Source: Microscillaceae bacterium
GTDB lineage: Bacteria; Bacteroidota; Bacteroidia; Cytophagales; Microscillaceae
Direction: 5' to 3'
NCBI GenBank assembly: GCA_025054775.1
Contig: JANWZA010000048.1
Span: 1 to 62,011 of the forward strand
DNA length: 62,011 bases
In this document: positions 1 to 62,011 of the stretch, in pieces
How positions within the stretch are numbered: the stretch's first letter is position 1
Layout: each line of letters begins with the position of its first letter
The notes under the pieces: model-generated
Database searches by the model: none
What the model saw: the letters and a program-made list of their open reading frames with translations, nothing else
What the model was told of the DNA's origin: nothing
Translations under genes and position numbers: made by a program

Positions 1-899
1 TTTTGTTTTACAAGGGCTTCTTGAATGGTTTGCAACTCCTCCATGTTTTGGCGTAACTCTTCTTCTGAAGCTAACAACTGATTACTTTGTGATGTTAGAA
101 GTTCATTTTGGTTTTTCAGTAATTCTTGCGAGGTTTCTAACTCTTCTAAATTTTGGCGTAGTTCTTCTTCAGAGGCTGTTAATTTTTCATTGTAAATAAG
201 TATTTCCCTTACATATTTCTCCATACGTTTGATAGCAGGTTTGAATATCAATAAAGCCTCTAAAAGCAAAGTTATTAGTGTAATACACATAAGTAGGATT
301 TCTATGGTACGCAAACTATTTACCTTGCTTTTAGCCACAGTTTCATACATTCCTACAATTTCATTCATGATTTTGAGAAAATTCCCTTCATTTTCTAATA
401 AAACTTTCAAATATGGTTCAATAGAGGCATTAATATCATTTTTTTTAATGGCTATTACTTGATAACTTGCCTCTACCATAGTGATATGGTAAGGATTAAG
501 TCTAAGAAATATTTGCTTAATACTATCAGTATTAGCATCAGGAGGAAGTTTCAAATCTTTATCGCCTTTTTGTAACCCTTTATGTGATTTTTCCCATAAC
601 TTTAATGAGGCTTCAAGTTCGGTGAGTGCTTTCTGTAAAACTGTATTCTCTTGGCGACCATTTAAAATCAACACGTTTTTCACAATTCGTTGGCTTAACA
701 TTCTTTGCCTACCAGCTATATTTACCACCGTTCCATCAGTTTCTTGCTTTTCAAGGGCTTGCTGTATAAGATACTGACTAAATAGGGTGAGAAGAGCTAT
801 TACACTTAAAGCAATAACATAGGATATTGATAACTTCCTTATTGAGATATCTGTGTTTTGCACATAGTTATAGTTAAACGAGGAATACCACATAAGCAT
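1..899 (-). CDS. PilJ-type membrane sensor protein, N-terminal part (cut by window edge)
   Basis: Reading the minus strand from the ATG at 897-899 gives about 299 codons with no stop, running off the left edge. A first membrane segment (about residues 27-45) is followed by VNIAGRQRMLSQRI, the hallmark of the PilJ/NarX-like extracytoplasmic sensor domain. A helical region then leads to a second membrane segment (about 205-225) and a long coiled coil. The coiled coil holds two near-copies of a segment beginning ASEEELRQN. The family architecture predicts a downstream PAS/GAF plus histidine-kinase or phosphatase output, but the missing part cannot be seen. It is divergent from the downstream fbp gene across about 460 bp. 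The sensor domain is confident; the output domain is unknown. Confidence 0.8.
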   Translation of the reverse strand, partial: MLMWYSSFNYNYVQNTDISIRKLSISYVIALSVIALLTLFSQYLIQQALEKQETDGTVVNIAGRQRMLSQRIVKNVLILNGRQENTVLQKALTELEASLKLWEKSHKGLQKGDKDLKLPPDANTDSIKQIFLRLNPYHITMVEASYQVIAIKKNDINASIEPYLKVLLENEGNFLKIMNEIVGMYETVAKSKVNSLRTIEILLMCITLITLLLEALLIFKPAIKRMEKYVREILIYNEKLTASEEELRQNLEELETSQELLKNQNELLTSQSNQLLASEEELRQNMEELQTIQEALVKQ

Positions 900-1248
900 T
901 TTATAAAGATACTAAAAATAATAATGTCTGACTGAAATGCAAAGTAAAAAATGTTAAGAACAAAAAAATCTACCAACCGTTCTTGCATTATCAAGTTCAA
1001 ATTAAATTTGATAGGTAATTAGCCCAAACACTATCAGAATAGGAAACTAGACAAATCCAGGCATTTTTACATTACTAATAACTCTAAATATCCAACAATT
1101 ATTTTGATGAAAAAGTAAGCAATTCTCTTTCCAAAGGAAGATAAAGAAGATAAAAGTACAGGTTTTTTGTTTCTTTTTTCAAATTTTTCATTTTGTTTGT
1201 TACAAAATAGTAATTATTCTCATAGCTGATACTTAAATTTTTTCATAG

Positions 1249-1266
1249 TTAGCGAAAGTTCGCTAA
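1249..1266. promoter_or_regulatory. Operator-like perfect palindrome upstream of fbp
   Basis: TTAGCGAA-AG-TTCGCTAA is a perfect inverted repeat with 8-bp arms and a 2-bp centre. It stands out in this AT-rich gap by its GC content. It lies 2 bp before the predicted -33 element of the fbp promoter, where an activator or repressor would bind. The regulator is not identified. Confidence 0.5.
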
Positions 1267-1268
1267 AA

Positions 1269-1301
1269 TTTGGATTTGATTATTTTTTTTCACTAATTTT
1301 G
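1269..1301 (+). promoter_or_regulatory. Predicted Bacteroidota-type promoter for fbp
   Basis: TTTG at 1269-1272 and TAATTTTG at 1294-1301 are separated by 21 bp. This matches the Bacteroidota TTTG / TAnnTTTG arrangement. The -7 element is about 60 bp before the fbp start codon. Confidence 0.55.
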
Positions 1302-1361
1302 AAATCCTATTTTTACCAATTTATTACCTAAAAAAATTTAACAAATTTATTCTTTGTATTT

Positions 1362-2378
1362 ATGAATCCAGAAATAGCCCTTAGAATAGCCCTACCCATA
1401 GGCACGACTTTAGACCGCTTTATCCAACAAAAACAAGAGCAGTTTCCTTTTGCTACAGGTGAACTTTCACAATTACTGCGCGATATTGCCTTAGCAAGTA
1501 AAATTGTAAACCGAGAAATTAACCGAGCAGGGTTGCTAGATATTGTAGGTTCGTTTGGTACGCAAAATGTGCAAGGAGAAGAGCAAAAGAAACTAGATGT
1601 TATAGCAAATGTTCGCTTTATCCGTGCCTTAAAGAACGGGCGCGAAGCCTGCGGAATTATCTCTGAAGAAGAGGAGGATTTGATTGATACAGGCAACTAT
1701 AACGGCAAATACGTAATTGCCATAGACCCTTTAGACGGCTCATCTAACATTGATGTTAATGTTTCAGTAGGTACTATCTTTTCTATTTATCGCCGTCGCT
1801 CCCCTATCGGTACAGAAGTACAAGCCGAAGACCTTTTACAACGCGGAGTAGACCAAGTAGCTGCAGGATATATAATTTATGGCTCTTCTACGATGCTTGT
1901 TTATACCACAGGCTATGGGGTGAATGGCTTTACCTATGAGCCTTCTCTTGGAGAGTATATTCTTTCGCATACTAATATTCAGATGCCCGAAGAGGGGACT
2001 ATCTACTCCTGTAACGAAGGACAATACCATGAGTACTTTGCTGCAGACCGAGCTTATATTGATTATTGCCGAGAGCAAAAATATAAAACGCGTTACATTG
2101 GCTCTATGGTAGCTGATTTCCATCGTAACTTACTTAAAGGAGGTATATTCTTTTACCCTGCTACGCAGAGTGCAAAAAAAGGAAAACTTCGCCTTATGCA
2201 TGAATGTAATGCCATGGCTTTCATTGCCGAGCAGGCAGGTGGAAAAGCTACTGACGGCAAGCAAAGAATCTTAGAAATTACCCCTACCCACTACCACCAA
2301 CGTACACCATTTTATGTTGGCTCAAAAAAAATGGTAGAAAAAGTAGAGCAATTCATTAAACAATTTGCACAAGAATAA
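1362..2378 (+). CDS. fbp: Fructose-1,6-bisphosphatase, class I
   Basis: This enzyme hydrolyses fructose 1,6-bisphosphate to fructose 6-phosphate in gluconeogenesis, in the cytoplasm. The 338-residue protein has the usual family length. The metal and catalytic signature [10 protein letters not shown] begins at about residue 122, preceded by the acidic SEEEEDLID segment that supplies further metal ligands. The sugar-binding region [20 protein letters not shown] lies near the C-terminus. The ATG at 1362 places the family N-terminus correctly, about 60 bp after a good promoter. A MaoC-like gene follows after 32 bp and may be co-transcribed. The palindrome next to the promoter suggests carbon-dependent control (inference). 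Confidence 0.96.
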
Positions 2379-2410
2379 AACACTACGAACTTTAACATAC
2401 TCATAACATT

Positions 2411-2866
2411 ATGAAAATATTTAATAATGCTCAAGAACTTAAAGAGGCTGTAGGACAAGAAATTGGCACAAGCAACTGGCTACTTATTACTCAAGAACGA
2501 ATAAATGATTTTGCCAAAGCCACCGAAGATTTTCAATGGATACACATAGATGAAGAGCGAGCCAAAAAGGAACTTCCCTGGAGCAGTACGATTGCCCATG
2601 GATTTCTTACACTTTCTTTAGCTCCTAAATTTATGTACGAACTCTACGAAGTAAAAAATACCAAAATGGCACTTAACTACGGTACAAACAAAGTTCGATT
2701 CACTTCGCCTGTGCCTGTAGGGAGCTATATCCGTATGAAAGCCGTATTGAGCCAAGTAGAGGAAGTTGAGAGTGGCATACAAATCACTATGACACTCACC
2801 TTTGAACGACAAGGACAAGAAAAACCCGTATGTGTAGCAGAAATGTTATCAAGATTTTATTTTTGA
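2411..2866 (+). CDS. MaoC-like (R)-specific enoyl-CoA hydratase / hot-dog dehydratase
   Basis: The 151-residue protein is a single hot-dog domain of the MaoC/NodN type. It carries the expected FAKATEDFQWIHIDEERA segment, whose Asp and His correspond to the hydratase catalytic pair, followed by STIAHGFLTLSLAP. The family hydrates trans-2-enoyl-CoA, but the true substrate cannot be told from sequence; NodN-like members have an uncertain role. It lies 32 bp after fbp on the same strand, so it may share that transcript, though no metabolic link to FBPase is evident. The next gene, asnB, is convergent. Confidence 0.88.
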   Translation: MKIFNNAQELKEAVGQEIGTSNWLLITQERINDFAKATEDFQWIHIDEERAKKELPWSSTIAHGFLTLSLAPKFMYELYEVKNTKMALNYGTNKVRFTSPVPVGSYIRMKAVLSQVEEVESGIQITMTLTFERQGQEKPVCVAEMLSRFYF

Positions 2867-2976
2867 ATTTGTAGAATAAGAGTAATTATTTTAGCTATGT
2901 CAGTGTAATATACAGCCCAATAAAGAGCTAATTAGTAAAGAATGTATCATGAAATGAAAATAGCTAATCTTGGCTA

Positions 2977-4878
2977 TTACTTCAAAAAATACCGCTTATA
3001 CCACGTTTGGAATACGAGCAAAGCCCAAAGGTGAGCGTGTACGTCTTGGGGATTGTTAGAAAAAAGTTTCTTTTTGAAAGTTTTAAGAGTATCTAACTGA
3101 AAAATTTGCTGTTCTTCTATAAATTTATCAGCTAATAAATCGTCAAACAAAAGGCTTTTGAGTTCCTTTCTGAACCATTTGAGTAAAGGCACTTCAAAGC
3201 CATGTTTGGGTCTTTTGAACAACTCAGCAGGTAGCAAATCCCGAAAACTCTCTTGTAAAATGCGTTTGCGAATATGAGGTGTAATTTTGTATTCTACGGG
3301 AAGTGAAAAAACAAAATTTACTACTTGAAAATCCAAAAAGGGGTTGCGAATTTCCAAACTATTTGCCATAGACATCAAATCTATTTTCGTAAGCATATCA
3401 CCTTGCAAAACGAGATGCATATCGGTATAAAACACTTGGTTCAGGTCGCCCTCTGGGGTGAGGTATTGCAAAATTTCGTGTTTACGTTGTTGGTAAATAG
3501 CTTGGTCAATTTGTGCTTGTGCCTTTGGATGAAAAAGCGTAAGTAATTCATTTTCGGGCAGGAATCCTGCCCATTGCCAATACCTTTCGGTAGGTGTCAG
3601 TTTCACACCTTCGGCAAAACGGTTCAGTTGGCGAATTTTATTCGTAAGCGGATTATTACGAGATTGGGGCAAACTTTTCCAAATTGGGGAAAATGTTTGT
3701 ACAAGTTGTGTTTTCCAATTTCGTTGCCTTGCGCGCAATTCAGCGGCGTGTTTGTTATAGCCTCCGAGCATTTCATCAGCCCCATCACCAGAAAGAGCCA
3801 CTGTTACCTTTTTGCGCGTGTGAAGGCTCAAAATATACACTGCCAAAGCAGATGAATCGGCAAAAGGCTCGTCCAAGTAAGCCAACATACCCTCTAAGCT
3901 TTCCAATAAATCTTGATTAGAGAGCGAAAAAACGGTGTGGTTGGTCTTAAATTTTTTGGCTACTAATTGAGCATAGTGCGTTTCGTCAAAAAAAGGCTCA
4001 TCGCGGTAGCCAATAGAAAAAGTATTCAGTTGAGGTACAAACTGACTTGCCAAAGCCGTAACCACAGACGAGTCAATGCCTCCGCTCAAAAAACAACCCA
4101 AAGGCACATCAGCCACTAACCTACGCTCTACGGCATCAGTAAGCAGTTGCACAAATTTTCTTTGAGCCTCAAGATAAGAAATTAGATTTTCTGCGGGATT
4201 TACCATAGGGATTTGGTAATATTTCTCTGTCTTCTGTTCGCGTTTTTTTACTTTGAGCCAAGTTCCTGCAGGTAATTTTCGCACATTTTTCAAAATACTG
4301 TATGGTTGAGGAATGTAATTGAATTGGAAATATTGTGCCACGCTCACCCAGTCTAATTCTTTGGGAATACCATAACTCAAAATGGCTTTCATTTCAGAGG
4401 CAAAAATAAATTTGTCCTCGTCCTCGTAAATAAGCAGAGGCTTTACACCATATCTATCGCGAGCTAAAAACAATTCTTCGGTCTGTTGGTCATAAATTGC
4501 GAAGGCAAAAAAGCCATTCAATTTAGGCAAAAATTGTTCTTTTTCTGCTATGAAACCTTTAAGCAAAACTTCGGTATCGGAGTTTGAAAAAAAGCTAATC
4601 CCCTGATTTTCAAGTTCTCTTCGTAAAGCTTTGAAGTTAAAAATTTCACCATTAAAGACAATTGTGTATCTTCCTGACTCATCTTTCATAGGTTGGTTTG
4701 CCTGTGGGTTAAGGTCGATAATTGCCAAACGCGTATGCCCCAAATGCACAAAGTAGTGCAAATCTGTATTTTGCCTATCAGGACCTCGTTTTGAGAGCGT
4801 TTGCAAGGCTTGGTTTAGCTTTACGGCATGAAACCTACCGATTTCATTGTAGGCATATAGCCCTGTGATACCACACAT
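2977..4878 (-). CDS. asnB: Asparagine synthase (glutamine-hydrolysing)
   Basis: This enzyme makes asparagine from aspartate, ATP and glutamine. The start at 4878 is chosen because it gives MCGITGLYAY, exposing Cys2 as the N-terminal nucleophile of the class II glutaminase. The open frame extends 56 codons further upstream but that would bury the Cys. Glutaminase signatures RLAIIDL, NGEIFNF and SDTEVLLKGF are present. The synthetase domain has the PP-loop FLSGGIDSSVV. The 633 residues match AsnB (about 550-640). CAAAAGTA at 4941-4948 on the plus strand reads as a -7 element on the minus strand, 63 bp before the start. A weak hairpin overlaps the stop codon. Confidence 0.93.
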   Translation of the reverse strand: MCGITGLYAYNEIGRFHAVKLNQALQTLSKRGPDRQNTDLHYFVHLGHTRLAIIDLNPQANQPMKDESGRYTIVFNGEIFNFKALRRELENQGISFFSNSDTEVLLKGFIAEKEQFLPKLNGFFAFAIYDQQTEELFLARDRYGVKPLLIYEDEDKFIFASEMKAILSYGIPKELDWVSVAQYFQFNYIPQPYSILKNVRKLPAGTWLKVKKREQKTEKYYQIPMVNPAENLISYLEAQRKFVQLLTDAVERRLVADVPLGCFLSGGIDSSVVTALASQFVPQLNTFSIGYRDEPFFDETHYAQLVAKKFKTNHTVFSLSNQDLLESLEGMLAYLDEPFADSSALAVYILSLHTRKKVTVALSGDGADEMLGGYNKHAAELRARQRNWKTQLVQTFSPIWKSLPQSRNNPLTNKIRQLNRFAEGVKLTPTERYWQWAGFLPENELLTLFHPKAQAQIDQAIYQQRKHEILQYLTPEGDLNQVFYTDMHLVLQGDMLTKIDLMSMANSLEIRNPFLDFQVVNFVFSLPVEYKITPHIRKRILQESFRDLLPAELFKRPKHGFEVPLLKWFRKELKSLLFDDLLADKFIEEQQIFQLDTLKTFKKKLFSNNPQDVHAHLWALLVFQTWYKRYFLK

Positions 4879-5022
4879 AAGAAGTTGATTTAAAAATGAA
4901 TAATGCAAGCTGGCTAGCTTTTTTAGCCCACTTTGCTTTGCAAAAGTAATAAAAAAACAGAAGTGTATAAGCTTGCATTCACTGTGGCTATAGCAAAAGT
5001 GGATAACGGTTATTTTTTGTGG

Positions 5023-5142
5023 CCGTTTCTTTTGCTTTTGAACCAAGCGAAAAGGGCAAACAAACTTTGCAGGGCTTTGTTAGCATTTTCAATACTTCGC
5101 ACTAAACCTTTAAGGGTTTACCCTTTCAATCTCTAATGCAAT
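5023..5142. repeat. Dispersed intergenic repeat, copy A
   Basis: This is one of three related intergenic sequences in the window. They share a CTTTTGC-rich left hairpin, a GGGCTTTG segment, a short palindromic stem and the right end ccctttcaat-c-ctaatgc. Here the stem is AAACC...GGTTT (5104-5119). Copies B and C use different bases in the stem but keep the pairing. Confidence 0.6.
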
Positions 5143-5501
5143 TTTTGGCTTTTTGCTTAATCACGATTATCATTTAATACAACCATAAAAATTACAAATC
5201 TGCTTTCACTATCTCAATAAAGTTAAACAGACTTTTAACATATGGTAAAAGTAGGAAATGCTTAACTAAGCAAGTTTTTTGTAACTTTTTTTGAATAAGC
5301 ACAAAGCCTGGAGAGAAGCAATAACTGACCTAATAAGATCAACTTTTGATTACATAGAGTTGTGTAGATAAATCCATATGCTATATACTCAAATACTTAA
5401 AAAGCCTATTGTAAACCTAATTACTTAACTTTGTCAAGACGTCAAAATTCAGCAAATCAATACCCCCTTTACTTGTATGCTACCTTTGGCTTTTTTCTTT
5501 T

Positions 5502-5596
5502 TTATTCCCTTTTGACGTGTAAAATTAATATAGTTGCATAATCAATGATTTATTGCAACTAAAAACACACAATAACATTACCTCAAAAGGGAATAA
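5502..5596. repeat. 95-bp element with perfect 14-bp inverted ends
   Basis: TTATTCCCTTTTGA (5502-5515) and its exact reverse complement (5583-5596) enclose a second inverted repeat, AGTTGCA (5532-5538) / TGCAACT (5554-5560). Neither side is followed by a clear run of T in the direction of transcription, so it does not look like a simple terminator. It could be a MITE-like remnant or a structured RNA. Confidence 0.45.
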
Positions 5597-5621
5597 GTAA
5601 TTTGAATCTAAGCTAAACCAT

Positions 5622-5939
5622 TTAGTAGGTAGGAATACTGTTATCAACTTCGCGAGCGTATGCTAAAATACCTCCTTTGAGATTGTAGAGATTATCAAAG
5701 CCAAAGTTAGCTTCTAATTGGAGAATAGCATTCGCACTTCTAGCACCACTTCGGCAGTGAATGATTACGGGTTTGTCTCGGGCGATTTTGTCTACATTCT
5801 GCAGAATAGTACCTACGGGGATAAGCTGCGCTCCTAGCGTGGCAATTTCAGCTTCGTAAGGTTCGCGCACGTCAATCAGCTGAAAATCAGCTTTCTCATC
5901 CATCATTTTTTTTAGTTCTTGTACTGTAATCTCTTTCAT
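5622..5939 (-). CDS. Rhodanese-like domain protein
   Basis: The 105-residue protein is a single rhodanese domain. The start VQELKKMMDEKADFQLIDVREPYE is typical, and the active-site loop is CRSGARS with the persulfide-forming Cys. Such proteins carry sulfane sulfur or deliver it to acceptors, in the cytoplasm; no signal peptide is seen. CAAAAGTA at 5987-5994 reads as a -7 element on the minus strand, so it probably has its own promoter although ruvX lies upstream on the same strand with 108 bp between. It could relate to the distant SQR/SoxB-like genes, but nothing in the local context shows this. Confidence 0.9.
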   Translation of the reverse strand: MKEITVQELKKMMDEKADFQLIDVREPYEAEIATLGAQLIPVGTILQNVDKIARDKPVIIHCRSGARSANAILQLEANFGFDNLYNLKGGILAYAREVDNSIPTY

Positions 5940-6047
5940 GGGATTTTCTTAAGCCGAAAAGAAATATTTATTTCAAAATCTACTTACAAAAGTACAAAAA
6001 ACTATCAAATTGACTCAAATATACTTGTATTTTTTCAGAAGAAATTT

Positions 6048-6482
6048 TTAGGCTAATTCTAAAGATGCTCCGTTGTTCTTCTGTTCCAAAAAAGTTTGCA
6101 GGATAAGCGAGGCACTTATTTTGTCTAAATTTTCCTTTTTTTGGCGTTGCTTTTTTTTACTTCCTGCCTGTATCATTGCTTGTACTGCCATTTTAGAAGT
6201 AAATCGTTCATCTACCCAATAGATCGGGATGTGTGGAAATTTTGCCTTTATTCGTTGGATAAATCTTTGAATAGTAGGAATAATGTCAGTTTGGGTATTA
6301 TCTAAATGCAAAGGTTTACCTATGACAATTGCACTTAAAGATTCTTTTTGAGCGTAATTTTCTAAATAAGCTAATAAATTAGCAGTAGGTATAGCTTCTA
6401 ACGGAGTAGCAATAATTTGTAACTTATCGGTTACGGCTAATCCGCATCGTTTTTCTCCGAAATCTATGGCTAAAATTCGCAT
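6048..6482 (-). CDS. ruvX: Putative pre-16S rRNA nuclease / Holliday-junction resolvase-like protein
   Basis: The 144-residue RNase H-fold protein of the YqgF family has family-defining motifs in order: ILAIDFGEKRCGLAVTD at the N-terminus, VIGKPLHLD in the middle and WVDERFTS with the catalytic Asp/Glu. The family matures the 5' end of 16S rRNA and was first proposed as a Holliday-junction resolvase. It sits 35 bp after the carbonic anhydrase-like gene on the same strand, in a likely operon with the genes at 6518-8151. Confidence 0.92.
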   Translation of the reverse strand: MRILAIDFGEKRCGLAVTDKLQIIATPLEAIPTANLLAYLENYAQKESLSAIVIGKPLHLDNTQTDIIPTIQRFIQRIKAKFPHIPIYWVDERFTSKMAVQAMIQAGSKKKQRQKKENLDKISASLILQTFLEQKNNGASLELA

Positions 6483-6517
6483 TTTTCTTTACCTAAGAAC
6501 TTCATTTTTATTAATTT

Positions 6518-7036
6518 TCAAATATTTTCTTGGAACCAACGAGCATACATAGGATAAGTATTAGCGATGCGTTCTATTTCACTTTGGTTAAAATCGGTTG
6601 TTTTTTTGATAAATTTTGCAGGATTTCCTACCCAAACGCTATGTGGCTCTATTATTGTGCCAGGTAAAACAATCGCTCCTGCTCCAATAATTGAGCCTGT
6701 ACCTACATAGGCATTATCCATAATGATGGCACCCATGCCTACTAAAACATTATCTTCAATGGTACAACCATGCACAATAGCATTATGAGCAATAGAAACG
6801 TTATTACCGATTACTGTTTTAGCTCTTTGGTATGTAGCATGAATAACTACACCATCTTGGATATTCACTTTATTGCCTATCGTAATAGAATGAACATCGC
6901 CGCGTATTACCGCATTGAACCATACTGTGCACTCGTTGCCCATGATTACCTCTCCTATAATTGTAGCATTATCAGCGAAAAAACAATTTTCGCCCCAAAC
7001 AGGAGAGATTCCACGAACCGATTTGATAAGTGCCAT
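6518..7036 (-). CDS. Gamma-carbonic anhydrase family protein
   Basis: The 172-residue protein is a left-handed beta-helix with hexapeptide repeats, for example VIGEVIMGNECTVWFNAVIRGD, followed by IQDGVVIHAT and VSIAHNAIVHGC. The three His typical of the metal site of gamma-CA/YrdA proteins are present in these segments. A short C-terminal helix (SEIERIANTYPMYARWFQE) packs on the helix as in the family. Many members bind zinc but have weak or untested carbonic anhydrase activity. It begins 17 bp after the upstream envelope gene and precedes ruvX by 35 bp. Confidence 0.9.
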   Translation of the reverse strand: MALIKSVRGISPVWGENCFFADNATIIGEVIMGNECTVWFNAVIRGDVHSITIGNKVNIQDGVVIHATYQRAKTVIGNNVSIAHNAIVHGCTIEDNVLVGMGAIIMDNAYVGTGSIIGAGAIVLPGTIIEPHSVWVGNPAKFIKKTTDFNQSEIERIANTYPMYARWFQENI

Positions 7037-7053
7037 ATTAGTAGAGGAATTTT

Positions 7054-8151
7054 TTATCTAACGGGAATATGAAAGCCAAAATAAGGAAAACCAAACACTG
7101 AGTTATCGCTATCAGCAATACGCGCAAGCGAAATATCAAAATGTAACTTCCTACCCAAAAAGCGAAAACCTAGTAAGCCCAAAGTAAGGTTATCAGATAA
7201 ACTACGTGGGTTTACATGCCCAAATTCTCCTAAAAGCAACGTTTTACATCCTATGCGAGCAGTACCTCCAAAGCGGAGTGTAGTAATTAGTTCGCCAGGA
7301 GTCATAACGCCTATACCTGCCCCTAAAGAAAAGTGATAGTCAGGATTTCCGAAGGTAAAAATAGGTTCAGCTAAACCTGCTACGCCGCTATCAGAACGCC
7401 TTCCTATAATAAAAAGTGAAGAGATGCTCATTGCTAATACGGCTCGGTTTTCATACATCTCTTTTACCTTCTTTAAGGGCAAACTATATTTCAAATTAGC
7501 ACCAAGCACCCCCCAGCCTAAGAAAAAAGCACTTATAGTTTCTGTACCAATTCCTACGCTAAGGTTATCAGTAACACCATACTGCAAACTCAAAAAACTA
7601 TATTGTGATTTACTCATAATCTGTTCCCGTTTGATTGGGAAAGCACTTTGCCGTAGGAAATACATATACTCTGTTTCAGAAGGAAACCAGTATTTGCCAT
7701 TTTTAATTCTATCAGGGGAAACGATAAGCACTTTTTCCAGCACTTCGCGCCTTACTTCTGTCTTGTTTTGTGATTTGGCTATAATTCTGCCGTTGATTGC
7801 TTCTATCAAAACAACACGTGCCTTATCAAAATCTACTAGAGCACCTACCATTTCATGACGGTTGTAAAATCGCAAATAAACACAAGGCTGAGCAATTAGT
7901 TCTTTGGTCAAACTGTTTTTTTGTACTTTAATTTCTCCAAATAAGTCAGTGTAAAGTATTTCCTCATTGTTAGTTTCTTCCAAAACGTATCCTGAGCAAA
8001 CATTTCCATTTTGAAGGGTAAATCGGTAGAATGGTCTTTTGTTGATAATATTAGTTGTTTCTTGTTCAAAAACGATTTGAGCAGGGAGTATAGAAATTGA
8101 GCTAAACAAAAATATTAAGCATATACCCAACACAACTGATTTAGAAAGCAT
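7054..8151 (-). CDS. Envelope protein of unknown function, SH3/LSm-like N-domain plus barrel-like C-domain
   Basis: I do not recognise a named family. The 365-residue protein starts with a signal peptide (hydrophobic residues 5-23, ending LPAQ). Residues about 40-75 (FTLQNGNVCSGYVLEET..ILYTDLFGEIKVQKNSL) look like the small beta domain found in many Bacteroidota envelope proteins. The second half has alternating polar and aromatic strands, Gly-rich turns and an aromatic-rich end, consistent with an outer-membrane beta-barrel. It leads a compact minus-strand group with the gamma-CA-like and ruvX genes. A terminator hairpin (8197-8252) separates it from the small gene upstream. Confidence 0.75.
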   Translation of the reverse strand: MLSKSVVLGICLIFLFSSISILPAQIVFEQETTNIINKRPFYRFTLQNGNVCSGYVLEETNNEEILYTDLFGEIKVQKNSLTKELIAQPCVYLRFYNRHEMVGALVDFDKARVVLIEAINGRIIAKSQNKTEVRREVLEKVLIVSPDRIKNGKYWFPSETEYMYFLRQSAFPIKREQIMSKSQYSFLSLQYGVTDNLSVGIGTETISAFFLGWGVLGANLKYSLPLKKVKEMYENRAVLAMSISSLFIIGRRSDSGVAGLAEPIFTFGNPDYHFSLGAGIGVMTPGELITTLRFGGTARIGCKTLLLGEFGHVNPRSLSDNLTLGLLGFRFLGRKLHFDISLARIADSDNSVFGFPYFGFHIPVR

Positions 8152-8196
8152 AGCAAAAAACTCAAAAGAAATTAGGATTCAAAATAGAACAAAGAA

Positions 8197-8252
8197 GCAT
8201 AAATAAAAGTGCTTTTCTTTTTCTGAATGAAAAGCACTTTAGTTTATTATGC
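8197..8252 (-). terminator. Strong hairpin terminator of the small membrane-protein gene
   Basis: AAAGTGCTTTTC (8206-8217) and its exact complement (8229-8240) form a 12-bp stem with an 11-nt loop, extended by GCATAA-type flanks. On the minus strand it is followed by a T-rich tract. It lies 34 bp after the stop of the 81-codon gene, which supports that gene being real. Confidence 0.65.
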
Positions 8253-8285
8253 AAAAATGATAAAAAGCTCGTGAATAAAGAAATT

Positions 8286-8531
8286 TTAGACCTTATTTTT
8301 AATATTTCGCTCAAAAGTGAGGCAAGCTTGTTTTTTCGCTTTGTTTTTAGGTTGTTTTTTTTCAGAGGCAGGTTGCGTGCATTTAATGACTTCTGTCTTC
8401 GTTTCGCACTCTTTGGCAGGTGTATTTGTAGTAACCTCAGAGCCTCTGGCAGAGAATAACTGCCCCAAGATAGCCATAACGCAAGCTACAAACAATGAAA
8501 AAAGGACTGAAATGTTAAGTAAGCTATTCAT
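8286..8531 (-). CDS. Small single-pass membrane protein with Lys-rich tail, unknown
   Basis: The 81-residue ORF has a hydrophobic N-terminal segment (about residues 4-25), then a polar tail rich in Lys, Thr and Glu (CETKTEVIKCTQPASEKKQPKNKAKKQ). It matches no family I recognise. It is flanked by intergenic DNA and followed by a clear terminator hairpin on the same strand, which favours it over the two overlapping plus-strand frames. Its function cannot be assigned; a small envelope or regulatory peptide is possible. Confidence 0.5.
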   Translation of the reverse strand: MNSLLNISVLFSLFVACVMAILGQLFSARGSEVTTNTPAKECETKTEVIKCTQPASEKKQPKNKAKKQACLTFERNIKNKV

Positions 8532-8752
8532 AATGCAAAATAATTAAATTTACGTGAAAAATATTTACTTTATAGTAAGTTGTATTTTTGTAAGAAGTCT
8601 TACAAGTTTCGTTCAATTTTATTGTATTAAAATGGAAAAACTGCCATAAAGACAATCATAAAACAATAAAAGTTGCACAATGGTTAGCTTTTAAGGTTTA
8701 TTTTTTGAAAAATATTCTAGTAGCTCAATTAAATTCTATGCGTTTTTTTTCA

Positions 8753-8760
8753 TAACTTTG
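8753..8760 (+). promoter_or_regulatory. Predicted -7 element for bamD
   Basis: TAACTTTG matches the Bacteroidota -7 consensus TAnnTTTG, 33 bp before the bamD start codon. No convincing -33 element is visible. Confidence 0.45.
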
Positions 8761-8792
8761 CAAGCCGAAATATTTTCCTACCTTTTAACCTT

Positions 8793-9593
8793 ATGTCATT
8801 TTACAAGCGTTTGATTTTACTTGCTTTCACTATACTTTTTTTAGGAAGTTGTAGCAAGTTTAACCGGATTGTCAAAAGTGATGATTTACAAAAAAAATAC
8901 GATGCGGCAATCAACTATTACCATCAAAAAAGTTACTATAAGGCAGGTATTTTGTTAGAGGAGTTGCTACCTTTGATTACAGGGCAAAAAGAGCAGGAAA
9001 TTGCGCAATTCTACTATGGTTATTGCCATTACTATCAAAGACAGTTGAGCTTGGGAGCTTTTTACTTTAACAAGTTTTATCAAAATTTTAGAGCAAGCCA
9101 GTATGCAGAGGAAGCCCTTTATATGTATGCTCGCTGTATGTATGAAGACACACCCGAATATAATCTAGACCAAACTAATACCACGAGCGCTATTGCTGCT
9201 GCACAAAACTTCTTAAATGTTTATCCCCAAAGTAAATATGCGGCTGATTGTAACAAATTTATTAAAGATTTGAGAGAAAAATTAGAGCGAAAAGCCTATG
9301 AAAACGCCAAATTATACTATAAAATCGGCTACCTGCATGCCGCTGTTATCGCTTTTGGAAATTTCAAAAATAGCTTTCCTGACTCAGACTATAACGAGGA
9401 GTGTGCTTTTCTGAAACTACAAGCCCAATATGATTATGCCCGTTTAAGTACTGAAAGAAAGCAAAAAGAACGTTACAATGAAGCTATTAACTTTTACCTT
9501 AACTTTATTGATACATACCCCAACAGTAAGTATTTGAAACAAGCAGAGAAAATATACAATAGTGCACTAAGCAAAATAAATAACTTGAAATAA
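8793..9593 (+). CDS. bamD: Outer membrane assembly lipoprotein BamD
   Basis: BamD is the essential lipoprotein of the BAM complex that inserts beta-barrel proteins in the outer membrane. The 266-residue protein has a lipoprotein signal ending LGSCSK, with Cys at about residue 20. TPR-like helical pairs follow (DAAINYYHQKSYYKAGILLEELL, AQFYYGYCHYYQRQ, AAQNFLNVYPQSKYA, and further repeats near the C-terminus). The downstream neighbour is rpoZ, 62 bp away, the usual bamD-rpoZ order in Bacteroidota. Confidence 0.93.
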   Translation: MSFYKRLILLAFTILFLGSCSKFNRIVKSDDLQKKYDAAINYYHQKSYYKAGILLEELLPLITGQKEQEIAQFYYGYCHYYQRQLSLGAFYFNKFYQNFRASQYAEEALYMYARCMYEDTPEYNLDQTNTTSAIAAAQNFLNVYPQSKYAADCNKFIKDLREKLERKAYENAKLYYKIGYLHAAVIAFGNFKNSFPDSDYNEECAFLKLQAQYDYARLSTERKQKERYNEAINFYLNFIDTYPNSKYLKQAEKIYNSALSKINNLK

Positions 9594-9655
9594 TAATATA
9601 GGGTTGGAATATTTTTTGCCTCTTTTTAATAAGAAACATCTTTCCTTAATCTATT

Positions 9656-9985
9656 ATGAAAGTAAGTAAGTATCGCAATTATAATTCTTCTCTTGTTACT
9701 CGTGATTTAGAAAAACTGACCGAGCCTACAGGAAACTTGTACGAATCTGTTGCTATTATCTCAAGAAGGGCAAGGCAAATAGCCACCAAATTGAAAGAGG
9801 AACTTACTACTAAGTTAGCTGACTTTGCAACTGCCATAGACACCTTAGAGGAGGTGCATGAAAACAAAGAACAGATAGAAATTTCGCGTAGCTATGAAAA
9901 ATTGCCCAAACCTACTACTATTGCCACAGAAGAGTTCCTGGAAGGAAAACTTATTGTAAAAAAAGTAGAGCCTGAAACAGAATAA
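9656..9985 (+). CDS. rpoZ: DNA-directed RNA polymerase omega subunit family
   Basis: The 109-residue protein has the Bacteroidota omega core LTEPTGNLYESVAIISRRARQIATKL, preceded by VTRDLEKL. It is an accessory subunit aiding assembly of RNA polymerase. The C-terminal part is acidic and variable, as expected. It follows bamD by 62 bp. In many Bacteroidota the next gene is coaBC; here aroE lies convergent instead, and a bidirectional hairpin begins in the rpoZ stop codon. Confidence 0.88.
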   Translation: MKVSKYRNYNSSLVTRDLEKLTEPTGNLYESVAIISRRARQIATKLKEELTTKLADFATAIDTLEEVHENKEQIEISRSYEKLPKPTTIATEEFLEGKLIVKKVEPETE

Positions 9986-10016
9986 AAGAGAAACAAAAAA
10001 CTTAAACTCTTTTATT
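9981..10016. terminator. Bidirectional terminator between rpoZ and aroE
   Basis: AATAAAAGAG (9981-9990) and CTCTTTTATT (10007-10016) form a perfect 10-bp stem with a 16-nt loop between two convergent genes. The stem arms themselves supply A-rich and T-rich tracts on both strands. Confidence 0.6.
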
Positions 10017-10017
10017 G

Positions 10018-10764
10018 CTAATCTTGTGTCCAAATTTCCCATGATTTTTCAGCTTGGAGATAGAGCATCTCCAAGCCATTTTTTATTTTAGCTCCTTGGC
10101 TTTCAGCCTTTTGCAAAAATAAAGTTTTTTCAGGATTATACACCAAATCGAAACAATAATGGGCAGGTGTAAGCAATTGATAAGGGATAGCTGGGCAAAG
10201 ATTAGAGTGCGGATGCATACCCAAAGGAGTAGTATTGATAATTAGTTGATAGTCTGCTAATATCTCTTCGTTAAGGTGAGAATATTGTAAGTTTTGGGCA
10301 TTATGATATCGAGTAGAAACATGTTGATATTCAATTCCTAATATTTGCAAAGCAACTCGTACTGCCTTAGCACTTCCCCCAGTGCCTAGTATGAGAGCTT
10401 TTTTGCCTGTTAAGTTCCAGTTTGTATTTTTTAAGGACTGTAAAAAGCCGTAATAGTCTGAATTATACCCTATTTTTTTGCCGTTGGATAGTATTTTTAC
10501 TACATTTACTGCCTTAATTTTTTCAGCAAAAGTATCCAGCTCATCTAAATAAGTCAAAATTTTCTCTTTGTAAGGTATCGTAACATTAAAACCACGTAAA
10601 TTAGGTTGGCTTGCTATAAGTTGAGGTAAAAGTTCAATTTGAGGTAATTCAAATAATTCATATTTATAGTTTGTAAGTCCTTCATTTTCAAATTTTTGAT
10701 TGAAATATTTTTGTGAAAATGAATGCCCCAGTGGGTAACCGAGTAAACCTAAAAGATGTATCAT
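10018..10764 (-). CDS. aroE: Shikimate dehydrogenase
   Basis: AroE reduces 3-dehydroshikimate to shikimate with NADPH in aromatic amino-acid synthesis. The 248 residues match the short family form. Motifs in order are LLGYPLGHSFSQKYFN (substrate site), FNVTIPYKE with the catalytic Lys, LILGTGGSAKAV (nucleotide-binding glycine loop) and INTTPLGM. The C-terminal NGLEMLYLQAEKSWEIW helix is typical. It is convergent with rpoZ and has no same-strand neighbour closer than the PhoD gene (120 bp upstream). Confidence 0.94.
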   Translation of the reverse strand: MIHLLGLLGYPLGHSFSQKYFNQKFENEGLTNYKYELFELPQIELLPQLIASQPNLRGFNVTIPYKEKILTYLDELDTFAEKIKAVNVVKILSNGKKIGYNSDYYGFLQSLKNTNWNLTGKKALILGTGGSAKAVRVALQILGIEYQHVSTRYHNAQNLQYSHLNEEILADYQLIINTTPLGMHPHSNLCPAIPYQLLTPAHYCFDLVYNPEKTLFLQKAESQGAKIKNGLEMLYLQAEKSWEIWTQD

Positions 10765-10883
10765 AGAATTACGGAATTATCTTTGAAATTTTGGAAAAAA
10801 ATTAGAGTAAGAAACATATGCTTACCTGTGTTGCATAATTTCAGGTAGGCGTGTTTCGCAGTAACGAGTTGGTCTAAAAAATT

Positions 10884-12236
10884 TTATTTTAATTCTTCGG
10901 CACGCACCTCGTATTTTACACGCTCTTCGCCTTTGTAATTAATATATTGTACGGTAAGTTTACGCTCTCGGTTTTTTCCTGAAACTTTGAATAAAGCAAA
11001 GCTACGCTCACGCAAAAAGGTATTAGGTACTCGGTAAATATTTTTCTCTTTTTCAGGGTCAATATTAGAAACTCCTGCGGTAAGTGGTGAAGAGGTGAAC
11101 TCAATGAGTGGATACTTCACTCCATTTTCTAAGCGTGATATTTCGCTGTGGTGGCGGTCTCCAGAAATAAACAGCACACCGCGTGCTTTACTCTCTTGGA
11201 TAGCTTGAATAAGTTTTTGACGCTCTTCGGGGCAGGTCGCTAATGTTTCGTAATCTGCATGAGAGTTGAGAACTTGCCCTCCAATTAAAATAATTTTGAA
11301 AGTAGCACGGCTAAATGAGAGAGCATCTTTGAGCCAGGCAATTTGCTTGTCTGATATAATCGCTTTATTGGGTTCGCTTAGGTATTCAGGAGTTTTATAG
11401 AAGCGGTTGTCTAAAATAAAAAATTGTACGTCAGCCCAAAAGAAGGTACCTGTAATGCTTCCGTCATCAAAAACGTAATTAGGGTTTGCCCAAAAAAGTT
11501 TGAACATTTCAGAGGCGAGGCGTTTATTCCAAAAACCTCTATCTGAGTTATTAGGACCGTAGTCATGGTCATCCCAAAGGGCATAATGATGCGTAGAGGC
11601 TAAAAGCGGTTGCATTTCAGGTAAGGAACGCGTATGTGTATAACGGTTAATAAATCCAGTACGGGTATTCCAATCCGTTTCACGTAGATAGATATTATCG
11701 CCTCCCCAAATCATAAAATCGGGTCGTTTTTCGTGAATTACCTTAAAAATTTCATAATTACCTCCATAGGGTTCTCCTGGTCTATCGGTTTCAGGCTGGT
11801 TTACATAGTTGCAACTCCCATAAGCAAAGCTAAAGTCAGGAGCATCTGTACGATATTGCCACAATACTTGACTTTGAAATTCTAATGGATAAGGACGTTT
11901 TACTAGCTTGTTATTGATATACAACTCGTATTGATATTTTTTACTATGCGTTACGGGTAGAATGAATTTGGCAACAAAGGCTTTGTCGGCAGTAGTGGTC
12001 TGAGTTTCAGTTTTCATTTTTACGGTAGGTTTTTCTTTGTCCCAGTACACGAAATGGACCATAGCCGTTTGCGTAGTTTGTACCCACAGGGCTACCTCAC
12101 TCATTTCTGAATAGCCTACCATAGGACCTGATTGCAATAAATTATCTTGGGCTTTGAGTGTAGAGGCAAGATAAACCATAGCCCACACCCCTAACATAGC
12201 GGATTGTTTAGTAAAATTTTTCATTGAACTAGACAA
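10884..12236 (-). CDS. PhoD-type metallophosphatase, exported
   Basis: The 450-residue protein has an N-terminal export signal (hydrophobic stretch about residues 13-29 ending TLKAQ), so it should act in the periplasm or at the surface. The PhoD catalytic core is clear: FAYGSCNY, MIWGGDNIYLRE, ALWDDHDYGPNN, LIGGQVLNSH and FISGDRHHSE supply the metal ligands. Family members hydrolyse phosphodiesters or monoesters with Ca/Fe or other metals. The signal lacks a twin-Arg motif although many PhoD proteins use Tat. CAAAGATA at 12296-12303 reads as a minus-strand -7 element 60 bp before the start. Confidence 0.9.
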   Translation of the reverse strand: MSSSMKNFTKQSAMLGVWAMVYLASTLKAQDNLLQSGPMVGYSEMSEVALWVQTTQTAMVHFVYWDKEKPTVKMKTETQTTTADKAFVAKFILPVTHSKKYQYELYINNKLVKRPYPLEFQSQVLWQYRTDAPDFSFAYGSCNYVNQPETDRPGEPYGGNYEIFKVIHEKRPDFMIWGGDNIYLRETDWNTRTGFINRYTHTRSLPEMQPLLASTHHYALWDDHDYGPNNSDRGFWNKRLASEMFKLFWANPNYVFDDGSITGTFFWADVQFFILDNRFYKTPEYLSEPNKAIISDKQIAWLKDALSFSRATFKIILIGGQVLNSHADYETLATCPEERQKLIQAIQESKARGVLFISGDRHHSEISRLENGVKYPLIEFTSSPLTAGVSNIDPEKEKNIYRVPNTFLRERSFALFKVSGKNRERKLTVQYINYKGEERVKYEVRAEELK

Positions 12237-12295
12237 AACGTATAAGTGTGTAAAAAGTGGAATACTAGAAAATAGTGCAACAACTCTATTTTTTG

Positions 12296-12303
12296 CAAAG
12301 ATA
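12296..12303 (-). promoter_or_regulatory. Predicted -7 element for the PhoD-type gene
   Basis: On the minus strand this reads TATCTTTG, matching TAnnTTTG, about 60 bp before the start codon at 12236. No -33 match is evident. Confidence 0.45.
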
Positions 12304-12327
12304 TAGATTATTCTGTTTAATTTACCT

Positions 12328-13296
12328 CTACTTTTTCTTTTCTAATTCTTTCCATATGAGAGCAGAGGCTCCTAATACTGCCGCATTTTTATCCTGTAAT
12401 TCAGAGAGCATAAGTTTGACTGTCCCCTTAAAAGGACCGAACATTCGCTGTTCCATATACCTGAGCGTAGGTTGGAGAATAAAATCTTTGGCACGTGCCA
12501 AACCACCGAATAAAATAATAGCTTCAGGACTTGTAAAAAGCACAGCATCAGCGAGTTTTGTACCCAAAATTTTGCCTGTATACTCAAAGGCTTCCAAGGC
12601 AATTTTATCACCCTGTAAAGCTGCTTGGCAAATCATCTCTCCTGTTAGCTCTTCAAAACTAACTTTACTTAAAGCCCCGATATGGTTGTAATCTGCTAAC
12701 AACTTAGCCACGGTACGCTTAATCCCTGTAACCGATACATAAGCCTCTAAACATCCTCGCCTGCCATCACCGCAAACACGCCCTTCTTCATTTACAATGA
12801 TATGCCCCATTTCACCTGCAAAACCTGTATGCCCGTATACCACTTCCCCATTTACTACGATCCCGCTGCCTAAACCTGTGCCCAGAGTAAGGAGTATAAA
12901 ATTTTTCATACCTCGTGCCGCACCATACAACATCTCTCCTATAGCAGCAGCGTTAGCATCATTAGTAATAACGGTAGGTTTTTGATACTTTTCCTCAAAA
13001 ATTTGTGCTAATGGAATGATCCCTCCCCATTTTAAATTAGGGGGATTCTCTATTGTGCCTCGCAAGTAATTAGCATTTGGAGCACCTATGCCTATTCCTA
13101 CCCACTCTATTTCCTCTTTGTATTTTTCATACATTTCATCAATGGCTTTATACAACCGAGGTAAATATTGCGTAATATGTTGCTCTGCATAGGTAGGAAT
13201 AATCCTCTCCTCAAAAATATTGCCTTGTTGGTCTGTAAACCCGAAAGTGGTAGTCGTACCACCTATATCAATTCCTAATACTGCCCGTGTTTTCAT
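12328..13296 (-). CDS. ROK-family sugar kinase (glucokinase-like)
   Basis: The start at 13296 (MKTRAVLGIDIGGTTTTFGF) puts the phosphate-binding loop at the N-terminus; an ATG 33 bp upstream is possible but adds a non-conserved leader. The 322-residue protein has the ATPase motifs DIGGTTT, GIGIGAPN, VITNDANAAAIGE and LTLGTGLGSGIV, with the catalytic Asp in NDANA. The ROK zinc motif CxCGxxGCxE appears here as CGDGRRGCLE: the second Cys is Asp. There is no DNA-binding N-domain, so a kinase and not a NagC-type repressor. TATCTTTG on the minus strand (13327-13334) is a candidate -7 element. Confidence 0.9.
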   Translation of the reverse strand: MKTRAVLGIDIGGTTTTFGFTDQQGNIFEERIIPTYAEQHITQYLPRLYKAIDEMYEKYKEEIEWVGIGIGAPNANYLRGTIENPPNLKWGGIIPLAQIFEEKYQKPTVITNDANAAAIGEMLYGAARGMKNFILLTLGTGLGSGIVVNGEVVYGHTGFAGEMGHIIVNEEGRVCGDGRRGCLEAYVSVTGIKRTVAKLLADYNHIGALSKVSFEELTGEMICQAALQGDKIALEAFEYTGKILGTKLADAVLFTSPEAIILFGGLARAKDFILQPTLRYMEQRMFGPFKGTVKLMLSELQDKNAAVLGASALIWKELEKKK

Positions 13297-13514
13297 AGAA
13301 AAACATTTTTTGATTTGAATAGGCTTCAAAGATAAGAATTTGTAACAAAGTTACATCGGATTTGAAAAAAACACCTCAAAAATAAAACATTGCGTTTGTT
13401 TAGAGGTATAAGCTCAACAACTACTGCTAATTTGCTTTCACAACTTAAATAATTGAACAACTCCAAACAATAACCTCCAAAAAATGTTTCCAAATGCTTA
13501 TTTTCAATTTTTTA

Positions 13515-13522
13515 TATCTTTG
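13515..13522 (+). promoter_or_regulatory. Predicted -7 element for the RND transporter gene
   Basis: TATCTTTG fits TAnnTTTG, 57 bp before the RND start codon at 13579. The -33 element is not clear. Confidence 0.45.
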
Positions 13523-13578
13523 TAGTAACAACTTTCCATATAACTTTCAAATAAAAAATAAAATTGAATTAAAAAATC

Positions 13579-16500
13579 ATGGCAAGTTTATCTGAATTGA
13601 GCATTAGGCGCCCTGTGTTGGCAATTGTGATGTCGGTATCTATTGTATTGTTTGGATATATTGGCTTTCGGTATTTAGGTGTAAGAGAATACCCGAATAT
13701 AGACCCTCCAGTGGTGAATGTAACGGTAAACTACACGGGAGCTAATGCTGATATAGTAGAGTCACAAATTACTGAACCTTTGGAGGAGGCTATTAACGGA
13801 ATTCCTGGCATTAGAAGCATTACTTCCGTAAGCCGTGATGGGCGAAGCACTATTACCGTAGAATTTGAATTGAGTGTTAATATTGAAGAAGCAGCAAATG
13901 ATGTACGTGATAAGGTTTCGCGAGCAGTAGGCAATTTACCTCGTGATGCAGATCCCCCTATCGTTGCTAAGGCTGATGCTAATTCCGACCCGATTATGTT
14001 TTTTAATATCAAAAGCGACCAACGCAATGCCCTTGAACTTACTGACATTGTAGAACGTGTATTCAAAGAAAAATTTCAGACCGTTCCCGGAGTAAGCGAA
14101 GTATTGATTTGGGGCGCCCAACGCTATGCCATGCGTATTTGGATTGACCCCGTGAAATTAGCAGCTTACAAACTTACTCCCCTTGACGTGCAAAATACAC
14201 TCAACCGCGAAAATATTGAACTACCCTCTGGCTCCATCGAAGGAAATAATACCGAACTTACCATCAGAACCATCGGAAGGCTTAGCACACCTGAGGACTT
14301 TAACAATATGATTATTAAAGAGGAAGGAGACCGTGTGGTACGCCTGCGCGATATAGGGGAAGCTAAATTAGGACCTGAAAATTTGCGTACTGTGATGCGA
14401 CGCGACGGTAAGCGAATGGTAGCTGTTGCAATTGTGGCACAGGCAGGAGCTAACCAAGTAGCCATTGCAGAACGCGTATATCAAATGCTAGAAAAAATTA
14501 AAAAAGATCTTCCCCCTGATATTGAGGTAAATCTAGGCTTTGACATTAGCAGATACATCAAAGCCTCTATTACTGAGGTAGAGGAGACAATCGTTTTAGC
14601 CTTTATTTTAGTAGTGGTTATTATTTTTGCTTTTCTAAGAGATTGGAGAACCACCATCATTCCTACCATAGCCATTCCTATCTCTTTGATTGGTACATTT
14701 TTCATTATGTATGTATTAGATTTTTCTATCAACGTGCTTACGCTTTTGGGTATTGTGTTAGCTATTGGCTTAGTGGTAGATGATGCTATTGTAGTATTAG
14801 AAAATATTTATGCCAAAGTAGAAAAAGGCATGCACCCTATGAAAGCCTCATTAGAAGGCTCGCGTGAAATATTTTTTGCCGTAGTTTCTACTACCATTAC
14901 TTTGGTAACAGTGTTTATGCCTTTGCTCTTTCTGCAAGGGTTTACAGGTAGACTGTTCAAAGAGTTTGGATTAGTAGTAGCAGGTTCGGTAGCTATTTCG
15001 GCTTTCGTTTCGCTTACGCTTACCCCTATGATGAGTAGCCGTATGCTCAAAGAACGGCAAAAACAGCCTTGGTTGTATCGCATTACAGAGCCATTTTTTG
15101 TATGGCTTTCCCAAAGTTATGAGCAAATGCTTACTACTTTTTTACGTCTCCGTTGGATAGCTTTTGTTCTAATGCTCGGATTGGCTTACTTGACTTACAC
15201 TTTGCTCAATATACTCCCTACCGAACTGGCCCCCATGGAAGACCGTAGCAATTTCAGAATTATTGCTACTGCCCCCGAAGGCTCTACTTTTGATTACATG
15301 GACAATTACATGAATGAACTAGCAGAAATTTGTATGCAAAATATCCCTGAAAGAGAGGGAGTTATTGCCATTACCGCTCCCGGATTTGGCGCCGCCAGTA
15401 GTGTTAATACTGGCTTTGTACGTATTATCTTAAAAGACAAAAAAGACCGCAAACGCTCACAACAAGCCATTGTAGAAGACATTACCCAAAAGATTAGTCA
15501 AACCACAGCAGCGCGCAATATCATTATCCAAGAGCCAACTATCGGCAACAGACGGGGAGGGCAACCCGTGCAATATGTTTTGCAAGCTATGAATTTAGAG
15601 AAATTAAAGGAAGCCTTACCTAAATTCATGGAAAAAGCGAGTAGTAATCCTAAATTTCTATTCACTGATGTAGATTTGAAGTTTAATAAGCCTGAAGTTA
15701 AAATTGAAATTGACCGCGAAAAAGCTCGCAACTTAGGGGTTTCTGCCTTGGATATTGCTCGCACCTTGCAAGTTGCTCTAAGCGGGCAACGTTTTGGCTA
15801 CTTCTTAATGAATGGCAAACAATACCAAGTAATTGGGCAACTCAAACGCGAAAATCGTAGCAAAATTATTGACCTCAAATCGCTTTACATTAAAAATAGC
15901 AAAGGTGAACTCATACAATTAGACAATTTAGTTACGCTCAAAGAACAAAGTACGCCACCACAGCTATATCGTTCTGAAAGGTATGTTTCGGCTACCGTTT
16001 CAGCTATGCCCGCCAAAGGAGTTTCTTTGGGAGAGGCCTTGAAAGAGATGGATAAGATTGCCAAAGAAACCCTAGACGAAACATTTAGTACCACTTTAGC
16101 AGGGCAATCCCGCGACTTTGTTGAAAGCTCATCAAGCCTTCTATTTGCTTTTGTACTTGCTTTGGTACTGATTTATTTAGTACTTGCCGCTCAATTTGAG
16201 AGTTTTAAGGATCCACTAACTATTATGATTACCGTACCTCTGGCTTTGGCAGGGGCACTTATTTCTTTGTGGTATTTTAGGCAAACCATCAATATTTTTA
16301 GCCAAATTGGAATTATTATGCTCATTGGTTTAGTAACCAAGAACGGTATTTTGATTGTAGAATTTGCCAACCAACGCAAAGCCGAGGGCGTACCTATTCG
16401 CAAAGCTATCTTAGAGGCTGCTATCTCAAGATTTAGACCTATCCTTATGACAAGTTTCTGTACAATATTAGGTACTTTACCTATTGCCCTAGCCTTCGGA

Positions 16501-16656
16501 GCAGGAGCCGAAAGCCGCGTTTCTATGGGAATTGCTATTGTAGGCGGTATGATATTCTCTACTATCCTTACGCTTTTTATCATTCCTGCCATCTACACCT
16601 ATCTTACCGATAGCTACAAGCCAAAAACCGAGGAGAAGCAATTAGAAATAGCATAA
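13579..16656 (+). CDS. RND (HAE1/AcrB-type) efflux transporter, inner-membrane subunit
   Basis: The 1025-residue protein has the full HAE1 architecture: an N-terminal helix (RRPVLAIVMSVSIVLFGYIG), a large periplasmic porter loop, six helices, a second porter loop and six more helices. The proton-relay residues are present: the Asp pair in GLVVDDAIVVLENI (TM4) and Lys in GLVTKNGILIVEFANQR (TM10). It should export hydrophobic compounds using the proton gradient. No membrane-fusion protein or TolC-like gene lies next to it; the neighbours are a ROK kinase (divergent) and a restriction enzyme (convergent). Its partners must be encoded elsewhere. Confidence 0.95.
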   Translation: MASLSELSIRRPVLAIVMSVSIVLFGYIGFRYLGVREYPNIDPPVVNVTVNYTGANADIVESQITEPLEEAINGIPGIRSITSVSRDGRSTITVEFELSVNIEEAANDVRDKVSRAVGNLPRDADPPIVAKADANSDPIMFFNIKSDQRNALELTDIVERVFKEKFQTVPGVSEVLIWGAQRYAMRIWIDPVKLAAYKLTPLDVQNTLNRENIELPSGSIEGNNTELTIRTIGRLSTPEDFNNMIIKEEGDRVVRLRDIGEAKLGPENLRTVMRRDGKRMVAVAIVAQAGANQVAIAERVYQMLEKIKKDLPPDIEVNLGFDISRYIKASITEVEETIVLAFILVVVIIFAFLRDWRTTIIPTIAIPISLIGTFFIMYVLDFSINVLTLLGIVLAIGLVVDDAIVVLENIYAKVEKGMHPMKASLEGSREIFFAVVSTTITLVTVFMPLLFLQGFTGRLFKEFGLVVAGSVAISAFVSLTLTPMMSSRMLKERQKQPWLYRITEPFFVWLSQSYEQMLTTFLRLRWIAFVLMLGLAYLTYTLLNILPTELAPMEDRSNFRIIATAPEGSTFDYMDNYMNELAEICMQNIPEREGVIAITAPGFGAASSVNTGFVRIILKDKKDRKRSQQAIVEDITQKISQTTAARNIIIQEPTIGNRRGGQPVQYVLQAMNLEKLKEALPKFMEKASSNPKFLFTDVDLKFNKPEVKIEIDREKARNLGVSALDIARTLQVALSGQRFGYFLMNGKQYQVIGQLKRENRSKIIDLKSLYIKNSKGELIQLDNLVTLKEQSTPPQLYRSERYVSATVSAMPAKGVSLGEALKEMDKIAKETLDETFSTTLAGQSRDFVESSSSLLFAFVLALVLIYLVLAAQFESFKDPLTIMITVPLALAGALISLWYFRQTINIFSQIGIIMLIGLVTKNGILIVEFANQRKAEGVPIRKAILEAAISRFRPILMTSFCTILGTLPIALAFGAGAESRVSMGIAIVGGMIFSTILTLFIIPAIYTYLTDSYKPKTEEKQLEIA

Positions 16657-16707
16657 CTTTCTGACCTTAGAACTTTTTACTCCTATAACCAAAATTAGCT
16701 TGGTTAG

Positions 16708-19700
16708 CTATATCTCTAGATGGTCTATGCCATAAAGCTGGTTTATGGTGGCATCTAGGGTTTGTTTTGCTCGGGCATACTCCGTAGTAGATTGTAACCT
16801 TTTGCCTGCTAAAAGATGTAGCTTTTCTACGCATTGCACCACTTGGGCATACAGCTCAGGAGGAACATTTTCTATTTTAGGTAAAGGAATATTCAGCATA
16901 TATTGTTTGGAATACTGCAACGTGTTCTTACCCAAAGGGCGCAACTCACTCTCCAAAAACCACTCCATAAGGCTTGAACTCAACACACCCGTAAGAAAAG
17001 CCAAATGTTCACCTGTAAGCATAAAGCACGTTTTGTCAATATACATTCCACTACGGTCTAAATAAAATTCCGAACGACGTACAGTCGTTTCGGGATAAAT
17101 TATTTTTTCGCCTTCAAATAAATGGTAATAAGTGCAAGCCCGCAAGTTCCACCAATTTTCGCCTTGGTCTTGGCGTGATTTTACTTTTTCGGCAAAACTT
17201 TCTAAGTGTGCTAAAATGGCAGGATAACGGCTTATATCAATGCCGTTTTTTGTAACTATCATATACAAATTTTGCCACTCGGCATAGTATTGGTGTACGT
17301 CTCTACCGCGAAGTACAGGTTTGAGCAACTCCTCACTCTTTTTATCTTGGGCAATTAAGCGGTTTTTAGTTGCCTCATCAATAATAAAAGCCTCATTTAA
17401 GCCTGTAATGATACCTCTAAAAATTTCTACCTTCCATTCTTTAAGTGTAGTTCCTGCATTGCGTATTTTTTCTTTTTGTTTTAGGTATTGGTTATTAGCA
17501 ATAATCCATCTATCGGTATGTAAATTATTGAGCAGGATAATATTTTTTTGCACAAAATTAGGTAGATTTTCTTTGCCTAGCTGAAAGGAATTAGGCAAGA
17601 CACAGGCTTGGAGTTGGTGCAAACAAGGGGCTTTTTGCAATACGAGAATAGAGGAGTCAACGGTAGCATCTTTGAACACCCGCAAGCCTGCAAAATCTAC
17701 TAGAAGCAGTGGGTTGGTATGTTGCACAAAATACTGGCGAAGGGTTTTGCCATAGTTCGTACTTAACCATTGCCGCGAGGTGATAAATCCGAGCAATCCT
17801 TTGGGTTTGAGCAGTTGAATAGATTTTTCAAAAAATAAGGCATAAATATCCGTTGTTTTTTCAAAAACTTGATAGTTTTTTTGATATTCTTGCAAAATAT
17901 TTTCGCTCAAAGTACTTAAAGGGAAATAAGGGGGATTACCCACGATGATGTCAAATTGTTGGGTAATAGCATCTTTGAGTAAAGAATTACCCTGCTGGAT
18001 GTTATTTTTGAGGTTTGCTAATTTCACGCCGTATCGATTTGCCATTTTGAGCCAAAGCGAAAGTTTAGTAATTTCTGTACTTTCGTGGTTTAGATCCATA
18101 CCAAACAAGTTTTCTGTAATGATATTACGTGCCACGAGGCTCAGCTTCTTCCGAAATTCGTGCTGTTTGATTTCCTTTTCTGCGAACATATTACGGAGAG
18201 CCTTTTGAGTTTTAGGCTTCTTTTCAGCAACAGGCTTTGCCAAAAAATTTTCATAAACCTTTTGCTCAAATTTCTCTTCTTCTTTCAATATTAGCTCATG
18301 TTCTTTAAGCAAATAATCGAACACACGCGTCAGGAAGGCTCCTGAGCCGCAAGCTGGGTCTAGTACTTTGATATTTTGCAGAATTTGCTTGTATTGGGCA
18401 TAAAATTCGGCATATAGTTCTAAGGCTTGTTGGCGTTGTAGCATAGGGTTTTGGAGTTGCCAACGTGCATAGTCCAGTTCAAATTCACTTACAAAATCAA
18501 TTTCTAAATGGTTGTAAATCAGATGTTTTTGCTCTTGCAAATACCGCATGAGCGTTTCTTGGATAATGAAATCAGTAATATATTCGGGAGTATAAAAAAT
18601 ACCGTCTTGCCTTCGGAGATTGATAGCGGGGTTTTGTGCTTCGGTAAGCGAATTTTCGAAGATATGTCCTAGAATATCTACTTTGAGTTCATTTTTGAAG
18701 TCATAGCTTAACAAGAATTGTAGAATTTCAATAATCAAATCGTTGTGGATAATAATTTGTTCCAGCACGGGCAAGGGCTTAAACAACTCTCCATTGAAGG
18801 GGGGAATATCGTTTTTGTAGCCTTCGTCAAAAGAGGTGAATAGGCCTAGGGTGCCGCTCCATGCCACGGGTCGGTCGCTGGGAAAGTCATAAAAAGTTCG
18901 CAAAAAGTTATCTAAGATGGCAGGTTTGGTAATCCCCACTTCTTGGGCAAATCGCATGAAAATTAACCTATCGAAAATTTTATGGGCTAAGGCAAGGGCT
19001 TCGTGTTCAGGGAGTTGTAGGTGTGGGTTGTGTTGTTGTAGGTGCAGGAAAAGTTTTTTTCGGTATTTTTTGTAATCGTTGTAAAATTTGAGTGTAATGT
19101 CTTCTAGGCGTTGTACGCGATAAGTATAGTTTCGTTTAGTGGTGGGCATAGTTGCTATATCTTGGGCAGGCAAATTATTGAAAAGTTGCCCTTGGTGCAA
19201 TAGGTAGAAAAAGCGTTTTAGGAGTGGAAACCTATCGGCAAAGAGTTGGGAGGGAGTGGGCTGTTCTTCAAATAGTTCGGCAAACAGAAAGCTTTCGTAC
19301 CGCTTTGTGTCGGTATAGTGATATAATCGAATTTCATTAAAGTTAGACACGATAACCCATTCGCAAGTATCTTTGGCTTGCGAGGCATAGTAGAAGCCTT
19401 GTTCTACGGGGGTAAAGTTATCTTGTCGTTGGGCTTGGGGTCTATCCAAATTGACTTCCAAGCGCTTAATTTCAATAGCGACTTTAACGATAGGTGTGGT
19501 ATTTACCCCAAAAAAGCCTAGTACGCCGTCGGCAGTACTACGATTAGCAAAAGTATATTCTTTTTCTAGAAACCATTTCTGTTCGTTACCTTCGTAACCG
19601 AGAGCTTTACCAAAAATTTTATCCAAAAATTCACTTTTTTGTTGTTCTTCGGTACGTTGTTGTACTTTGCCACTTTGTAAATCTTTGTACCATTCCCACA

Positions 19701-19815
19701 AGATTTGGCATTTTTGTTCAGCATGAGGGAGGTTGTTGAAAAAAAAGTCTATTTCGGCTTTCTTTTCACGATAAAACTTTTCGGAAAAAATACTATCATA
19801 CAAAACAGACCGCAT
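16708..19815 (-). CDS. Type IIG restriction-modification enzyme (Eco57I-like, N6-adenine methyltransferase plus nuclease)
   Basis: One long protein (1035 residues from the ATG at 19815; an ATG at 19863 is also in frame) combines all functions. Residues about 60-190 have a PD-(D/E)xK-like nuclease region (ADGVLGFF..VAIEIKRLEV). The methyltransferase core follows with motif I VLDPACGSGAFL and motif IV NPPYF, marking N6-adenine methylation. The C-terminal part (PVLRGRDVHQYY..GEKIIYPET..YIDKTCFMLTG) resembles the TaqI-C/Eco57I target-recognition domain. No separate R, M or S gene is nearby, consistent with a self-contained type IIG enzyme. The recognition site cannot be read from sequence. Confidence 0.88.
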   Translation of the reverse strand: MRSVLYDSIFSEKFYREKKAEIDFFFNNLPHAEQKCQILWEWYKDLQSGKVQQRTEEQQKSEFLDKIFGKALGYEGNEQKWFLEKEYTFANRSTADGVLGFFGVNTTPIVKVAIEIKRLEVNLDRPQAQRQDNFTPVEQGFYYASQAKDTCEWVIVSNFNEIRLYHYTDTKRYESFLFAELFEEQPTPSQLFADRFPLLKRFFYLLHQGQLFNNLPAQDIATMPTTKRNYTYRVQRLEDITLKFYNDYKKYRKKLFLHLQQHNPHLQLPEHEALALAHKIFDRLIFMRFAQEVGITKPAILDNFLRTFYDFPSDRPVAWSGTLGLFTSFDEGYKNDIPPFNGELFKPLPVLEQIIIHNDLIIEILQFLLSYDFKNELKVDILGHIFENSLTEAQNPAINLRRQDGIFYTPEYITDFIIQETLMRYLQEQKHLIYNHLEIDFVSEFELDYARWQLQNPMLQRQQALELYAEFYAQYKQILQNIKVLDPACGSGAFLTRVFDYLLKEHELILKEEEKFEQKVYENFLAKPVAEKKPKTQKALRNMFAEKEIKQHEFRKKLSLVARNIITENLFGMDLNHESTEITKLSLWLKMANRYGVKLANLKNNIQQGNSLLKDAITQQFDIIVGNPPYFPLSTLSENILQEYQKNYQVFEKTTDIYALFFEKSIQLLKPKGLLGFITSRQWLSTNYGKTLRQYFVQHTNPLLLVDFAGLRVFKDATVDSSILVLQKAPCLHQLQACVLPNSFQLGKENLPNFVQKNIILLNNLHTDRWIIANNQYLKQKEKIRNAGTTLKEWKVEIFRGIITGLNEAFIIDEATKNRLIAQDKKSEELLKPVLRGRDVHQYYAEWQNLYMIVTKNGIDISRYPAILAHLESFAEKVKSRQDQGENWWNLRACTYYHLFEGEKIIYPETTVRRSEFYLDRSGMYIDKTCFMLTGEHLAFLTGVLSSSLMEWFLESELRPLGKNTLQYSKQYMLNIPLPKIENVPPELYAQVVQCVEKLHLLAGKRLQSTTEYARAKQTLDATINQLYGIDHLEI

Positions 19816-19883
19816 ATCAATGCATTTCAAAAAAGGGTATATTTGTAATAGGGTAACAGACAAGTTGCGAGTGATAAATAAAT

Positions 19884-20333
19884 TTAATCTTTTACTTTGA
19901 AATACACTTGTGGCTCGGCTTTTTCCATAAAGTTTTTGAAGATTAGCGTATCGTGGTTAAGGTGACGGATGATATTGGTGTAAAGTAAAACAGCTTGATT
20001 ATCAAGCTGATACAAAAAAAGTGTATCGTTTCGTAACTTGTAAGTGAAGCGAAAAACTGTATCAATATGATTATCTATTATAAGGTCGGTATAATTAGCA
20101 AAGTGCAAAGTGTGGTATAGCTCATGGGTAGGAAGTTTCCACGTACCTAAAATTTGAGGTGTGTTGATTATTTTTTCTCTTTTCTTACTCATGTTTGCTG
20201 TAAGTATTGGCTTACGATTTTCTTGCATTTCTCTATCGCTTAGATCTTCCGTATCGATATCCCAAAAAAGGGCTAAAATCAGCCAAAAGAGAAAAAAAAT
20301 AATAGGAAAAGGTTGCCAAGATTTAGGTATCAT
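19884..20333 (-). CDS. Membrane-anchored protein of unknown function, lipocalin-like
   Basis: The 149-residue protein begins with a hydrophobic segment (residues 8-25) that is either an anchor or an uncleaved signal. A linker follows, then a beta-rich part starting LGTWKLPTHELYHTLHF and continuing through TVFRFTYKLRNDTLFLYQ. The GTW start and alternating strands recall lipocalin-like domains of Bacteroidota envelope proteins, but I cannot name a family. It lies just upstream of the restriction enzyme on the same strand (68 bp) and is divergent from the lipoprotein gene at 20473. Confidence 0.65.
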   Translation of the reverse strand: MIPKSWQPFPIIFFLFWLILALFWDIDTEDLSDREMQENRKPILTANMSKKREKIINTPQILGTWKLPTHELYHTLHFANYTDLIIDNHIDTVFRFTYKLRNDTLFLYQLDNQAVLLYTNIIRHLNHDTLIFKNFMEKAEPQVYFKVKD

Positions 20334-20472
20334 ATCAGCAAACTGCTATGTTGTAGGGATAATACACCCAAAAATAAAAAAAAGTGGGCAAAATAAAAAT
20401 AAATAGCCTAAATTTTTATATGTTTGCTACCTAAATAGTTTATTCTATAACTAACTTCAAAACCATAAGAAT

Positions 20473-21363
20473 ATGCATTCCTTCAAATTACGTGTACTTA
20501 TATTTTTAATGCACCTTATTGTTGTCTTAGGCTTGCAAGCCTGCGGCAGCGAGAAAAAAGCTAATACCGAAAAAGAAGATACCTCTGCAGTGAGCAGCGA
20601 AAAAAAAGAACTTCAAAAAGTACTTAATGAAATTCCTAAACCTACTGAAATGCCGTATTTGCTCAAAAATACGGGGGCAGAGTTCAATGCTAATTTTGTA
20701 AATCCCTATAAAAATGTAGAAAAATACATGGCAACCGATTTCAAGGCGGCAGTCAATTTGGGCATTTATGCCACTGATATTGGCTATGTATGTGTGTACG
20801 AAAAGGTGCAAAATGCCATAGATTATATTCGCTCTGCTAAGCAGCTAGGAGACAAGTTGGGCATATCTAATGCCTTTGAACCTTCGGTAGAAAAACGCTT
20901 TGAAAGTAACTTAAATAATATAGACTCACTGGCAAAAATTATTGATGAGGCTCTACTCAAATCGGATAAATACCTCAAAGATGCTAAACGTACCACTACC
21001 TCAGCATTGATTTTTACAGGTTCTTTCATAGAAGGCTTATTCATTGCCACCCAATTGATTGATAGCTACCCCAAAGACATACTTCCCACTGATGCACGTC
21101 ATCAAATCCTTGTACCTTTGGCACGAGTTATCGTAAAGCAGCGCCAGCCTCTTACTAACCTCATTAATGCTATGAAAGATACACAAAAAGACGAGGACTC
21201 CGAAAAACTTACCAAAAGTTTGGAAGAATTAGCCGCCGTATATGATAAATTAGACCTGGAAACCCAAATCAAAGAAAACAAAGGTAAACTCATTCTAACA
21301 GATAAAAACCTAGAAGCAATTACTAAAAAGGTGAAAGAAATTCGTACTATGATTGTAAACTAA
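20473..21363 (+). CDS. Lipoprotein of unknown function, mostly alpha-helical
   Basis: The 296-residue protein has a lipoprotein signal: a hydrophobic stretch ending GLQACGSEKK with the lipidation Cys at residue 24. The rest is predicted helical, with little aromatic content and an acidic linker after the Cys. I do not recognise a domain. FKAAVNLGIYATDIGYVCVYEKVQNAIDYI in the first third may be the most conserved part. It is followed by a clear terminator, so it appears to be a single-gene transcript. Confidence 0.8.
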   Translation: MHSFKLRVLIFLMHLIVVLGLQACGSEKKANTEKEDTSAVSSEKKELQKVLNEIPKPTEMPYLLKNTGAEFNANFVNPYKNVEKYMATDFKAAVNLGIYATDIGYVCVYEKVQNAIDYIRSAKQLGDKLGISNAFEPSVEKRFESNLNNIDSLAKIIDEALLKSDKYLKDAKRTTTSALIFTGSFIEGLFIATQLIDSYPKDILPTDARHQILVPLARVIVKQRQPLTNLINAMKDTQKDEDSEKLTKSLEELAAVYDKLDLETQIKENKGKLILTDKNLEAITKKVKEIRTMIVN

Positions 21364-21404
21364 TTTCCTACTCACTTCTCTTAATTTTCGTTGGATTTGT
21401 TCTT

Positions 21405-21442
21405 AAAGCCGTTCTACACTGCTCAAAAAACGGAACGGCTTT
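21405..21442 (+). terminator. Terminator after the helical lipoprotein gene
   Basis: AAAGCCGTTC (21405-21414) pairs exactly with GAACGGCTTT (21433-21442), a 10-bp stem with an 18-nt loop, 42 bp after the stop codon. The following T-run is short. Confidence 0.55.
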
Positions 21443-21474
21443 ATGCTATAACAGAAAATTTCGTGTAAAATCAC

Positions 21475-21482
21475 TATCTTTG
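21475..21482 (+). promoter_or_regulatory. Predicted -7 element for lepA
   Basis: TATCTTTG matches TAnnTTTG, 61 bp before the chosen lepA ATG at 21543. It also supports the later start over the longer frame from 21504, because only a short leader would precede the latter. Confidence 0.45.
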
Positions 21483-21542
21483 CAAAAACAATTTCGCTAA
21501 AAATTGTTTTTTGCTGTAAAATTTGTTTGTAACCCTAATAAA

Positions 21543-23339
21543 ATGATTAAAGACCACTTCCGCAATTTTTGTATTATAGCCCACATTGACCACGGTAAAA
21601 GCACCTTAGCAGACAGGTTGCTAGAGTTTACTAAAACCGTCCCTGAACGGCAAATGCAGGAACAGCTCCTCGATGATATGGATCTAGAGCGTGAACGTGG
21701 TATTACCATAAAGAGCCACGCTGTTCAAATGAATTACACTTACAAAGGTAAAAACTACGTACTCAACCTTATAGATACTCCCGGGCATGTAGATTTTAGC
21801 TATGAAGTTTCGCGCTCTATTGCTGCTTGCGAAGGGGCATTATTGGTAGTGGATGCCTCCCAAGGTATTGAGGCTCAGACCATTTCTAATTTGTACCTCG
21901 CCCTTGGGCATAATCTTACTATTATTCCCGTCCTTAACAAGATAGACCTGCCCCACGCCATGCCCGAAGAGGTGAAAGACCAAATAGTAGATTTGTTAGG
22001 TTGTAAAAGAGAGGAGATTATAGCGGCAAGTGGTAAAGCAGGCATCGGTATTGAAATGATTTTAGAGGCAATCATAGAGCGAATTCCACCACCCAAAGGT
22101 AGCACTCAAGAGCCACTACAAGCCTTGATTTTTGACTCAGTATTCAACTCTTTTCGTGGTATTGAAGTGATTTTTAGAGTGTACAATGGTGTAATTCGTA
22201 AAGGTGACAAAGTAAAATTCGTCGCCACAGGTAAAGAATACTTAGCCGAAGAGGTAGGAATTTTGCGATTAGAGAAGGAACCGCGCCCTGAAATTGAAGC
22301 AGGAGACGTGGGTTATTTGATTTCAGGCATTAAGCAAGCCAAAGAAGTGAAAGTAGGAGATACCATTACTCATGTAGACAGGCCCTGCCAAGAGGCTATT
22401 AAAGGCTTCGAGGATGTAAAGCCGATGGTATTTGCAGGCATTTATCCCGTAGAAACCTCTGAATTTGAAGACCTACGCGAAGCCATGGAAAAGCTACAAC
22501 TAAACGATGCTTCTTTGGTATGGGAACCTGAAACCTCTGCCGCTTTGGGCTTTGGCTTTCGATGCGGCTTCTTAGGCATGCTCCACATGGAAATCGTACA
22601 GGAGCGATTAGAACGCGAATTCAATATGACCGTTATCACCACCGTCCCTTCTGTACAATTTCGCGTTATCACTACCAAAAAAGAAGTTATTTGGGTGCAA
22701 GCTCCTTCTGATATGCCTGACCCAAGTGCTATCGATCATATTGAAGAGCCTTACGTAAAGGCTCAAATCATTACCAAAGCTGAATACATCGGAGCACTGA
22801 TAAAACTTTGCATGGACAAACGAGGTATCCTTAAAAATCAGCACTACCTCACTACCGATCGTGTAGAGTTGATTTTTGAACTGCCTCTAGCTGAAATTGT
22901 ATTTGATTTCTTCGACAAACTAAAAACCATTTCCCGAGGATATGCTTCTTTAGACTACGAATTGATTGGCTTTAGAGAATCAAATATGGTAAAATTAGAT
23001 ATTTTGCTCAATGGGGACAGAGTAGATGCTCTCTCAGCTATTGTACACCGCGATAAAGCCTACGAATGGGGAAAACGCCTGTGCGAAAAATTGCGCGAAC
23101 TATTGCCTCGCCAACTCTTTGAAATTGCTATCCAAGCCGCTATTGGACAAAAAGTAATTGCCCGTGAGACCATTAAAGCCCTCAGAAAGAACGTACTAGC
23201 AAAGTGCTACGGAGGTGATATTACACGTAAACGCAAACTTTTAGAAAAGCAAAAAAAAGGAAAAAAACGTATGCGGCAAGTTGGCAACGTAGAAATTCCA
23301 CAAGAAGCCTTTATGGCTGTTCTCAAATTAGATAATTGA
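21543..23339 (+). CDS. lepA: Elongation factor 4 (ribosome back-translocase)
   Basis: LepA is a ribosome-bound GTPase acting on stalled or mistranslocated ribosomes. The start at 21543 gives [21 protein letters not shown], the normal LepA N-terminus; the frame is open 13 codons earlier but that extension is not conserved. The protein is 598 residues, standard length. GTPase motifs [17 protein letters not shown] and NKIDLP are all present. LepA-specific regions include the [23 protein letters not shown] segment and the C-terminal [25 protein letters not shown]. It is followed by rseP after 74 bp. Confidence 0.97.
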
Positions 23340-23413
23340 AAAACATTTGTTCACAACCTAAATAATGCATGGCTTATTTCGTAATTCAGTAACTCAATAA
23401 TTCAATTATTTTC

Positions 23414-24721
23414 ATGGATATTCTGATAATGGCAGGACAACTCATCTTGAGTTTGTCTATCTTGGTAGGATTACACGAATTAGGGCATCTCCTTACTGCT
23501 AAAATGTTCGGCATGCGAGTAGAGAAATATTATATTGGCTTTCCCCCAAAAATTATAGGTAGAAAATGGGGAGAAACCGAGTATGCCTTGGGAGCAATCC
23601 CTTTGGGAGGCTTTGTAAAAATTACAGGCATGGTAGATGAGTCGCTAGATACGGCAATGCTTAAAAATAAACCTGAGCCATATGAATTTAGAGCCAAACC
23701 AGCTTGGCAACGCCTCATTGTAATGATGGGAGGCATTGTTGTGAACATCATTACAGGAATCTTCATTTTTATTCTCTTGTTCTATCTTTACGGCGAGACC
23801 TACATTCCTGCAGGGCATAGAATTGTAGCAGGCAAATATGCTCAAGAAATTGGCCTGCAAACTGGTGATAAAATTCTCAAAATCAATGGTGAGAGCTACA
23901 CACGATTCAATGAATTAGTTGGCTCAGCCGTATTTTTAAGCTCTAATGCTTATTACACAGTAGAGCGAAACGGTAAAATATTTGACGTGAAAATCCCTGC
24001 TAATTTGATTGAAAAATTATCAGACCGTAAAAATCGAGCCACTTTTATTGAACCTGCTCTGCCTTTCAAAATAGGAAAAGTCATACCTAAACAACCTGCT
24101 GCCATTGCAGGCATAAAAAAAGGAGATAGAATTTTAGCTATTGATAATAATACTATTACTTACTTTTACGAACTAGAGAAAGTATTAGAAAATAATAAAG
24201 AAAAATTAGTTAAAATAAAAATACAAAGGGGGAATAAAGAGCTCTTGAAAGAGGCAGTAATTTCCAAAGAAGGTAAGTTAGGATTTTATCCTGACTTTTC
24301 AGAGAACTATCAACGGCAAGATTTTTCTTTGCTTACCTCTATTAGCAAAGGCTCTGTAGAAGCATTTAATGTATTGTATGACAACATTCGAGGCTTCGGT
24401 AAGATTTTTAGAGGTGAGTTGTCAGCAGACAAGGCTCTAAGCGGACCAATTGATATTGCAGCGCGCGTTTTTGGAGCAGAATGGGACTGGTTCCGATTTT
24501 GGCGAATTACTGCTGTACTTTCTATTATACTAGCCTTTATGAATTTTCTTCCTATTCCTGCTCTCGACGGCGGACACGTCATGTTTCTAACCTATGAGAT
24601 AATATCAGGGCGAAAACCATCAGACAAATTTTTGGAGCGCGCTCAAATGGTAGGTATGGTGCTTTTGCTTAGCCTCATGGTGTTCGTAATTGTAAACGAT
24701 ATTCTAAAAAATATCTTCTAA
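23414..24721 (+). CDS. rseP: RIP site-2 metalloprotease RseP
   Basis: This membrane-embedded zinc protease cleaves transmembrane anti-sigma factors and signal-peptide remnants. The 435-residue protein has HELGH at residues 21-25 in the first helix and the third zinc ligand in NFLPIPALDGGH near the C-terminus. Between them are PDZ-like domains (VIPKQPAAIAGIKKGDRILAID). A typical G-F-V-K-I-T-G segment follows the first helix. It lies between lepA and a VWA gene, spaced 74 and 15 bp, so the three may be co-transcribed. Confidence 0.95.
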   Translation: MDILIMAGQLILSLSILVGLHELGHLLTAKMFGMRVEKYYIGFPPKIIGRKWGETEYALGAIPLGGFVKITGMVDESLDTAMLKNKPEPYEFRAKPAWQRLIVMMGGIVVNIITGIFIFILLFYLYGETYIPAGHRIVAGKYAQEIGLQTGDKILKINGESYTRFNELVGSAVFLSSNAYYTVERNGKIFDVKIPANLIEKLSDRKNRATFIEPALPFKIGKVIPKQPAAIAGIKKGDRILAIDNNTITYFYELEKVLENNKEKLVKIKIQRGNKELLKEAVISKEGKLGFYPDFSENYQRQDFSLLTSISKGSVEAFNVLYDNIRGFGKIFRGELSADKALSGPIDIAARVFGAEWDWFRFWRITAVLSIILAFMNFLPIPALDGGHVMFLTYEIISGRKPSDKFLERAQMVGMVLLLSLMVFVIVNDILKNIF

Positions 24722-24736
24722 CCTCTATCAAGGATT

Positions 24737-25729
24737 ATGCTACAATGGGCAAATCCGTTTACTTGGAAGGAATACGTATGGATAGCCATCTTTATAGTAG
24801 CTACTCTGCTCCACATAGGACGATACTTCCGCGTAGTACGTGCCTTTCCTAACCAAGATAAACGCCTAATTTTCATTAAGCTAGCCCTACGAGCATTCTA
24901 CTTTAGCTTGTTTATAATCGCTCTCTTAGGTCCTTCTTTAGGGGTTGGTAAAAAGAACATCAAAATTGTAGGCAAAGATATTTATATTGCCGTTGATCTT
25001 TCGCAATCCATGAATGTAGAAGATGTACCACCCTCGCGCTTACTCAAAGCCAAGCACGAATTGTGTAAGCTAATTCAACAATTGCCCACAGATAAAATTG
25101 GACTAATTATTTTCTCTACACAAGCCTTTTTACAATGCCCTCTTACGTTAGACAAAGCAGTGATTAAGCTTTTTCTTGAAAATCTAAAAACCGACCTTCT
25201 GCCCGAAGGTACTACTAATTTTGTAGCCCCGCTTCAATTGGCATATCAAAAAATTAGACACACCCACGAAAATCTGACTAATCACAACTCGAAATCTAAA
25301 ATAGTTATATTAGTCAGTGATGGGGAAGATTTTAGTGATAACCTTGGCGATATTTTAGAACAATATCAAAGGGCAGGAATCAGAATTTTTTGTTTGGGAG
25401 TAGGTACAAGCAAAGGAGGAAAAATCCCTACTGCTCACGGGTTTGCCAAAGATAAGTACGGACGCGAAGCTATTAGCCAATTAAACACAAGAATACTTAA
25501 TGAGTTAGCTCAAAAAACAGGAGGAAATTTTTTTGAAATCTCTTCTGAAAAAAATGAACTGCCTCTACTGTTACAAGCTATTCAACAGATTGCAGGTGAA
25601 CAATTTGACAATAAAACGGTAGATGTTTCTTACAACAAATACATTTATGTTTTGTGGATGGCTTTTCTATTGATTTGTATAGATATTTTAGTAAATATCA
25701 ATGTAATTAACTTTTCACCTCAAAGCTGA
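24737..25729 (+). CDS. VWA-domain membrane protein (BatA/BatB-like)
   Basis: The 330-residue protein has two N-terminal membrane helices (about 12-30 and 45-68), a von Willebrand A domain and a C-terminal helix (about 305-325). The MIDAS metal site begins DLSQSMN (D87, S89, S91), with a later TTNF and SDGEDF supplying the remaining ligands. This is the layout of Bat proteins, which in other Bacteroidota stand with MoxR and DUF58 genes. Those partners are absent here; it follows rseP by 15 bp. The function is not settled; a role in envelope stress or complex assembly is inferred. Confidence 0.88.
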   Translation: MLQWANPFTWKEYVWIAIFIVATLLHIGRYFRVVRAFPNQDKRLIFIKLALRAFYFSLFIIALLGPSLGVGKKNIKIVGKDIYIAVDLSQSMNVEDVPPSRLLKAKHELCKLIQQLPTDKIGLIIFSTQAFLQCPLTLDKAVIKLFLENLKTDLLPEGTTNFVAPLQLAYQKIRHTHENLTNHNSKSKIVILVSDGEDFSDNLGDILEQYQRAGIRIFCLGVGTSKGGKIPTAHGFAKDKYGREAISQLNTRILNELAQKTGGNFFEISSEKNELPLLLQAIQQIAGEQFDNKTVDVSYNKYIYVLWMAFLLICIDILVNINVINFSPQS

Positions 25730-25767
25730 TTTTAGCAAAAAATATTACTAAAAATTAACTCAAATTA

Positions 25768-27678
25768 TTACTGACGCTCTTGTTGAACCACTAACACTGG
25801 AATAGAAACACTATGCTGTACTATACCTATGGTTGTTCCCCAAGGCAAGTGAGTCTGTTTACATCCACCCATTACTAATAAATCAGCCTTAAATTCTTTT
25901 ACGATGCGTGGAATTTCTACTCTAGGGCTTCCGTATCCGATGCTTATGTTGCAATCATAGCCTTTTTGTTGCAAGAAAAGAGCATATTCTTGCAAATGCT
26001 CTAAATCGGTTTGTGTTTCAAAGTCTTCAATATTTTCACCTACGTATTTTGCTCCTGCCGTTTCTACTACGTGAATAAGTAAATACTCGGCTTGAGAATT
26101 ACCTTGTGCCAAGGCATGGTTAATTACCAAAGAGTCTATCTTGGAAAAATCTATAGCAATAGCAATACGTGTATAAGTAGGTTTTTCAGTGAGTACCAGT
26201 GGACTTTTAGATTGGTGTAAATGGCTAATCGGTTTATGTGGTTTCTTAGACACAAAAGGTTCTATACTTACGTATAAGAGCAAAAACAAAGCAAACAAAG
26301 CTGTAGGTACTACTGTAAACATAACAAGCCAATAATATTCTCCTGAATTGCTTAATAATGTAGCAATCTCTTCATACACTAACTTAATATTCAACCCTAC
26401 AATAATAATAGCACTTATCCAAGCAAAAGTTTTGAGCCAATTATTGATAACAAAAATTCCCATTTTCTGCTTGTTACTTACAAAATGAATTAGCGGAATG
26501 GTCGCAAAACCTAACTGCATACTTAAAATAACTTGACTTAGTACCAAAAGCTCACCTGTGGCTTTTTCACCTAAAAGGCTAATGGTAATAAAAGCAGGAA
26601 CAATGGCTAGAAGCCGTGTGAGCAACCTACGCAACCAAGGCTGAATGCGTAAATTAAGATAGCCCTCCATAACAATTTGCCCCGCTAATGTGCCTGTAAT
26701 GGTAGAGCTTTGCCCTGCAGCAATGAGAGCGATAGCAAATAAAGTAGGGGCTAATTCGGTACCTAAAATAGTGTGTAAAAAGCGGTGTGCTTCTTGGATT
26801 TCCCCTACTTCATACATTCCATTTTTGTAAAAGGTACTTGCGGCTAATATCAAAATAGCAGCATTAACAAAAAAGGCTAAATTCAGAGCAATAGCTGAGT
26901 CAATAACATTGAATTTAATAGCTTGACTTATGCTCTGTTCATCTTTCCTAAACTTGCGTGTTTGTACCAAAGAGGAGTGCAAATACAAATTATGCGGCAT
27001 GACCGTAGCCCCAATGATTCCAATAGCAATATACAAGGCCGTATGATTAGGGATATTAGGAATAAAACCTGTGGCTATTTCGCTCAGTTTAGGTTGGGCT
27101 AAAAACATCTCAATCAAAAAGCATACACCAATCACAGCCACCATGCTTAAAATAAATGCTTCTATTTTGCGAATACCATAGTTAAGCAAAAGCAAAATTA
27201 AGAAGGTATCTAATACAGAAATGGTTACCCCTGCTAATAAAGGCAAGCCGAATAAAAGTTGTAAGCCGATAGCCATACCTACCACCTCTGCCAAATCACA
27301 GGCAGCGATAGCAATCTCTGCCAAAACATACAAGCAAATATTTACCCACCGTGGGTAATGCTCCCGTGAAGCCTGTGCTAAATCTAAACCGCGCACCAAG
27401 CCTAAGCGCGCACAAAAACTTTGTAATAACAAAGCCATCAAATTGGACATGAGCAATACCCATAGCAATTTATACCCAAATTGGCTTCCTCCTGCAATAT
27501 CAGTTGCCCAGTTTCCTGGATCCATATACCCTACACTTACCAAATAAGCAGGACCTAAAAAAGCAAGGAGTTTCCGCCAGAAGCCTTTTTTTTGAGTAGT
27601 ATCTACCGAAGCATTTACTTCGGAAAGTGAAGTATAAGATGATTTTGTTACTGTTTGCCAATCATTAGGAGGGTTCAT
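25768..27678 (-). CDS. mntH: Nramp-family divalent metal transporter fused to a UspA domain
   Basis: The 636-residue protein joins two modules. Residues about 30-450 are an Nramp proton-coupled Mn/Fe importer with the DPGNWATD metal motif in TM1 and MPHNLYLHS in TM6, plus 11-12 helices. Residues about 500-636 form a cytoplasmic universal-stress-protein domain starting YTRIAIAIDFSKIDSLVINHAL and ending VMGGCKQTHLPWGTTIG..SIPVLVV; the nucleotide loop is diverged from G-2X-G-9X-G. The UspA part may gate or sense nucleotide (inference). A DtxR/MntR-like operator lies 65 bp upstream. The gene symbol applies to the Nramp part. Confidence 0.92.
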   Translation of the reverse strand: MNPPNDWQTVTKSSYTSLSEVNASVDTTQKKGFWRKLLAFLGPAYLVSVGYMDPGNWATDIAGGSQFGYKLLWVLLMSNLMALLLQSFCARLGLVRGLDLAQASREHYPRWVNICLYVLAEIAIAACDLAEVVGMAIGLQLLFGLPLLAGVTISVLDTFLILLLLNYGIRKIEAFILSMVAVIGVCFLIEMFLAQPKLSEIATGFIPNIPNHTALYIAIGIIGATVMPHNLYLHSSLVQTRKFRKDEQSISQAIKFNVIDSAIALNLAFFVNAAILILAASTFYKNGMYEVGEIQEAHRFLHTILGTELAPTLFAIALIAAGQSSTITGTLAGQIVMEGYLNLRIQPWLRRLLTRLLAIVPAFITISLLGEKATGELLVLSQVILSMQLGFATIPLIHFVSNKQKMGIFVINNWLKTFAWISAIIIVGLNIKLVYEEIATLLSNSGEYYWLVMFTVVPTALFALFLLLYVSIEPFVSKKPHKPISHLHQSKSPLVLTEKPTYTRIAIAIDFSKIDSLVINHALAQGNSQAEYLLIHVVETAGAKYVGENIEDFETQTDLEHLQEYALFLQQKGYDCNISIGYGSPRVEIPRIVKEFKADLLVMGGCKQTHLPWGTTIGIVQHSVSIPVLVVQQERQ

Positions 27679-27742
27679 AAAGATTGAAAGTAGATTACTA
27701 AGTCAGTATAAGCAGTATAAACTATTGGGAAAACTAAAAATA

Positions 27743-27762
27743 ATTTTAGACTTACCTAAAAT
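27743..27762 (-). promoter_or_regulatory. DtxR/MntR-like operator upstream of mntH
   Basis: ATTTTAGACTTACCTAAAAT has perfect 7-bp arms around a 6-bp centre and resembles the TTTAGGTTA-CCTAAA type bound by MntR/DtxR repressors. A further half-site, CTAAAA at 27734-27739, pairs with the left arm, giving three half-sites. On the minus strand it precedes a TAGTTTTC sequence that could serve as the -7 element. Confidence 0.5.
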
Positions 27763-27889
27763 AGAACGCACAGAAAACGAAAAAGTTCAATAGAATGTGT
27801 GAAAGTCTGTGAAAAGACTTACAATTTATTGTTCTCAGGGATTTTTTGTAAAAAATCTATCTGCTTGCAAATGCTTACAAGAGCCAATC

Positions 27890-28002
27890 CCTTTTGCTTT
27901 TTTTGTTTTTGTTCAAAAGGTAAAAAGTAAACTTCATAGGGCTTTGCTAAATTCTGTTCCATGCATCAAGCTCTTGGGAGCTATCCTTTCAATCCCTAAT
28001 GC
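27890..28002. repeat. Dispersed intergenic repeat, copy B
   Basis: The left hairpin is CCTTTTG (27890-27896) with CAAAAGG (27914-27920). The inner stem is AGCTC (27969-27973) with GAGCT (27978-27982). The right end is tcctttcaatccctaatgc (27984-28002). Compare copies A (5023-5142) and C (38623-38741). Confidence 0.6.
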
Positions 28003-28092
28003 TATTGATAGATTCTCACAATTCAGTACGATTACAAATTTTTCCTAACACTTAAAAGTATAGCCCGATAGTCACACTTTTGTAATTTGAGA

Positions 28093-29409
28093 TCAAGTTG
28101 TAATTTGCAAGCGTTCTGACAATAAAAATTCCAGATATTCTTTTAGGCTTTGTACTTTCACTTTTTCAATAATTTCATTAGCAAAAGCATACACTAGGAG
28201 TGCTTTGGCACTTTCTTCGCTAATACCGCGGGAGCGTAGATAAAATAAAGCTCCTTTGTCTAGATTTCCAACAGTAGCTCCGTGTGAACACTTTACATCG
28301 TCAGCCCAAATTTCTAGTTGAGGTTTAGTATTGATACTTGCATCTTGTGAGAGCAAAATATTACGGTTTTGTTGGTAAGCATTAGTTTTTTGAGCATTTT
28401 GCCGCACAAAAATTTTACCATTAAATACGCCTGTAGCTTTCTCGTCAAGTACTCCTTTATAGAATTCATTACTTTGGGCATTAGGTAAGGCATGGTTTAC
28501 GCTGGTGTGGTTGTCTAACAAAGTTTTACCTTTTAGTATATACAAGCCAAACATATTACCTTCGCAATACTCACCTTGCAAGTCAAGGTCAAGGTTATTT
28601 CTTACGATAGCTCCATTAAAAGAGACGGTAATACTGCTAAACACACTTCGTGTGTCTTGGCGTACTTTAGTAGTGCCGATGTGATAAGTATTTTCGTTTT
28701 CATTCTGAATTTTGTAGTAATCAACAATAGCGTTAGGGGCTAAAAAAATCTCTTCCACCAAATTGCTAAAATTAGCATTGTTGCCCAAAGTATCAAATTT
28801 GGTCAAAATTGTAGCTTGACTATTTTTGCCAAATACATATAAATTTCTGATTTGTATCTGTGGAGCTTGTTGTTGGGCATCTGTAATGAAGTAAACAATA
28901 ATTGGTTTATGAACAACTTGATTATCAGCTATGTAAATAAACAAGCCGTCTTCAGCTAAAGCCGTATTCAAAGCCACAAATGCCTCTTTTTCTGTAAAAG
29001 CGATTTGAGCAAAGTGTTTTTCTACTAATTCGGTGTGTTGCTCAAAAGCTTGGGCAAGAGAAGTGATGATAATTTTTGGGGTTATTTCAGGTAGCGTAGA
29101 GAATTGTGGAGCATATTTGCCATTTAGTAAAACTATGGTATAAGCCTCTTTCTCAGCTAATAAGTAGGGTTGTAATTCAGTAGGTGAGGCTATAGTTGAT
29201 AACACTTCAGGCACAAAATCAATTTTGCTCAAAGGTAGGAGATTAACGTATTTCCAGTCCTCATGTTTTGTAGTAGGTATGCCTAATGCACGAAAATGTT
29301 GTATGGCTTCTTTGCGTCTCTCGCTTCCAAACTTGTAATTAGCTTGTTTGTTTTCAAATTGTTGCACAAACTCGGCTTTCAAATCTTTTATAGATAAGGC
29401 AGTGTTCAT
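28093..29409 (-). CDS. sufD: Fe-S cluster assembly protein SufD
   Basis: SufD is a scaffold subunit of the SufBCD complex that builds iron-sulfur clusters in the cytoplasm. The 438-residue protein has the beta-helical core (residues about 150-380) with typical DLDLQGEYCEGNMFGLYILKG, and C-terminal SufD motifs NTKPQLEIWADDVKCSHGATVGNLD and FYLRSRGISEESAKALLVYAFANEII. It lies 95 bp after sufC. No sufB or sufS is adjacent: the gene before sufC is an acyl-CoA ligase beyond a terminator, and the next same-strand gene is mntH. Confidence 0.95.
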   Translation of the reverse strand: MNTALSIKDLKAEFVQQFENKQANYKFGSERRKEAIQHFRALGIPTTKHEDWKYVNLLPLSKIDFVPEVLSTIASPTELQPYLLAEKEAYTIVLLNGKYAPQFSTLPEITPKIIITSLAQAFEQHTELVEKHFAQIAFTEKEAFVALNTALAEDGLFIYIADNQVVHKPIIVYFITDAQQQAPQIQIRNLYVFGKNSQATILTKFDTLGNNANFSNLVEEIFLAPNAIVDYYKIQNENENTYHIGTTKVRQDTRSVFSSITVSFNGAIVRNNLDLDLQGEYCEGNMFGLYILKGKTLLDNHTSVNHALPNAQSNEFYKGVLDEKATGVFNGKIFVRQNAQKTNAYQQNRNILLSQDASINTKPQLEIWADDVKCSHGATVGNLDKGALFYLRSRGISEESAKALLVYAFANEIIEKVKVQSLKEYLEFLLSERLQITT

Positions 29410-29504
29410 AGCGTTAAAAATGCTTTTTTTAAGTATTTGATAAACTTATATGTGCTTTCCAACTTTGAGAAACTTGAAGGTTTTTTAGTTTCTAGTTTAT
29501 GACT

Positions 29505-30260
29505 TTATACGTGAGCGATTTCGGCTTTAATCCAATCATAGCCTTTTTCCTCTAATTCAAGAGCGAGTTCTTTATTTCCAGAACGCACAATACGGCCATC
29601 ATAAAGAACGTGAACAAAGTCAGGTACAATATATTCCAAAAGGCGTTGGTAGTGCGTAACTATAATGATAGCATTATCTTTGTTGCGAAGTTTGTTCACT
29701 CCCTCAGCAACAATGCGTAAGGCGTCTATGTCCAGTCCAGAGTCGGTTTCATCCAAGATGGCTAGCTTAGGTTCTAGCATTGCCATTTGGAAAATTTCAT
29801 TTCTTTTCTTTTCTCCGCCTGAAAAGCCTTCGTTTAGGGAGCGTTTAAGCAGAGTATCGTCGATATTTACGAGAGCAGCTTTTTCCTTCATTCTTTTCAA
29901 GAATTGTACGGCATCAAGAGATTCTTGTTCACGATATTTGCGGATTTGGTTGATAGCAGTCTTCAAGAAATTGATAGTAGTAACTCCGGGAATTTCTACA
30001 GGGTATTGGAAAGCTAAAAAAATTCCTTCTCCTGCACGCTCCTCGGGGGCAAGTTCTAATAAATTTTTACCTAAAAATGTTATGGTTCCTTCTATAATTT
30101 CGTACTCTTCTCTTCCTGCTAATACGGAGGCTAATGTACTTTTGCCTGAGCCGTTAGGTCCCATAATAGCGTGAACCTCACCTGCCTTTACTTCTAAATT
30201 TATACCTTTGAGAATCTGCTTTTCTCCTATGTTTGCTTTCAAGTTTTGGATAACGAGCAT
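29505..30260 (-). CDS. sufC: Fe-S cluster assembly ATPase SufC
   Basis: SufC is the ABC-type ATPase powering the SufBCD scaffold. The 251-residue protein has Walker A GPNGSGKST, the signature FSGGEKKRNEIFQMA (the EKKRNE variant specific to SufC), Walker B LAILDETDSGLDIDALR and an H-loop in VTHYQRLL. These residues separate it from ordinary importer ATPases. A minus-strand -7 element (30318-30325) lies 58 bp upstream of the start, so transcription of sufCD appears to begin here and not at a sufB gene. Confidence 0.96.
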   Translation of the reverse strand: MLVIQNLKANIGEKQILKGINLEVKAGEVHAIMGPNGSGKSTLASVLAGREEYEIIEGTITFLGKNLLELAPEERAGEGIFLAFQYPVEIPGVTTINFLKTAINQIRKYREQESLDAVQFLKRMKEKAALVNIDDTLLKRSLNEGFSGGEKKRNEIFQMAMLEPKLAILDETDSGLDIDALRIVAEGVNKLRNKDNAIIIVTHYQRLLEYIVPDFVHVLYDGRIVRSGNKELALELEEKGYDWIKAEIAHV

Positions 30261-30317
30261 AGCTATTAAAAATTAAAAAATAAGATTTTTTGTAATTTTT
30301 TTATTTTCAATAAACTA

Positions 30318-30325
30318 CAAAGTTA
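30318..30325 (-). promoter_or_regulatory. Predicted -7 element for sufC
   Basis: On the minus strand this reads TAACTTTG, matching TAnnTTTG, 58 bp before the sufC start codon. Confidence 0.45.
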
Positions 30326-30428
30326 GTGGAATGTTTGGAATTAACACGAATTAAAATCTATAAAAATAGTCAGAGATTAAAAATTATCCATAAAAAAATA
30401 CGTTTTAATCCTTAACCTGAAAAGAAAC

Positions 30429-30463
30429 AAGAGCCTTTGGCAATAAGCTTGCCAAAAGCTCTT
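30429..30463 (-). terminator. Terminator after the acyl-CoA ligase gene
   Basis: A 15-bp stem (30429-30443 with 30449-30463, one mismatch) with a 5-nt loop is followed on the minus strand by GTTTCTTTTC. It lies about 115 bp after the ligase stop codon and would separate it from sufC. Confidence 0.6.
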
Positions 30464-30578
30464 TTAAGTAACAAGATTTGCTAAATTAGACTACTAACTA
30501 GAATAGAAGTATTTATTTTTTCTAACCTTTAGACAGTTCTAAGGTTATGTATGCTTCAAAAGCAGTTTTTACATAACT

Positions 30579-32312
30579 TTATTCCCAAATCACTGAATCG
30601 GACTTTTCATACCATTTTTGTAACAAACCTTCGTATTTTTCTTCTAAAATATTTCTTCTGATTTTAAGGGTAGGTGTAAGTAAGCCATTTTCTATTGTCC
30701 AAGGTTCTTTCACAACTACCACTTTTTCCACGCGTTCATAATGTACTAATTTTTGGTTAATAGCTTTACGTGTAGCTTCAAGGCTTTCAGTAATAGCGAT
30801 TTTATCTAAATTTTTTCCAAATTCTGAAAGCACCACTAAAGCTATGGGTTGTGGTAAGCCACGCCCTACGATACAAACTTGCTCAATATTAGTATTGGTT
30901 GCAAAACCTGCTTCAATAGGGCCAGGTACAATGAACTCCCCTTTTGCTCCTTTGAATGTATCTTTCACTCTTCCTGTAATTTTGAGGAAGCCCTCTTCAT
31001 CAATTTCTCCTGAGTCGCCTGTACGCAACCAGCCATCTTGTATTGTTTCAGCAGTTTTACCGGGTTCTTTGTAGTAACCTACCATTACCCATTCGGCTTT
31101 CATTAAAATTTCATTGTTATTTTCTTTATCAATTTTAAGTTGTACGCCAGGGTAAGGTTGCCCTACGGTGCCCATTTTTACCTTATCTAAACGCATGAGC
31201 GTGCATTCTCCGTTATTTTCGGTCATGCCGTAGGCTTCTTGGATATAAATACCTAATTTGTGATACCAGGATAAGAGTGCGGGTGGCATAGGTGCAGCCC
31301 CAGTAAGTATAACTTTTGCCTTACTTAGTCCTAATTTTTTCTTTATCTTTTTCTTTATTATAGAAGAGAGAATAGGAATTTTGAGGAGAAGGTCTAATTT
31401 TTTTTGAGGTATTTTAGCTAAAATTCCCATTTGGAATTTGGTCCAAATGCGTGGAACAGCTAGGAAGTGCGTAGGTTGGGCTTCGGCTAAATTAGCAGCA
31501 AAACTTTCCAAGGTATCAGCAAAATAGACTGTTCCCCCAGAGTGAATGCTGGCACTTTCTACGATAGCTCGCTCTGCAATGTGGCATAGAGGAAGGTAAG
31601 AAAAGTATCTATCCTCAGTAGAGCCTATTTTTAGGATTTCAGCAGCACTATCTATACCAATAGAGGAAGTATAAAATGAGTGCATTACGCCTTTAGGCAT
31701 GCCTGTTGTACCAGAGGTATAAATGATGGTAAAGATATCATCAAGGTCAGGGATATGATTATCTTTTTTAGGTTCATATTTTTTTAGTAAATCTTCCCAC
31801 TTCCAGTATCCTTTTTCCTCTATTTTAGCACTTTGATTATATTGTGGATAGGTAATGCACTGGATATTACCAGGAATACCTGCTTTCATAGCTTTCCAGT
31901 TCGGTTCATCCAGTTTACCTATAAAAAGTACTTTGCATTCACTGTGATTAAGCACTTGGTTTAGTTGTTCTGCGCTAAGGGTTGGATAAAAAGGCACGGA
32001 AACGTGTCCTGCCATAAGAATAGCTAAATCGCTAATAATCCAGTGGGCACAATTTTTAGAAATGATACCAATGTTACTCTTAGGTGGTAAACCTAGAGAG
32101 TTGATAGCCGTTGCAATACGACGCGCTTGATCGCCTACTTCTGCCCATGTGTAGTTTATCCATTGGTTGCCTGAAGGCTGGCGTAAGTAAACTTTATTAG
32201 GTTGCTTCTTTTCCCATTCATAAAATTTTTCAAGTAGGGTAATGGGTTTTAGCCCTGAGCGCTTGGCTTTATCGCTCACAATCTCTTGTAGTAGAGTATG
32301 TGCTTGTTCCAT
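30579..32312 (-). CDS. fadD: Long-chain fatty acid-CoA ligase (AMP-forming)
   Basis: The enzyme activates long-chain fatty acids to acyl-CoA via acyl-AMP. The 577-residue protein has the AMP-binding motif IIYTSGTTGMPKGVMHS, the YGMTEN segment and GWLRTGDSGEIDEEGFLKITGRVKDTFK, with the hinge and catalytic region before the C-domain. GQPYPGVQLKI is also present. It belongs to the ACSL-like group found widely in Bacteroidota. It is a single gene bounded by a terminator and by the polysaccharide group 159 bp upstream. A minus-strand -7-like site reads at 32346-32353. The paralogue identity implied by the symbol is not certain. Confidence 0.9.
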   Translation of the reverse strand: MEQAHTLLQEIVSDKAKRSGLKPITLLEKFYEWEKKQPNKVYLRQPSGNQWINYTWAEVGDQARRIATAINSLGLPPKSNIGIISKNCAHWIISDLAILMAGHVSVPFYPTLSAEQLNQVLNHSECKVLFIGKLDEPNWKAMKAGIPGNIQCITYPQYNQSAKIEEKGYWKWEDLLKKYEPKKDNHIPDLDDIFTIIYTSGTTGMPKGVMHSFYTSSIGIDSAAEILKIGSTEDRYFSYLPLCHIAERAIVESASIHSGGTVYFADTLESFAANLAEAQPTHFLAVPRIWTKFQMGILAKIPQKKLDLLLKIPILSSIIKKKIKKKLGLSKAKVILTGAAPMPPALLSWYHKLGIYIQEAYGMTENNGECTLMRLDKVKMGTVGQPYPGVQLKIDKENNNEILMKAEWVMVGYYKEPGKTAETIQDGWLRTGDSGEIDEEGFLKITGRVKDTFKGAKGEFIVPGPIEAGFATNTNIEQVCIVGRGLPQPIALVVLSEFGKNLDKIAITESLEATRKAINQKLVHYERVEKVVVVKEPWTIENGLLTPTLKIRRNILEEKYEGLLQKWYEKSDSVIWE

Positions 32313-32471
32313 ATGTATTTATTGCAATTTTAACTACTCAAAGTACAAAAATAATAATATTTTCTAAATAAAGCATTTTAAGGACAAAATGTTTTGTTTT
32401 TTTAGAAAAAAAATAAAAAATTTTTTATCAATCTAACCCTGTAGAAAATTTATAGCAAAAACTTGCAAAAG

Positions 32472-33509
32472 CTATACTTTCAGTAGGCACTTTATCCAAA
32501 ATTTTATCTTCTGCCATATATCCCATTCTTGATAAACTGAAAATCTAGATTTGGCAAAAAATATTCCAAATTGCAAGCCTAAAAAAGTCTTACCTGCTGT
32601 AAATTTAAGCCAAATATTCTTTATAGTTTGCCATAACTCTTGGTTAGGATATATTTTTTTTCTTTGGTTAGCCTGCCAAAGTTTATTAAGCCAGTCGTGT
32701 ATATGCTTTATTTCTAGAAAACTTTCAGCTTTATAATTTCGCGTAAGTTGGTAGTGTAATGCAAGTTCTCTTTCAGTGGGCAATAGGTCTAGGCGTTGTA
32801 AGTTTTGTTGGTAGATGAGTTTAAGACTATTGAGTTGCAGGTCAGAATGTTGATAGCAAATACTCTCTGTATGCCTACGATAAAAGTATAATACCTCAGG
32901 CAAATTACAGAAAGCCCCTTGCAATAGCATACGTGAAAATAACTCATAATCTTCAGCATAGGGAAAGTTTGAAAGATAAAAAAAGTTATTTTGCGTATTG
33001 AGCCAAAAACTCTTTTTAACCAAAATACTAGGATGACAAAAAGGAATAGTAAAAAGAGAAAGAACTAAAATCTCTGGATAGTTTTGTGGTAAATTACTAT
33101 TTTGTAAAAGATTTCCTTCAACATCTACATAAGCCATATTGCTCCCACAGCCTACAAAGTGAGGATTATTTTCTAGAAAAGCAACTTGTTTTTTTAATCT
33201 ATCCGTATGGCACCAATCATCGGCATCCATGCGAGCAATATACTTGGTTTCTGGGGAAACTTTTTTCAAAAGGGTATTTAAGCTGGGTATTAGGCCTAAA
33301 TTAGTAGCGTGAGAATAAATTTGAATACGGTTGTCTTTAGATTGAAAACGGGTAGCTATTTCCAGAGAGTTGTCTTGCGAGCCATCGTTCAATAAAAGTA
33401 ACTCAAAATTGTGATAGGATTGATTAAGTATGCTCTCAATAGCTTGGGCAAGATACTTTTCGGCATTATAGAAAGGTAAAATTACACTAACTTTGGGCTC
33501 AAGAGTCAT
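32472..33509 (-). CDS. Glycosyltransferase family 2
   Basis: The 345-residue protein has a GT-A fold start VSVILPFYNAEKYLAQAIESILNQSYHNFELLLLNDGS and the Asp pair ARMDADDWC, which binds nucleotide sugar and metal. The C-terminal half, after the AEDYELFSRM acceptor segment, is helical and ends without a membrane segment. It overlaps the upstream methyltransferase by 11 bp, so the two are translationally linked. In this group with a Wzt-type ATPase it most likely builds a surface polysaccharide. Donor and acceptor are unknown. Confidence 0.9.
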   Translation of the reverse strand: MTLEPKVSVILPFYNAEKYLAQAIESILNQSYHNFELLLLNDGSQDNSLEIATRFQSKDNRIQIYSHATNLGLIPSLNTLLKKVSPETKYIARMDADDWCHTDRLKKQVAFLENNPHFVGCGSNMAYVDVEGNLLQNSNLPQNYPEILVLSLFTIPFCHPSILVKKSFWLNTQNNFFYLSNFPYAEDYELFSRMLLQGAFCNLPEVLYFYRRHTESICYQHSDLQLNSLKLIYQQNLQRLDLLPTERELALHYQLTRNYKAESFLEIKHIHDWLNKLWQANQRKKIYPNQELWQTIKNIWLKFTAGKTFLGLQFGIFFAKSRFSVYQEWDIWQKIKFWIKCLLKV

Positions 33510-34209
33510 AGGAATTGATTTTTTTGCAGATAATCATTTGAGTACCTTGTTGGTAATTAGTAATATAATGTTCTAATATTTCGAAATGTTGCGATAAGTA
33601 TCTTCTAAATTCATCACTATTCCACTCTCTTACATGGTAAGGATTTTTTGGAGGCCCCCAATCATTTTTGCCTCTTAAAATATCTCTATCTACGGTGCTA
33701 AAGACAAAATATTGGACTTGTGGTATGTTTTTGAGTTTCAAAATAAGTTCTTGGGGGTTGAGTAGATGTTCTATAACATCGGCACAGATTACGAGGTCAG
33801 CTTGAATATTCTCTGGGAGGTTAGCTTCGCAAAGCCAAATTCTATTAGGATATTTTTTTGTAAGAAATTGAATAGTCTGTTCTACTTCTACTCCTATAGT
33901 TTTGTAATTAGCAAAATATTTCATTAGTTTATAGCCTGAACCACACCCATAGTCTAAGATTTGAAATAATTGTTTTTCTTGGGCTAGTTTCAAAGCTGCT
34001 TGATATACCTCATTTTGGTACTCATCTTGAAAAGGGGTATCATCAAAATAAATATATTTGGTTTTTTCAATATAGCCTCTTTTAATACAATAAGGATTGC
34101 CCTTAATGAAAAAATATAGATATAAGGTTGTATTTTTCAACTTTTGGATAATTTTTTTGTAATAATCCCTCAACTTGTTAATTCCTTTGAAAAGCAAGTT
34201 ATACAACAT
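33499..34209 (-). CDS. Class I SAM-dependent methyltransferase
   Basis: The 236-residue protein has a Rossmann core with motif I ILDYGCGSGYKLMKYF, the acidic IGVEVE after beta 2, and LVICADVIEHLLNP, characteristic of UbiE/Methyltransf-23 enzymes. The WGPPKNPYHVREWNSDEFRRYL segment is typical of methyltransferases in polysaccharide loci. It begins 16 bp after the TylF-like gene and overlaps the GT2 gene. The likely substrate is a sugar or glycan end, inferred only from context. Confidence 0.85.
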   Translation of the reverse strand: MLYNLLFKGINKLRDYYKKIIQKLKNTTLYLYFFIKGNPYCIKRGYIEKTKYIYFDDTPFQDEYQNEVYQAALKLAQEKQLFQILDYGCGSGYKLMKYFANYKTIGVEVEQTIQFLTKKYPNRIWLCEANLPENIQADLVICADVIEHLLNPQELILKLKNIPQVQYFVFSTVDRDILRGKNDWGPPKNPYHVREWNSDEFRRYLSQHFEILEHYITNYQQGTQMIICKKINSYDS

Positions 34210-34225
34210 AATTTTTAGTATGGGC

Positions 34226-34918
34226 TTATGTTTTTAAGATATACGCAATTTGATTATGCCATTGTCGAATGGTACAATTTGTAGCTTCTTTACTTAAAAA
34301 ATCGTGTACGGCGCGACTACATCCTTCCCAAGCATAGTAATCGTCAATAATTATGAGACCTCCTTTAACTACATAAGGAAACAGGAAATGCAAGCATTCA
34401 TAAGTAGATTGATACCAGTCAGCATCTAATCGGAGAATAGCTATTGGTTCTTTGAAATGTGGTAGCGTATCAGCAAACCAACCTTTGACAATATTAGAGC
34501 GGCTAATTCCAAGAGGGGTGAGTAAATTTACTACTTGTTCGTAATTTGATTTGCAATTATCGTAATAAACAGGAGAGTGGGTGTGGCTTTGCCAAATTAG
34601 AGCTTTCTCGCCATCTATGGCACTCGCCTTTGGAAGCCCCTCAAAGCTATCAAAAGCGTAAAATTGCCTATTTTGAGTACCAATACACTCTATCATTCCT
34701 GCTAGCATGCCTCCACGCCAAACACCACACTCTACAATAGCTCCCTGCATGGGTAAATACCATAAACATAAATTCAAGTTTTGAATGTATAGGTCTTTGC
34801 GTAACATAGTATAAGAGCGATACTTTTCGTAGAGTATAGCAGGAGGAGGCGATACATTCTTGTAAAAACACCGTTTTAAGAAATATTTTATGCGTAAGAA
34901 ATAATCTTTATTAATCAT
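34226..34918 (-). CDS. TylF/MycF-family O-methyltransferase
   Basis: The 230-residue protein matches the macrocin O-methyltransferase family: GAIVECGVWRGGMLAGMIE (SAM-binding loop), FYAFDSFEGLP, ILRLDADWYQSTYECLHFLFPYV and the metal site IIIDDYYAWEGCSRAVHDFL. Family members methylate hydroxyls of deoxysugars using a metal. Its start codon overlaps the stop of the ABC ATPase by 4 bp (ATGA), which shows tight coupling. In this setting it may cap a polysaccharide chain, as in Wzt-exported glycans ended by methylation (inference). Confidence 0.9.
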   Translation of the reverse strand: MINKDYFLRIKYFLKRCFYKNVSPPPAILYEKYRSYTMLRKDLYIQNLNLCLWYLPMQGAIVECGVWRGGMLAGMIECIGTQNRQFYAFDSFEGLPKASAIDGEKALIWQSHTHSPVYYDNCKSNYEQVVNLLTPLGISRSNIVKGWFADTLPHFKEPIAILRLDADWYQSTYECLHFLFPYVVKGGLIIIDDYYAWEGCSRAVHDFLSKEATNCTIRQWHNQIAYILKT

Positions 34919-36213
34919 AATACATCATTTAATAAAACATAAGGTTGCCAAGTAGTGATTTCCCTTACATAACCTCCCCATTTTTGGGGATATATTTTTC
35001 TCACTTCGGTATTGTCTATGATTTCAAAGAAAAGAGCTTTTGGTTTGCGAGCAATTTCTCTATAAATATTTTGAATAAAAATTAAATCAAGATAATATTT
35101 CCCTTCATTAAGCACGTTAGGGCTAATCCAACATTGAATTTCATACTTACCCTGTTCTAGTAGCTGCTCATGGGCTTCTAACCAGTTAGCAGTAGCTAAA
35201 ATCAGTGTGCCATCAAGCAAAAATAACTTAATACCAATTTGTAAATTTATTTTATATTTACACGAAAAAATGATTTTTATGTAAAAGTCTTTTCCTACCT
35301 GGACAATTTGCGAAGGCAGAGGACTATCCTCTAAAAAAATATCTACACTAATCAATTCTAAATACTTTGCCTCTGGGGAAAGGACATGTAGAGTATTATC
35401 TTTTGACAAGTCCAAACCTAATAACATTTGGCTTTTGTAAAAGTGAATTACTTGCTCAACCTCCTTGCTTATAACTTTCACTTGACCGTGTGCTAGATAA
35501 AGAATCTGCGTACACAAGCTATTTATTACATTCAAATTATGGCTTACCAAGATTACAGTCCTGCCCGTACTGCTTACATCTTGCATCTTACCGAGGCATT
35601 TTTTTTGAAATTCAGCATCACCTACGGCAAGCACCTCATCAACAATCAAAATTTCAGGTTCAAGGTGAGCAGCTACGGCAAAAGCAAGCCTTACGTACAT
35701 TCCCGAACTGTACCGTTTTACAGGTGTATCAATATATGCCTCTATACCTGAAAAAGCAATAATCTCGTCTAATTTTTGCTTGATTTCAGCTTTGGTTAGT
35801 CCTAAAATTGCTCCATTCAAAAAAATATTTTCTCTTCCTGTAAGTTCGGGGTGGAAGCCTGTTCCCACTTCTAAAAGGCTAGCTATACGTCCTTTAATTT
35901 TTACTTGCCCTCGCGTAGGTTGCGTAATTTTAGATAAAATTTTCAATAGAGTGGATTTTCCTGCTCCATTTTTGCCAATAATTCCTAATACTTCGCCACG
36001 TCTTACTTCAAAGCAAACATCTTGCAGAGCCCATACATATTCTCCTTGCTTTTGGGTGAGATCATTTTCTTGGACTATTTTTTGGATTGGGTTCTCTTTG
36101 CCATGCAGTTTTGCCCACCAGTGGGCAATATCGTCGCGCAAGGTATAGATACTTACATTGCCAAGTTTGTATCTTTTCCAAATATTCTCTACACTAATTA
36201 CCACGTCAGGCAT
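34915..36213 (-). CDS. Polysaccharide ABC exporter ATPase with C-terminal glycan-binding domain (Wzt-like)
   Basis: The 432-residue protein has an ABC domain (residues about 1-245) with Walker A GIIGKNGAGKSTLLK, signature RYSSGMYVRLAFAVA and Walker B ILIVDEVLAVGD. The C-terminal about 170 residues form a beta-rich Wzt-C-like domain (VDIFLEDSPLPSQIVQVGKDFYIKIIF). In O-antigen systems that domain recognises the terminal modification of the glycan. The permease (Wzm) normally lies just upstream, but here 590 bp of non-coding DNA precedes it. Two methyltransferases follow, fitting a methyl-capped glycan. Confidence 0.92.
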   Translation of the reverse strand: MPDVVISVENIWKRYKLGNVSIYTLRDDIAHWWAKLHGKENPIQKIVQENDLTQKQGEYVWALQDVCFEVRRGEVLGIIGKNGAGKSTLLKILSKITQPTRGQVKIKGRIASLLEVGTGFHPELTGRENIFLNGAILGLTKAEIKQKLDEIIAFSGIEAYIDTPVKRYSSGMYVRLAFAVAAHLEPEILIVDEVLAVGDAEFQKKCLGKMQDVSSTGRTVILVSHNLNVINSLCTQILYLAHGQVKVISKEVEQVIHFYKSQMLLGLDLSKDNTLHVLSPEAKYLELISVDIFLEDSPLPSQIVQVGKDFYIKIIFSCKYKINLQIGIKLFLLDGTLILATANWLEAHEQLLEQGKYEIQCWISPNVLNEGKYYLDLIFIQNIYREIARKPKALFFEIIDNTEVRKIYPQKWGGYVREITTWQPYVLLNDVL

Positions 36214-36272
36214 AAGACTGATAGAATTATGCTACCTAATTTTGCTCTAAAAGAGGCAATAATATTCATTTC

Positions 36273-36314
36273 TTTAAATCTTTAATCACTTTTTTTAAAT
36301 CTTTAATCACTTTT
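36273..36314. repeat. Perfect 21-bp tandem duplication
   Basis: The unit TTTAAATCTTTAATCAC plus TTTT occurs twice back to back (36273-36293 and 36294-36314) with no mismatch. It lies 60 bp upstream of the Wzt-like start codon. Confidence 0.6.
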
Positions 36315-36635
36315 TAAGCTTTTACCTTAGCTTTATATTTCTTTAGTGTTTTCAGAATGTATGATACTGGTAGTTTCTATCCATTTATCTTATCCGTGCA
36401 ATTTGAACCCTACTCCAATTTCAATTGAATGCAAACCTTCCCCCTTGCTTGCGTAAGCATATAAAATTAGTACAAGGACTTGCCTGCAAAACTATCTCTA
36501 CATCTCTTATTCCTGAATTACTTAACAATATAGTGATTATCAAGCGTTTGATAGCAGAAATTACTACTTGATACTGGTAATGGCTTTGAAATTGCTTCTC
36601 ACAATTTCTACATAAAAAGTTTTATGTTCCGTCTT

Positions 36636-36670
36636 TTTTTATGACCATTTTTATGACCATTTTTACTACC
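36636..36670. repeat. 12-bp direct repeats upstream of the enoyl-CoA hydratase promoter
   Basis: TTTTTATGACCA occurs at 36636-36647 and 36648-36659. A third, diverged unit (TTTTTACTACC) runs into the -7-like TACCTTTG at 36667-36674, so the array abuts the promoter. Confidence 0.5.
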
Positions 36671-36674
36671 TTTG
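36667..36674 (+). promoter_or_regulatory. Possible -7 element for the enoyl-CoA hydratase gene
   Basis: TACCTTTG fits TAnnTTTG, but it is 131 bp before the start codon, which would give a long leader. No -33 element is evident. Confidence 0.35.
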
Positions 36675-36804
36675 TCCCTAGACAATGAGGGAGTCCTAGC
36701 TTTTAGCCTTTCTTGACTCATAAGGCAAAAGTAGAATCTCATTGTCTACTTTGCTAAATAGTCAGTATGCATTTTAGACCACCCCCAGAAAATTTTTTTA
36801 CATT

Positions 36805-37578
36805 ATGTCATTAGTTTTATATCAAGTAAAAGATAATATAGCGTATATTACGCTTAACCGCCCTGAAAAACGAAATGCATTAAGTGCCGAACTTGTAAGC
36901 GAATTGAAAGCCAGTTTTGAACAAGCTAACCAAGATAACTCAGTAAAAATCATTATTTTGCAAGCAAATGGTTCAGCTTTTTGTGCAGGAGCAGATTTGG
37001 CTTATTTGCAACAACTACAAAAATTTAGCTACGAAGAAAACTTAGCCGACTCTAACCACTTGAAAGAGCTTTTTGAACTAATTTATTATTTGCCTAAAGT
37101 AGTTATTGCCAAAGTGCAAGGCTCGGCTTTGGCGGGTGGTTGTGGCTTGGCTACTGTAGCCGATTTTACTTTTGCCGTTCCTGAAGCTATGTTTGGCTAT
37201 ACTGAGGTACGCATCGGCTTTGTGCCCGCTATTGTCATGGTATTTCTTTTGAGAAAAATAGGAGAAACACAAGCCAAAAATTTACTACTTTCGGGTTCAC
37301 TTATTTCGGCACAAACTGCCAAAAACATAGGGCTAATTCACGAAGTAACCGACGCCATGCTTTTGGACAATACTGTAGAAAATTTTGCAAAGAATCTTAT
37401 TCAACAAAATTCAGCACAAGCTATGGGGCTTACCAAGCAACTCATTGCCCAAATGCAAGGCATTACTACCCAACAAGCCCTTGTATTAGCCACACAAGCC
37501 AATGCTCATGCACGCAGCACACTAGACTGCCAACGCGGAATAGCCGCTTTCTTGAATAAAGAAAAGATTGTTTGGTAA
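36805..37578 (+). CDS. Enoyl-CoA hydratase / methylglutaconyl-CoA hydratase-like crotonase
   Basis: The 257-residue crotonase has the oxyanion-hole segments SAFCAGADLAYL and KVQGSALAGGCGLATVADF. The catalytic acid is in FGYTEVRIGFVPA (the Glu of GYTEV). The other Glu of two-acid hydratases, in the GGCGLA loop, is Gly here. The substitution recalls methylglutaconyl-CoA-hydratase-like members, to my recollection common in Bacteroidota. It likely acts in beta-oxidation or leucine breakdown. The membrane protein gene follows after 6 bp. Confidence 0.9.
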   Translation: MSLVLYQVKDNIAYITLNRPEKRNALSAELVSELKASFEQANQDNSVKIIILQANGSAFCAGADLAYLQQLQKFSYEENLADSNHLKELFELIYYLPKVVIAKVQGSALAGGCGLATVADFTFAVPEAMFGYTEVRIGFVPAIVMVFLLRKIGETQAKNLLLSGSLISAQTAKNIGLIHEVTDAMLLDNTVENFAKNLIQQNSAQAMGLTKQLIAQMQGITTQQALVLATQANAHARSTLDCQRGIAAFLNKEKIVW

Positions 37579-37584
37579 ATCCTT

Positions 37585-38568
37585 ATGCTTACTGATTATT
37601 GGGTAATTACGCAGTTTTTGGCTCTCCTCTTTTCGTGGGGCTTGCTGCTCAATGCCTCTTTTTTTAGCCTTACGCTCATACAAAAGTGGCAAATTACCCA
37701 AAGTAATGAAACACAATTAGATTTAGAGCGAAAAAGCTATCTTATTGGAGCTATTTTACAGTTTGTATTGCTATTTCAATTCCTCACTTTTTTGCTTTTC
37801 TTAAATACGGTCAATATTCATTTGCCCAAAGCCATCAAAGGGGCTATGTGTGCCACAGGAGTTATAGAACTCAACGCTTGGGGCTATCCTACACTTTGGC
37901 TCAAATTAACGGCACTATTTGTGTATGCTATATTTCTGATTTTCAATTATTTAGATAACCAAGAACCTGCTTATCCGCTCACACCAAAAAAATATTTTTT
38001 CGTTTTTCCTGCGTTTTTGTTGCTCACATTAGATTTGTTTTTTTCCTATCAATTTTTCTCAAAAATAGAACCTGATATTATTGCCACGTGTTGCAGTGTG
38101 AAGTTTGTAACTTCCACTTCGCAAAGCTATTTCCAACTTACGGCTTCTCCGCAGTATCCCTATTTTGCTCTTGGTGTATGGCTTTTTTTAGGAATTTTGC
38201 TTGGTTTTTTGTCAATTTTCAATTATTTACACCTCGTAAAATTGCTTTTTAGCATAGTTTTTATTTTCTTTTCTGTGTATGTTCTGAAACATTTTTTTGT
38301 CAAATATATTTATGGTTTGCCCTCGCACAACTGCTTATTTGATATTTTTTGGGCAAAATACCATTACATAGGTTATGTACTTTTTGGCTTGTATGCCTTT
38401 GTGTTGCTCAATAGTTTATTTCAGTGGCTAATAGCTATTTTGCAAAATAACTTACAAACCGATTACCAAAAATTAGCCCAAAAAGCCCGTTTTATTCAAG
38501 CAATAGCATTTTTGTTAATTCTGCTAATTCCTGCCATGTACTGGTTCACTTGGAAAGGAAATTTGTAG
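37585..38568 (+). CDS. Multispanning membrane protein of unknown function with four spaced Cys
   Basis: The 327-residue protein has about eight predicted helices (near 8-30, 52-75, 105-122, 138-157, 190-211, 217-239, 262-287, 302-321). Distinct motifs lie between them: AMCATGVIELNAWG (C89), ATCCSVKF (C169, C170) and GLPSHNCLFDIFWAKYHYIGY (C250). I cannot name the family. Conserved-looking Cys and His near the membrane surface suggest metal, heme or disulfide chemistry, but that is inference. It starts 6 bp after the enoyl-CoA hydratase, so the two are co-transcribed. A dispersed repeat lies downstream. Confidence 0.82.
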   Translation: MLTDYWVITQFLALLFSWGLLLNASFFSLTLIQKWQITQSNETQLDLERKSYLIGAILQFVLLFQFLTFLLFLNTVNIHLPKAIKGAMCATGVIELNAWGYPTLWLKLTALFVYAIFLIFNYLDNQEPAYPLTPKKYFFVFPAFLLLTLDLFFSYQFFSKIEPDIIATCCSVKFVTSTSQSYFQLTASPQYPYFALGVWLFLGILLGFLSIFNYLHLVKLLFSIVFIFFSVYVLKHFFVKYIYGLPSHNCLFDIFWAKYHYIGYVLFGLYAFVLLNSLFQWLIAILQNNLQTDYQKLAQKARFIQAIAFLLILLIPAMYWFTWKGNL

Positions 38569-38622
38569 GAATTTGATTTTTTTGTGTTGATTTGTGATAA
38601 AATAGCTATTTTTTTAGGTGTT

Positions 38623-38741
38623 CCTTTTGCCTTTTTGCTATTGCTCAATAGGTAAAAAGTTGGGCTTTGCAGGGCCTCGCCTAACGCTTCGATGTTTTGC
38701 ACCAAGCCCTTACAGGCTTACCCTTTCAATCCCTAACGCAA
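38623..38741. repeat. Dispersed intergenic repeat, copy C
   Basis: Starts CCTTTTGCC and ends ccctttcaatccctaacgc. The inner stem is AAGCC (38704-38708) with GGCTT (38715-38719). It is the copy with the least AT-drift and probably closest to the ancestral form. Confidence 0.6.
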
Positions 38742-38837
38742 GTTTTTGTTAACTTACAAAATTTGTTAACTTTTGACAAAGTTTACAAGAACAATTACAC
38801 TAAATTTTTCTTTGTCTAAAATATTATACAAAAGCCT

Positions 38838-38845
38838 TATCTTTG
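38838..38845 (+). promoter_or_regulatory. Predicted promoter -7 element for pyrB
   Basis: TATCTTTG matches TAnnTTTG and lies 35 bp before the pyrB ATG. TTTG at 38811-38814, 23 bp upstream, may be the -33 element. Confidence 0.5.
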
Positions 38846-38879
38846 CAATGCTTTTCTGCTAAAACTTCCCTAAATTACC

Positions 38880-39797
38880 ATGCAACACCTTTTGGGTATC
38901 AAAGACCTTACCCGCCAAGAAATAGAACAAATTTTAGAAACGGCTACACACTTCAAAGAAGTGATTAACCGACCTATCAAAAAAGTTCCTTCCTTGCGAG
39001 ATGTAACCATTGCTAATATTTTTTTTGAAAACTCTACACGTACACGCCTTTCGTTTGAACTAGCCCAGAAACGACTCTCTGCAGATATTATCAACTTTTC
39101 GGCATCGGGCAGTTCGGTTTCCAAAGGTGAAACTTTGTTAGATACCGTGAAAAATATTCTAGCCATGAAAGTAGACATGGTAGTCATACGTCATTCCAGC
39201 GTAGGGGCTCCGCATTTCTTGGCAAAACACGTAAAAGCAAGCATTATTAACGCAGGCGACGGCACTCACGAACACCCTACCCAAGCCTTGCTTGACGTGT
39301 TTTCTATGCAAGAAAAGTTAGGTAGTTTGGAAGGCAAAAAAGTAGCTATCATTGGCGACTTGCTCCACTCTCGCGTGGGGCTTTCAGGAATTTTTGCTTT
39401 GCAAAAGTTAGGAGCAGAAGTAATGGTTTGCGGTCCCATTACGCTTATACCTCGATATATTGAAAGTTTGGGTGTAAAAGTAGAAACCAACGTACGCAAA
39501 GCCTTGCAATGGTGCGACGTTGCCAACGTATTGCGTATCCAATTGGAGCGGCAACAAGTGAAATATATCCCTTCGTTACGTGAATATAGCTTGTATTTTG
39601 GTATCAATAAAGCCCTTTTAGATAGTTTAGACAAAGAAATTATTTTAATGCACCCAGGTCCTATCAACCGTGGTGTGGAGCTGAGCAGTGATGCCGCTGA
39701 CTCACATCATTCTATCATTTTAGAACAAGTAGAAAACGGTGTAGCAGTTCGTATGGCGGTAATGTATTTGTTAGCCTCAAATTTAGCAATTAGGTGA
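38880..39797 (+). CDS. pyrB: Aspartate carbamoyltransferase catalytic subunit
   Basis: PyrB joins carbamoyl phosphate to aspartate, the committed step of pyrimidine synthesis. The 305-residue protein has the carbamoyl-phosphate loop FFENSTRTRLSFELAQ, the SSVSKGET segment, the DGTHEHPTQALLD substrate site and GDLLHSRVG. The C-terminal HPGPINRGVEL completes the aspartate domain. No pyrI or pyrR is adjacent. The M1 peptidase start lies 8 bp downstream, an operon-like arrangement without a metabolic link. Confidence 0.96.
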   Translation: MQHLLGIKDLTRQEIEQILETATHFKEVINRPIKKVPSLRDVTIANIFFENSTRTRLSFELAQKRLSADIINFSASGSSVSKGETLLDTVKNILAMKVDMVVIRHSSVGAPHFLAKHVKASIINAGDGTHEHPTQALLDVFSMQEKLGSLEGKKVAIIGDLLHSRVGLSGIFALQKLGAEVMVCGPITLIPRYIESLGVKVETNVRKALQWCDVANVLRIQLERQQVKYIPSLREYSLYFGINKALLDSLDKEIILMHPGPINRGVELSSDAADSHHSIILEQVENGVAVRMAVMYLLASNLAIR

Positions 39798-39805
39798 TTG
39801 AGTAT

Positions 39806-41254
39806 ATGAACAAAAAAAGAACGTCTTGGATTATTCTAATTTTTTGGATAGGTACCCCCCAACTTTGGGGGCAGGAGATAAAGAACCTGCCTTCTGCTTA
39901 CAAAAATCTTAGTGCTACGGCTTTGCGTGGTGCTTTGCGATTTGAACGTACTTGTTATGATGTAAAATATTACGAACTTTCGCTCAAAATTGATGTAAAA
40001 AATAAGTATATCAGCGGAAGTAATATCATCTTTTTTCAAGCTACCGACACCACAAGCCTTATCCAAATAGATTTAGACAAGCGTTATACTATTGACTCTA
40101 TTTGCTTTGCTAAAAAGCAAATTCCGTATTTCAGACGGCATAATGCTATTTTTACAAAATTTCCTTCCCAACTTCAACGCGACAGTTTGTATAGTGTGCA
40201 AGTTTTTTACAGAGGAAAAGGTATAAATGACTTTGATAGGATATACGGTAGCAAAGGCATGATGTTTAAGAAAGATGCTCAAGGACGTGATTGGATAGGT
40301 GTTAGTTGTGAACAAGCAGGAGCAAGCCTTTGGTTTCCTAATAAAGACCACCTTTCTGACGAACCTGACTCGGTTCGCTTGCATTGGATATACCCTAACC
40401 ACTTAAAGTGCATTTCTAACGGAAGATTAGAGGCTACAAAAAAAGATGTTATTCCAAATTATGACCAATCTACGTGGTTTGTGCGAAATCCTATTAACAA
40501 TTACAACATAACTTTTTATTTGGGAAATTACCTAAAAATAGTTATTCCTTACACCAGCGTAAACCAACAAAATTATGAAATACATTGCTATTTTTTAGAC
40601 TATGATATAGATAAAGCATACAATTACTATAAGCACATACCACAATTTTTAAGATTTTTTGAAGAAAAATTTGGGGAATATCCTTATTGGAGTGATAAAT
40701 TCGCAGTGGTGCAATCTCCTTATTTAGGTATGGAACACCAAGGGTGTTTGGCAATAGGTGAGGCACTTTCAGGACCTAAGTTATTTAATCATTATTACAC
40801 ACTCAATGCCCCTTACCATAGCACGCTTATCCACGAAATAGCCCACGAATGGTGGGGCAATAGCGTTTCTGCAAGCGACATGGCACACGTCTGGCTACAC
40901 GAGGGATTTGCTACGTACTGCGAAATGCTATACATTGAAAAAATGTTTGGAAGAAACAAATATTTAGAAAATATAAATTTTCTGCGTACTTATGGTAATA
41001 ATAACCTTCCTGTTTTAGGACGTGAAAATATCAATGAGAATATGTTTGAAAATGGAAATGTTTACTTCAAGGGGGCCTGTGTGATTCACGATTTGCGAGA
41101 AGAGATTAACGACGATAAAATTTTCTTTGATATTCTTAAAACTTTTCAGCAACGATACAAAAATAAAACTGTAACCACACAACATTTTGTAAGACTTGTA
41201 AATGAAAAAACTAATCGGAATTTTACACGTTTTTTTGAAGAGAAACTAAAATAG
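39806..41254 (+). CDS. M1-family metallopeptidase (short), exported
   Basis: The ATG at 39806 is preferred over an in-frame GTG at 39794 because it starts the signal peptide directly (MNKKRTSWIILIFWIGTPQLWGQ). The protein is 482 residues. The zinc signature is HEIAHEWWGN followed at the right distance by the Glu in HEGFATYCE (His at about 343). The substrate-binding exopeptidase motif is GMEHQG in place of the usual GAMEN. It stops shortly after the catalytic domain and lacks the C-terminal helical domain of long M1 aminopeptidases. It probably degrades peptides outside the inner membrane. Confidence 0.9.
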   Translation: MNKKRTSWIILIFWIGTPQLWGQEIKNLPSAYKNLSATALRGALRFERTCYDVKYYELSLKIDVKNKYISGSNIIFFQATDTTSLIQIDLDKRYTIDSICFAKKQIPYFRRHNAIFTKFPSQLQRDSLYSVQVFYRGKGINDFDRIYGSKGMMFKKDAQGRDWIGVSCEQAGASLWFPNKDHLSDEPDSVRLHWIYPNHLKCISNGRLEATKKDVIPNYDQSTWFVRNPINNYNITFYLGNYLKIVIPYTSVNQQNYEIHCYFLDYDIDKAYNYYKHIPQFLRFFEEKFGEYPYWSDKFAVVQSPYLGMEHQGCLAIGEALSGPKLFNHYYTLNAPYHSTLIHEIAHEWWGNSVSASDMAHVWLHEGFATYCEMLYIEKMFGRNKYLENINFLRTYGNNNLPVLGRENINENMFENGNVYFKGACVIHDLREEINDDKIFFDILKTFQQRYKNKTVTTQHFVRLVNEKTNRNFTRFFEEKLK

Positions 41255-41262
41255 TTAAATAG

Positions 41263-41874
41263 CTACTGCTCAAATTTCTGCATATAGGCCAACCCTTTAC
41301 GCACATATTCAGGATTATAGGTTTGTGAGAAAGAAAGTTTAGGAAAAGGCTTGCCCGTGTTATGAATGTGAAATGCATTTTTGAAATCTCCATTACGGAG
41401 ATATTCGCCGTAAGTATATTCACACCACAAAATACCATATCGTAACGCCTCCTCGCCTGATAAGTCTTCTATTGTGTAGCCCATGTTAATGCAGTGGTAA
41501 CCCATGATTTGCATCGGTCCCCAGGAGGTAGCTAATTTTTTGATAGTAGCATCAGATAATAACCTCAAATGTTTTTGGGTAATTTTACCATAACTTTTCA
41601 ACTCGCCATTTTTTACAGCTAATAACTTATAGAAAACGTGCTTTTCATAACGCGATTTAGCAGGCTTATCTCCTGAGCATTCCAGTACAATCAAAGCTTT
41701 GAAGTATGCTGCTGGTAGTTTCAACTTCTGGCAAATACGTTCTATCTCTGCTCCATAGTTTTTATTAGTTTTCTCTATCAAGTGCTGATCTACGCTGACA
41801 AAAAAATCTTGATAAATGGCATAAAGCCCTACTAAAATTAGTATAGTTAGCAAAAAACCAATAATTTTTTTCAT
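41263..41874 (-). CDS. Membrane-anchored muramidase-like protein (DUF3380/lysozyme fold)
   Basis: The 203-residue protein begins with a membrane anchor or signal (residues 4-22). The rest has a lysozyme-like pattern: ALIVLECSGD with Glu65 at the catalytic position, RYEKHVFYKLL, SWGPMQIMGYHCINMGY and AFHIHNTGKP with YVRKGLAYM near the end. This order matches N-acetylmuramidase-type (DUF3380) and SLT-like domains. It likely cleaves peptidoglycan at the periplasmic face. It is convergent with the M1 peptidase (8-bp gap) and divergent from the M43 protease. Confidence 0.72.
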   Translation of the reverse strand: MKKIIGFLLTILILVGLYAIYQDFFVSVDQHLIEKTNKNYGAEIERICQKLKLPAAYFKALIVLECSGDKPAKSRYEKHVFYKLLAVKNGELKSYGKITQKHLRLLSDATIKKLATSWGPMQIMGYHCINMGYTIEDLSGEEALRYGILWCEYTYGEYLRNGDFKNAFHIHNTGKPFPKLSFSQTYNPEYVRKGLAYMQKFEQ

Positions 41875-42262
41875 AGAGCGAAGATAAGAAAATTTTGTAG
41901 TGCTATTAACATTTCTAGCTAAAAGTAAAAGGTTTATTACACACTTGACAAAATTTTTAACTTAATATGAAATCGCTTACATAATACACCAAACAATTCA
42001 AAAGTTAGCATGCATATTTTATATAAAAAAATTAAAGATATAATTTTTGTTTTTTTCTTACATAAACTCAATTATATTTTATTATATTCCTAAATCTTAT
42101 TAAATTAAGGTTGTTTTTATTTTTTTGTTAAAAACAGGTTCAGTGAATTGTTGTTTTTATATAATAATTTTATTTTTCCAAAAATCTTGCATTAGCATAT
42201 TTACTAAAATAAATAACCTTATACTCGTTCTAATTTCTCACAACCAAACAAACCTCAGAGAT
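41875..42262. other. Divergent AT-rich intergenic region before the M43 protease
   Basis: This 388-bp region is very AT-rich with long T and A runs. No promoter element matching the consensus could be placed with confidence, and no gene is seen. Confidence 0.4.
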
Positions 42263-45200
42263 ATGATACAAAAAATTACATTTAGTTTGATGTTTTGGGG
42301 TTGGCTGTTGTTTGCGTATCAGTCAAATGCTCAAACAATTCAAGAACTACAAAATTTGGCCTTACCCAGCCGACCGCCTAAAACAAACCACACTTCTCAA
42401 AAAGAAGGGTTATACTTAAAGGATTTTAACCAAAAATACCTCCAAGAAAGAGGTAAAATCCGTTGCTACACCACAGAATATAATGAGCAACTACACAAAA
42501 ATAATCCTAATTTTGATATTGACTTCGAACGCTGGATACAAGCAGCTATTGCCAAAAGAAAACGCGATATTGCTAATGGTACTGCCCCAGCGCGTACCAT
42601 CAATGGAGTGTATTACATTCCAGTCGTGGTACACGTAATTCATAACGGAGAAGCAATAGGCACGGGAAGCAATATTAGTAATGCACGAGTGCAAGACCAA
42701 ATCAATGTATTAAATGAGGATTTTAGGAAAATTGTGAGTACTCCTGGCTATAATACTCACCCTGACGGAGCGGACACACGCATAGAATTTGTTTTAGCCA
42801 AACGCACCCCCACAGGAGCAGCTACGAATGGTATTAACCGAATACACAGAAATACCTTTCCCAACCACGCCGCTAACTGGAAACCCGGCTTTGAGACCAC
42901 ATACATCAATAACACCATTAAACCGAACTCTATTTGGGACCCTACAGAGTATATGAATATGTGGGTAGTTCAATTCGGTGGAGCAGATTTGGGTTTGTTA
43001 GGATATGCACAATTTCCCGAATCCCCTTTGCAAGGTATGAGTTGTAACATTCAAACAGCTAACACCGATGGTGTGGTAATGGGCTATCAATATTTTGGAC
43101 GAGGTCTTACTCCCCCTTATGGTGAGGGGAGAACTGCCACCCACGAAGTAGGACATATGCTCGGCTTACGACACATTTGGGGAGATGCTACCTGCGGTAA
43201 TGATTTTTGTGCAGATACGCCTGTACACCAAACCGCTAACGGTGGCTGCCCTACGCACCCTAAACCTAACTCGTGTGGTACCCCTGACGAAATGTTTGAA
43301 AATTATATGGACTACACGGACGACCTCTGCATGAATATCTTTACCTATGACCAAGCCACGCGAATGCGTACCGTGTTAGAAAATTCCCCACGAAGACGTA
43401 GTTTACTTACCTCACCTGCTTTATTAGCCCCTGCCACCAACTATGGAGGCATAGTAAACATTACCTCACCTTTGGGCAACGTTTGTGGAACTTTTACTCC
43501 TACGGTGGTATTACGTAACTTAGGCTCAAATAATCTTACCTCAGCTACCATTAGCTATCAAATCAACGGTGGCACACCACAAACCGTAAACTGGACAGGA
43601 AATTTAGCCTACAAAGCCACTACCAACGTCAATCTTCCATCTCAAACACTGGCTAATGGCAACCATAGTATTAGAGTTTGGGTAAGTGTTTCTAATGGCT
43701 CTTCGCACTCACACGACATATACGTAAATGAAATCATTTCTAACTTCTCCGTAGGAACTGCCGCCGCTATCCCCTTTCTTGAAAATTTTGAAAGCAATAT
43801 ATTCCCTCCCGCCAATTGGTACATTGACCAAGCCCCTGCTAACTGCAATACATGGTTTGAGCAAACAGGTGATAACGGCACCAACGGGGCTACCGTTGCA
43901 CGCTTGCCTTTAGGCGATAACACTGCCGACGATTTTCTTTATACCTCTTTAATTGACCTAACTACCGCAACAGGAAACGTTACACTCTCTTTTGATGTTT
44001 TTAGAAGTGATGGTGGTACAGTAAGCCTACGAGTGGATATCCAACCTTGTGGAAGTACTACTTGGACAAATGTTTTTAACCAATCAGGAACTACTTTGGT
44101 AAATACAAATAATACGTGGGTTTCTAAATCGGTTAATCTCTCCAATACTTACAATGGGCAAATTGTACGCTTCCGATTTTATGCCACCTCCACTGCAACC
44201 ACAGGCTTCTTACGCTTAGATAACATACGTGTTATTGACTCCGTGCCACGTATCTCTTTTGCTAATACCGCTATTACCGTTACTGAAAATAATGCCAATA
44301 GCCCGCTCACAGGCGATTGCCGACCTTTTGCCTTGGTGAATATTCCTGTACAAACAAATGTAATTACTACTAATAGTGTGGTAGTAGCTATCAATGTTTC
44401 AGGGGGAACAGCAACAAATAATGTAGATTTTGAAGTGGTGAATCCTACCGTAACTTTTCCCGCTTCCAGCACAGCAAATCAAAATTTCCAAATTCGTATT
44501 TATGACGACCCCGCTTTGGAAAGTGTAGAAAATATAACCTTCAACCTAACTATTCAGAGCGGTACAGCATTATTGGATAACACTAACTTGACGCATACCT
44601 TGACCATCAACGATAACGATACTCACCCACAACCTTCAGTGGCAGGGGCTACCTTATTTTCTGAAAATTTTGAAAGCGGCTCAGCACCCGGTTGGACACA
44701 ATACACCACATCAGGAGCGGTCAATATTTGGAGAGTAGGTACACAAAGATTACTTAACGGAAATTTCAGTGCCTACGTTTCTCAAAGTGCTGCAAGTGGA
44801 AATTACAATACCACTGTTGAGGGAGCAGCGCTTTTTCAATCTCCCGTTATCAATGCTACGGCTTACTCTAACAATCAGTTACGTGTAACCTTCAACTTTC
44901 AATGTAATGGTGAGCGATTTATGGGTGTAGATTATGACTTTGGTTCACTTTATTACGCACTTGCCGCCACACCTACCACTTGGGTATTGATTGAGGGTGC
45001 AAATCCTTCTCCTTATCGCGGTGTAACCACTACCACTACCCGCATCGTAAACCTCCCTGCCGCCTTACAAGGGCAACAATTCCATTTGGCTTGGCGGTGG
45101 GATAATGATGACTCGGTAGGCAATCAGCCCGCTTTTGTGATAGATAATATTGTTGTAGAAGCCCTACCATTTACAGGTGTTCCTGTGCAAACCAATACTT

Positions 45201-46228
45201 ATACGGCTCCTGCTATGGCAAATCGGCTTTACTTAGGTCCTAATTCATTGAACTATGCCTATAATCCAAGCAATGGCAATTTAGTAGCACGTATACAAAA
45301 TACCACTTCCCATAACTACGGTTGTACGCAAGTATTTGTGGATAGAGCAGGCACAAGTGCCGTACAATTTACCACTACCCTTCCCTCACAACGCTTAGCA
45401 AGCAAAACTTTTCGTATCATTCCTGCTACCAACAATCCCTCAGGAACGTATAATATTCGCTTTTATTATACTAATGCCGAAATAACAGGTTGGGAAAGTA
45501 ATACAGGACAAAGCCGAACTAATGCCTTAATACACAAATACCCCGCAGCAATTAGTTCCGCTAATCTCGGGGATAATAGTACCCAAAGTACTTCTAATAC
45601 ACACGGTAGTTACGGAGCAGATTTTTGGATAGAAGGTAATTTTAGCAATGGTTTCTCAGGCTTTGGTATAGGAATTTCTATCCCACCTAATCCTTTACCA
45701 TTACAACTTTTAGACTTCTCTGCCCAAACCCAACTCCAAAATATACGCCTGCTGTGGCGTGTAGCTAACGAAATAAATATAAACCGATACGTAATAGAGA
45801 AAAGCTATGACCTATACGAATTCTTTGACATCGGTGAGATAGAGGCACGTAACCTTCCTAGCTATGACTTTTTAGATATTAGTCCACGCTTGGGTAAAAA
45901 TTACTATCGTTTACGTATAGAAGAGCAAGGTACTATTTCATATAGCGATATTATTGTAGCTGATTGGGGGCAGGGAACAAGCCTCAACCTATATCCTATC
46001 CCCGCCAACGATAAGCTATATCTCAATATTGCTAATTTTGAGAATACACCTATTCAAGTAAAACTTTTCAATCATTTAGGGCAGCAAGTTCTTCAAGAAT
46101 ATGATAATTTGAGGGCAAACGAAAGTTACAACAAAGAAATCAATGTAAGTTCGCTCTCGCGTGGGTTGTATATTTTAGAGGTAACAACCACGCAAAATAA
46201 GCATATCTTCAAGGTGATATTGCAATAA
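42263..46228 (+). CDS. Secreted M43 (cytophagalysin-like) metalloprotease with T9SS sorting domain
   Basis: The ATG at 42263 gives a clean signal peptide (MIQKITFSLMFWGWLLFAYQ..NAQ); the frame is open 46 codons earlier. The 1321-residue protein has, in order: a propeptide; the M43 domain with zinc site HEVGHMLGLRHIWG (His294) and the Met-turn MDYTDD; a CARDB-like domain; a jelly-roll domain (FLENFESNIFPPANW..); a Calx-beta-like domain (ITVTENN..LTINDND); a second jelly-roll; a variable region; and a C-terminal T9SS type A sorting domain (LNLYPIPANDKLYL..GLYILEV). It should be exported by Sec, cross the outer membrane by T9SS and act at the surface. Confidence 0.93.
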   Translation: MIQKITFSLMFWGWLLFAYQSNAQTIQELQNLALPSRPPKTNHTSQKEGLYLKDFNQKYLQERGKIRCYTTEYNEQLHKNNPNFDIDFERWIQAAIAKRKRDIANGTAPARTINGVYYIPVVVHVIHNGEAIGTGSNISNARVQDQINVLNEDFRKIVSTPGYNTHPDGADTRIEFVLAKRTPTGAATNGINRIHRNTFPNHAANWKPGFETTYINNTIKPNSIWDPTEYMNMWVVQFGGADLGLLGYAQFPESPLQGMSCNIQTANTDGVVMGYQYFGRGLTPPYGEGRTATHEVGHMLGLRHIWGDATCGNDFCADTPVHQTANGGCPTHPKPNSCGTPDEMFENYMDYTDDLCMNIFTYDQATRMRTVLENSPRRRSLLTSPALLAPATNYGGIVNITSPLGNVCGTFTPTVVLRNLGSNNLTSATISYQINGGTPQTVNWTGNLAYKATTNVNLPSQTLANGNHSIRVWVSVSNGSSHSHDIYVNEIISNFSVGTAAAIPFLENFESNIFPPANWYIDQAPANCNTWFEQTGDNGTNGATVARLPLGDNTADDFLYTSLIDLTTATGNVTLSFDVFRSDGGTVSLRVDIQPCGSTTWTNVFNQSGTTLVNTNNTWVSKSVNLSNTYNGQIVRFRFYATSTATTGFLRLDNIRVIDSVPRISFANTAITVTENNANSPLTGDCRPFALVNIPVQTNVITTNSVVVAINVSGGTATNNVDFEVVNPTVTFPASSTANQNFQIRIYDDPALESVENITFNLTIQSGTALLDNTNLTHTLTINDNDTHPQPSVAGATLFSENFESGSAPGWTQYTTSGAVNIWRVGTQRLLNGNFSAYVSQSAASGNYNTTVEGAALFQSPVINATAYSNNQLRVTFNFQCNGERFMGVDYDFGSLYYALAATPTTWVLIEGANPSPYRGVTTTTTRIVNLPAALQGQQFHLAWRWDNDDSVGNQPAFVIDNIVVEALPFTGVPVQTNTYTAPAMANRLYLGPNSLNYAYNPSNGNLVARIQNTTSHNYGCTQVFVDRAGTSAVQFTTTLPSQRLASKTFRIIPATNNPSGTYNIRFYYTNAEITGWESNTGQSRTNALIHKYPAAISSANLGDNSTQSTSNTHGSYGADFWIEGNFSNGFSGFGIGISIPPNPLPLQLLDFSAQTQLQNIRLLWRVANEININRYVIEKSYDLYEFFDIGEIEARNLPSYDFLDISPRLGKNYYRLRIEEQGTISYSDIIVADWGQGTSLNLYPIPANDKLYLNIANFENTPIQVKLFNHLGQQVLQEYDNLRANESYNKEINVSSLSRGLYILEVTTTQNKHIFKVILQ

Positions 46229-46249
46229 AAAACATACATTGTAATAAAG

Positions 46250-46307
46250 GTATGATTTTACTGAATAAAACTCATTGAGTTTTTGAGTAAAAATCATACT
46301 TTTTTTT
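46250..46307 (+). terminator. Strong compound terminator after the M43 protease
   Basis: GTATGATTTTACT (46250-46262) pairs with a complement at 46286-46299 (one bulged A). Inside is a second stem, AAAACTC/GAGTTTT (46267-46283). Eight T (46300-46307) follow. It isolates the protease from rlmB. Confidence 0.75.
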
Positions 46308-46362
46308 CAATAATATGTATTACATCAGTTTTGTTAGCTTTACTTTTATTTTTTCAAACTAT

Positions 46363-47103
46363 ATGCAAAAAAATGACTTTGTATTTGGTATTCATAGTGT
46401 ATTAGAAACGCTTAAAGCTAATACTACTATAGATAAAGTATTGATACAGAAAGACTTACAAAATGCCGAAGTGGTGCAACAACTCATTGCTATGGCACGC
46501 AGTAGGCAAATTCCTATAAGTCGTGTACCTTTAATGAAGCTTAACAAAATTACGGCTAAAAATCATCAAGGTGTAATTGCGTTGCTCTCAACAGTGAATT
46601 TTGTACCGCTTAATGTAGTGGTTCAAGATATTTTTGAGCAAGGCAAAAATCCTCTAATTTTGGTATTAGACCGTATCACTGATGTACGTAATTTTGGAGC
46701 AATTGTACGAAGTGCTGAGTGTGCGGGAGTTCATGCTGTAGTAGTACCTTATAAAGAAACTGCTCAAATCGGCAGTGATGCCATGAAAACCTCGTCAGGA
46801 GCATTAAACTATGTACCTATTTGCAAAGAGCGTAACCTTCGGCAAGCACTCAACTATTTGAAAAACAGTGGCTTACAAATCATAGCTTGCACTGAAAAAA
46901 GCCACGATTTAATTTACAAGCCCGATTTTAGCCTACCTACAGCTATTATCATGGGTTCAGAAGAAGATGGTATTAACCCTGATTTACTTAAATTAGCTGA
47001 TAATCGTGTGAAAATTCCGATGCAAGGTAAAATAACATCCCTGAATGTTGCCGTTTCTGCAGGAATTATTTTGTATGAAGTTGTACGTCAAAGGTTAAGT
47101 TAA
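46363..47103 (+). CDS. rlmB: 23S rRNA (guanosine-2'-O-)-methyltransferase RlmB (SpoU family)
   Basis: The start at 46363 (MQKNDFVFGIHSVLETL) matches the family; the 16 codons open before it encode a hydrophobic stretch without support. The 246-residue protein has an N-terminal substrate-binding domain and the SPOUT knot with motif 1 LDRITDVRNFGAIVRSAECAG, motif 2 IIMGSEEDGI and motif 3 VKIPMQGKITSLNVAVSAGI. It methylates a 23S rRNA guanosine (G2251 in E. coli). It is convergent with a glycosyltransferase and preceded by a strong terminator. Confidence 0.92.
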   Translation: MQKNDFVFGIHSVLETLKANTTIDKVLIQKDLQNAEVVQQLIAMARSRQIPISRVPLMKLNKITAKNHQGVIALLSTVNFVPLNVVVQDIFEQGKNPLILVLDRITDVRNFGAIVRSAECAGVHAVVVPYKETAQIGSDAMKTSSGALNYVPICKERNLRQALNYLKNSGLQIIACTEKSHDLIYKPDFSLPTAIIMGSEEDGINPDLLKLADNRVKIPMQGKITSLNVAVSAGIILYEVVRQRLS

Positions 47104-47112
47104 AAAAGGTTT

Positions 47113-48234
47113 TCAGGCGAAATAGGTTGGTTGTGTAAATAATTGCCAATACCTCTCTGCCTCTTGCTCGTGAGAAAAGTTTTGCTGAATATGTGTTTGT
47201 AGAGCCTTGCCCATGGAGGCTAATTGCGAAGGTTCAGTTTTTACAAAATCATAAATTGCCTTTCGGCAGGCATCAAAGTCAAGAGGAGGAAAAAGAAAAG
47301 CCATTTGAGGGGAAAGAACATCTGCCATGCCTGCTACCAAGCTAGCTATTAACGGAATACCCAAAGCACCTGCTTCTAATAATACATTAGGCATTCCATC
47401 ATAAAAAGAGGGCAATGCTACTGCATCAACGGCTAAATAGTATGGCAAAAGTTGATACCTATCAGTAAGTGGAAAGTAAGTAAAACTAAACGGGCTTTCA
47501 GTAGTGTGTAATTTTTCGTAAGTAGCAGGTTCTAACTCACCTACAACAAGCAAATGAACTTGTGAAGCTACGCCTGAATGTAATAAACTATTGATAAAAA
47601 ATTGAAGTCCTTTTTTAGCTTTCAGTTGTCCAAACAAACCTATGGCTTTTTTCCCTTGCCATGTATTGCGGAGTTCTTGGGCTTTCTTTTTGTCTATTTC
47701 CAAAGGTTGCCAATTGTGAATATCAATGCCATTAGGAGTAAAGAAAGTTGGCACCTGCGGATATAAAGCCTTAATCTTTCGTATTTTATCACTACTTACA
47801 CAAGCTACCTTTTGTGAAGTTAGCAAGCATCTTTCTAAAATTTCAAACCGTTTAGGAGTAAAAATAGCCACATCAAAGTCGTTACCTCGCAAAAGTGTAA
47901 CCAAAGGTACATTTAACCAACGGCTTAAAATAGGACAGACAAAAATAGGTACATACCCTCCGAAAGCCACTAAGTAATCGTAACTAGGTAATTGATTTTC
48001 TACAAAAAGCCACAAAAGTTGTAAGCTATGAGCTAAATCTTCCTGCAAAGGAAATGAAATATATTGCCCATTGAACTGCTCTTGTTTTTCTATTTGCTTA
48101 TGCTTTTCGCTCAAATGCAATACATCAATAATTAAACCTCTACGGCGAAGGTTCTGTACAATGCGGTCTGCTGATTGTGCCATACCGCCTTGCTGAGGAG
48201 GGTAATTTTCAGTTATCCAAAGTAATTTTACCAT
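47113..48234 (-). CDS. Glycosyltransferase family 4
   Basis: The 373-residue GT-B enzyme has an N-terminal acceptor domain starting LWITENYPPQQGGMAQSADRI, a central linker and a C-terminal donor domain with AIGLFGQLKAKKGLQFFI and the donor-binding FYDGMPNVLLEAGALGIPLIAS (E-x7-E-like pattern). It likely adds a sugar during envelope glycan or lipid synthesis; the substrate is unknown. It follows the barrel-like gene by 3 bp, so the two share a transcript. Confidence 0.9.
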   Translation of the reverse strand: MVKLLWITENYPPQQGGMAQSADRIVQNLRRRGLIIDVLHLSEKHKQIEKQEQFNGQYISFPLQEDLAHSLQLLWLFVENQLPSYDYLVAFGGYVPIFVCPILSRWLNVPLVTLLRGNDFDVAIFTPKRFEILERCLLTSQKVACVSSDKIRKIKALYPQVPTFFTPNGIDIHNWQPLEIDKKKAQELRNTWQGKKAIGLFGQLKAKKGLQFFINSLLHSGVASQVHLLVVGELEPATYEKLHTTESPFSFTYFPLTDRYQLLPYYLAVDAVALPSFYDGMPNVLLEAGALGIPLIASLVAGMADVLSPQMAFLFPPLDFDACRKAIYDFVKTEPSQLASMGKALQTHIQQNFSHEQEAERYWQLFTQPTYFA

Positions 48235-48237
48235 TGC

Positions 48238-48801
48238 TTAAAAAGCCGTACCTACTCTGATTATCAAAGGACTGGGATAAGGAGTAATACCTTCTTGGTG
48301 ATTGAAGTTGAATAATACTGACAAAGCATAAGCGCCAAGAAACCGATAGGTTAGACCTAAGAGAGGATTCCAGATCCATGTCCTACGAGTATTTTGGATT
48401 GCTGAATCATAAAAAAGTGTATTCAAATACTCTCCTTCAACGGTAAGCAATAAGTTCCTACTTATCAAATAATTACCTATTGCCCTTACCCCATATACTT
48501 GTGCATCGAAATTAGTAAATTTTCGATAGATGTAGGTAATACCTACAGCAGTTGTCAATCTTTCGTGAGAAACATACGAAACCGTAGGAGAGAGATTGAC
48601 AAAGGCATGAGTGAAACTTACAAAAAAATTACCACCTATTCGCAAATTACTTTCCCAAGCAGTACGGTTGGCTTGCTTAGGAATACTATCTTGCTGGGTA
48701 CTCGTTTTTTGTCTTTTTTCTTTTTCTACGTATTGAGCTTGTACACTACATTGGTAAAATACTAAGATGAACAAGACAATAATAAGTACAATTTTTTGCA
48801 T
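48238..48801 (-). CDS. Small outer-membrane barrel-like protein, unknown
   Basis: The 187-residue protein has a signal peptide (MQKIVLIIVLFILVFYQCSVQA) and a short charged linker. About eight beta strands with alternating hydrophobic residues follow (LTTAVGITYIYRKF, QVYGVRAIGNYLI, LLLTVEGEYLNTLF, WNPLLGLTYRFL), ending in Phe (GTAF), the usual outer-membrane insertion signal. It resembles small barrels in Bacteroidota, but I cannot name a family. It sits directly before the GT4 gene (3 bp) and is divergent from tatC. Confidence 0.72.
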   Translation of the reverse strand: MQKIVLIIVLFILVFYQCSVQAQYVEKEKRQKTSTQQDSIPKQANRTAWESNLRIGGNFFVSFTHAFVNLSPTVSYVSHERLTTAVGITYIYRKFTNFDAQVYGVRAIGNYLISRNLLLTVEGEYLNTLFYDSAIQNTRRTWIWNPLLGLTYRFLGAYALSVLFNFNHQEGITPYPSPLIIRVGTAF

Positions 48802-48954
48802 AAAGGTTAAAATTTAGGTGTATAAAACTTTCTAAAAGTAACAAAACGGAACAGATTTTCTAGAGGCTTTTAATCTTTTATACCAATTCACTGTCCTAAC
48901 CTACTTTAGGACACAAAAATATTTACAAAAGTATGAAAAAAAACGAATCTTAGC

Positions 48955-48962
48955 TAATTTTG
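48955..48962 (+). promoter_or_regulatory. Predicted -7 element for tatC
   Basis: TAATTTTG fits TAnnTTTG, 24 bp before the tatC ATG. No -33 match is clear. Confidence 0.4.
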
Positions 48963-48985
48963 CATCTTAAAAATGCCCAAAGAAC

Positions 48986-49858
48986 ATGCCTAAAACCATT
49001 GCCCGCAATAGCTTGAAAGAACAAGAGATAACCACCAAGCAGGAAATCAGCGAAAATAGCCTAACGCCTAAAGAAACCAAAGAAATGAGTTTCTTAGAAC
49101 ACTTAGAAGAATTACGGTGGCACTTGATACGCTCTGCTATTGCCGTAGGAGTAGCTACTATAATAGCATTTGCCTTCCCTAGGCTTATTTTTCACCATAT
49201 CATTTTAGGACCCTCAAGAGCTGATTTTATTACTTATCGCTTTTTCTGTAATTTGAGCAAATACTTCCGCTCCGAAGCCCTCTGTATTGAAAAAATTAAC
49301 TTTATAATTCAGAGCCGAACCCCAGGCGGGCAGTTATTTATGCACCTCTCCTCATCTTTGGTTGTAGGGTTAATTATTGCTTTCCCTTATGTTTTTTGGC
49401 AAATTTGGAGTTTTGTCAAGCCAGGGCTTTACAAAAATGAACAGAGAATTACCCAACGGGCTACTTTTTATGTAAGTACTTTGTTTTTATTAGGAGTTAT
49501 GTTTGGTTATTTCTTACTCGCTCCGCTCTCTATCAATTTCTTAGCAAACTATCAGGTAGATGTAAGTATAACTAACCAATTTGATATTACGGCTTATGTC
49601 TCCACTATTACTACTTTGGTATTAGGTTGCGGGTTAGTATTTCAGCTGCCTATTATAGTATACTTTCTTACCCGAGCTGAAATAATTACTTCAAAACAAA
49701 TGAAAAAATACCGCAGGCATGCCATCGTAGGTATTTTGATTGTAGCTGCTATTATTACCCCACCTGATGTATTTACCCAAATTTTGGTAGCTATTCCCCT
49801 AACCTTACTTTATGAAGTAAGCATTTTCATATCCCAAAGTATTGAGAAAAAGCAATAA
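48986..49858 (+). CDS. tatC: Twin-arginine translocase subunit TatC
   Basis: TatC is the membrane receptor for twin-arginine signals. The 290-residue protein has the cytoplasmic N-terminal EMSFLEHLEELRWHLIRSA motif that binds the RR signal, six predicted helices and the conserved VFWQIWSFVKPGLYKNEQR segment. An extra stretch with two Cys (FFCNLSKYFRSEALCIEK) lies in the first periplasmic loop, longer than in E. coli. The SoxB-like protein of this window (55910-57601) has a Tat signal and is a likely client. gmhA follows after 36 bp. Confidence 0.95.
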   Translation: MPKTIARNSLKEQEITTKQEISENSLTPKETKEMSFLEHLEELRWHLIRSAIAVGVATIIAFAFPRLIFHHIILGPSRADFITYRFFCNLSKYFRSEALCIEKINFIIQSRTPGGQLFMHLSSSLVVGLIIAFPYVFWQIWSFVKPGLYKNEQRITQRATFYVSTLFLLGVMFGYFLLAPLSINFLANYQVDVSITNQFDITAYVSTITTLVLGCGLVFQLPIIVYFLTRAEIITSKQMKKYRRHAIVGILIVAAIITPPDVFTQILVAIPLTLLYEVSIFISQSIEKKQ

Positions 49859-49894
49859 ATTACCCCAAATCTTGATAAAAATTAAAAAAAGCAT

Positions 49895-50470
49895 ATGCAA
49901 CAACTTATCCTACAAGAACTGCAAGAAGCCCAAACTGTATTAGTTAACTTTATGGCTGATGCTCGTAACTTGTCTCTCATAGAACAAGCCGCCGAAGTAA
50001 TGGTACAAGCCATAAAGCAAGGAAACAAGATTATTAGTTGTGGGAATGGTGGCTCACATTGCGACGCTATGCACTTTGCCGAAGAGTTATCAGGGCGTTA
50101 TCGCAATAATCGCCCTGCTTTGCCTGCCATGGCTATTTCTGACGCAAGCCATATCTCATGTGTAGGCAATGACTATGGGTTTGATTATATTTTTTCACGT
50201 TATATTGAAGCCCTCGGGCGAGCCAACGATGTACTTCTAGGAATTAGCACCAGCGGAAACTCAAAAAATATTCTACAAGCTGTAGAAACAGCACGCGCCA
50301 AAGGCCTGAAAATCATTATTTTATCAGGAAAAGATGGAGGTAAACTAGCAGGAAAAGCCGATATTGAAATCCGTGTACCATATTTTGGCTATGCAGACCG
50401 TATTCAAGAAGTGCATATCAAAATTATTCATATCTTGATTCTACTTATTGAGCAAAAAATGGGTTTTTGA
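49895..50470 (+). CDS. gmhA: Sedoheptulose-7-phosphate isomerase
   Basis: GmhA makes D-glycero-D-manno-heptose 7-phosphate for lipopolysaccharide core or surface glycans. The 191-residue SIS-domain protein has [40 protein letters not shown] and [14 protein letters not shown], covering the phosphate-binding and catalytic residues, with a late [15 protein letters not shown] helix. It is 36 bp after tatC, probably same transcript. Its presence implies a heptose-containing glycan, in line with the several glycosyltransferases in the window. Confidence 0.95.
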
Positions 50471-50589
50471 AAAAATGATACTATGATACACCTCGACTTC
50501 ACTTTACAAGACCCACGAAATAAATTCGGTATTGAGAACACTGCCTTTCAACTTATATATAACATAAACCAAACACAAAACAAAGCTAA

Positions 50590-50621
50590 TTGCACAAAGT
50601 ACTTATTTTTTGATACTTTTG
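50590..50621 (+). promoter_or_regulatory. Predicted promoter for purQ
   Basis: TTG at 50590-50592 and TACTTTTG at 50614-50621 are 21 bp apart, fitting the Bacteroidota pattern. The -7 element lies 49 bp before the purQ ATG. Confidence 0.5.
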
Positions 50622-50670
50622 CCTGTAAATCTTATTACCTAATCTCCTTTCTACACTCCTTCAAAAGCTA

Positions 50671-51363
50671 ATGAAATTTGGTGTAATAATTTTTCCGGGT
50701 TCTAATTGCGATGAGGACATGATTTATGTTCTTTCGCATACGTTGCAACAAAACGTAGTCAAACTCTGGCATAAAAGCCAAGATCTGCAAAATTGTGATT
50801 GTATTGTGTTACCTGGGGGCTTTTCTTATGGTGATTACCTTCGCTCAGGAGCAATTGCACGCTTCTCCCCTATTATGCAAGAGGTAATTCAATTTGCCCA
50901 ACGCGGGGGTTACGTATTTGGTATTTGCAACGGCTTTCAAATCTTGACCGAAGCAGGGCTATTGCCTGGTGTATTGCTGCATAACCAGCAAAGAAAATTT
51001 ATTTGCAAGAACGTGTATATCAAAGCCGTACACAACAAAAGTGTATTTTCTCAAAAATTTCACCTAAATCAAGCCTACAAAGTTCCTATTGCTCACAGTG
51101 AGGGTAATTATTATGCACCTGCACACGTTTTAGAGGAAATGCAAGCTAATGGTCAAATTTTATTCCAATACTGTAACGCTAACGCTGAAGTAACCCAAGA
51201 GGCTAATCCTAATGGTTCTTTGCTTAATATTGCAGGTATTTGCAACAAACAAGGCAACGTATTCGGCATGATGCCGCACCCTGAACGCGCTGCAAGCAAC
51301 ATCTTAAGAAATACCGATGGGCTAACTTTTTTTGAGAGTATTCTCCAAATAGCCTATGCCTAA
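50671..51363 (+). CDS. purQ: Phosphoribosylformylglycinamidine synthase subunit PurQ
   Basis: PurQ is the glutaminase subunit that feeds ammonia to PurL in purine synthesis. The 230-residue class I amidotransferase has the nucleophile loop GICNGFQILTEAGLLPG (Cys), the oxyanion segment LPGGFSYGDYLRSGAIARFSP and the catalytic His-x-Glu in MPHPERA. A free-standing PurQ implies the three-part PurS/PurQ/PurL enzyme and not the single-chain form. It has its own promoter and a 120-bp gap before the next gene. Confidence 0.95.
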   Translation: MKFGVIIFPGSNCDEDMIYVLSHTLQQNVVKLWHKSQDLQNCDCIVLPGGFSYGDYLRSGAIARFSPIMQEVIQFAQRGGYVFGICNGFQILTEAGLLPGVLLHNQQRKFICKNVYIKAVHNKSVFSQKFHLNQAYKVPIAHSEGNYYAPAHVLEEMQANGQILFQYCNANAEVTQEANPNGSLLNIAGICNKQGNVFGMMPHPERAASNILRNTDGLTFFESILQIAYA

Positions 51364-51414
51364 AAACTTTTTTGAGTTGGTGAAATACAAGAAAAATTTG
51401 AATAAAAAAATTAG

Positions 51415-51422
51415 TAACTTTG
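51415..51422 (+). promoter_or_regulatory. Predicted -7 element for the YqiA-like hydrolase gene
   Basis: TAACTTTG fits TAnnTTTG, 61 bp before the start codon at 51484. A nearby TTTG at 51397 is too close (14 bp) to be a standard -33 element. Confidence 0.4.
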
Positions 51423-51483
51423 CAAACATACTTGCAATTCTATTACCTCATTTTTTCAACTATCTTAAAAAAATAATAAAACT

Positions 51484-51990
51484 ATGAATATTTTATATTT
51501 GCATGGCTTAAATTCATTTCCTAAACCCGAAAAAATAGATTATCTCAACCAACACGCCACTCAAATCTTCGCCCCACATATCAATTATGAAACAGATAAA
51601 AATGTATTAAGCGACCTTATTACTGAATATGACGATAAAAAATTAGATTACATAATCGGTAGCTCTATGGGAGGCCTAATTGCCTTCTGGTTGGCAAAAC
51701 ATTTTCAAGTGGATACATTACTATTTAATCCACCTTTACATAGATATGCCCTAAGCAACCAACATCTTTTCGCTCCCGTGAAAGACTTAAAAGAAAAAGA
51801 TTACATTAACAACATCGTTCTCGGCGAACTAGACACTATTGTAAAGCCAACTGATGTGGTTATTTATTTGAAAGAAAATGTTCCACAAAAACTTTACCGA
51901 TACGAAATTATAAAAGGTTTAGGGCATCAAATTGACTTAGAGAACTTCAAAAAAAGTTGTCAAAAATACATTTTTAAGGCAGATGCATAG
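51484..51990 (+). CDS. YqiA/YcfP-like alpha/beta hydrolase
   Basis: The 168-residue protein is a minimal alpha/beta hydrolase. It starts ILYLHGLNSFPKPEK (oxyanion region), has the nucleophile elbow IIGSSMGGLIAFWLA, the acid in VLGELDTIV and the His in GLGHQID, a complete triad. The small size and layout match the YqiA/YcfP esterase group; the substrate is unknown. It precedes a GT2 gene by 8 bp, so both are likely on one transcript. Confidence 0.85.
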   Translation: MNILYLHGLNSFPKPEKIDYLNQHATQIFAPHINYETDKNVLSDLITEYDDKKLDYIIGSSMGGLIAFWLAKHFQVDTLLFNPPLHRYALSNQHLFAPVKDLKEKDYINNIVLGELDTIVKPTDVVIYLKENVPQKLYRYEIIKGLGHQIDLENFKKSCQKYIFKADA

Positions 51991-51998
51991 AACTAATT

Positions 51999-53153
51999 AT
52001 GCCAATAGATTTTTCCGTTTTGATAGCTTATCGAGACCGTAATCCCGAAGTGGTAAATCTTTGTTTACAATCTTTAAGCCAACAAACCTATTCAAACTTT
52101 GAAGTCTGCTTCTTGGACTATGGAAGTGAGTTCACTACGCAAGCCGAAGTAAAAGCCCTGACCCAAAACTTCCCTTTTGTACGATATTTTGTTAGCCAAA
52201 CACAAGGCCATTTTTGGAATAGAAGCAAAGCCCTTAACTTTTTAGCCCAACAAGCACAGCATGAACATATTCTAGTATTGGATATTGATTTAGTACTTAC
52301 ATCTACTTTTCTAGAAGTACTTGCTAATTACTCCTCTAGGTACAAATTATTAAGCTATGCTGTTTATTGGTTACCTCCTAATGGCTTGATTAGTCATTTT
52401 TTATCAAATACTGTACTATTAGCCAAACTACCTTGTAGCTATGCTAGAGGATGCATTGCTTATCACAAAACAGACCTTTTTGCCGTAGGTGGTTATGATG
52501 AGTTTTATTGCATTTGGGGCGTAGAAGATTTAGATTTAGTTGCACGAATAGAGTATTTTACAAAACAAAACATACAAGAAATACCTCTCCACGAAGGATA
52601 TGCCTTTCATGTATGGCACCAAACCGTAGCTAATCAAATGCCTACAAACTGGTATAAATATCTGTACCATTACTACTTTGAGCAAAAAAAAGCCCAAAAT
52701 TTTGCTAATACCGTCAATTATTTAGCCCAACCTATTAGTTTGCTCAATATGCAAGACCGACCTATACTTTTACAAAGAGAACAACCTGATAGTTCGCAAA
52801 TAATTGATTTTCACTTTACTTTTCCCTTCCTGCGAAGTTTTAACCTTTTTTATCACACCTTTTACACTTTACCAAAAGGTAAATTCTTACGTATTAAGCA
52901 AAAATTTAGCCCATTACCGCAAAAAAGTACTTCTTTCAAAGTAAAAATTCTTCAAACTTTGAACTATTTTCTACAAAAACTCAGTATCTCCTACCGATTT
53001 ACTGAAATTATTTACTACGATACTGAACTTGTAACAGCCAACGAAATACGCAGTTTCTTGTTTTACTTTATTCATACTTTTAAGGCTGAAATCAAAGATT
53101 ATTACTTTGATTTTCAAAATGATACGATAGAATGTTGGCTCCACAAAGGTTAA
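51999..53153 (+). CDS. Glycosyltransferase family 2 with C-terminal extension
   Basis: The 384-residue protein has a GT-A domain (residues about 5-235): FSVLIAYRDRNPEVVNLCLQSL, the metal site ILVLDIDLVLT and the galactosyltransferase-like FYCIWGVEDLDLVARIEYF. The last 140 residues carry no motif I know and are predicted beta/alpha with many aromatic residues. It lies 8 bp after the YqiA-like gene and its stop overlaps the recX stop by 4 bp in convergent orientation. Donor and acceptor are not known; envelope glycan synthesis is likely. Confidence 0.85.
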   Translation: MPIDFSVLIAYRDRNPEVVNLCLQSLSQQTYSNFEVCFLDYGSEFTTQAEVKALTQNFPFVRYFVSQTQGHFWNRSKALNFLAQQAQHEHILVLDIDLVLTSTFLEVLANYSSRYKLLSYAVYWLPPNGLISHFLSNTVLLAKLPCSYARGCIAYHKTDLFAVGGYDEFYCIWGVEDLDLVARIEYFTKQNIQEIPLHEGYAFHVWHQTVANQMPTNWYKYLYHYYFEQKKAQNFANTVNYLAQPISLLNMQDRPILLQREQPDSSQIIDFHFTFPFLRSFNLFYHTFYTLPKGKFLRIKQKFSPLPQKSTSFKVKILQTLNYFLQKLSISYRFTEIIYYDTELVTANEIRSFLFYFIHTFKAEIKDYYFDFQNDTIECWLHKG

Positions 53154-53614
53154 TCACGAGGAAAAATCCCTTTACCTAATTTTTGTATCAAATCCAATTC
53201 ATACCCTTTTTGCAAAGCGTACCGAAAAGTTTTTTGCTTGCGTAAGAAGAGGTTAGGTTCTTCTTGTGTTAGGAGTTCATACTTTTTTCTTAAAAGTTCT
53301 GTAAGAGTTTGTTCATATTCTGTTTGTTCTATGGCTTCTAGTCCTTTTCGTATACAATGCTCCGAAAGGTGTTTTTGTCGTAAGGCATACTCAATTTTCT
53401 GCTTGCCCCATTGCTTGGTTCTAAATTTTCCTCCTGCAAAGCTAATGGCGAGGCGTTCCTCGTTAATAAAATTTTCAGTAACCAGATAGCTAATTATCTC
53501 CTCTGCCTCTTCTCCAAAAATTTTGAAACTACGTAATTTTTCGCGCACCTCTTGTTGGGTACGTTCTTGATAAGCACAAAAACGTGTAATTTTTTGTAAG
53601 ATTGATTTTTGCAT
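53150..53614 (-). CDS. recX: Regulatory protein RecX
   Basis: RecX limits RecA filament growth. The start at 53614 (MQKSILQKITRFCAYQERTQQEV) fits the family; an ATG 51 bp upstream would add a Cys-rich leader without support. The 154-residue protein has the three-helix repeats typical of RecX, including VREKLRSFKIFGEEAEEIISYLVTENFINEERLAISFAGGKFR and WGKQKIEYALRQKHLSEHCI. recA is not nearby. It converges on the GT2 gene with a 4-bp stop overlap. Confidence 0.92.
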   Translation of the reverse strand: MQKSILQKITRFCAYQERTQQEVREKLRSFKIFGEEAEEIISYLVTENFINEERLAISFAGGKFRTKQWGKQKIEYALRQKHLSEHCIRKGLEAIEQTEYEQTLTELLRKKYELLTQEEPNLFLRKQKTFRYALQKGYELDLIQKLGKGIFPRD

Positions 53615-53665
53615 ATTATTCTTGAATTTAATGGCACAACCTTCACAAGTCCATTCACAACTCAC

Positions 53666-53686
53666 AATATTTTTTTGAAAAATATT
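53666..53686. promoter_or_regulatory. Palindrome between recX and the SQR gene
   Basis: AATATTTTT and its complement AAAAATATT flank a 3-bp TTG centre. It sits in the 237-bp divergent region and could be an operator for recX or for the sulfur gene cluster. The composition is pure AT apart from the centre, so chance is possible. Confidence 0.35.
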
Positions 53687-53851
53687 TTACAAGCAAAACT
53701 AATTTCTTTTTTTTTCTGTTATCAAATAAAAATATTTTCATATAAATGGACTACTGCATTTTAATATTTACATAGCAAAATATAAATAAAAGATAAAACA
53801 ACCCAACTTTGAAAATACATTTACTTGTCAAACCTTAAAAAAATAAGTTCC

Positions 53852-55048
53852 ATGGCAAAACATCATCAAATTTTAATTGTAGGTGGCGGAAATGCAGGCA
53901 TTTCAGCTGCTGCACAGCTTTTGCGAAAAAATAGTAAATTAGATATCGCTATCATCGAACCTTCTGAAAAACATTATTACCAACCCGCTTGGACATTGGT
54001 AGGCGGTGGCGATTTTGACATCAATGCTACAGTGCGCAGGCAAGCCGACGTAATGCCTAAAAAAGCTACCTGGATTAAAGACCGTGCCACAGGCTTTGAG
54101 CCTACTCGTAACATAGTAATGACAGAAAAAAATGGAGAGATTTCTTATAAGTATCTTATCGTAGTTCCTGGCATTCAATTAGATTGGTACAAAGTCAAAG
54201 GGTTAGAAGAAACTTTGGGCAAAAATCAGGTGGCTTCTAATTACCTTTTTGAAACCGCTCCCCTGACATGGCAATTTGCTCAGAACATTAAGGCAGGAGA
54301 TAAAGTGATTTTCACTAATCCTAATACTCCTATTAAGTGTGGAGGCGCCCCACAAAAAATTATGTATCTTATTTCAGATTTCCTTCGCAAGAAAGGCATT
54401 TTGAATAAAGTGGAGGTGCATTACTACTCAGGCTCGGGGGTTATCTTCGGGGTGAAAAAATATGCCGATACGTTGAATAAAGTTATTGAAAGATATGGTA
54501 TCAAAACTCACTTTAAGCACAATTTGGTAGAGATTGATGGCAAGGCACGCAAAGCCTATTTCGTTGATGAAAATGGTAACCGTATAGAACAACCCTATGA
54601 TTTTATCCACGTAACGCCACCTCAATCTGCTCCCGACTTTATCAAAAATAGTCCACTTGCCGTAAAAGATAATCCTTTGGGCTGGGTTGACGTAGATAAA
54701 TATACCTTACAGCACAATCAATTCCCTAATATTTTTTCTTGTGGTGATGCTGCTAATACGCCTAACGCCAAAACAGGAGCCGCTATTCGCAAGCAAGTAC
54801 CTATTTTGGTAAAAAATTTACTACATCTCATCAATAACGAACCTATTGTAGATAAATACAATGGCTATGGTTCTTGTCCTCTGGTTACAGGTTATGGCAA
54901 ATTAGTATTAGCTGAATTTGACTACGACAATAAGCCCGTAGAAACTTTCCCTTTTGACCAGTCCAAAGAACGTTGGAGTATGTACCAACTTAAAAAACGC
55001 ATACTTCCTTGGTTATATTGGAACAGAATTTTGAAAGGTACAGCGTAA
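53852..55048 (+). CDS. sqr: Sulfide:quinone oxidoreductase (FAD-dependent, type II-like)
   Basis: SQR oxidises sulfide to sulfane sulfur or polysulfide and passes electrons to the quinone pool. The ATG at 53852 begins MAKHHQILIVGGGNAGISAA, a clean FAD-binding start; a TTG 27 bp upstream is open but not needed. The 398-residue protein has two Cys at family positions, C163 (NTPIKCGGAP) and C342 (GYGSCPLVTGYGK), and a second FAD motif NIFSCGDAANTPNAKTGAAI. The basic, aromatic C-terminus (QLKKRILPWLYWNRILKG) is the membrane-binding part. A terminator follows. It is the first gene of the sulfur cluster. Confidence 0.9.
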   Translation: MAKHHQILIVGGGNAGISAAAQLLRKNSKLDIAIIEPSEKHYYQPAWTLVGGGDFDINATVRRQADVMPKKATWIKDRATGFEPTRNIVMTEKNGEISYKYLIVVPGIQLDWYKVKGLEETLGKNQVASNYLFETAPLTWQFAQNIKAGDKVIFTNPNTPIKCGGAPQKIMYLISDFLRKKGILNKVEVHYYSGSGVIFGVKKYADTLNKVIERYGIKTHFKHNLVEIDGKARKAYFVDENGNRIEQPYDFIHVTPPQSAPDFIKNSPLAVKDNPLGWVDVDKYTLQHNQFPNIFSCGDAANTPNAKTGAAIRKQVPILVKNLLHLINNEPIVDKYNGYGSCPLVTGYGKLVLAEFDYDNKPVETFPFDQSKERWSMYQLKKRILPWLYWNRILKGTA

Positions 55049-55061
55049 AATAGATTTACTA

Positions 55062-55098
55062 AGAAAAGGTATGAAGCGGTTGCTTCTATACCTTTTCT
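55062..55098 (+). terminator. Hairpin between sqr and the DUF2490-type gene
   Basis: AGAAAAGGTAT (55062-55072) pairs exactly with ATACCTTTTCT (55088-55098), with an inner AAGC/GCTT. The T-run lies inside the stem. It may cut or attenuate transcription from sqr into the downstream genes. Confidence 0.6.
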
Positions 55099-55119
55099 GA
55101 TTGAATTAAGTATAAAAAT

Positions 55120-55842
55120 ATGTTTATATTTGTAATTATACTATTCCTATTTTGTATCAATCTCTATGGTCAAGCGAGGCAAGAGTTTTGGTCAAAAATT
55201 ACTGTAAATCAAAAAATAAGTAAATGTTGGACTATAGGTGGCGATGTGCAGTATCGTAGCCAAGCTAACCCGAATTCACAAATTAGGCAGCCTTTTGCTG
55301 AGGATTTGTTGTATGGTATCCGTTTAACTACCTTTTATCAAGTTTCAGAACAATACAAGGTATATTTCGTTTTTTCACCTTTTTTGTATTTCAGAAGTTC
55401 GGAGTTTACGACTTCAGGCAGTAGAAAAGAGATACACGAATATCGGTTTACATTAGGTATATTACAAAAAACTGAAATCAAAGGTATAAAAATTAGTAAT
55501 CGTGGCTTATACGAAATGCGTTTTTTACATTTATTTAGCCCATACACCACACAACAACACCGAGTACGGTGGCAATTACAAGCTATTGTACCACTTTTTA
55601 GTATTTCATCTGATAGAAATAAAGAATGGAGAGTAAATTACATGGTTTTCAATGAAATTTTTGCAGCAAAACCTATTGAATCAACTTTTCAAATTGACCA
55701 AAACCGTTTTTGTAATGCCTTGCAACTCAGCTACAAATTTATAGAACTAAACACGGGCTTACAAAAAACAATACAAAAAGTTAAACCAATTTATCAATGG
55801 CGTAATCAGTGGTACTTTTCTGCCCTTTTTTCATTAAATTGA
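55120..55842 (+). CDS. DUF2490-type outer-membrane barrel protein
   Basis: The 240-residue protein has a signal peptide (hydrophobic residues 2-15 ending YGQARQ). It then shows the DUF2490 pattern: ARQEFWSKITVNQKISKCWTIGGDVQYRSQ, RLTTFYQVSEQYKVYFVFSPFLYF, HRVRWQLQAIV and RVNYMVFNEIF, with alternating strands to a C-terminal barrel strand (WYFSALFSLN). It is expected in the outer membrane; the function of the family is unknown. It sits between sqr and the SoxB-like gene, which suggests a link with the sulfur genes (inference). Confidence 0.8.
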   Translation: MFIFVIILFLFCINLYGQARQEFWSKITVNQKISKCWTIGGDVQYRSQANPNSQIRQPFAEDLLYGIRLTTFYQVSEQYKVYFVFSPFLYFRSSEFTTSGSRKEIHEYRFTLGILQKTEIKGIKISNRGLYEMRFLHLFSPYTTQQHRVRWQLQAIVPLFSISSDRNKEWRVNYMVFNEIFAAKPIESTFQIDQNRFCNALQLSYKFIELNTGLQKTIQKVKPIYQWRNQWYFSALFSLN

Positions 55843-55909
55843 GCAGAAATTATTAAAAGTAGTAAAAAAACAAAATGGTCAAAGCTAAAGCAAACATCGC
55901 ACATAAACT

Positions 55910-57601
55910 ATGAGTAATCGACGAGACTTTCTGAAACAACTAAGTACTTTTTTAGGACTACCTTTAGTAGGAATGCCTGCGTTAGCTTCTGATTTAAGCC
56001 AAAATAAAAAGGAATTGCGAGAATTAAGTTCAGCTACCAACAATAAGCCTTTGAAAATCAGTATCTACCAAACTACTGACGTACATTGTCAAGTTCACGC
56101 ACATGATGAATTTTTTTGGGAAAATAATCAACCCGTATTTCGCAAAACAGGAGGATATGCTTACTTGAAAACTTTATTTGATACTTGGAGAAAAGCTAAT
56201 CCATTGAGTTTTTTTATTGACACGGGGGATATGTTTCAAGGAAGTGAGCTTGCTGCTAAAACCACAGGGCAAGCTCTTGTACCCATCCTGAACGAAATGG
56301 GCTATAATTTGTATCTGCCTGGGAATTGGGAAGTAGTATATGGTAAACGCAATATGCAACACTTGCTCGGAGCTTTGAATGCACCCAAGGTATGTGCTAA
56401 TATGTATCATGACTTGGGCAACGGGCAAAAAGGCGAGTTGATATTCCCACCTTATTACATTTGGTACGTAGCGGGTATAAAAATTGGTTTTTTAGGCTAT
56501 ACTGACCATTTAGTACCTATTCGGCAATCCCCTAATTACAGCAAGGGCATCATTTACACCAAACCAGAAGAGAATCTAAAACACTACGTACAAACGCTTA
56601 AAGACCAAGAGAAATGTGATTTCATAATTATTGTGGCTCATATTGGATTATCGCAGCAAATTGCTCTTGCAAATAATCCTGACTGCGAAGGGGTTAATTA
56701 CATTTTTGGAGGCGATACACATGAACGTGTACGTGAACCCATTGTTTGCCGATACGCTAAAGTGGTAGAACCTGGCGCCTTTGGCTCTTTCATAGGACAT
56801 TTGGAACTGACCGTACAAAATAAAAAAATAATTGAAGAGAAATATGAATTGATTGAGGTAAAATCTCCACACATAAAGCCTAATATTTTCATAGAAAAGC
56901 TAATTACAAATGCGGAAGTTCTGTTCAAAAAAGATTTGCAAGAGGTAATCGGTTATAGCACTATCCCTCTATATCGTTACTTCGTGATTGAAAATCCGAT
57001 AGATACTATGATTTTGAACGCTTTAGCTTGGAACTTTCCTGATATTGATATTGTGCTTTCTAACGGTTTTCGCTTTTGTCCTCCCCAAGCTACTGCTGAC
57101 CATACGGGGAATTTTCCTATTACAAGTGCTTATTTATATGATATGTTTCCTGTAGATAGTAACGCCAAAACTGCCAAAGTTACAGGACAACAACTAAAGA
57201 ATTGGTTAGAAAAAGAACTGAATAATGTTTTCGCCAAAGATGCTCGTGAGCGTTTTGGAGGTTGGGTAGTCAAGTTTCATGGTATGAAAGTGAAATTTTT
57301 TGCCTTTGCAGAAATGGGTAAACGCGTACAGGAAATTTCTATTCAAGGTAAACCTTTGGAACTTGACAAAACTTATACCATAGCCGCCTGCGAACGAGAT
57401 GGCGACCCTGACGATGTACTTTGCCGAATAAAAGGAGTAACCGAGCCACGCCTTTTGCCTAAAACTTTACATCAAATCATGAAAGAATACCTTAAACACA
57501 ATTCACCTGTTACACCCTTACCCGCTAAAAATGCTATCGCTTTAGATGCTCCTGCAACTTTACTTACCCAAGTTACAGGGGTAAACTATACTTTTCGTTA
57601 A
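55910..57601 (+). CDS. SoxB-like thiosulfohydrolase / 5'-nucleotidase-family protein, Tat-exported
   Basis: The 563-residue protein starts MSNRRDFLKQL, a twin-Arg signal, followed by a hydrophobic stretch. The two-metal phosphoesterase core has TTDVHCQVH (D57, H59), DTGDMFQGSE, PGNWEVVYG (138-145), VAHIGLS and FGGDTHERV. Trp replaces the His of the GNHE motif of 5'-nucleotidases, as in SoxB. The C-terminal domain matches SoxB too (LSNGFRFCPP, GKPLELDKTYTI, CRIKGVTEPRLLPKTLHQIM). SoxB hydrolyses the sulfone from a SoxYZ-bound intermediate. Assignment to SoxB is likely but not certain, since SoxYZ and SoxXA are not in the window. Confidence 0.7.
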   Translation: MSNRRDFLKQLSTFLGLPLVGMPALASDLSQNKKELRELSSATNNKPLKISIYQTTDVHCQVHAHDEFFWENNQPVFRKTGGYAYLKTLFDTWRKANPLSFFIDTGDMFQGSELAAKTTGQALVPILNEMGYNLYLPGNWEVVYGKRNMQHLLGALNAPKVCANMYHDLGNGQKGELIFPPYYIWYVAGIKIGFLGYTDHLVPIRQSPNYSKGIIYTKPEENLKHYVQTLKDQEKCDFIIIVAHIGLSQQIALANNPDCEGVNYIFGGDTHERVREPIVCRYAKVVEPGAFGSFIGHLELTVQNKKIIEEKYELIEVKSPHIKPNIFIEKLITNAEVLFKKDLQEVIGYSTIPLYRYFVIENPIDTMILNALAWNFPDIDIVLSNGFRFCPPQATADHTGNFPITSAYLYDMFPVDSNAKTAKVTGQQLKNWLEKELNNVFAKDARERFGGWVVKFHGMKVKFFAFAEMGKRVQEISIQGKPLELDKTYTIAACERDGDPDDVLCRIKGVTEPRLLPKTLHQIMKEYLKHNSPVTPLPAKNAIALDAPATLLTQVTGVNYTFR

Positions 57602-57653
57602 TTTTTGAATTGATTAAAACCTAACAAAATGTATTAAATAAAACCTAAATGCC

Positions 57654-58745
57654 ATGGAAAACAAAACACAAAATTATCATGAAATTTTAGCCATTGTTAA
57701 GCTTTTGCAAGCTATTACATTTTTAGTCTTGTTAGCAGTGGTTGTAATAGGGATCACTTTGGTAGAAGTCTATACAGGTGTATTTTCAAGAGTCTTCAAA
57801 TCAAGTCAAATCATAGCTACTAATAATAATTCTCAACCACTATTGAAAGAGAAACCCGACTATTGGACTGCTCCTGACACAGCAACTATTCCAAATACCC
57901 CTGAGGGTGAGTTGATACGATATGGTAGAAATTTGATTGCTCACACTGCTGAATATTTAGGGCAGAATGGTTCTGTTATGCAAATTTCTAATGGCATGAA
58001 TTGCCAAAACTGCCATTTAGAAGCAGGTACAAAACCCTATGGTAATAACTACGGCTCGGTAGCCTCTACCTATCCTAAATTTAGGGCAAGGTCAGGTACA
58101 AACGAAACCATAGTAAAACGAGTAAATGACTGCTTTGAGCGTAGCTTAAATGGAAAAGCTCTCGATAGTAATAGTCGTGAAATGAAAGCCATAGTAGCTT
58201 ATATTAAATGGTTAGGCAAAGATGTTCCCAAAGAGCAAACCGTCAAAGGTTCAGGCATTGTAGATTTGCCCTTTTTAGATAGAGCTGCCAGCCCTGAAAA
58301 AGGTAAATTAGTTTACGAACAAAAGTGTGCCGTTTGCCACAAAAAAGACGGAAGCGGAGAACCTAAACCTAATAGCAAAGAGTGGCTCTACCCTCCCCTT
58401 TGGGGTGAAAAAAGCTATAATCATGGAGCAGGAATGTACCGAATTTCACGATTAGCAGGATACGTTAAATACAATATGCCTCTTGGTGTGAAATATCCTA
58501 ATTCCCAACTTACGGATGAAGAAGCTTGGGACGTAGCAGCTTATATCAATAGTATGCCTCGCCCTGCCAAAGATTTGAGTAAAGATTGGCCTGATATTAC
58601 TAAAAAACCACTTGACCATCCCTTCGGACCTTTTGCTGACGGTTTTGATGAAAAACAACATAAATTCGGACCCTTTGCACCAATTAAAGCTAAAAGAGAG
58701 GCAATGGAGAAGTCTAAACAGAGTATCAAAATTGCACAAAAATAA
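57654..58745 (+). CDS. Diheme c-type cytochrome, TsdA-like (thiosulfate dehydrogenase family), membrane-anchored
   Basis: The 363-residue protein has one N-terminal helix (about 17-40) with no clear cleavage site, so it is probably anchored facing the periplasm. Heme sites are CQNCH (117-121) and CAVCH (225-229). The segments YPKFRARSGTNETIVKRVNDCFERSLNGKAL and NGMNCQNCHLEAGT match TsdA. C160 lies 39 residues after the first heme His, near the spacing of the Cys ligand of TsdA heme 1, and Met275 lies 46 after the second, like the heme 2 Met. It may interconvert thiosulfate and tetrathionate. It is 52 bp after the SoxB-like gene and 8 bp before the MFS gene. Confidence 0.82.
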   Translation: MENKTQNYHEILAIVKLLQAITFLVLLAVVVIGITLVEVYTGVFSRVFKSSQIIATNNNSQPLLKEKPDYWTAPDTATIPNTPEGELIRYGRNLIAHTAEYLGQNGSVMQISNGMNCQNCHLEAGTKPYGNNYGSVASTYPKFRARSGTNETIVKRVNDCFERSLNGKALDSNSREMKAIVAYIKWLGKDVPKEQTVKGSGIVDLPFLDRAASPEKGKLVYEQKCAVCHKKDGSGEPKPNSKEWLYPPLWGEKSYNHGAGMYRISRLAGYVKYNMPLGVKYPNSQLTDEEAWDVAAYINSMPRPAKDLSKDWPDITKKPLDHPFGPFADGFDEKQHKFGPFAPIKAKREAMEKSKQSIKIAQK

Positions 58746-58753
58746 CTTTTGCA

Positions 58754-59965
58754 ATGAACTCAACTACTCAGACTCTACCTTCGCTAGGTTTGCATACTAA
58801 TTGGAAACAATTTACTTTGCTCGTGATAGTCAATGTCTTTGTTGGGGCTATGTTTGGTTTAGAGCGAAGTATTTTTCCTGAATATGCCGAAAAAGTTTTT
58901 GGTATTACTTCCGCTACCGCTATTTTGTCTTTTATTATTGCTTTTGGCATAAGCAAAGCAGTTACTAATTATTTTACAGGAAAACTAATAAGTTATTTCG
59001 GTAGAAAAAGGCTTTTAGTCATAGGCTGGATGTGGGCTTTACCTATTCCTTGGCTGTTGGTGGTGGCAAATAGCTGGGCTTGGGTGGTAATAGCTAATTT
59101 GTTGTTAGGCATAAGCCAGGGGCTTACGTGGAGCAGTGCAGTTATTATGAAAATAGACCTTGTTGGTGAAAAGCAACGCGGGCTAGCTATGGGCTTTAAT
59201 GAATTTGCAGGCTATTTTGCCGTAGGAATAGTGGCTTGGGTAAGTGCTTGGATAGCTACTAATTATGGTATTAAGCCCTTCCCTTTCTATTTGGGAATAG
59301 GATTTACTTTTATTGGATTATTGTTGAGTTGGATTTGGGTAAAGGATACTACGCACTTCGTAAACACAGAAGCCAAACAAAGTATGCAAACAACACATCA
59401 AAATATCTTTTGGGCTACTACTTGGAAAGATAAAAATTTAGGTAGTATCACACAAGCAGGTTTTGTCAATAATTTGAATGACGGCATGATGTGGGGGCTT
59501 TTCCCAGTTTTTTTGGCAAATGCAAGCATACCTCTCAACCATATTGGTTGGATAGTTGCACTTTACCCCACTACTTGGGGAATTCTACAGATTTTTACGG
59601 GAAGATTAGCTGATATTCTTCCCAAAAAGCAAATGTTATTTGGAGGGATGTTATTACAAGGTATAGTAATCAGCCTCTTACCATTCTTTACTTCTATTCC
59701 TTGGATAACCCTTTTAGCTATCTTGTTAGGGCTAGGAACAGCTTGGGTATATCCAACCTTTTTAGCAGCCATTGCTACTTACACTCACCCTACACAACGA
59801 GCTGAAAGTTTGGGAATATTCCGCTTTTGGCGCGACATGGGCTATGCCATAGGAGCTTTGCTATCAGGAATAATAGCAGACAAATGGGGAGTGGCATCTG
59901 CAATCTTTTTTATAGGAATAATTACTATTTTTTCAGCACTTATCGTTCAAGTTAGAGCAAAATGA
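58754..59965 (+). CDS. MFS transporter of unknown substrate
   Basis: The 403-residue protein has 12 predicted helices in two six-helix halves and the loop GKLISYFGRKRLLVIG between helices 2 and 3, a MFS signature variant. FGLERSIFPEYAEKVFGI occurs in the first helix region. The substrate is unknown. It lies 8 bp after the cytochrome and overlaps the porin by 4 bp, so transport of a sulfur compound (thiosulfate, tetrathionate or a related anion) is a reasonable inference. Confidence 0.88.
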   Translation: MNSTTQTLPSLGLHTNWKQFTLLVIVNVFVGAMFGLERSIFPEYAEKVFGITSATAILSFIIAFGISKAVTNYFTGKLISYFGRKRLLVIGWMWALPIPWLLVVANSWAWVVIANLLLGISQGLTWSSAVIMKIDLVGEKQRGLAMGFNEFAGYFAVGIVAWVSAWIATNYGIKPFPFYLGIGFTFIGLLLSWIWVKDTTHFVNTEAKQSMQTTHQNIFWATTWKDKNLGSITQAGFVNNLNDGMMWGLFPVFLANASIPLNHIGWIVALYPTTWGILQIFTGRLADILPKKQMLFGGMLLQGIVISLLPFFTSIPWITLLAILLGLGTAWVYPTFLAAIATYTHPTQRAESLGIFRFWRDMGYAIGALLSGIIADKWGVASAIFFIGIITIFSALIVQVRAK

Positions 59966-61365
59966 AAAAGACCATTTTTCTAGGAGTAGTGTACCTATTA
60001 TGCCTCTTGACTTGGAACAGAGCATTAGCTCAACAAGAATTACATAACAAAGATAAACACAACTTGTTGTATTATTTCAAAAATGGAAAATGGAACGGAC
60101 ACTTCCGTAACTATCTTATGGCAACTGACAACGGCAGAAAAGAGCTAACTGACTACTATGCGAATGCCATTGCCGCTGATGTTCACTATGAAACGGCTCA
60201 ATGGAAAGGACTTCATGCAGGGTTCGGCACAAGTTTCGTCTATAATACTGCCTCTTCAGATTTGGGTAAGCCTGATGCGGTTACAGGGCAGTTCAACCGC
60301 TATGAAATTGGCTTATTTGATTTAGCTAAACCTTATCAAGCCCTCATTGGAACAATTGACGAACTTTTTATTAGCTATGCTTGGGGCAAATCAGAAATCA
60401 CTTGGGGAAAGCAAAAACTCGTTACTCCCTGGCTCAATCCCCAAGATGGGCGCATGCGTCCTAATTTTCAAGAAGGATTATACATTGATTTTCAAGAGGT
60501 TAAAAATCTACGTATAGAATTGGCATGGATATATCGCTTTTTGGTACGCTCTACTGAAATTTGGCCTACCATTGCTAATAGCATTGGGCAATATCCCACA
60601 GGCGTAACTCCTGATGGCGTACGGTCAAGTTATACCAACAATTTGAAAAGTGCAGGGTTAGGAATATTAGGCATAACCTATGCCTTTACGCCACAAATCA
60701 AAACTCAATTTTGGAACTATTTTACCGAAAATATTTTTAATACGATGTTTTGGCAAACCGAAGCCGAAATACCTTTGAGCAAAAGTGAAAATAAGAATAA
60801 ACTACTAGCAGGTATGCAATTTCATTTCCAAACTGCTCTCAACGATGGAGGAAATTCCAATCCTGAATTAGCATATATTCCTAAAAATCAACGAAATTGG
60901 GTATTGAGTAGCCGTGTAGGTTGGAAAACTACCCAAAAATTACTTACGCTCAATTATACTCGCATAGGCAACCACGGTAGGTTTCTTTTTCCAAGAGAGT
61001 GGGGACGCGACCCATTCTATACTTTTTTGCCACGTGAACGAAACGAAGGCTATGGAGATGTAAATGCTTTTATGATACAACTCGGGCAGAATTTACCTAA
61101 AATGAAAACACGCATAGAAATTGGCTATGGGCATTATTATTTACCCAATCCCGATAATGCCAGCCTTAACAAATACGGGTTCCCAAGTTACAACCAAATT
61201 AACCTCAATCTTGTTCATCAGTGCAAGGGCTTGTTAGAAGGATTACAAGCACAATTTTTGTACGTCTATAAGGGGAAACTTGGAGAAACCTACAATAATC
61301 CTCGTTTTGAATTTAATAAAGTGAATATGAGCCTTTACAATTTTATTTTGAATTATAATTTTTAA
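59962..61365 (+). CDS. OprD-like outer-membrane porin
   Basis: The 467-residue protein has a signal peptide (MKKTIFLGVVYLLCLLTWNRALAQ) and long alternating beta strands. GHFRNYLMATDNG, WGKSEITWGKQKLVTPWLNPQDGRMRPNFQEGLYIDF and the C-terminal YNFILNYNF fit the OprD-type specific porin layout. Its start codon overlaps the MFS stop by 4 bp (ATGA), so the two are co-translated: outer-membrane entry plus inner-membrane passage for one substrate (inference). The substrate is unknown. Confidence 0.82.
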   Translation: MKKTIFLGVVYLLCLLTWNRALAQQELHNKDKHNLLYYFKNGKWNGHFRNYLMATDNGRKELTDYYANAIAADVHYETAQWKGLHAGFGTSFVYNTASSDLGKPDAVTGQFNRYEIGLFDLAKPYQALIGTIDELFISYAWGKSEITWGKQKLVTPWLNPQDGRMRPNFQEGLYIDFQEVKNLRIELAWIYRFLVRSTEIWPTIANSIGQYPTGVTPDGVRSSYTNNLKSAGLGILGITYAFTPQIKTQFWNYFTENIFNTMFWQTEAEIPLSKSENKNKLLAGMQFHFQTALNDGGNSNPELAYIPKNQRNWVLSSRVGWKTTQKLLTLNYTRIGNHGRFLFPREWGRDPFYTFLPRERNEGYGDVNAFMIQLGQNLPKMKTRIEIGYGHYYLPNPDNASLNKYGFPSYNQINLNLVHQCKGLLEGLQAQFLYVYKGKLGETYNNPRFEFNKVNMSLYNFILNYNF

Positions 61366-61398
61366 TTTTTATTTTCAACTTAAAAACCTACAAACAAC

Positions 61399-61665
61399 AT
61401 GGAAAAATACGAAATTCAGGTAGAAAACATAAAATGCGGTGGCTGTATGAATAGTATTAAAAAAGCCCTGCAAGCCATAGAGGGTGTGCAAACGGTAGAA
61501 GTATGGAAAGAGACAGAAACCGTTATAGTAGAAGGAGTGGCTAACTTATACCATAAAATCACTGAAAAATTAGCCTCTTTGGGCTATCCTGAAAAAGGAA
61601 ACAATAACCTTTTGCATAAAGCCAAATCTTATATAAGTTGTGCTGTTGGTAGGCTAACTGCATAG
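61399..61665 (+). CDS. Small HMA-domain protein (CxxC)
   Basis: The 88-residue protein is a single heavy-metal-associated ferredoxin-like fold: YEIQVENIKCGGCMNSIKKAL (C13, C16) followed by VEVWKETETVIVEG and ITEKLASLGYPE. Such proteins carry Cu(I) or other soft metals. A third Cys sits in the C-terminal extension (YISCAVGRLTA). It follows the porin by 33 bp as the last gene of the sulfur cluster. It may protect or supply metal, or bind sulfane sulfur through the Cys pair; which one is not known. Confidence 0.88.
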   Translation: MEKYEIQVENIKCGGCMNSIKKALQAIEGVQTVEVWKETETVIVEGVANLYHKITEKLASLGYPEKGNNNLLHKAKSYISCAVGRLTA

Positions 61666-61851
61666 TAAAAATTGGGTAGTGGTATGTGTAGTCCTGCACC
61701 CAAAAACAGGATTTGCAGTTTAATTCCTAGTAATTTCCCATAACATCGTACATTTACTCCGCTACCCAAAGTTTATTTTCTTCTAACTTGGTGCGATAAA
61801 ATAGCTTTACCTCTTTATTGTCCAACTGAATTATTTTTATCTTCGCATTAA
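61666..61851. other. Intergenic region with a wide inverted repeat
   Basis: TTGGGTAG (61672-61679) is complementary to CTACCCAA (61762-61769), with smaller inverted segments between (CCTG/CAGG and CTGCA/TGCAG). It may act as a terminator or structured leader between convergent genes. Confidence 0.3.
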
Positions 61852-62011
61852 CTATTTGCCTTCTTTTTCCAAAGCAAGCAAATAATTACGCACTGGCTTC
61901 AAAACATTTTCATAGGCTTTATCAAAAATTTCTTTTGGGATATTTTGAATAGGATTACCGAATAAGTAGAGTGTCTGCAAACCAGGTAAGCTATCTAAAA
62001 AAGCAAAAGAA
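61852..62011 (-). CDS. Leucine-rich-repeat protein, C-terminal end (cut by window edge)
   Basis: The minus strand is open from the right edge to a TAG at 61852-61854, giving 52 residues. LPGLQTLYLFGNPIQNIPKEIFD is a leucine-rich repeat, and the tail ENVLKPVRNYLLALEKEGK resembles the end of LRR blocks in bacterial LRR/Roco-type proteins. Whether the missing part holds a GTPase or other domain cannot be seen. It is convergent with the sulfur cluster. Confidence 0.7.
   Translation of the reverse strand, partial: SFAFLDSLPGLQTLYLFGNPIQNIPKEIFDKAYENVLKPVRNYLLALEKEGK

What the first reader, a model, noticed from the sequence alone, without database searches (positions are those of the whole stretch)
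53852..61665. Compact sulfur-oxidation module lacking the usual Sox genes
Seven same-strand genes combine sulfide oxidation (SQR), a Tat-exported SoxB-like hydrolase, a TsdA-like diheme cytochrome, an MFS transporter overlapping an OprD-like porin, a DUF2490-type barrel and an HMA protein. No SoxXA, SoxYZ or SoxCD gene is present in the window. This could be a self-contained route that imports, hydrolyses or oxidises thiosulfate-type compounds and feeds electrons to the quinone and cytochrome pools. I know of no named system with this gene set in Bacteroidota.
Basis: partly seen in the sequence, partly recalled or inferred. Interest (0 to 1): 0.78.

Follow-up and report, generated by a model that had tools for sequence, protein, structure and literature searches.

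The report
Bacteroidota thiosulfate-oxidation gene cassette
These genes look like part of a known but little-studied bacterial route that burns sulfide and thiosulfate without the classical Sox carrier proteins; related gene sets recur in many Bacteroidota, sometimes on plasmids, and a small exported protein encoded beside them may stand in for the missing carrier.

Summary
The seven genes are real, on one strand and operon-like. The genome, not just the window, lacks SoxY, SoxZ, SoxC-type genes and any SoxA above cut-off, while a control rang. Two claims fail. The set is not self-contained: three of the seven (SoxB-like, TsdA, OprD) belong to a larger recurring Bacteroidota cassette, and in this genome further parts (exported DsrE, YeeE/DUF6691; TauE, persulfide dioxygenase-rhodanese, rhodanese) sit on two other contigs; a relative has them in one row. 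SQR, MFS, DUF2490 and HMA are rare near the SoxB-like gene. And a named system exists: the TsdA-SoxB-Sdo pathway of Erythrobacter flavus 21-3, which needs no SoxXA/YZ/CD and whose authors list Bacteroidetes. Most likely route: sulfide to thiosulfate inside the cell, thiosulfate to tetrathionate by TsdA, sulfate released by the SoxB-like enzyme. That enzyme belongs to a separate clade with SoxB's Trp and Arg marks but Asp for a usual His. Boldest open reading: the exported DsrE, whose Cys is present in 58 of 58 rows (54 distinct), replaces SoxYZ. New variant of a known kind; all function is inferred.

The parts
53852..55048 (+). SQR, sulfide:quinone oxidoreductase of the human SQOR type
   Evidence: 6mp5 E 6.5e-124, both Cys-bearing stretches (KCxGAPQ, SCPLVTGY) aligned; only copy in the genome at E<=1e-10; within 7 kb of the SoxB-like gene in 2 of 38 other loci, on the other strand in both; in 4 of 80 TsdA loci
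55120..55842 (+). DUF2490 protein (that the family is an outer-membrane barrel is recalled); accessory
   Evidence: 54.5 bits, cut-off 29.8; 1 of 80 TsdA loci, L032; 0 of 38
55910..57601 (+). SoxB-like di-metal hydrolase family protein with twin-arginine start (MSNRRDFLKQL)
   Evidence: best PDB sequence match SoxB 2wdc (6.6e-26); TIGR04486 228 of 550 bits needed; AF2 model pLDDT 88.9, best PDB fold match SoxB; Trp140, Asp269, Arg388 invariant in the 37 rows of A2
57654..58745 (+). TsdA-type diheme cytochrome c with a hydrophobic N-terminal stretch (by eye)
   Evidence: TsdA 4wqc E 6.5e-46; two CxxCH, heme-1 Cys (DCFERSLNG), heme-2 NMPLG
58754..59965 (+). MFS transporter, substrate unknown
   Evidence: PF07690 154.6 bits; 12 of 80 TsdA loci, 0 of 38 SoxB-like loci
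59962..61365 (+). OprD-like outer-membrane porin
   Evidence: PF03573 42.7 bits, cut-off 25; 20 of 38 loci within 7 kb, all 20 on the same strand
61399..61665 (+). small HMA (CxxC) metal-binding protein; accessory
   Evidence: PF00403 45.6 bits; 1 of 38 loci, 1 of 80
48986..49858 (+). TatC; export machinery the SoxB-like enzyme would need (housekeeping neighbour, not part of the module)
   Evidence: PF00902 233 bits

Best explanation
It is the envelope half of a Bacteroidota version of the TsdA-SoxB-sulfur dioxygenase thiosulfate-oxidation route, joined in this genome to sulfide oxidation by SQR. Inferred flow: SQR takes electrons from sulfide to quinone and makes persulfide; the MBL-rhodanese dioxygenase and rhodanese (contig C59) turn persulfide into sulfite and then thiosulfate in the cytoplasm; thiosulfate from inside or outside (through the OprD porin) is oxidised to tetrathionate by TsdA, with electrons going to cytochrome c; the Tat-exported SoxB-like hydrolase cleaves the terminal sulfonate off tetrathionate, or off a protein-bound thiosulfonate, releasing sulfate; the remaining sulfane sulfur returns through YeeE/DUF6691 (contig C27) to the dioxygenase. 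Shown here: gene content, conservation, co-occurrence, absence of SoxY, SoxZ, PF00174 and above-cut-off SoxA from the genome, protein families, predicted folds. Inferred: every reaction, the direction of TsdA, the transport roles, the export routes.
For: Families and folds. SoxB-like and TsdA co-occur in 36 genomes of 295 against 8.1 expected, Fisher p 2.5e-26, and lie within 7 kb in 28 of 38 loci, 27 of the 28 on the same strand. Neighbours within 7 kb are sulfur genes: YeeE 23, MBL-rhodanese 22, DUF6691 22, OprD 20, TauE 18, DsrE 16 of 38. This genome carries DsrE-YeeE-DUF6691 on C27 and TauE-MBL/rhodanese-rhodanese on C59. SoxY, SoxZ and PF00174 absent, SoxA only below cut-off, controls positive. 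Genetics in E. flavus: deletion of tsdA or soxB almost abolishes sulfur-globule formation, and Sdo acts downstream (PMC7608252, parts 1, 3 and 4 of 7 read). SoxB has thiosulfohydrolase activity on trithionate (PMC5336275, passages).
Against: No biochemical data on any Bacteroidota member was found in my searches. The SoxB-like protein is far below the SoxB equivalog cut-off (228 of 550 bits), lies in its own long-branched clade and has Asp in place of a usual His. A twin-arginine-like start was matched in 48 of 73 full-length family rows and a lipobox-like one in 6, so the export route is not uniform. Ten of 38 SoxB-like loci show no TsdA within 7 kb (some are contig ends, but in G020, G095, G127 and G267 TsdA is elsewhere in the genome). 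TsdA has Asn before the heme-2 Met, as in the tetrathionate reductase of Campylobacter. The E. flavus SoxB sequence was not fetched, so orthology is untested.
Confidence: 0.72

Rival explanations
1. Tetrathionate respiration: TsdA runs mainly as a tetrathionate reductase, OprD admits tetrathionate, and the SoxB-like hydrolase deals with by-products.
For: Asn precedes the heme-2 Met in 91 of 100 clustered TsdA rows (89 of 95 distinct), and Asn at that place is found in the C. jejuni reductase (PMC5146829, passages).
Against: PMC6879331 (passages) says the A. vinosum K208N variant keeps the wild type's residual reductase activity, so Asn alone does not set direction; the neighbourhood is oxidative (MBL-rhodanese dioxygenase within 7 kb in 22 of 38 loci; that it needs oxygen is recalled).
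Confidence: 0.13
2. Sulfide and thiol detoxification or sulfur salvage only, with the SoxB-like protein a nucleotidase-type phosphatase that happens to sit beside sulfur genes.
For: The plasmid records name its relatives 'bifunctional metallophosphatase/5'-nucleotidase'; 5'-nucleotidase structures are close behind SoxB in the fold search.
Against: It lacks the His of the nucleotidase GNH(E/D) motif and has Trp as SoxB does, plus the SoxB-like Arg; a quick tree puts it away from UshA-type enzymes; co-occurrence with TsdA is strong. In E. flavus the functional SoxB was likewise annotated as metallophosphatase/5'-nucleotidase.
Confidence: 0.1
3. The seven genes are two unrelated neighbours: a sulfur part (SQR, SoxB-like, TsdA) and an uptake pair (MFS-OprD) for an organic solute.
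For: No MFS gene of this kind was found within 7 kb of the SoxB-like gene in the 38 sampled loci, and its substrate cannot be read from the profile matches.
Against: OprD recurs at 20 of 38 SoxB-like loci, always on the same strand, and on the two Runella plasmids between the SoxB-like and YeeE genes; the MFS gene occurs in 12 of 80 TsdA loci.
Confidence: 0.15

Closest known systems
TsdA-SoxB-SdoA/B thiosulfate oxidation pathway of Erythrobacter flavus 21-3 (PMC7608252)
   Same: TsdA plus SoxB-domain hydrolase plus MBL-rhodanese dioxygenase; no SoxXA/YZ/CD; tsdA, soxB and sdoA in one upregulated cluster; authors list Bacteroidetes among bearers
   Different: Here a separate SoxB-like clade with Asp269, an SQR in the operon (the paper says E. 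flavus lacks SQR), OprD porin, exported DsrE, YeeE/DUF6691; in this genome spread over three contigs. A term search of the paper's main text found no DsrE, porin or YeeE; the supplement was not seen.
Classical Sox system (SoxXA, SoxYZ, SoxB, SoxCD)
   Same: SoxB-family hydrolase; a cytochrome of the SoxA/TsdA family
   Different: SoxY, SoxZ, SoxC-type and above-cut-off SoxA genes not found in the genome
SQR - persulfide dioxygenase sulfide oxidation of heterotrophs (start of abstract of PMC6245092 seen in a listing; the rhodanese step is recalled)
   Same: SQR, an MBL-rhodanese dioxygenase and rhodanese are in this genome
   Different: Here TsdA and the SoxB-like enzyme are added downstream of thiosulfate
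DsrE3A-TusA thiosulfonate transfer of Metallosphaera cuprina (PMC4175335, passages)
   Same: DsrE-family protein with conserved Cys, in an organism handling tetrathionate
   Different: There the gene lies beside a heterodisulfide-reductase-like complex; here most members have an export-type N-terminus and lie beside TsdA

Membership tests
TsdA-SoxB-Sdo pathway (E. flavus) | TsdA present | tested here: met
   (4wqc 6.5e-46)
TsdA-SoxB-Sdo pathway (E. flavus) | SoxB-domain hydrolase encoded with TsdA | tested here: met
   in relatives 28 of 38 loci
TsdA-SoxB-Sdo pathway (E. flavus) | MBL-rhodanese dioxygenase in the genome | tested here: met
   C59:10236-11657; the family is in 248 of 295 genomes, so weak evidence
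TsdA-SoxB-Sdo pathway (E. flavus) | no SoxXA/YZ/CD | tested here: met
   for SoxY, SoxA, SoxZ and SoxC type; SoxX and SoxD not searched
TsdA-SoxB-Sdo pathway (E. flavus) | SoxB-like protein orthologous to E. flavus D0Y83_01365 | not tested
   that sequence was not fetched
TsdA-SoxB-Sdo pathway (E. flavus) | thiosulfate to tetrathionate to sulfate plus zero-valent sulfur | not testable with these tools
   needs culture or purified protein
Classical Sox system | SoxYZ carrier | tested here: not met
   0 in the genome; control 1.3e-31 and 7.8e-30
Classical Sox system | SoxXA | tested here: not met
   SoxA only below cut-off (32.6 and 19.7 of 110 bits), control 231.3 bits; SoxX not searched
Classical Sox system | SoxB at the TIGR04486 equivalog cut-off | tested here: not met
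   228.3 of 550 bits
5'-nucleotidase | GNH(E/D) His (catalytic role recalled) | tested here: not met
   GNWE; Trp140 invariant in 37 rows
TsdA | two CxxCH hemes, Cys ligand to heme 1, Met ligand to heme 2 | tested here: met
   alignment; ligand roles from PMC5146829 passages
Human-type SQR | full-length match with both redox Cys stretches | tested here: met
   the redox role of the two Cys is recalled
DsrE/DsrF family (partner gene on C27) | DsrE fold and conserved Cys | tested here: met
   PF02635 39.9 bits, cut-off 22.7; AF2 of the L032 homologue pLDDT 92.3, best PDB 1l1s, further DsrE-family hits 3mc3 and 2qs7; Cys in 58 of 58 clustered rows, 54 distinct

The most novel reading that the evidence does not exclude
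A Sox-like cycle with a different carrier: the exported DsrE protein replaces SoxYZ. TsdA (a homologue of SoxA) or its product tetrathionate loads thiosulfate onto the invariant DsrE cysteine as Cys-S-S-SO3, the Asp-variant SoxB-like hydrolase removes sulfate from that carrier, and rhodanese or YeeE/DUF6691 takes the sulfane on. The whole cassette moves between Bacteroidota, also on plasmids.
Probability: 0.22. Interest if true: 0.75.

Novelty: new variant of a known kind. Interest (0 to 1): 0.5.

Why it matters
Thiosulfate and sulfide oxidation in Bacteroidota is easy to miss when surveys look for SoxYZ, SoxXA or SoxB at curated cut-offs: SoxY is over its cut-off in 0 of 295 Bacteroidia genomes (one sub-cutoff hit), yet 36 of 295 carry TsdA plus the SoxB-like hydrolase. 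Cultured, named carriers exist (Runella, Pontibacter), so the pathway, and the idea that an exported DsrE replaces SoxYZ, can be tested directly.

Tried and rejected
Sox genes elsewhere in the genome were looked for (SoxY, SoxZ, SoxA, SoxC type) and not found above cut-off. That the SoxB-like protein is an ordinary 5'-nucleotidase was rejected on motif and tree; the fold search puts SoxB first but does not separate the two families strongly. That SQR, MFS, DUF2490 and HMA belong to the core was rejected. A sulfite oxidase as last step was looked for with PF00174: none, while 9 of 14 control genomes rang. MBL-rhodanese co-occurrence was dropped as genome-wide evidence because 248 of 295 genomes have it. 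That DsrE goes specifically with the SoxB-like gene was not borne out: within TsdA-positive genomes 22 of 36 with and 11 of 25 without the SoxB-like gene have DsrE (p 0.20). The DsrE-TsdA link (33 of 37) is inflated by construction, since the DsrE profile A1 was built from DsrE genes mostly found beside TsdA. No exact overlap between this contig's ends and the fetched stretches of C27 and C59 was found, so I do not claim they adjoin. The promoter scan gave fewer sites than shuffles and the terminator scan 11 against 7.6 (sd 3.1); Rfam gave nothing. My simple ORF caller missed some genes in GC-rich loci, so neighbourhood counts were taken from tblastn. G221 counts as TsdA-positive by neighbourhood but not by the 1e-30 threshold; the SoxB-like hit of G097 is a piece with two stops.
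Full report
WHAT IS THERE. Pfam, NCBIfam and PDB sequence searches confirm the families: an SQR of the human type (6mp5, E 6.5e-124), DUF2490, a SoxB/5'-nucleotidase-family hydrolase with a twin-arginine start, a TsdA-type diheme cytochrome (4wqc, E 6.5e-46), an MFS transporter, an OprD-like porin and a small HMA protein. A TatC gene lies about 4 kb upstream of the SQR gene. The window is a whole contig, C28 of a 3.01 Mb, 99% complete genome in 65 contigs, and ends 346 bases after the HMA gene.

NO SOX CARRIER GENES. SoxY (PF13501), SoxZ (PF08770) and the SoxC-type domain (PF00174) have no match in the genome; SoxA (TIGR04484) gives only the TsdA gene itself (32.6 bits) and one weaker hit on C61 (19.7 bits), under the 110-bit cut-off. 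The same four searches ring on the Paracoccus ferrooxidans plasmid that bears a sox operon. SoxX and SoxD were not searched. Across a sample of 295 Bacteroidia genomes SoxY is over its cut-off in none, with one sub-cutoff hit.

THE REST OF THE ROUTE. The nearest relative (L032, an uncultured Cytophagales MAG) has TauE, MBL-rhodanese, two rhodaneses, a small protein, thioredoxin, SQR, DUF2490, SoxB-like, TsdA, MFS, OprD, DsrE, YeeE, DUF6691 in one row. In the window's own genome further pieces are on two other contigs: DsrE, YeeE and DUF6691 at C27:4144-5748, and TauE, MBL-rhodanese and a rhodanese at C59:9348-11998, 67-85% identical to the L032 proteins. L032's exported rhodanese and thioredoxin had no match in the stretches I took; the rest of the genome was not searched for them. 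So the seven genes are not self-contained.

CORE AND ACCESSORY. In the 38 other SoxB-like-positive genomes of the class sample, tblastn found within 7 kb of the SoxB-like gene: TsdA 28, YeeE 23, MBL-rhodanese 22, DUF6691 22, OprD 20, TauE 18, DsrE 16, SQR 2, HMA 1, MFS 0, DUF2490 0 (some stretches are contig ends and none was dropped). One copy would fall within 7 kb by chance in about 0.4% of genomes. Genome-wide, SoxB-like 39 and TsdA 61 of 295, both in 36 (expected 8.1, p 2.5e-26); DsrE 37, with TsdA in 33 (expected 7.7, p 1.4e-22). These p-values ignore relatedness of the genomes, and the DsrE profile was built from DsrE genes mostly found beside TsdA, which inflates the second figure. Against a tie of DsrE to the SoxB-like gene as such: within TsdA-positive genomes 22 of 36 against 11 of 25, p 0.20. 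TauE, MBL, TsdA, DsrE, SoxB-like, OprD, YeeE and DUF6691 sit together on plasmids of Runella rosea and R. slithyformis, and variants on Pontibacter akesuensis and Hymenobacter plasmids.

THE SOXB-LIKE ENZYME. It matches the SoxB profile at 228 bits, under the 550-bit cut-off. Its AlphaFold model (pLDDT 88.9) matches SoxB structures best (2wdc, TM 0.78/0.81), with 5'-nucleotidases close behind. It carries Trp where nucleotidases have the GNH His, as SoxB does, and the SoxB-like Arg; but where the three Sox-operon SoxB and the UshA-type sequences compared have the first His of GHxH it has Asp269, invariant in the 37 rows of A2. That this column binds metal is recalled family knowledge. In a quick tree the sampled family, all from Bacteroidota, is one clade (100*), next to SoxB-like proteins without an export signal and apart from the three Sox-operon SoxB; long branches were flagged. 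A twin-arginine-like start was matched in 48 of 73 full-length rows, a lipobox-like one in 6. The primary SoxB structure paper is not held.

TSDA. In the window protein two CxxCH, the Cys ligand and the Met ligand are kept. The residue before the Met is Asn, as in C. jejuni TsdA and in 91 of 100 clustered rows (89 of 95 distinct). This leaves the direction open; the oxidative neighbourhood argues for thiosulfate oxidation.

THE EXPORTED DSRE. Of 58 clustered DsrE rows (54 distinct) 53 have a hydrophobic N-terminus by my simple window test, and one Cys is present in 58 of 58. The own-genome copy on C27 also shows a signal-like start by eye and keeps this Cys. The L032 protein folds as DsrE (pLDDT 92.3; PDB 1l1s, 2pd2, 3mc3). 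DsrE3A of Metallosphaera takes a thiosulfonate from tetrathionate on Cys (PMC4175335, passages), TsdA works through a Cys-S-thiosulfonate and is a homologue of SoxAX (PMC4423706, passages), and SoxYZ itself is expected to gain a thiosulfonate from tetrathionate (PMC5336275, passages). Hence the novel reading that DsrE replaces SoxYZ. It is untested.

KNOWN SYSTEM. Zhang et al. 2020 (PMC7608252; parts 1, 3 and 4 of 7 read) showed by deletion in Erythrobacter flavus 21-3 that TsdA makes tetrathionate, a SoxB-domain protein is needed to turn it into sulfate and zero-valent sulfur, and Sdo proteins act on the latter, without SoxXA/YZ/CD; they report tsdA plus soxB in Bacteroidetes (supplement not seen). 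A 2025 study uses the same reading for sediment MAGs (PMC12345210, passages). Eight literature searches (capped lists, titles and abstract starts) listed no paper that I recognised as describing this Bacteroidota cassette or an exported DsrE in it; the library is open-access only.

VERDICT.

Noticed in passing
L151, L152 (Runella plasmids), L156 (Pontibacter plasmid), L168 (Hymenobacter plasmid): The same sulfur cassette or variants of it lie on Bacteroidota plasmids, so it is probably mobile.
   Followed up: partly
L076, L079, L097, L098, L105, L110 (cluster c44): A protein with a twin-arginine-like start in five of the six lies beside or near TsdA in loci without a SoxB-like gene; DsrE is also there in five (not L076). 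The one member scanned had no Pfam match; its C-terminal part looks like the exported DsrE family by eye.
   Followed up: partly
L153, L155, L168, L169, L170, L156:8336-9781: SoxB-family proteins that start without an export signal (by eye), in Proteobacteria, Bacillota and Bacteroidota, group beside the exported clade (support 81).
   Followed up: partly
L167 (Methylosinus trichosporium OB3b plasmid): soxZ-soxB-DsrE-DsrE gene order: DsrE genes beside an annotated soxB too.
   Followed up: no
window 5622-5939, - strand: A further small rhodanese-like protein (105 aa) far from the cluster.
   Followed up: no
L163:5840-6454 (contig C27): A Tll0287-family protein (PF11845) follows the DsrE-YeeE-DUF6691 genes; L032 has a 72% identical protein about 1.2 kb past its DUF6691 gene.
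   Followed up: no
L112 (G221): A 695-aa ORF beside the SoxB-like gene appears to contain the TsdA-like stretch; possibly a fused cytochrome.
   Followed up: no
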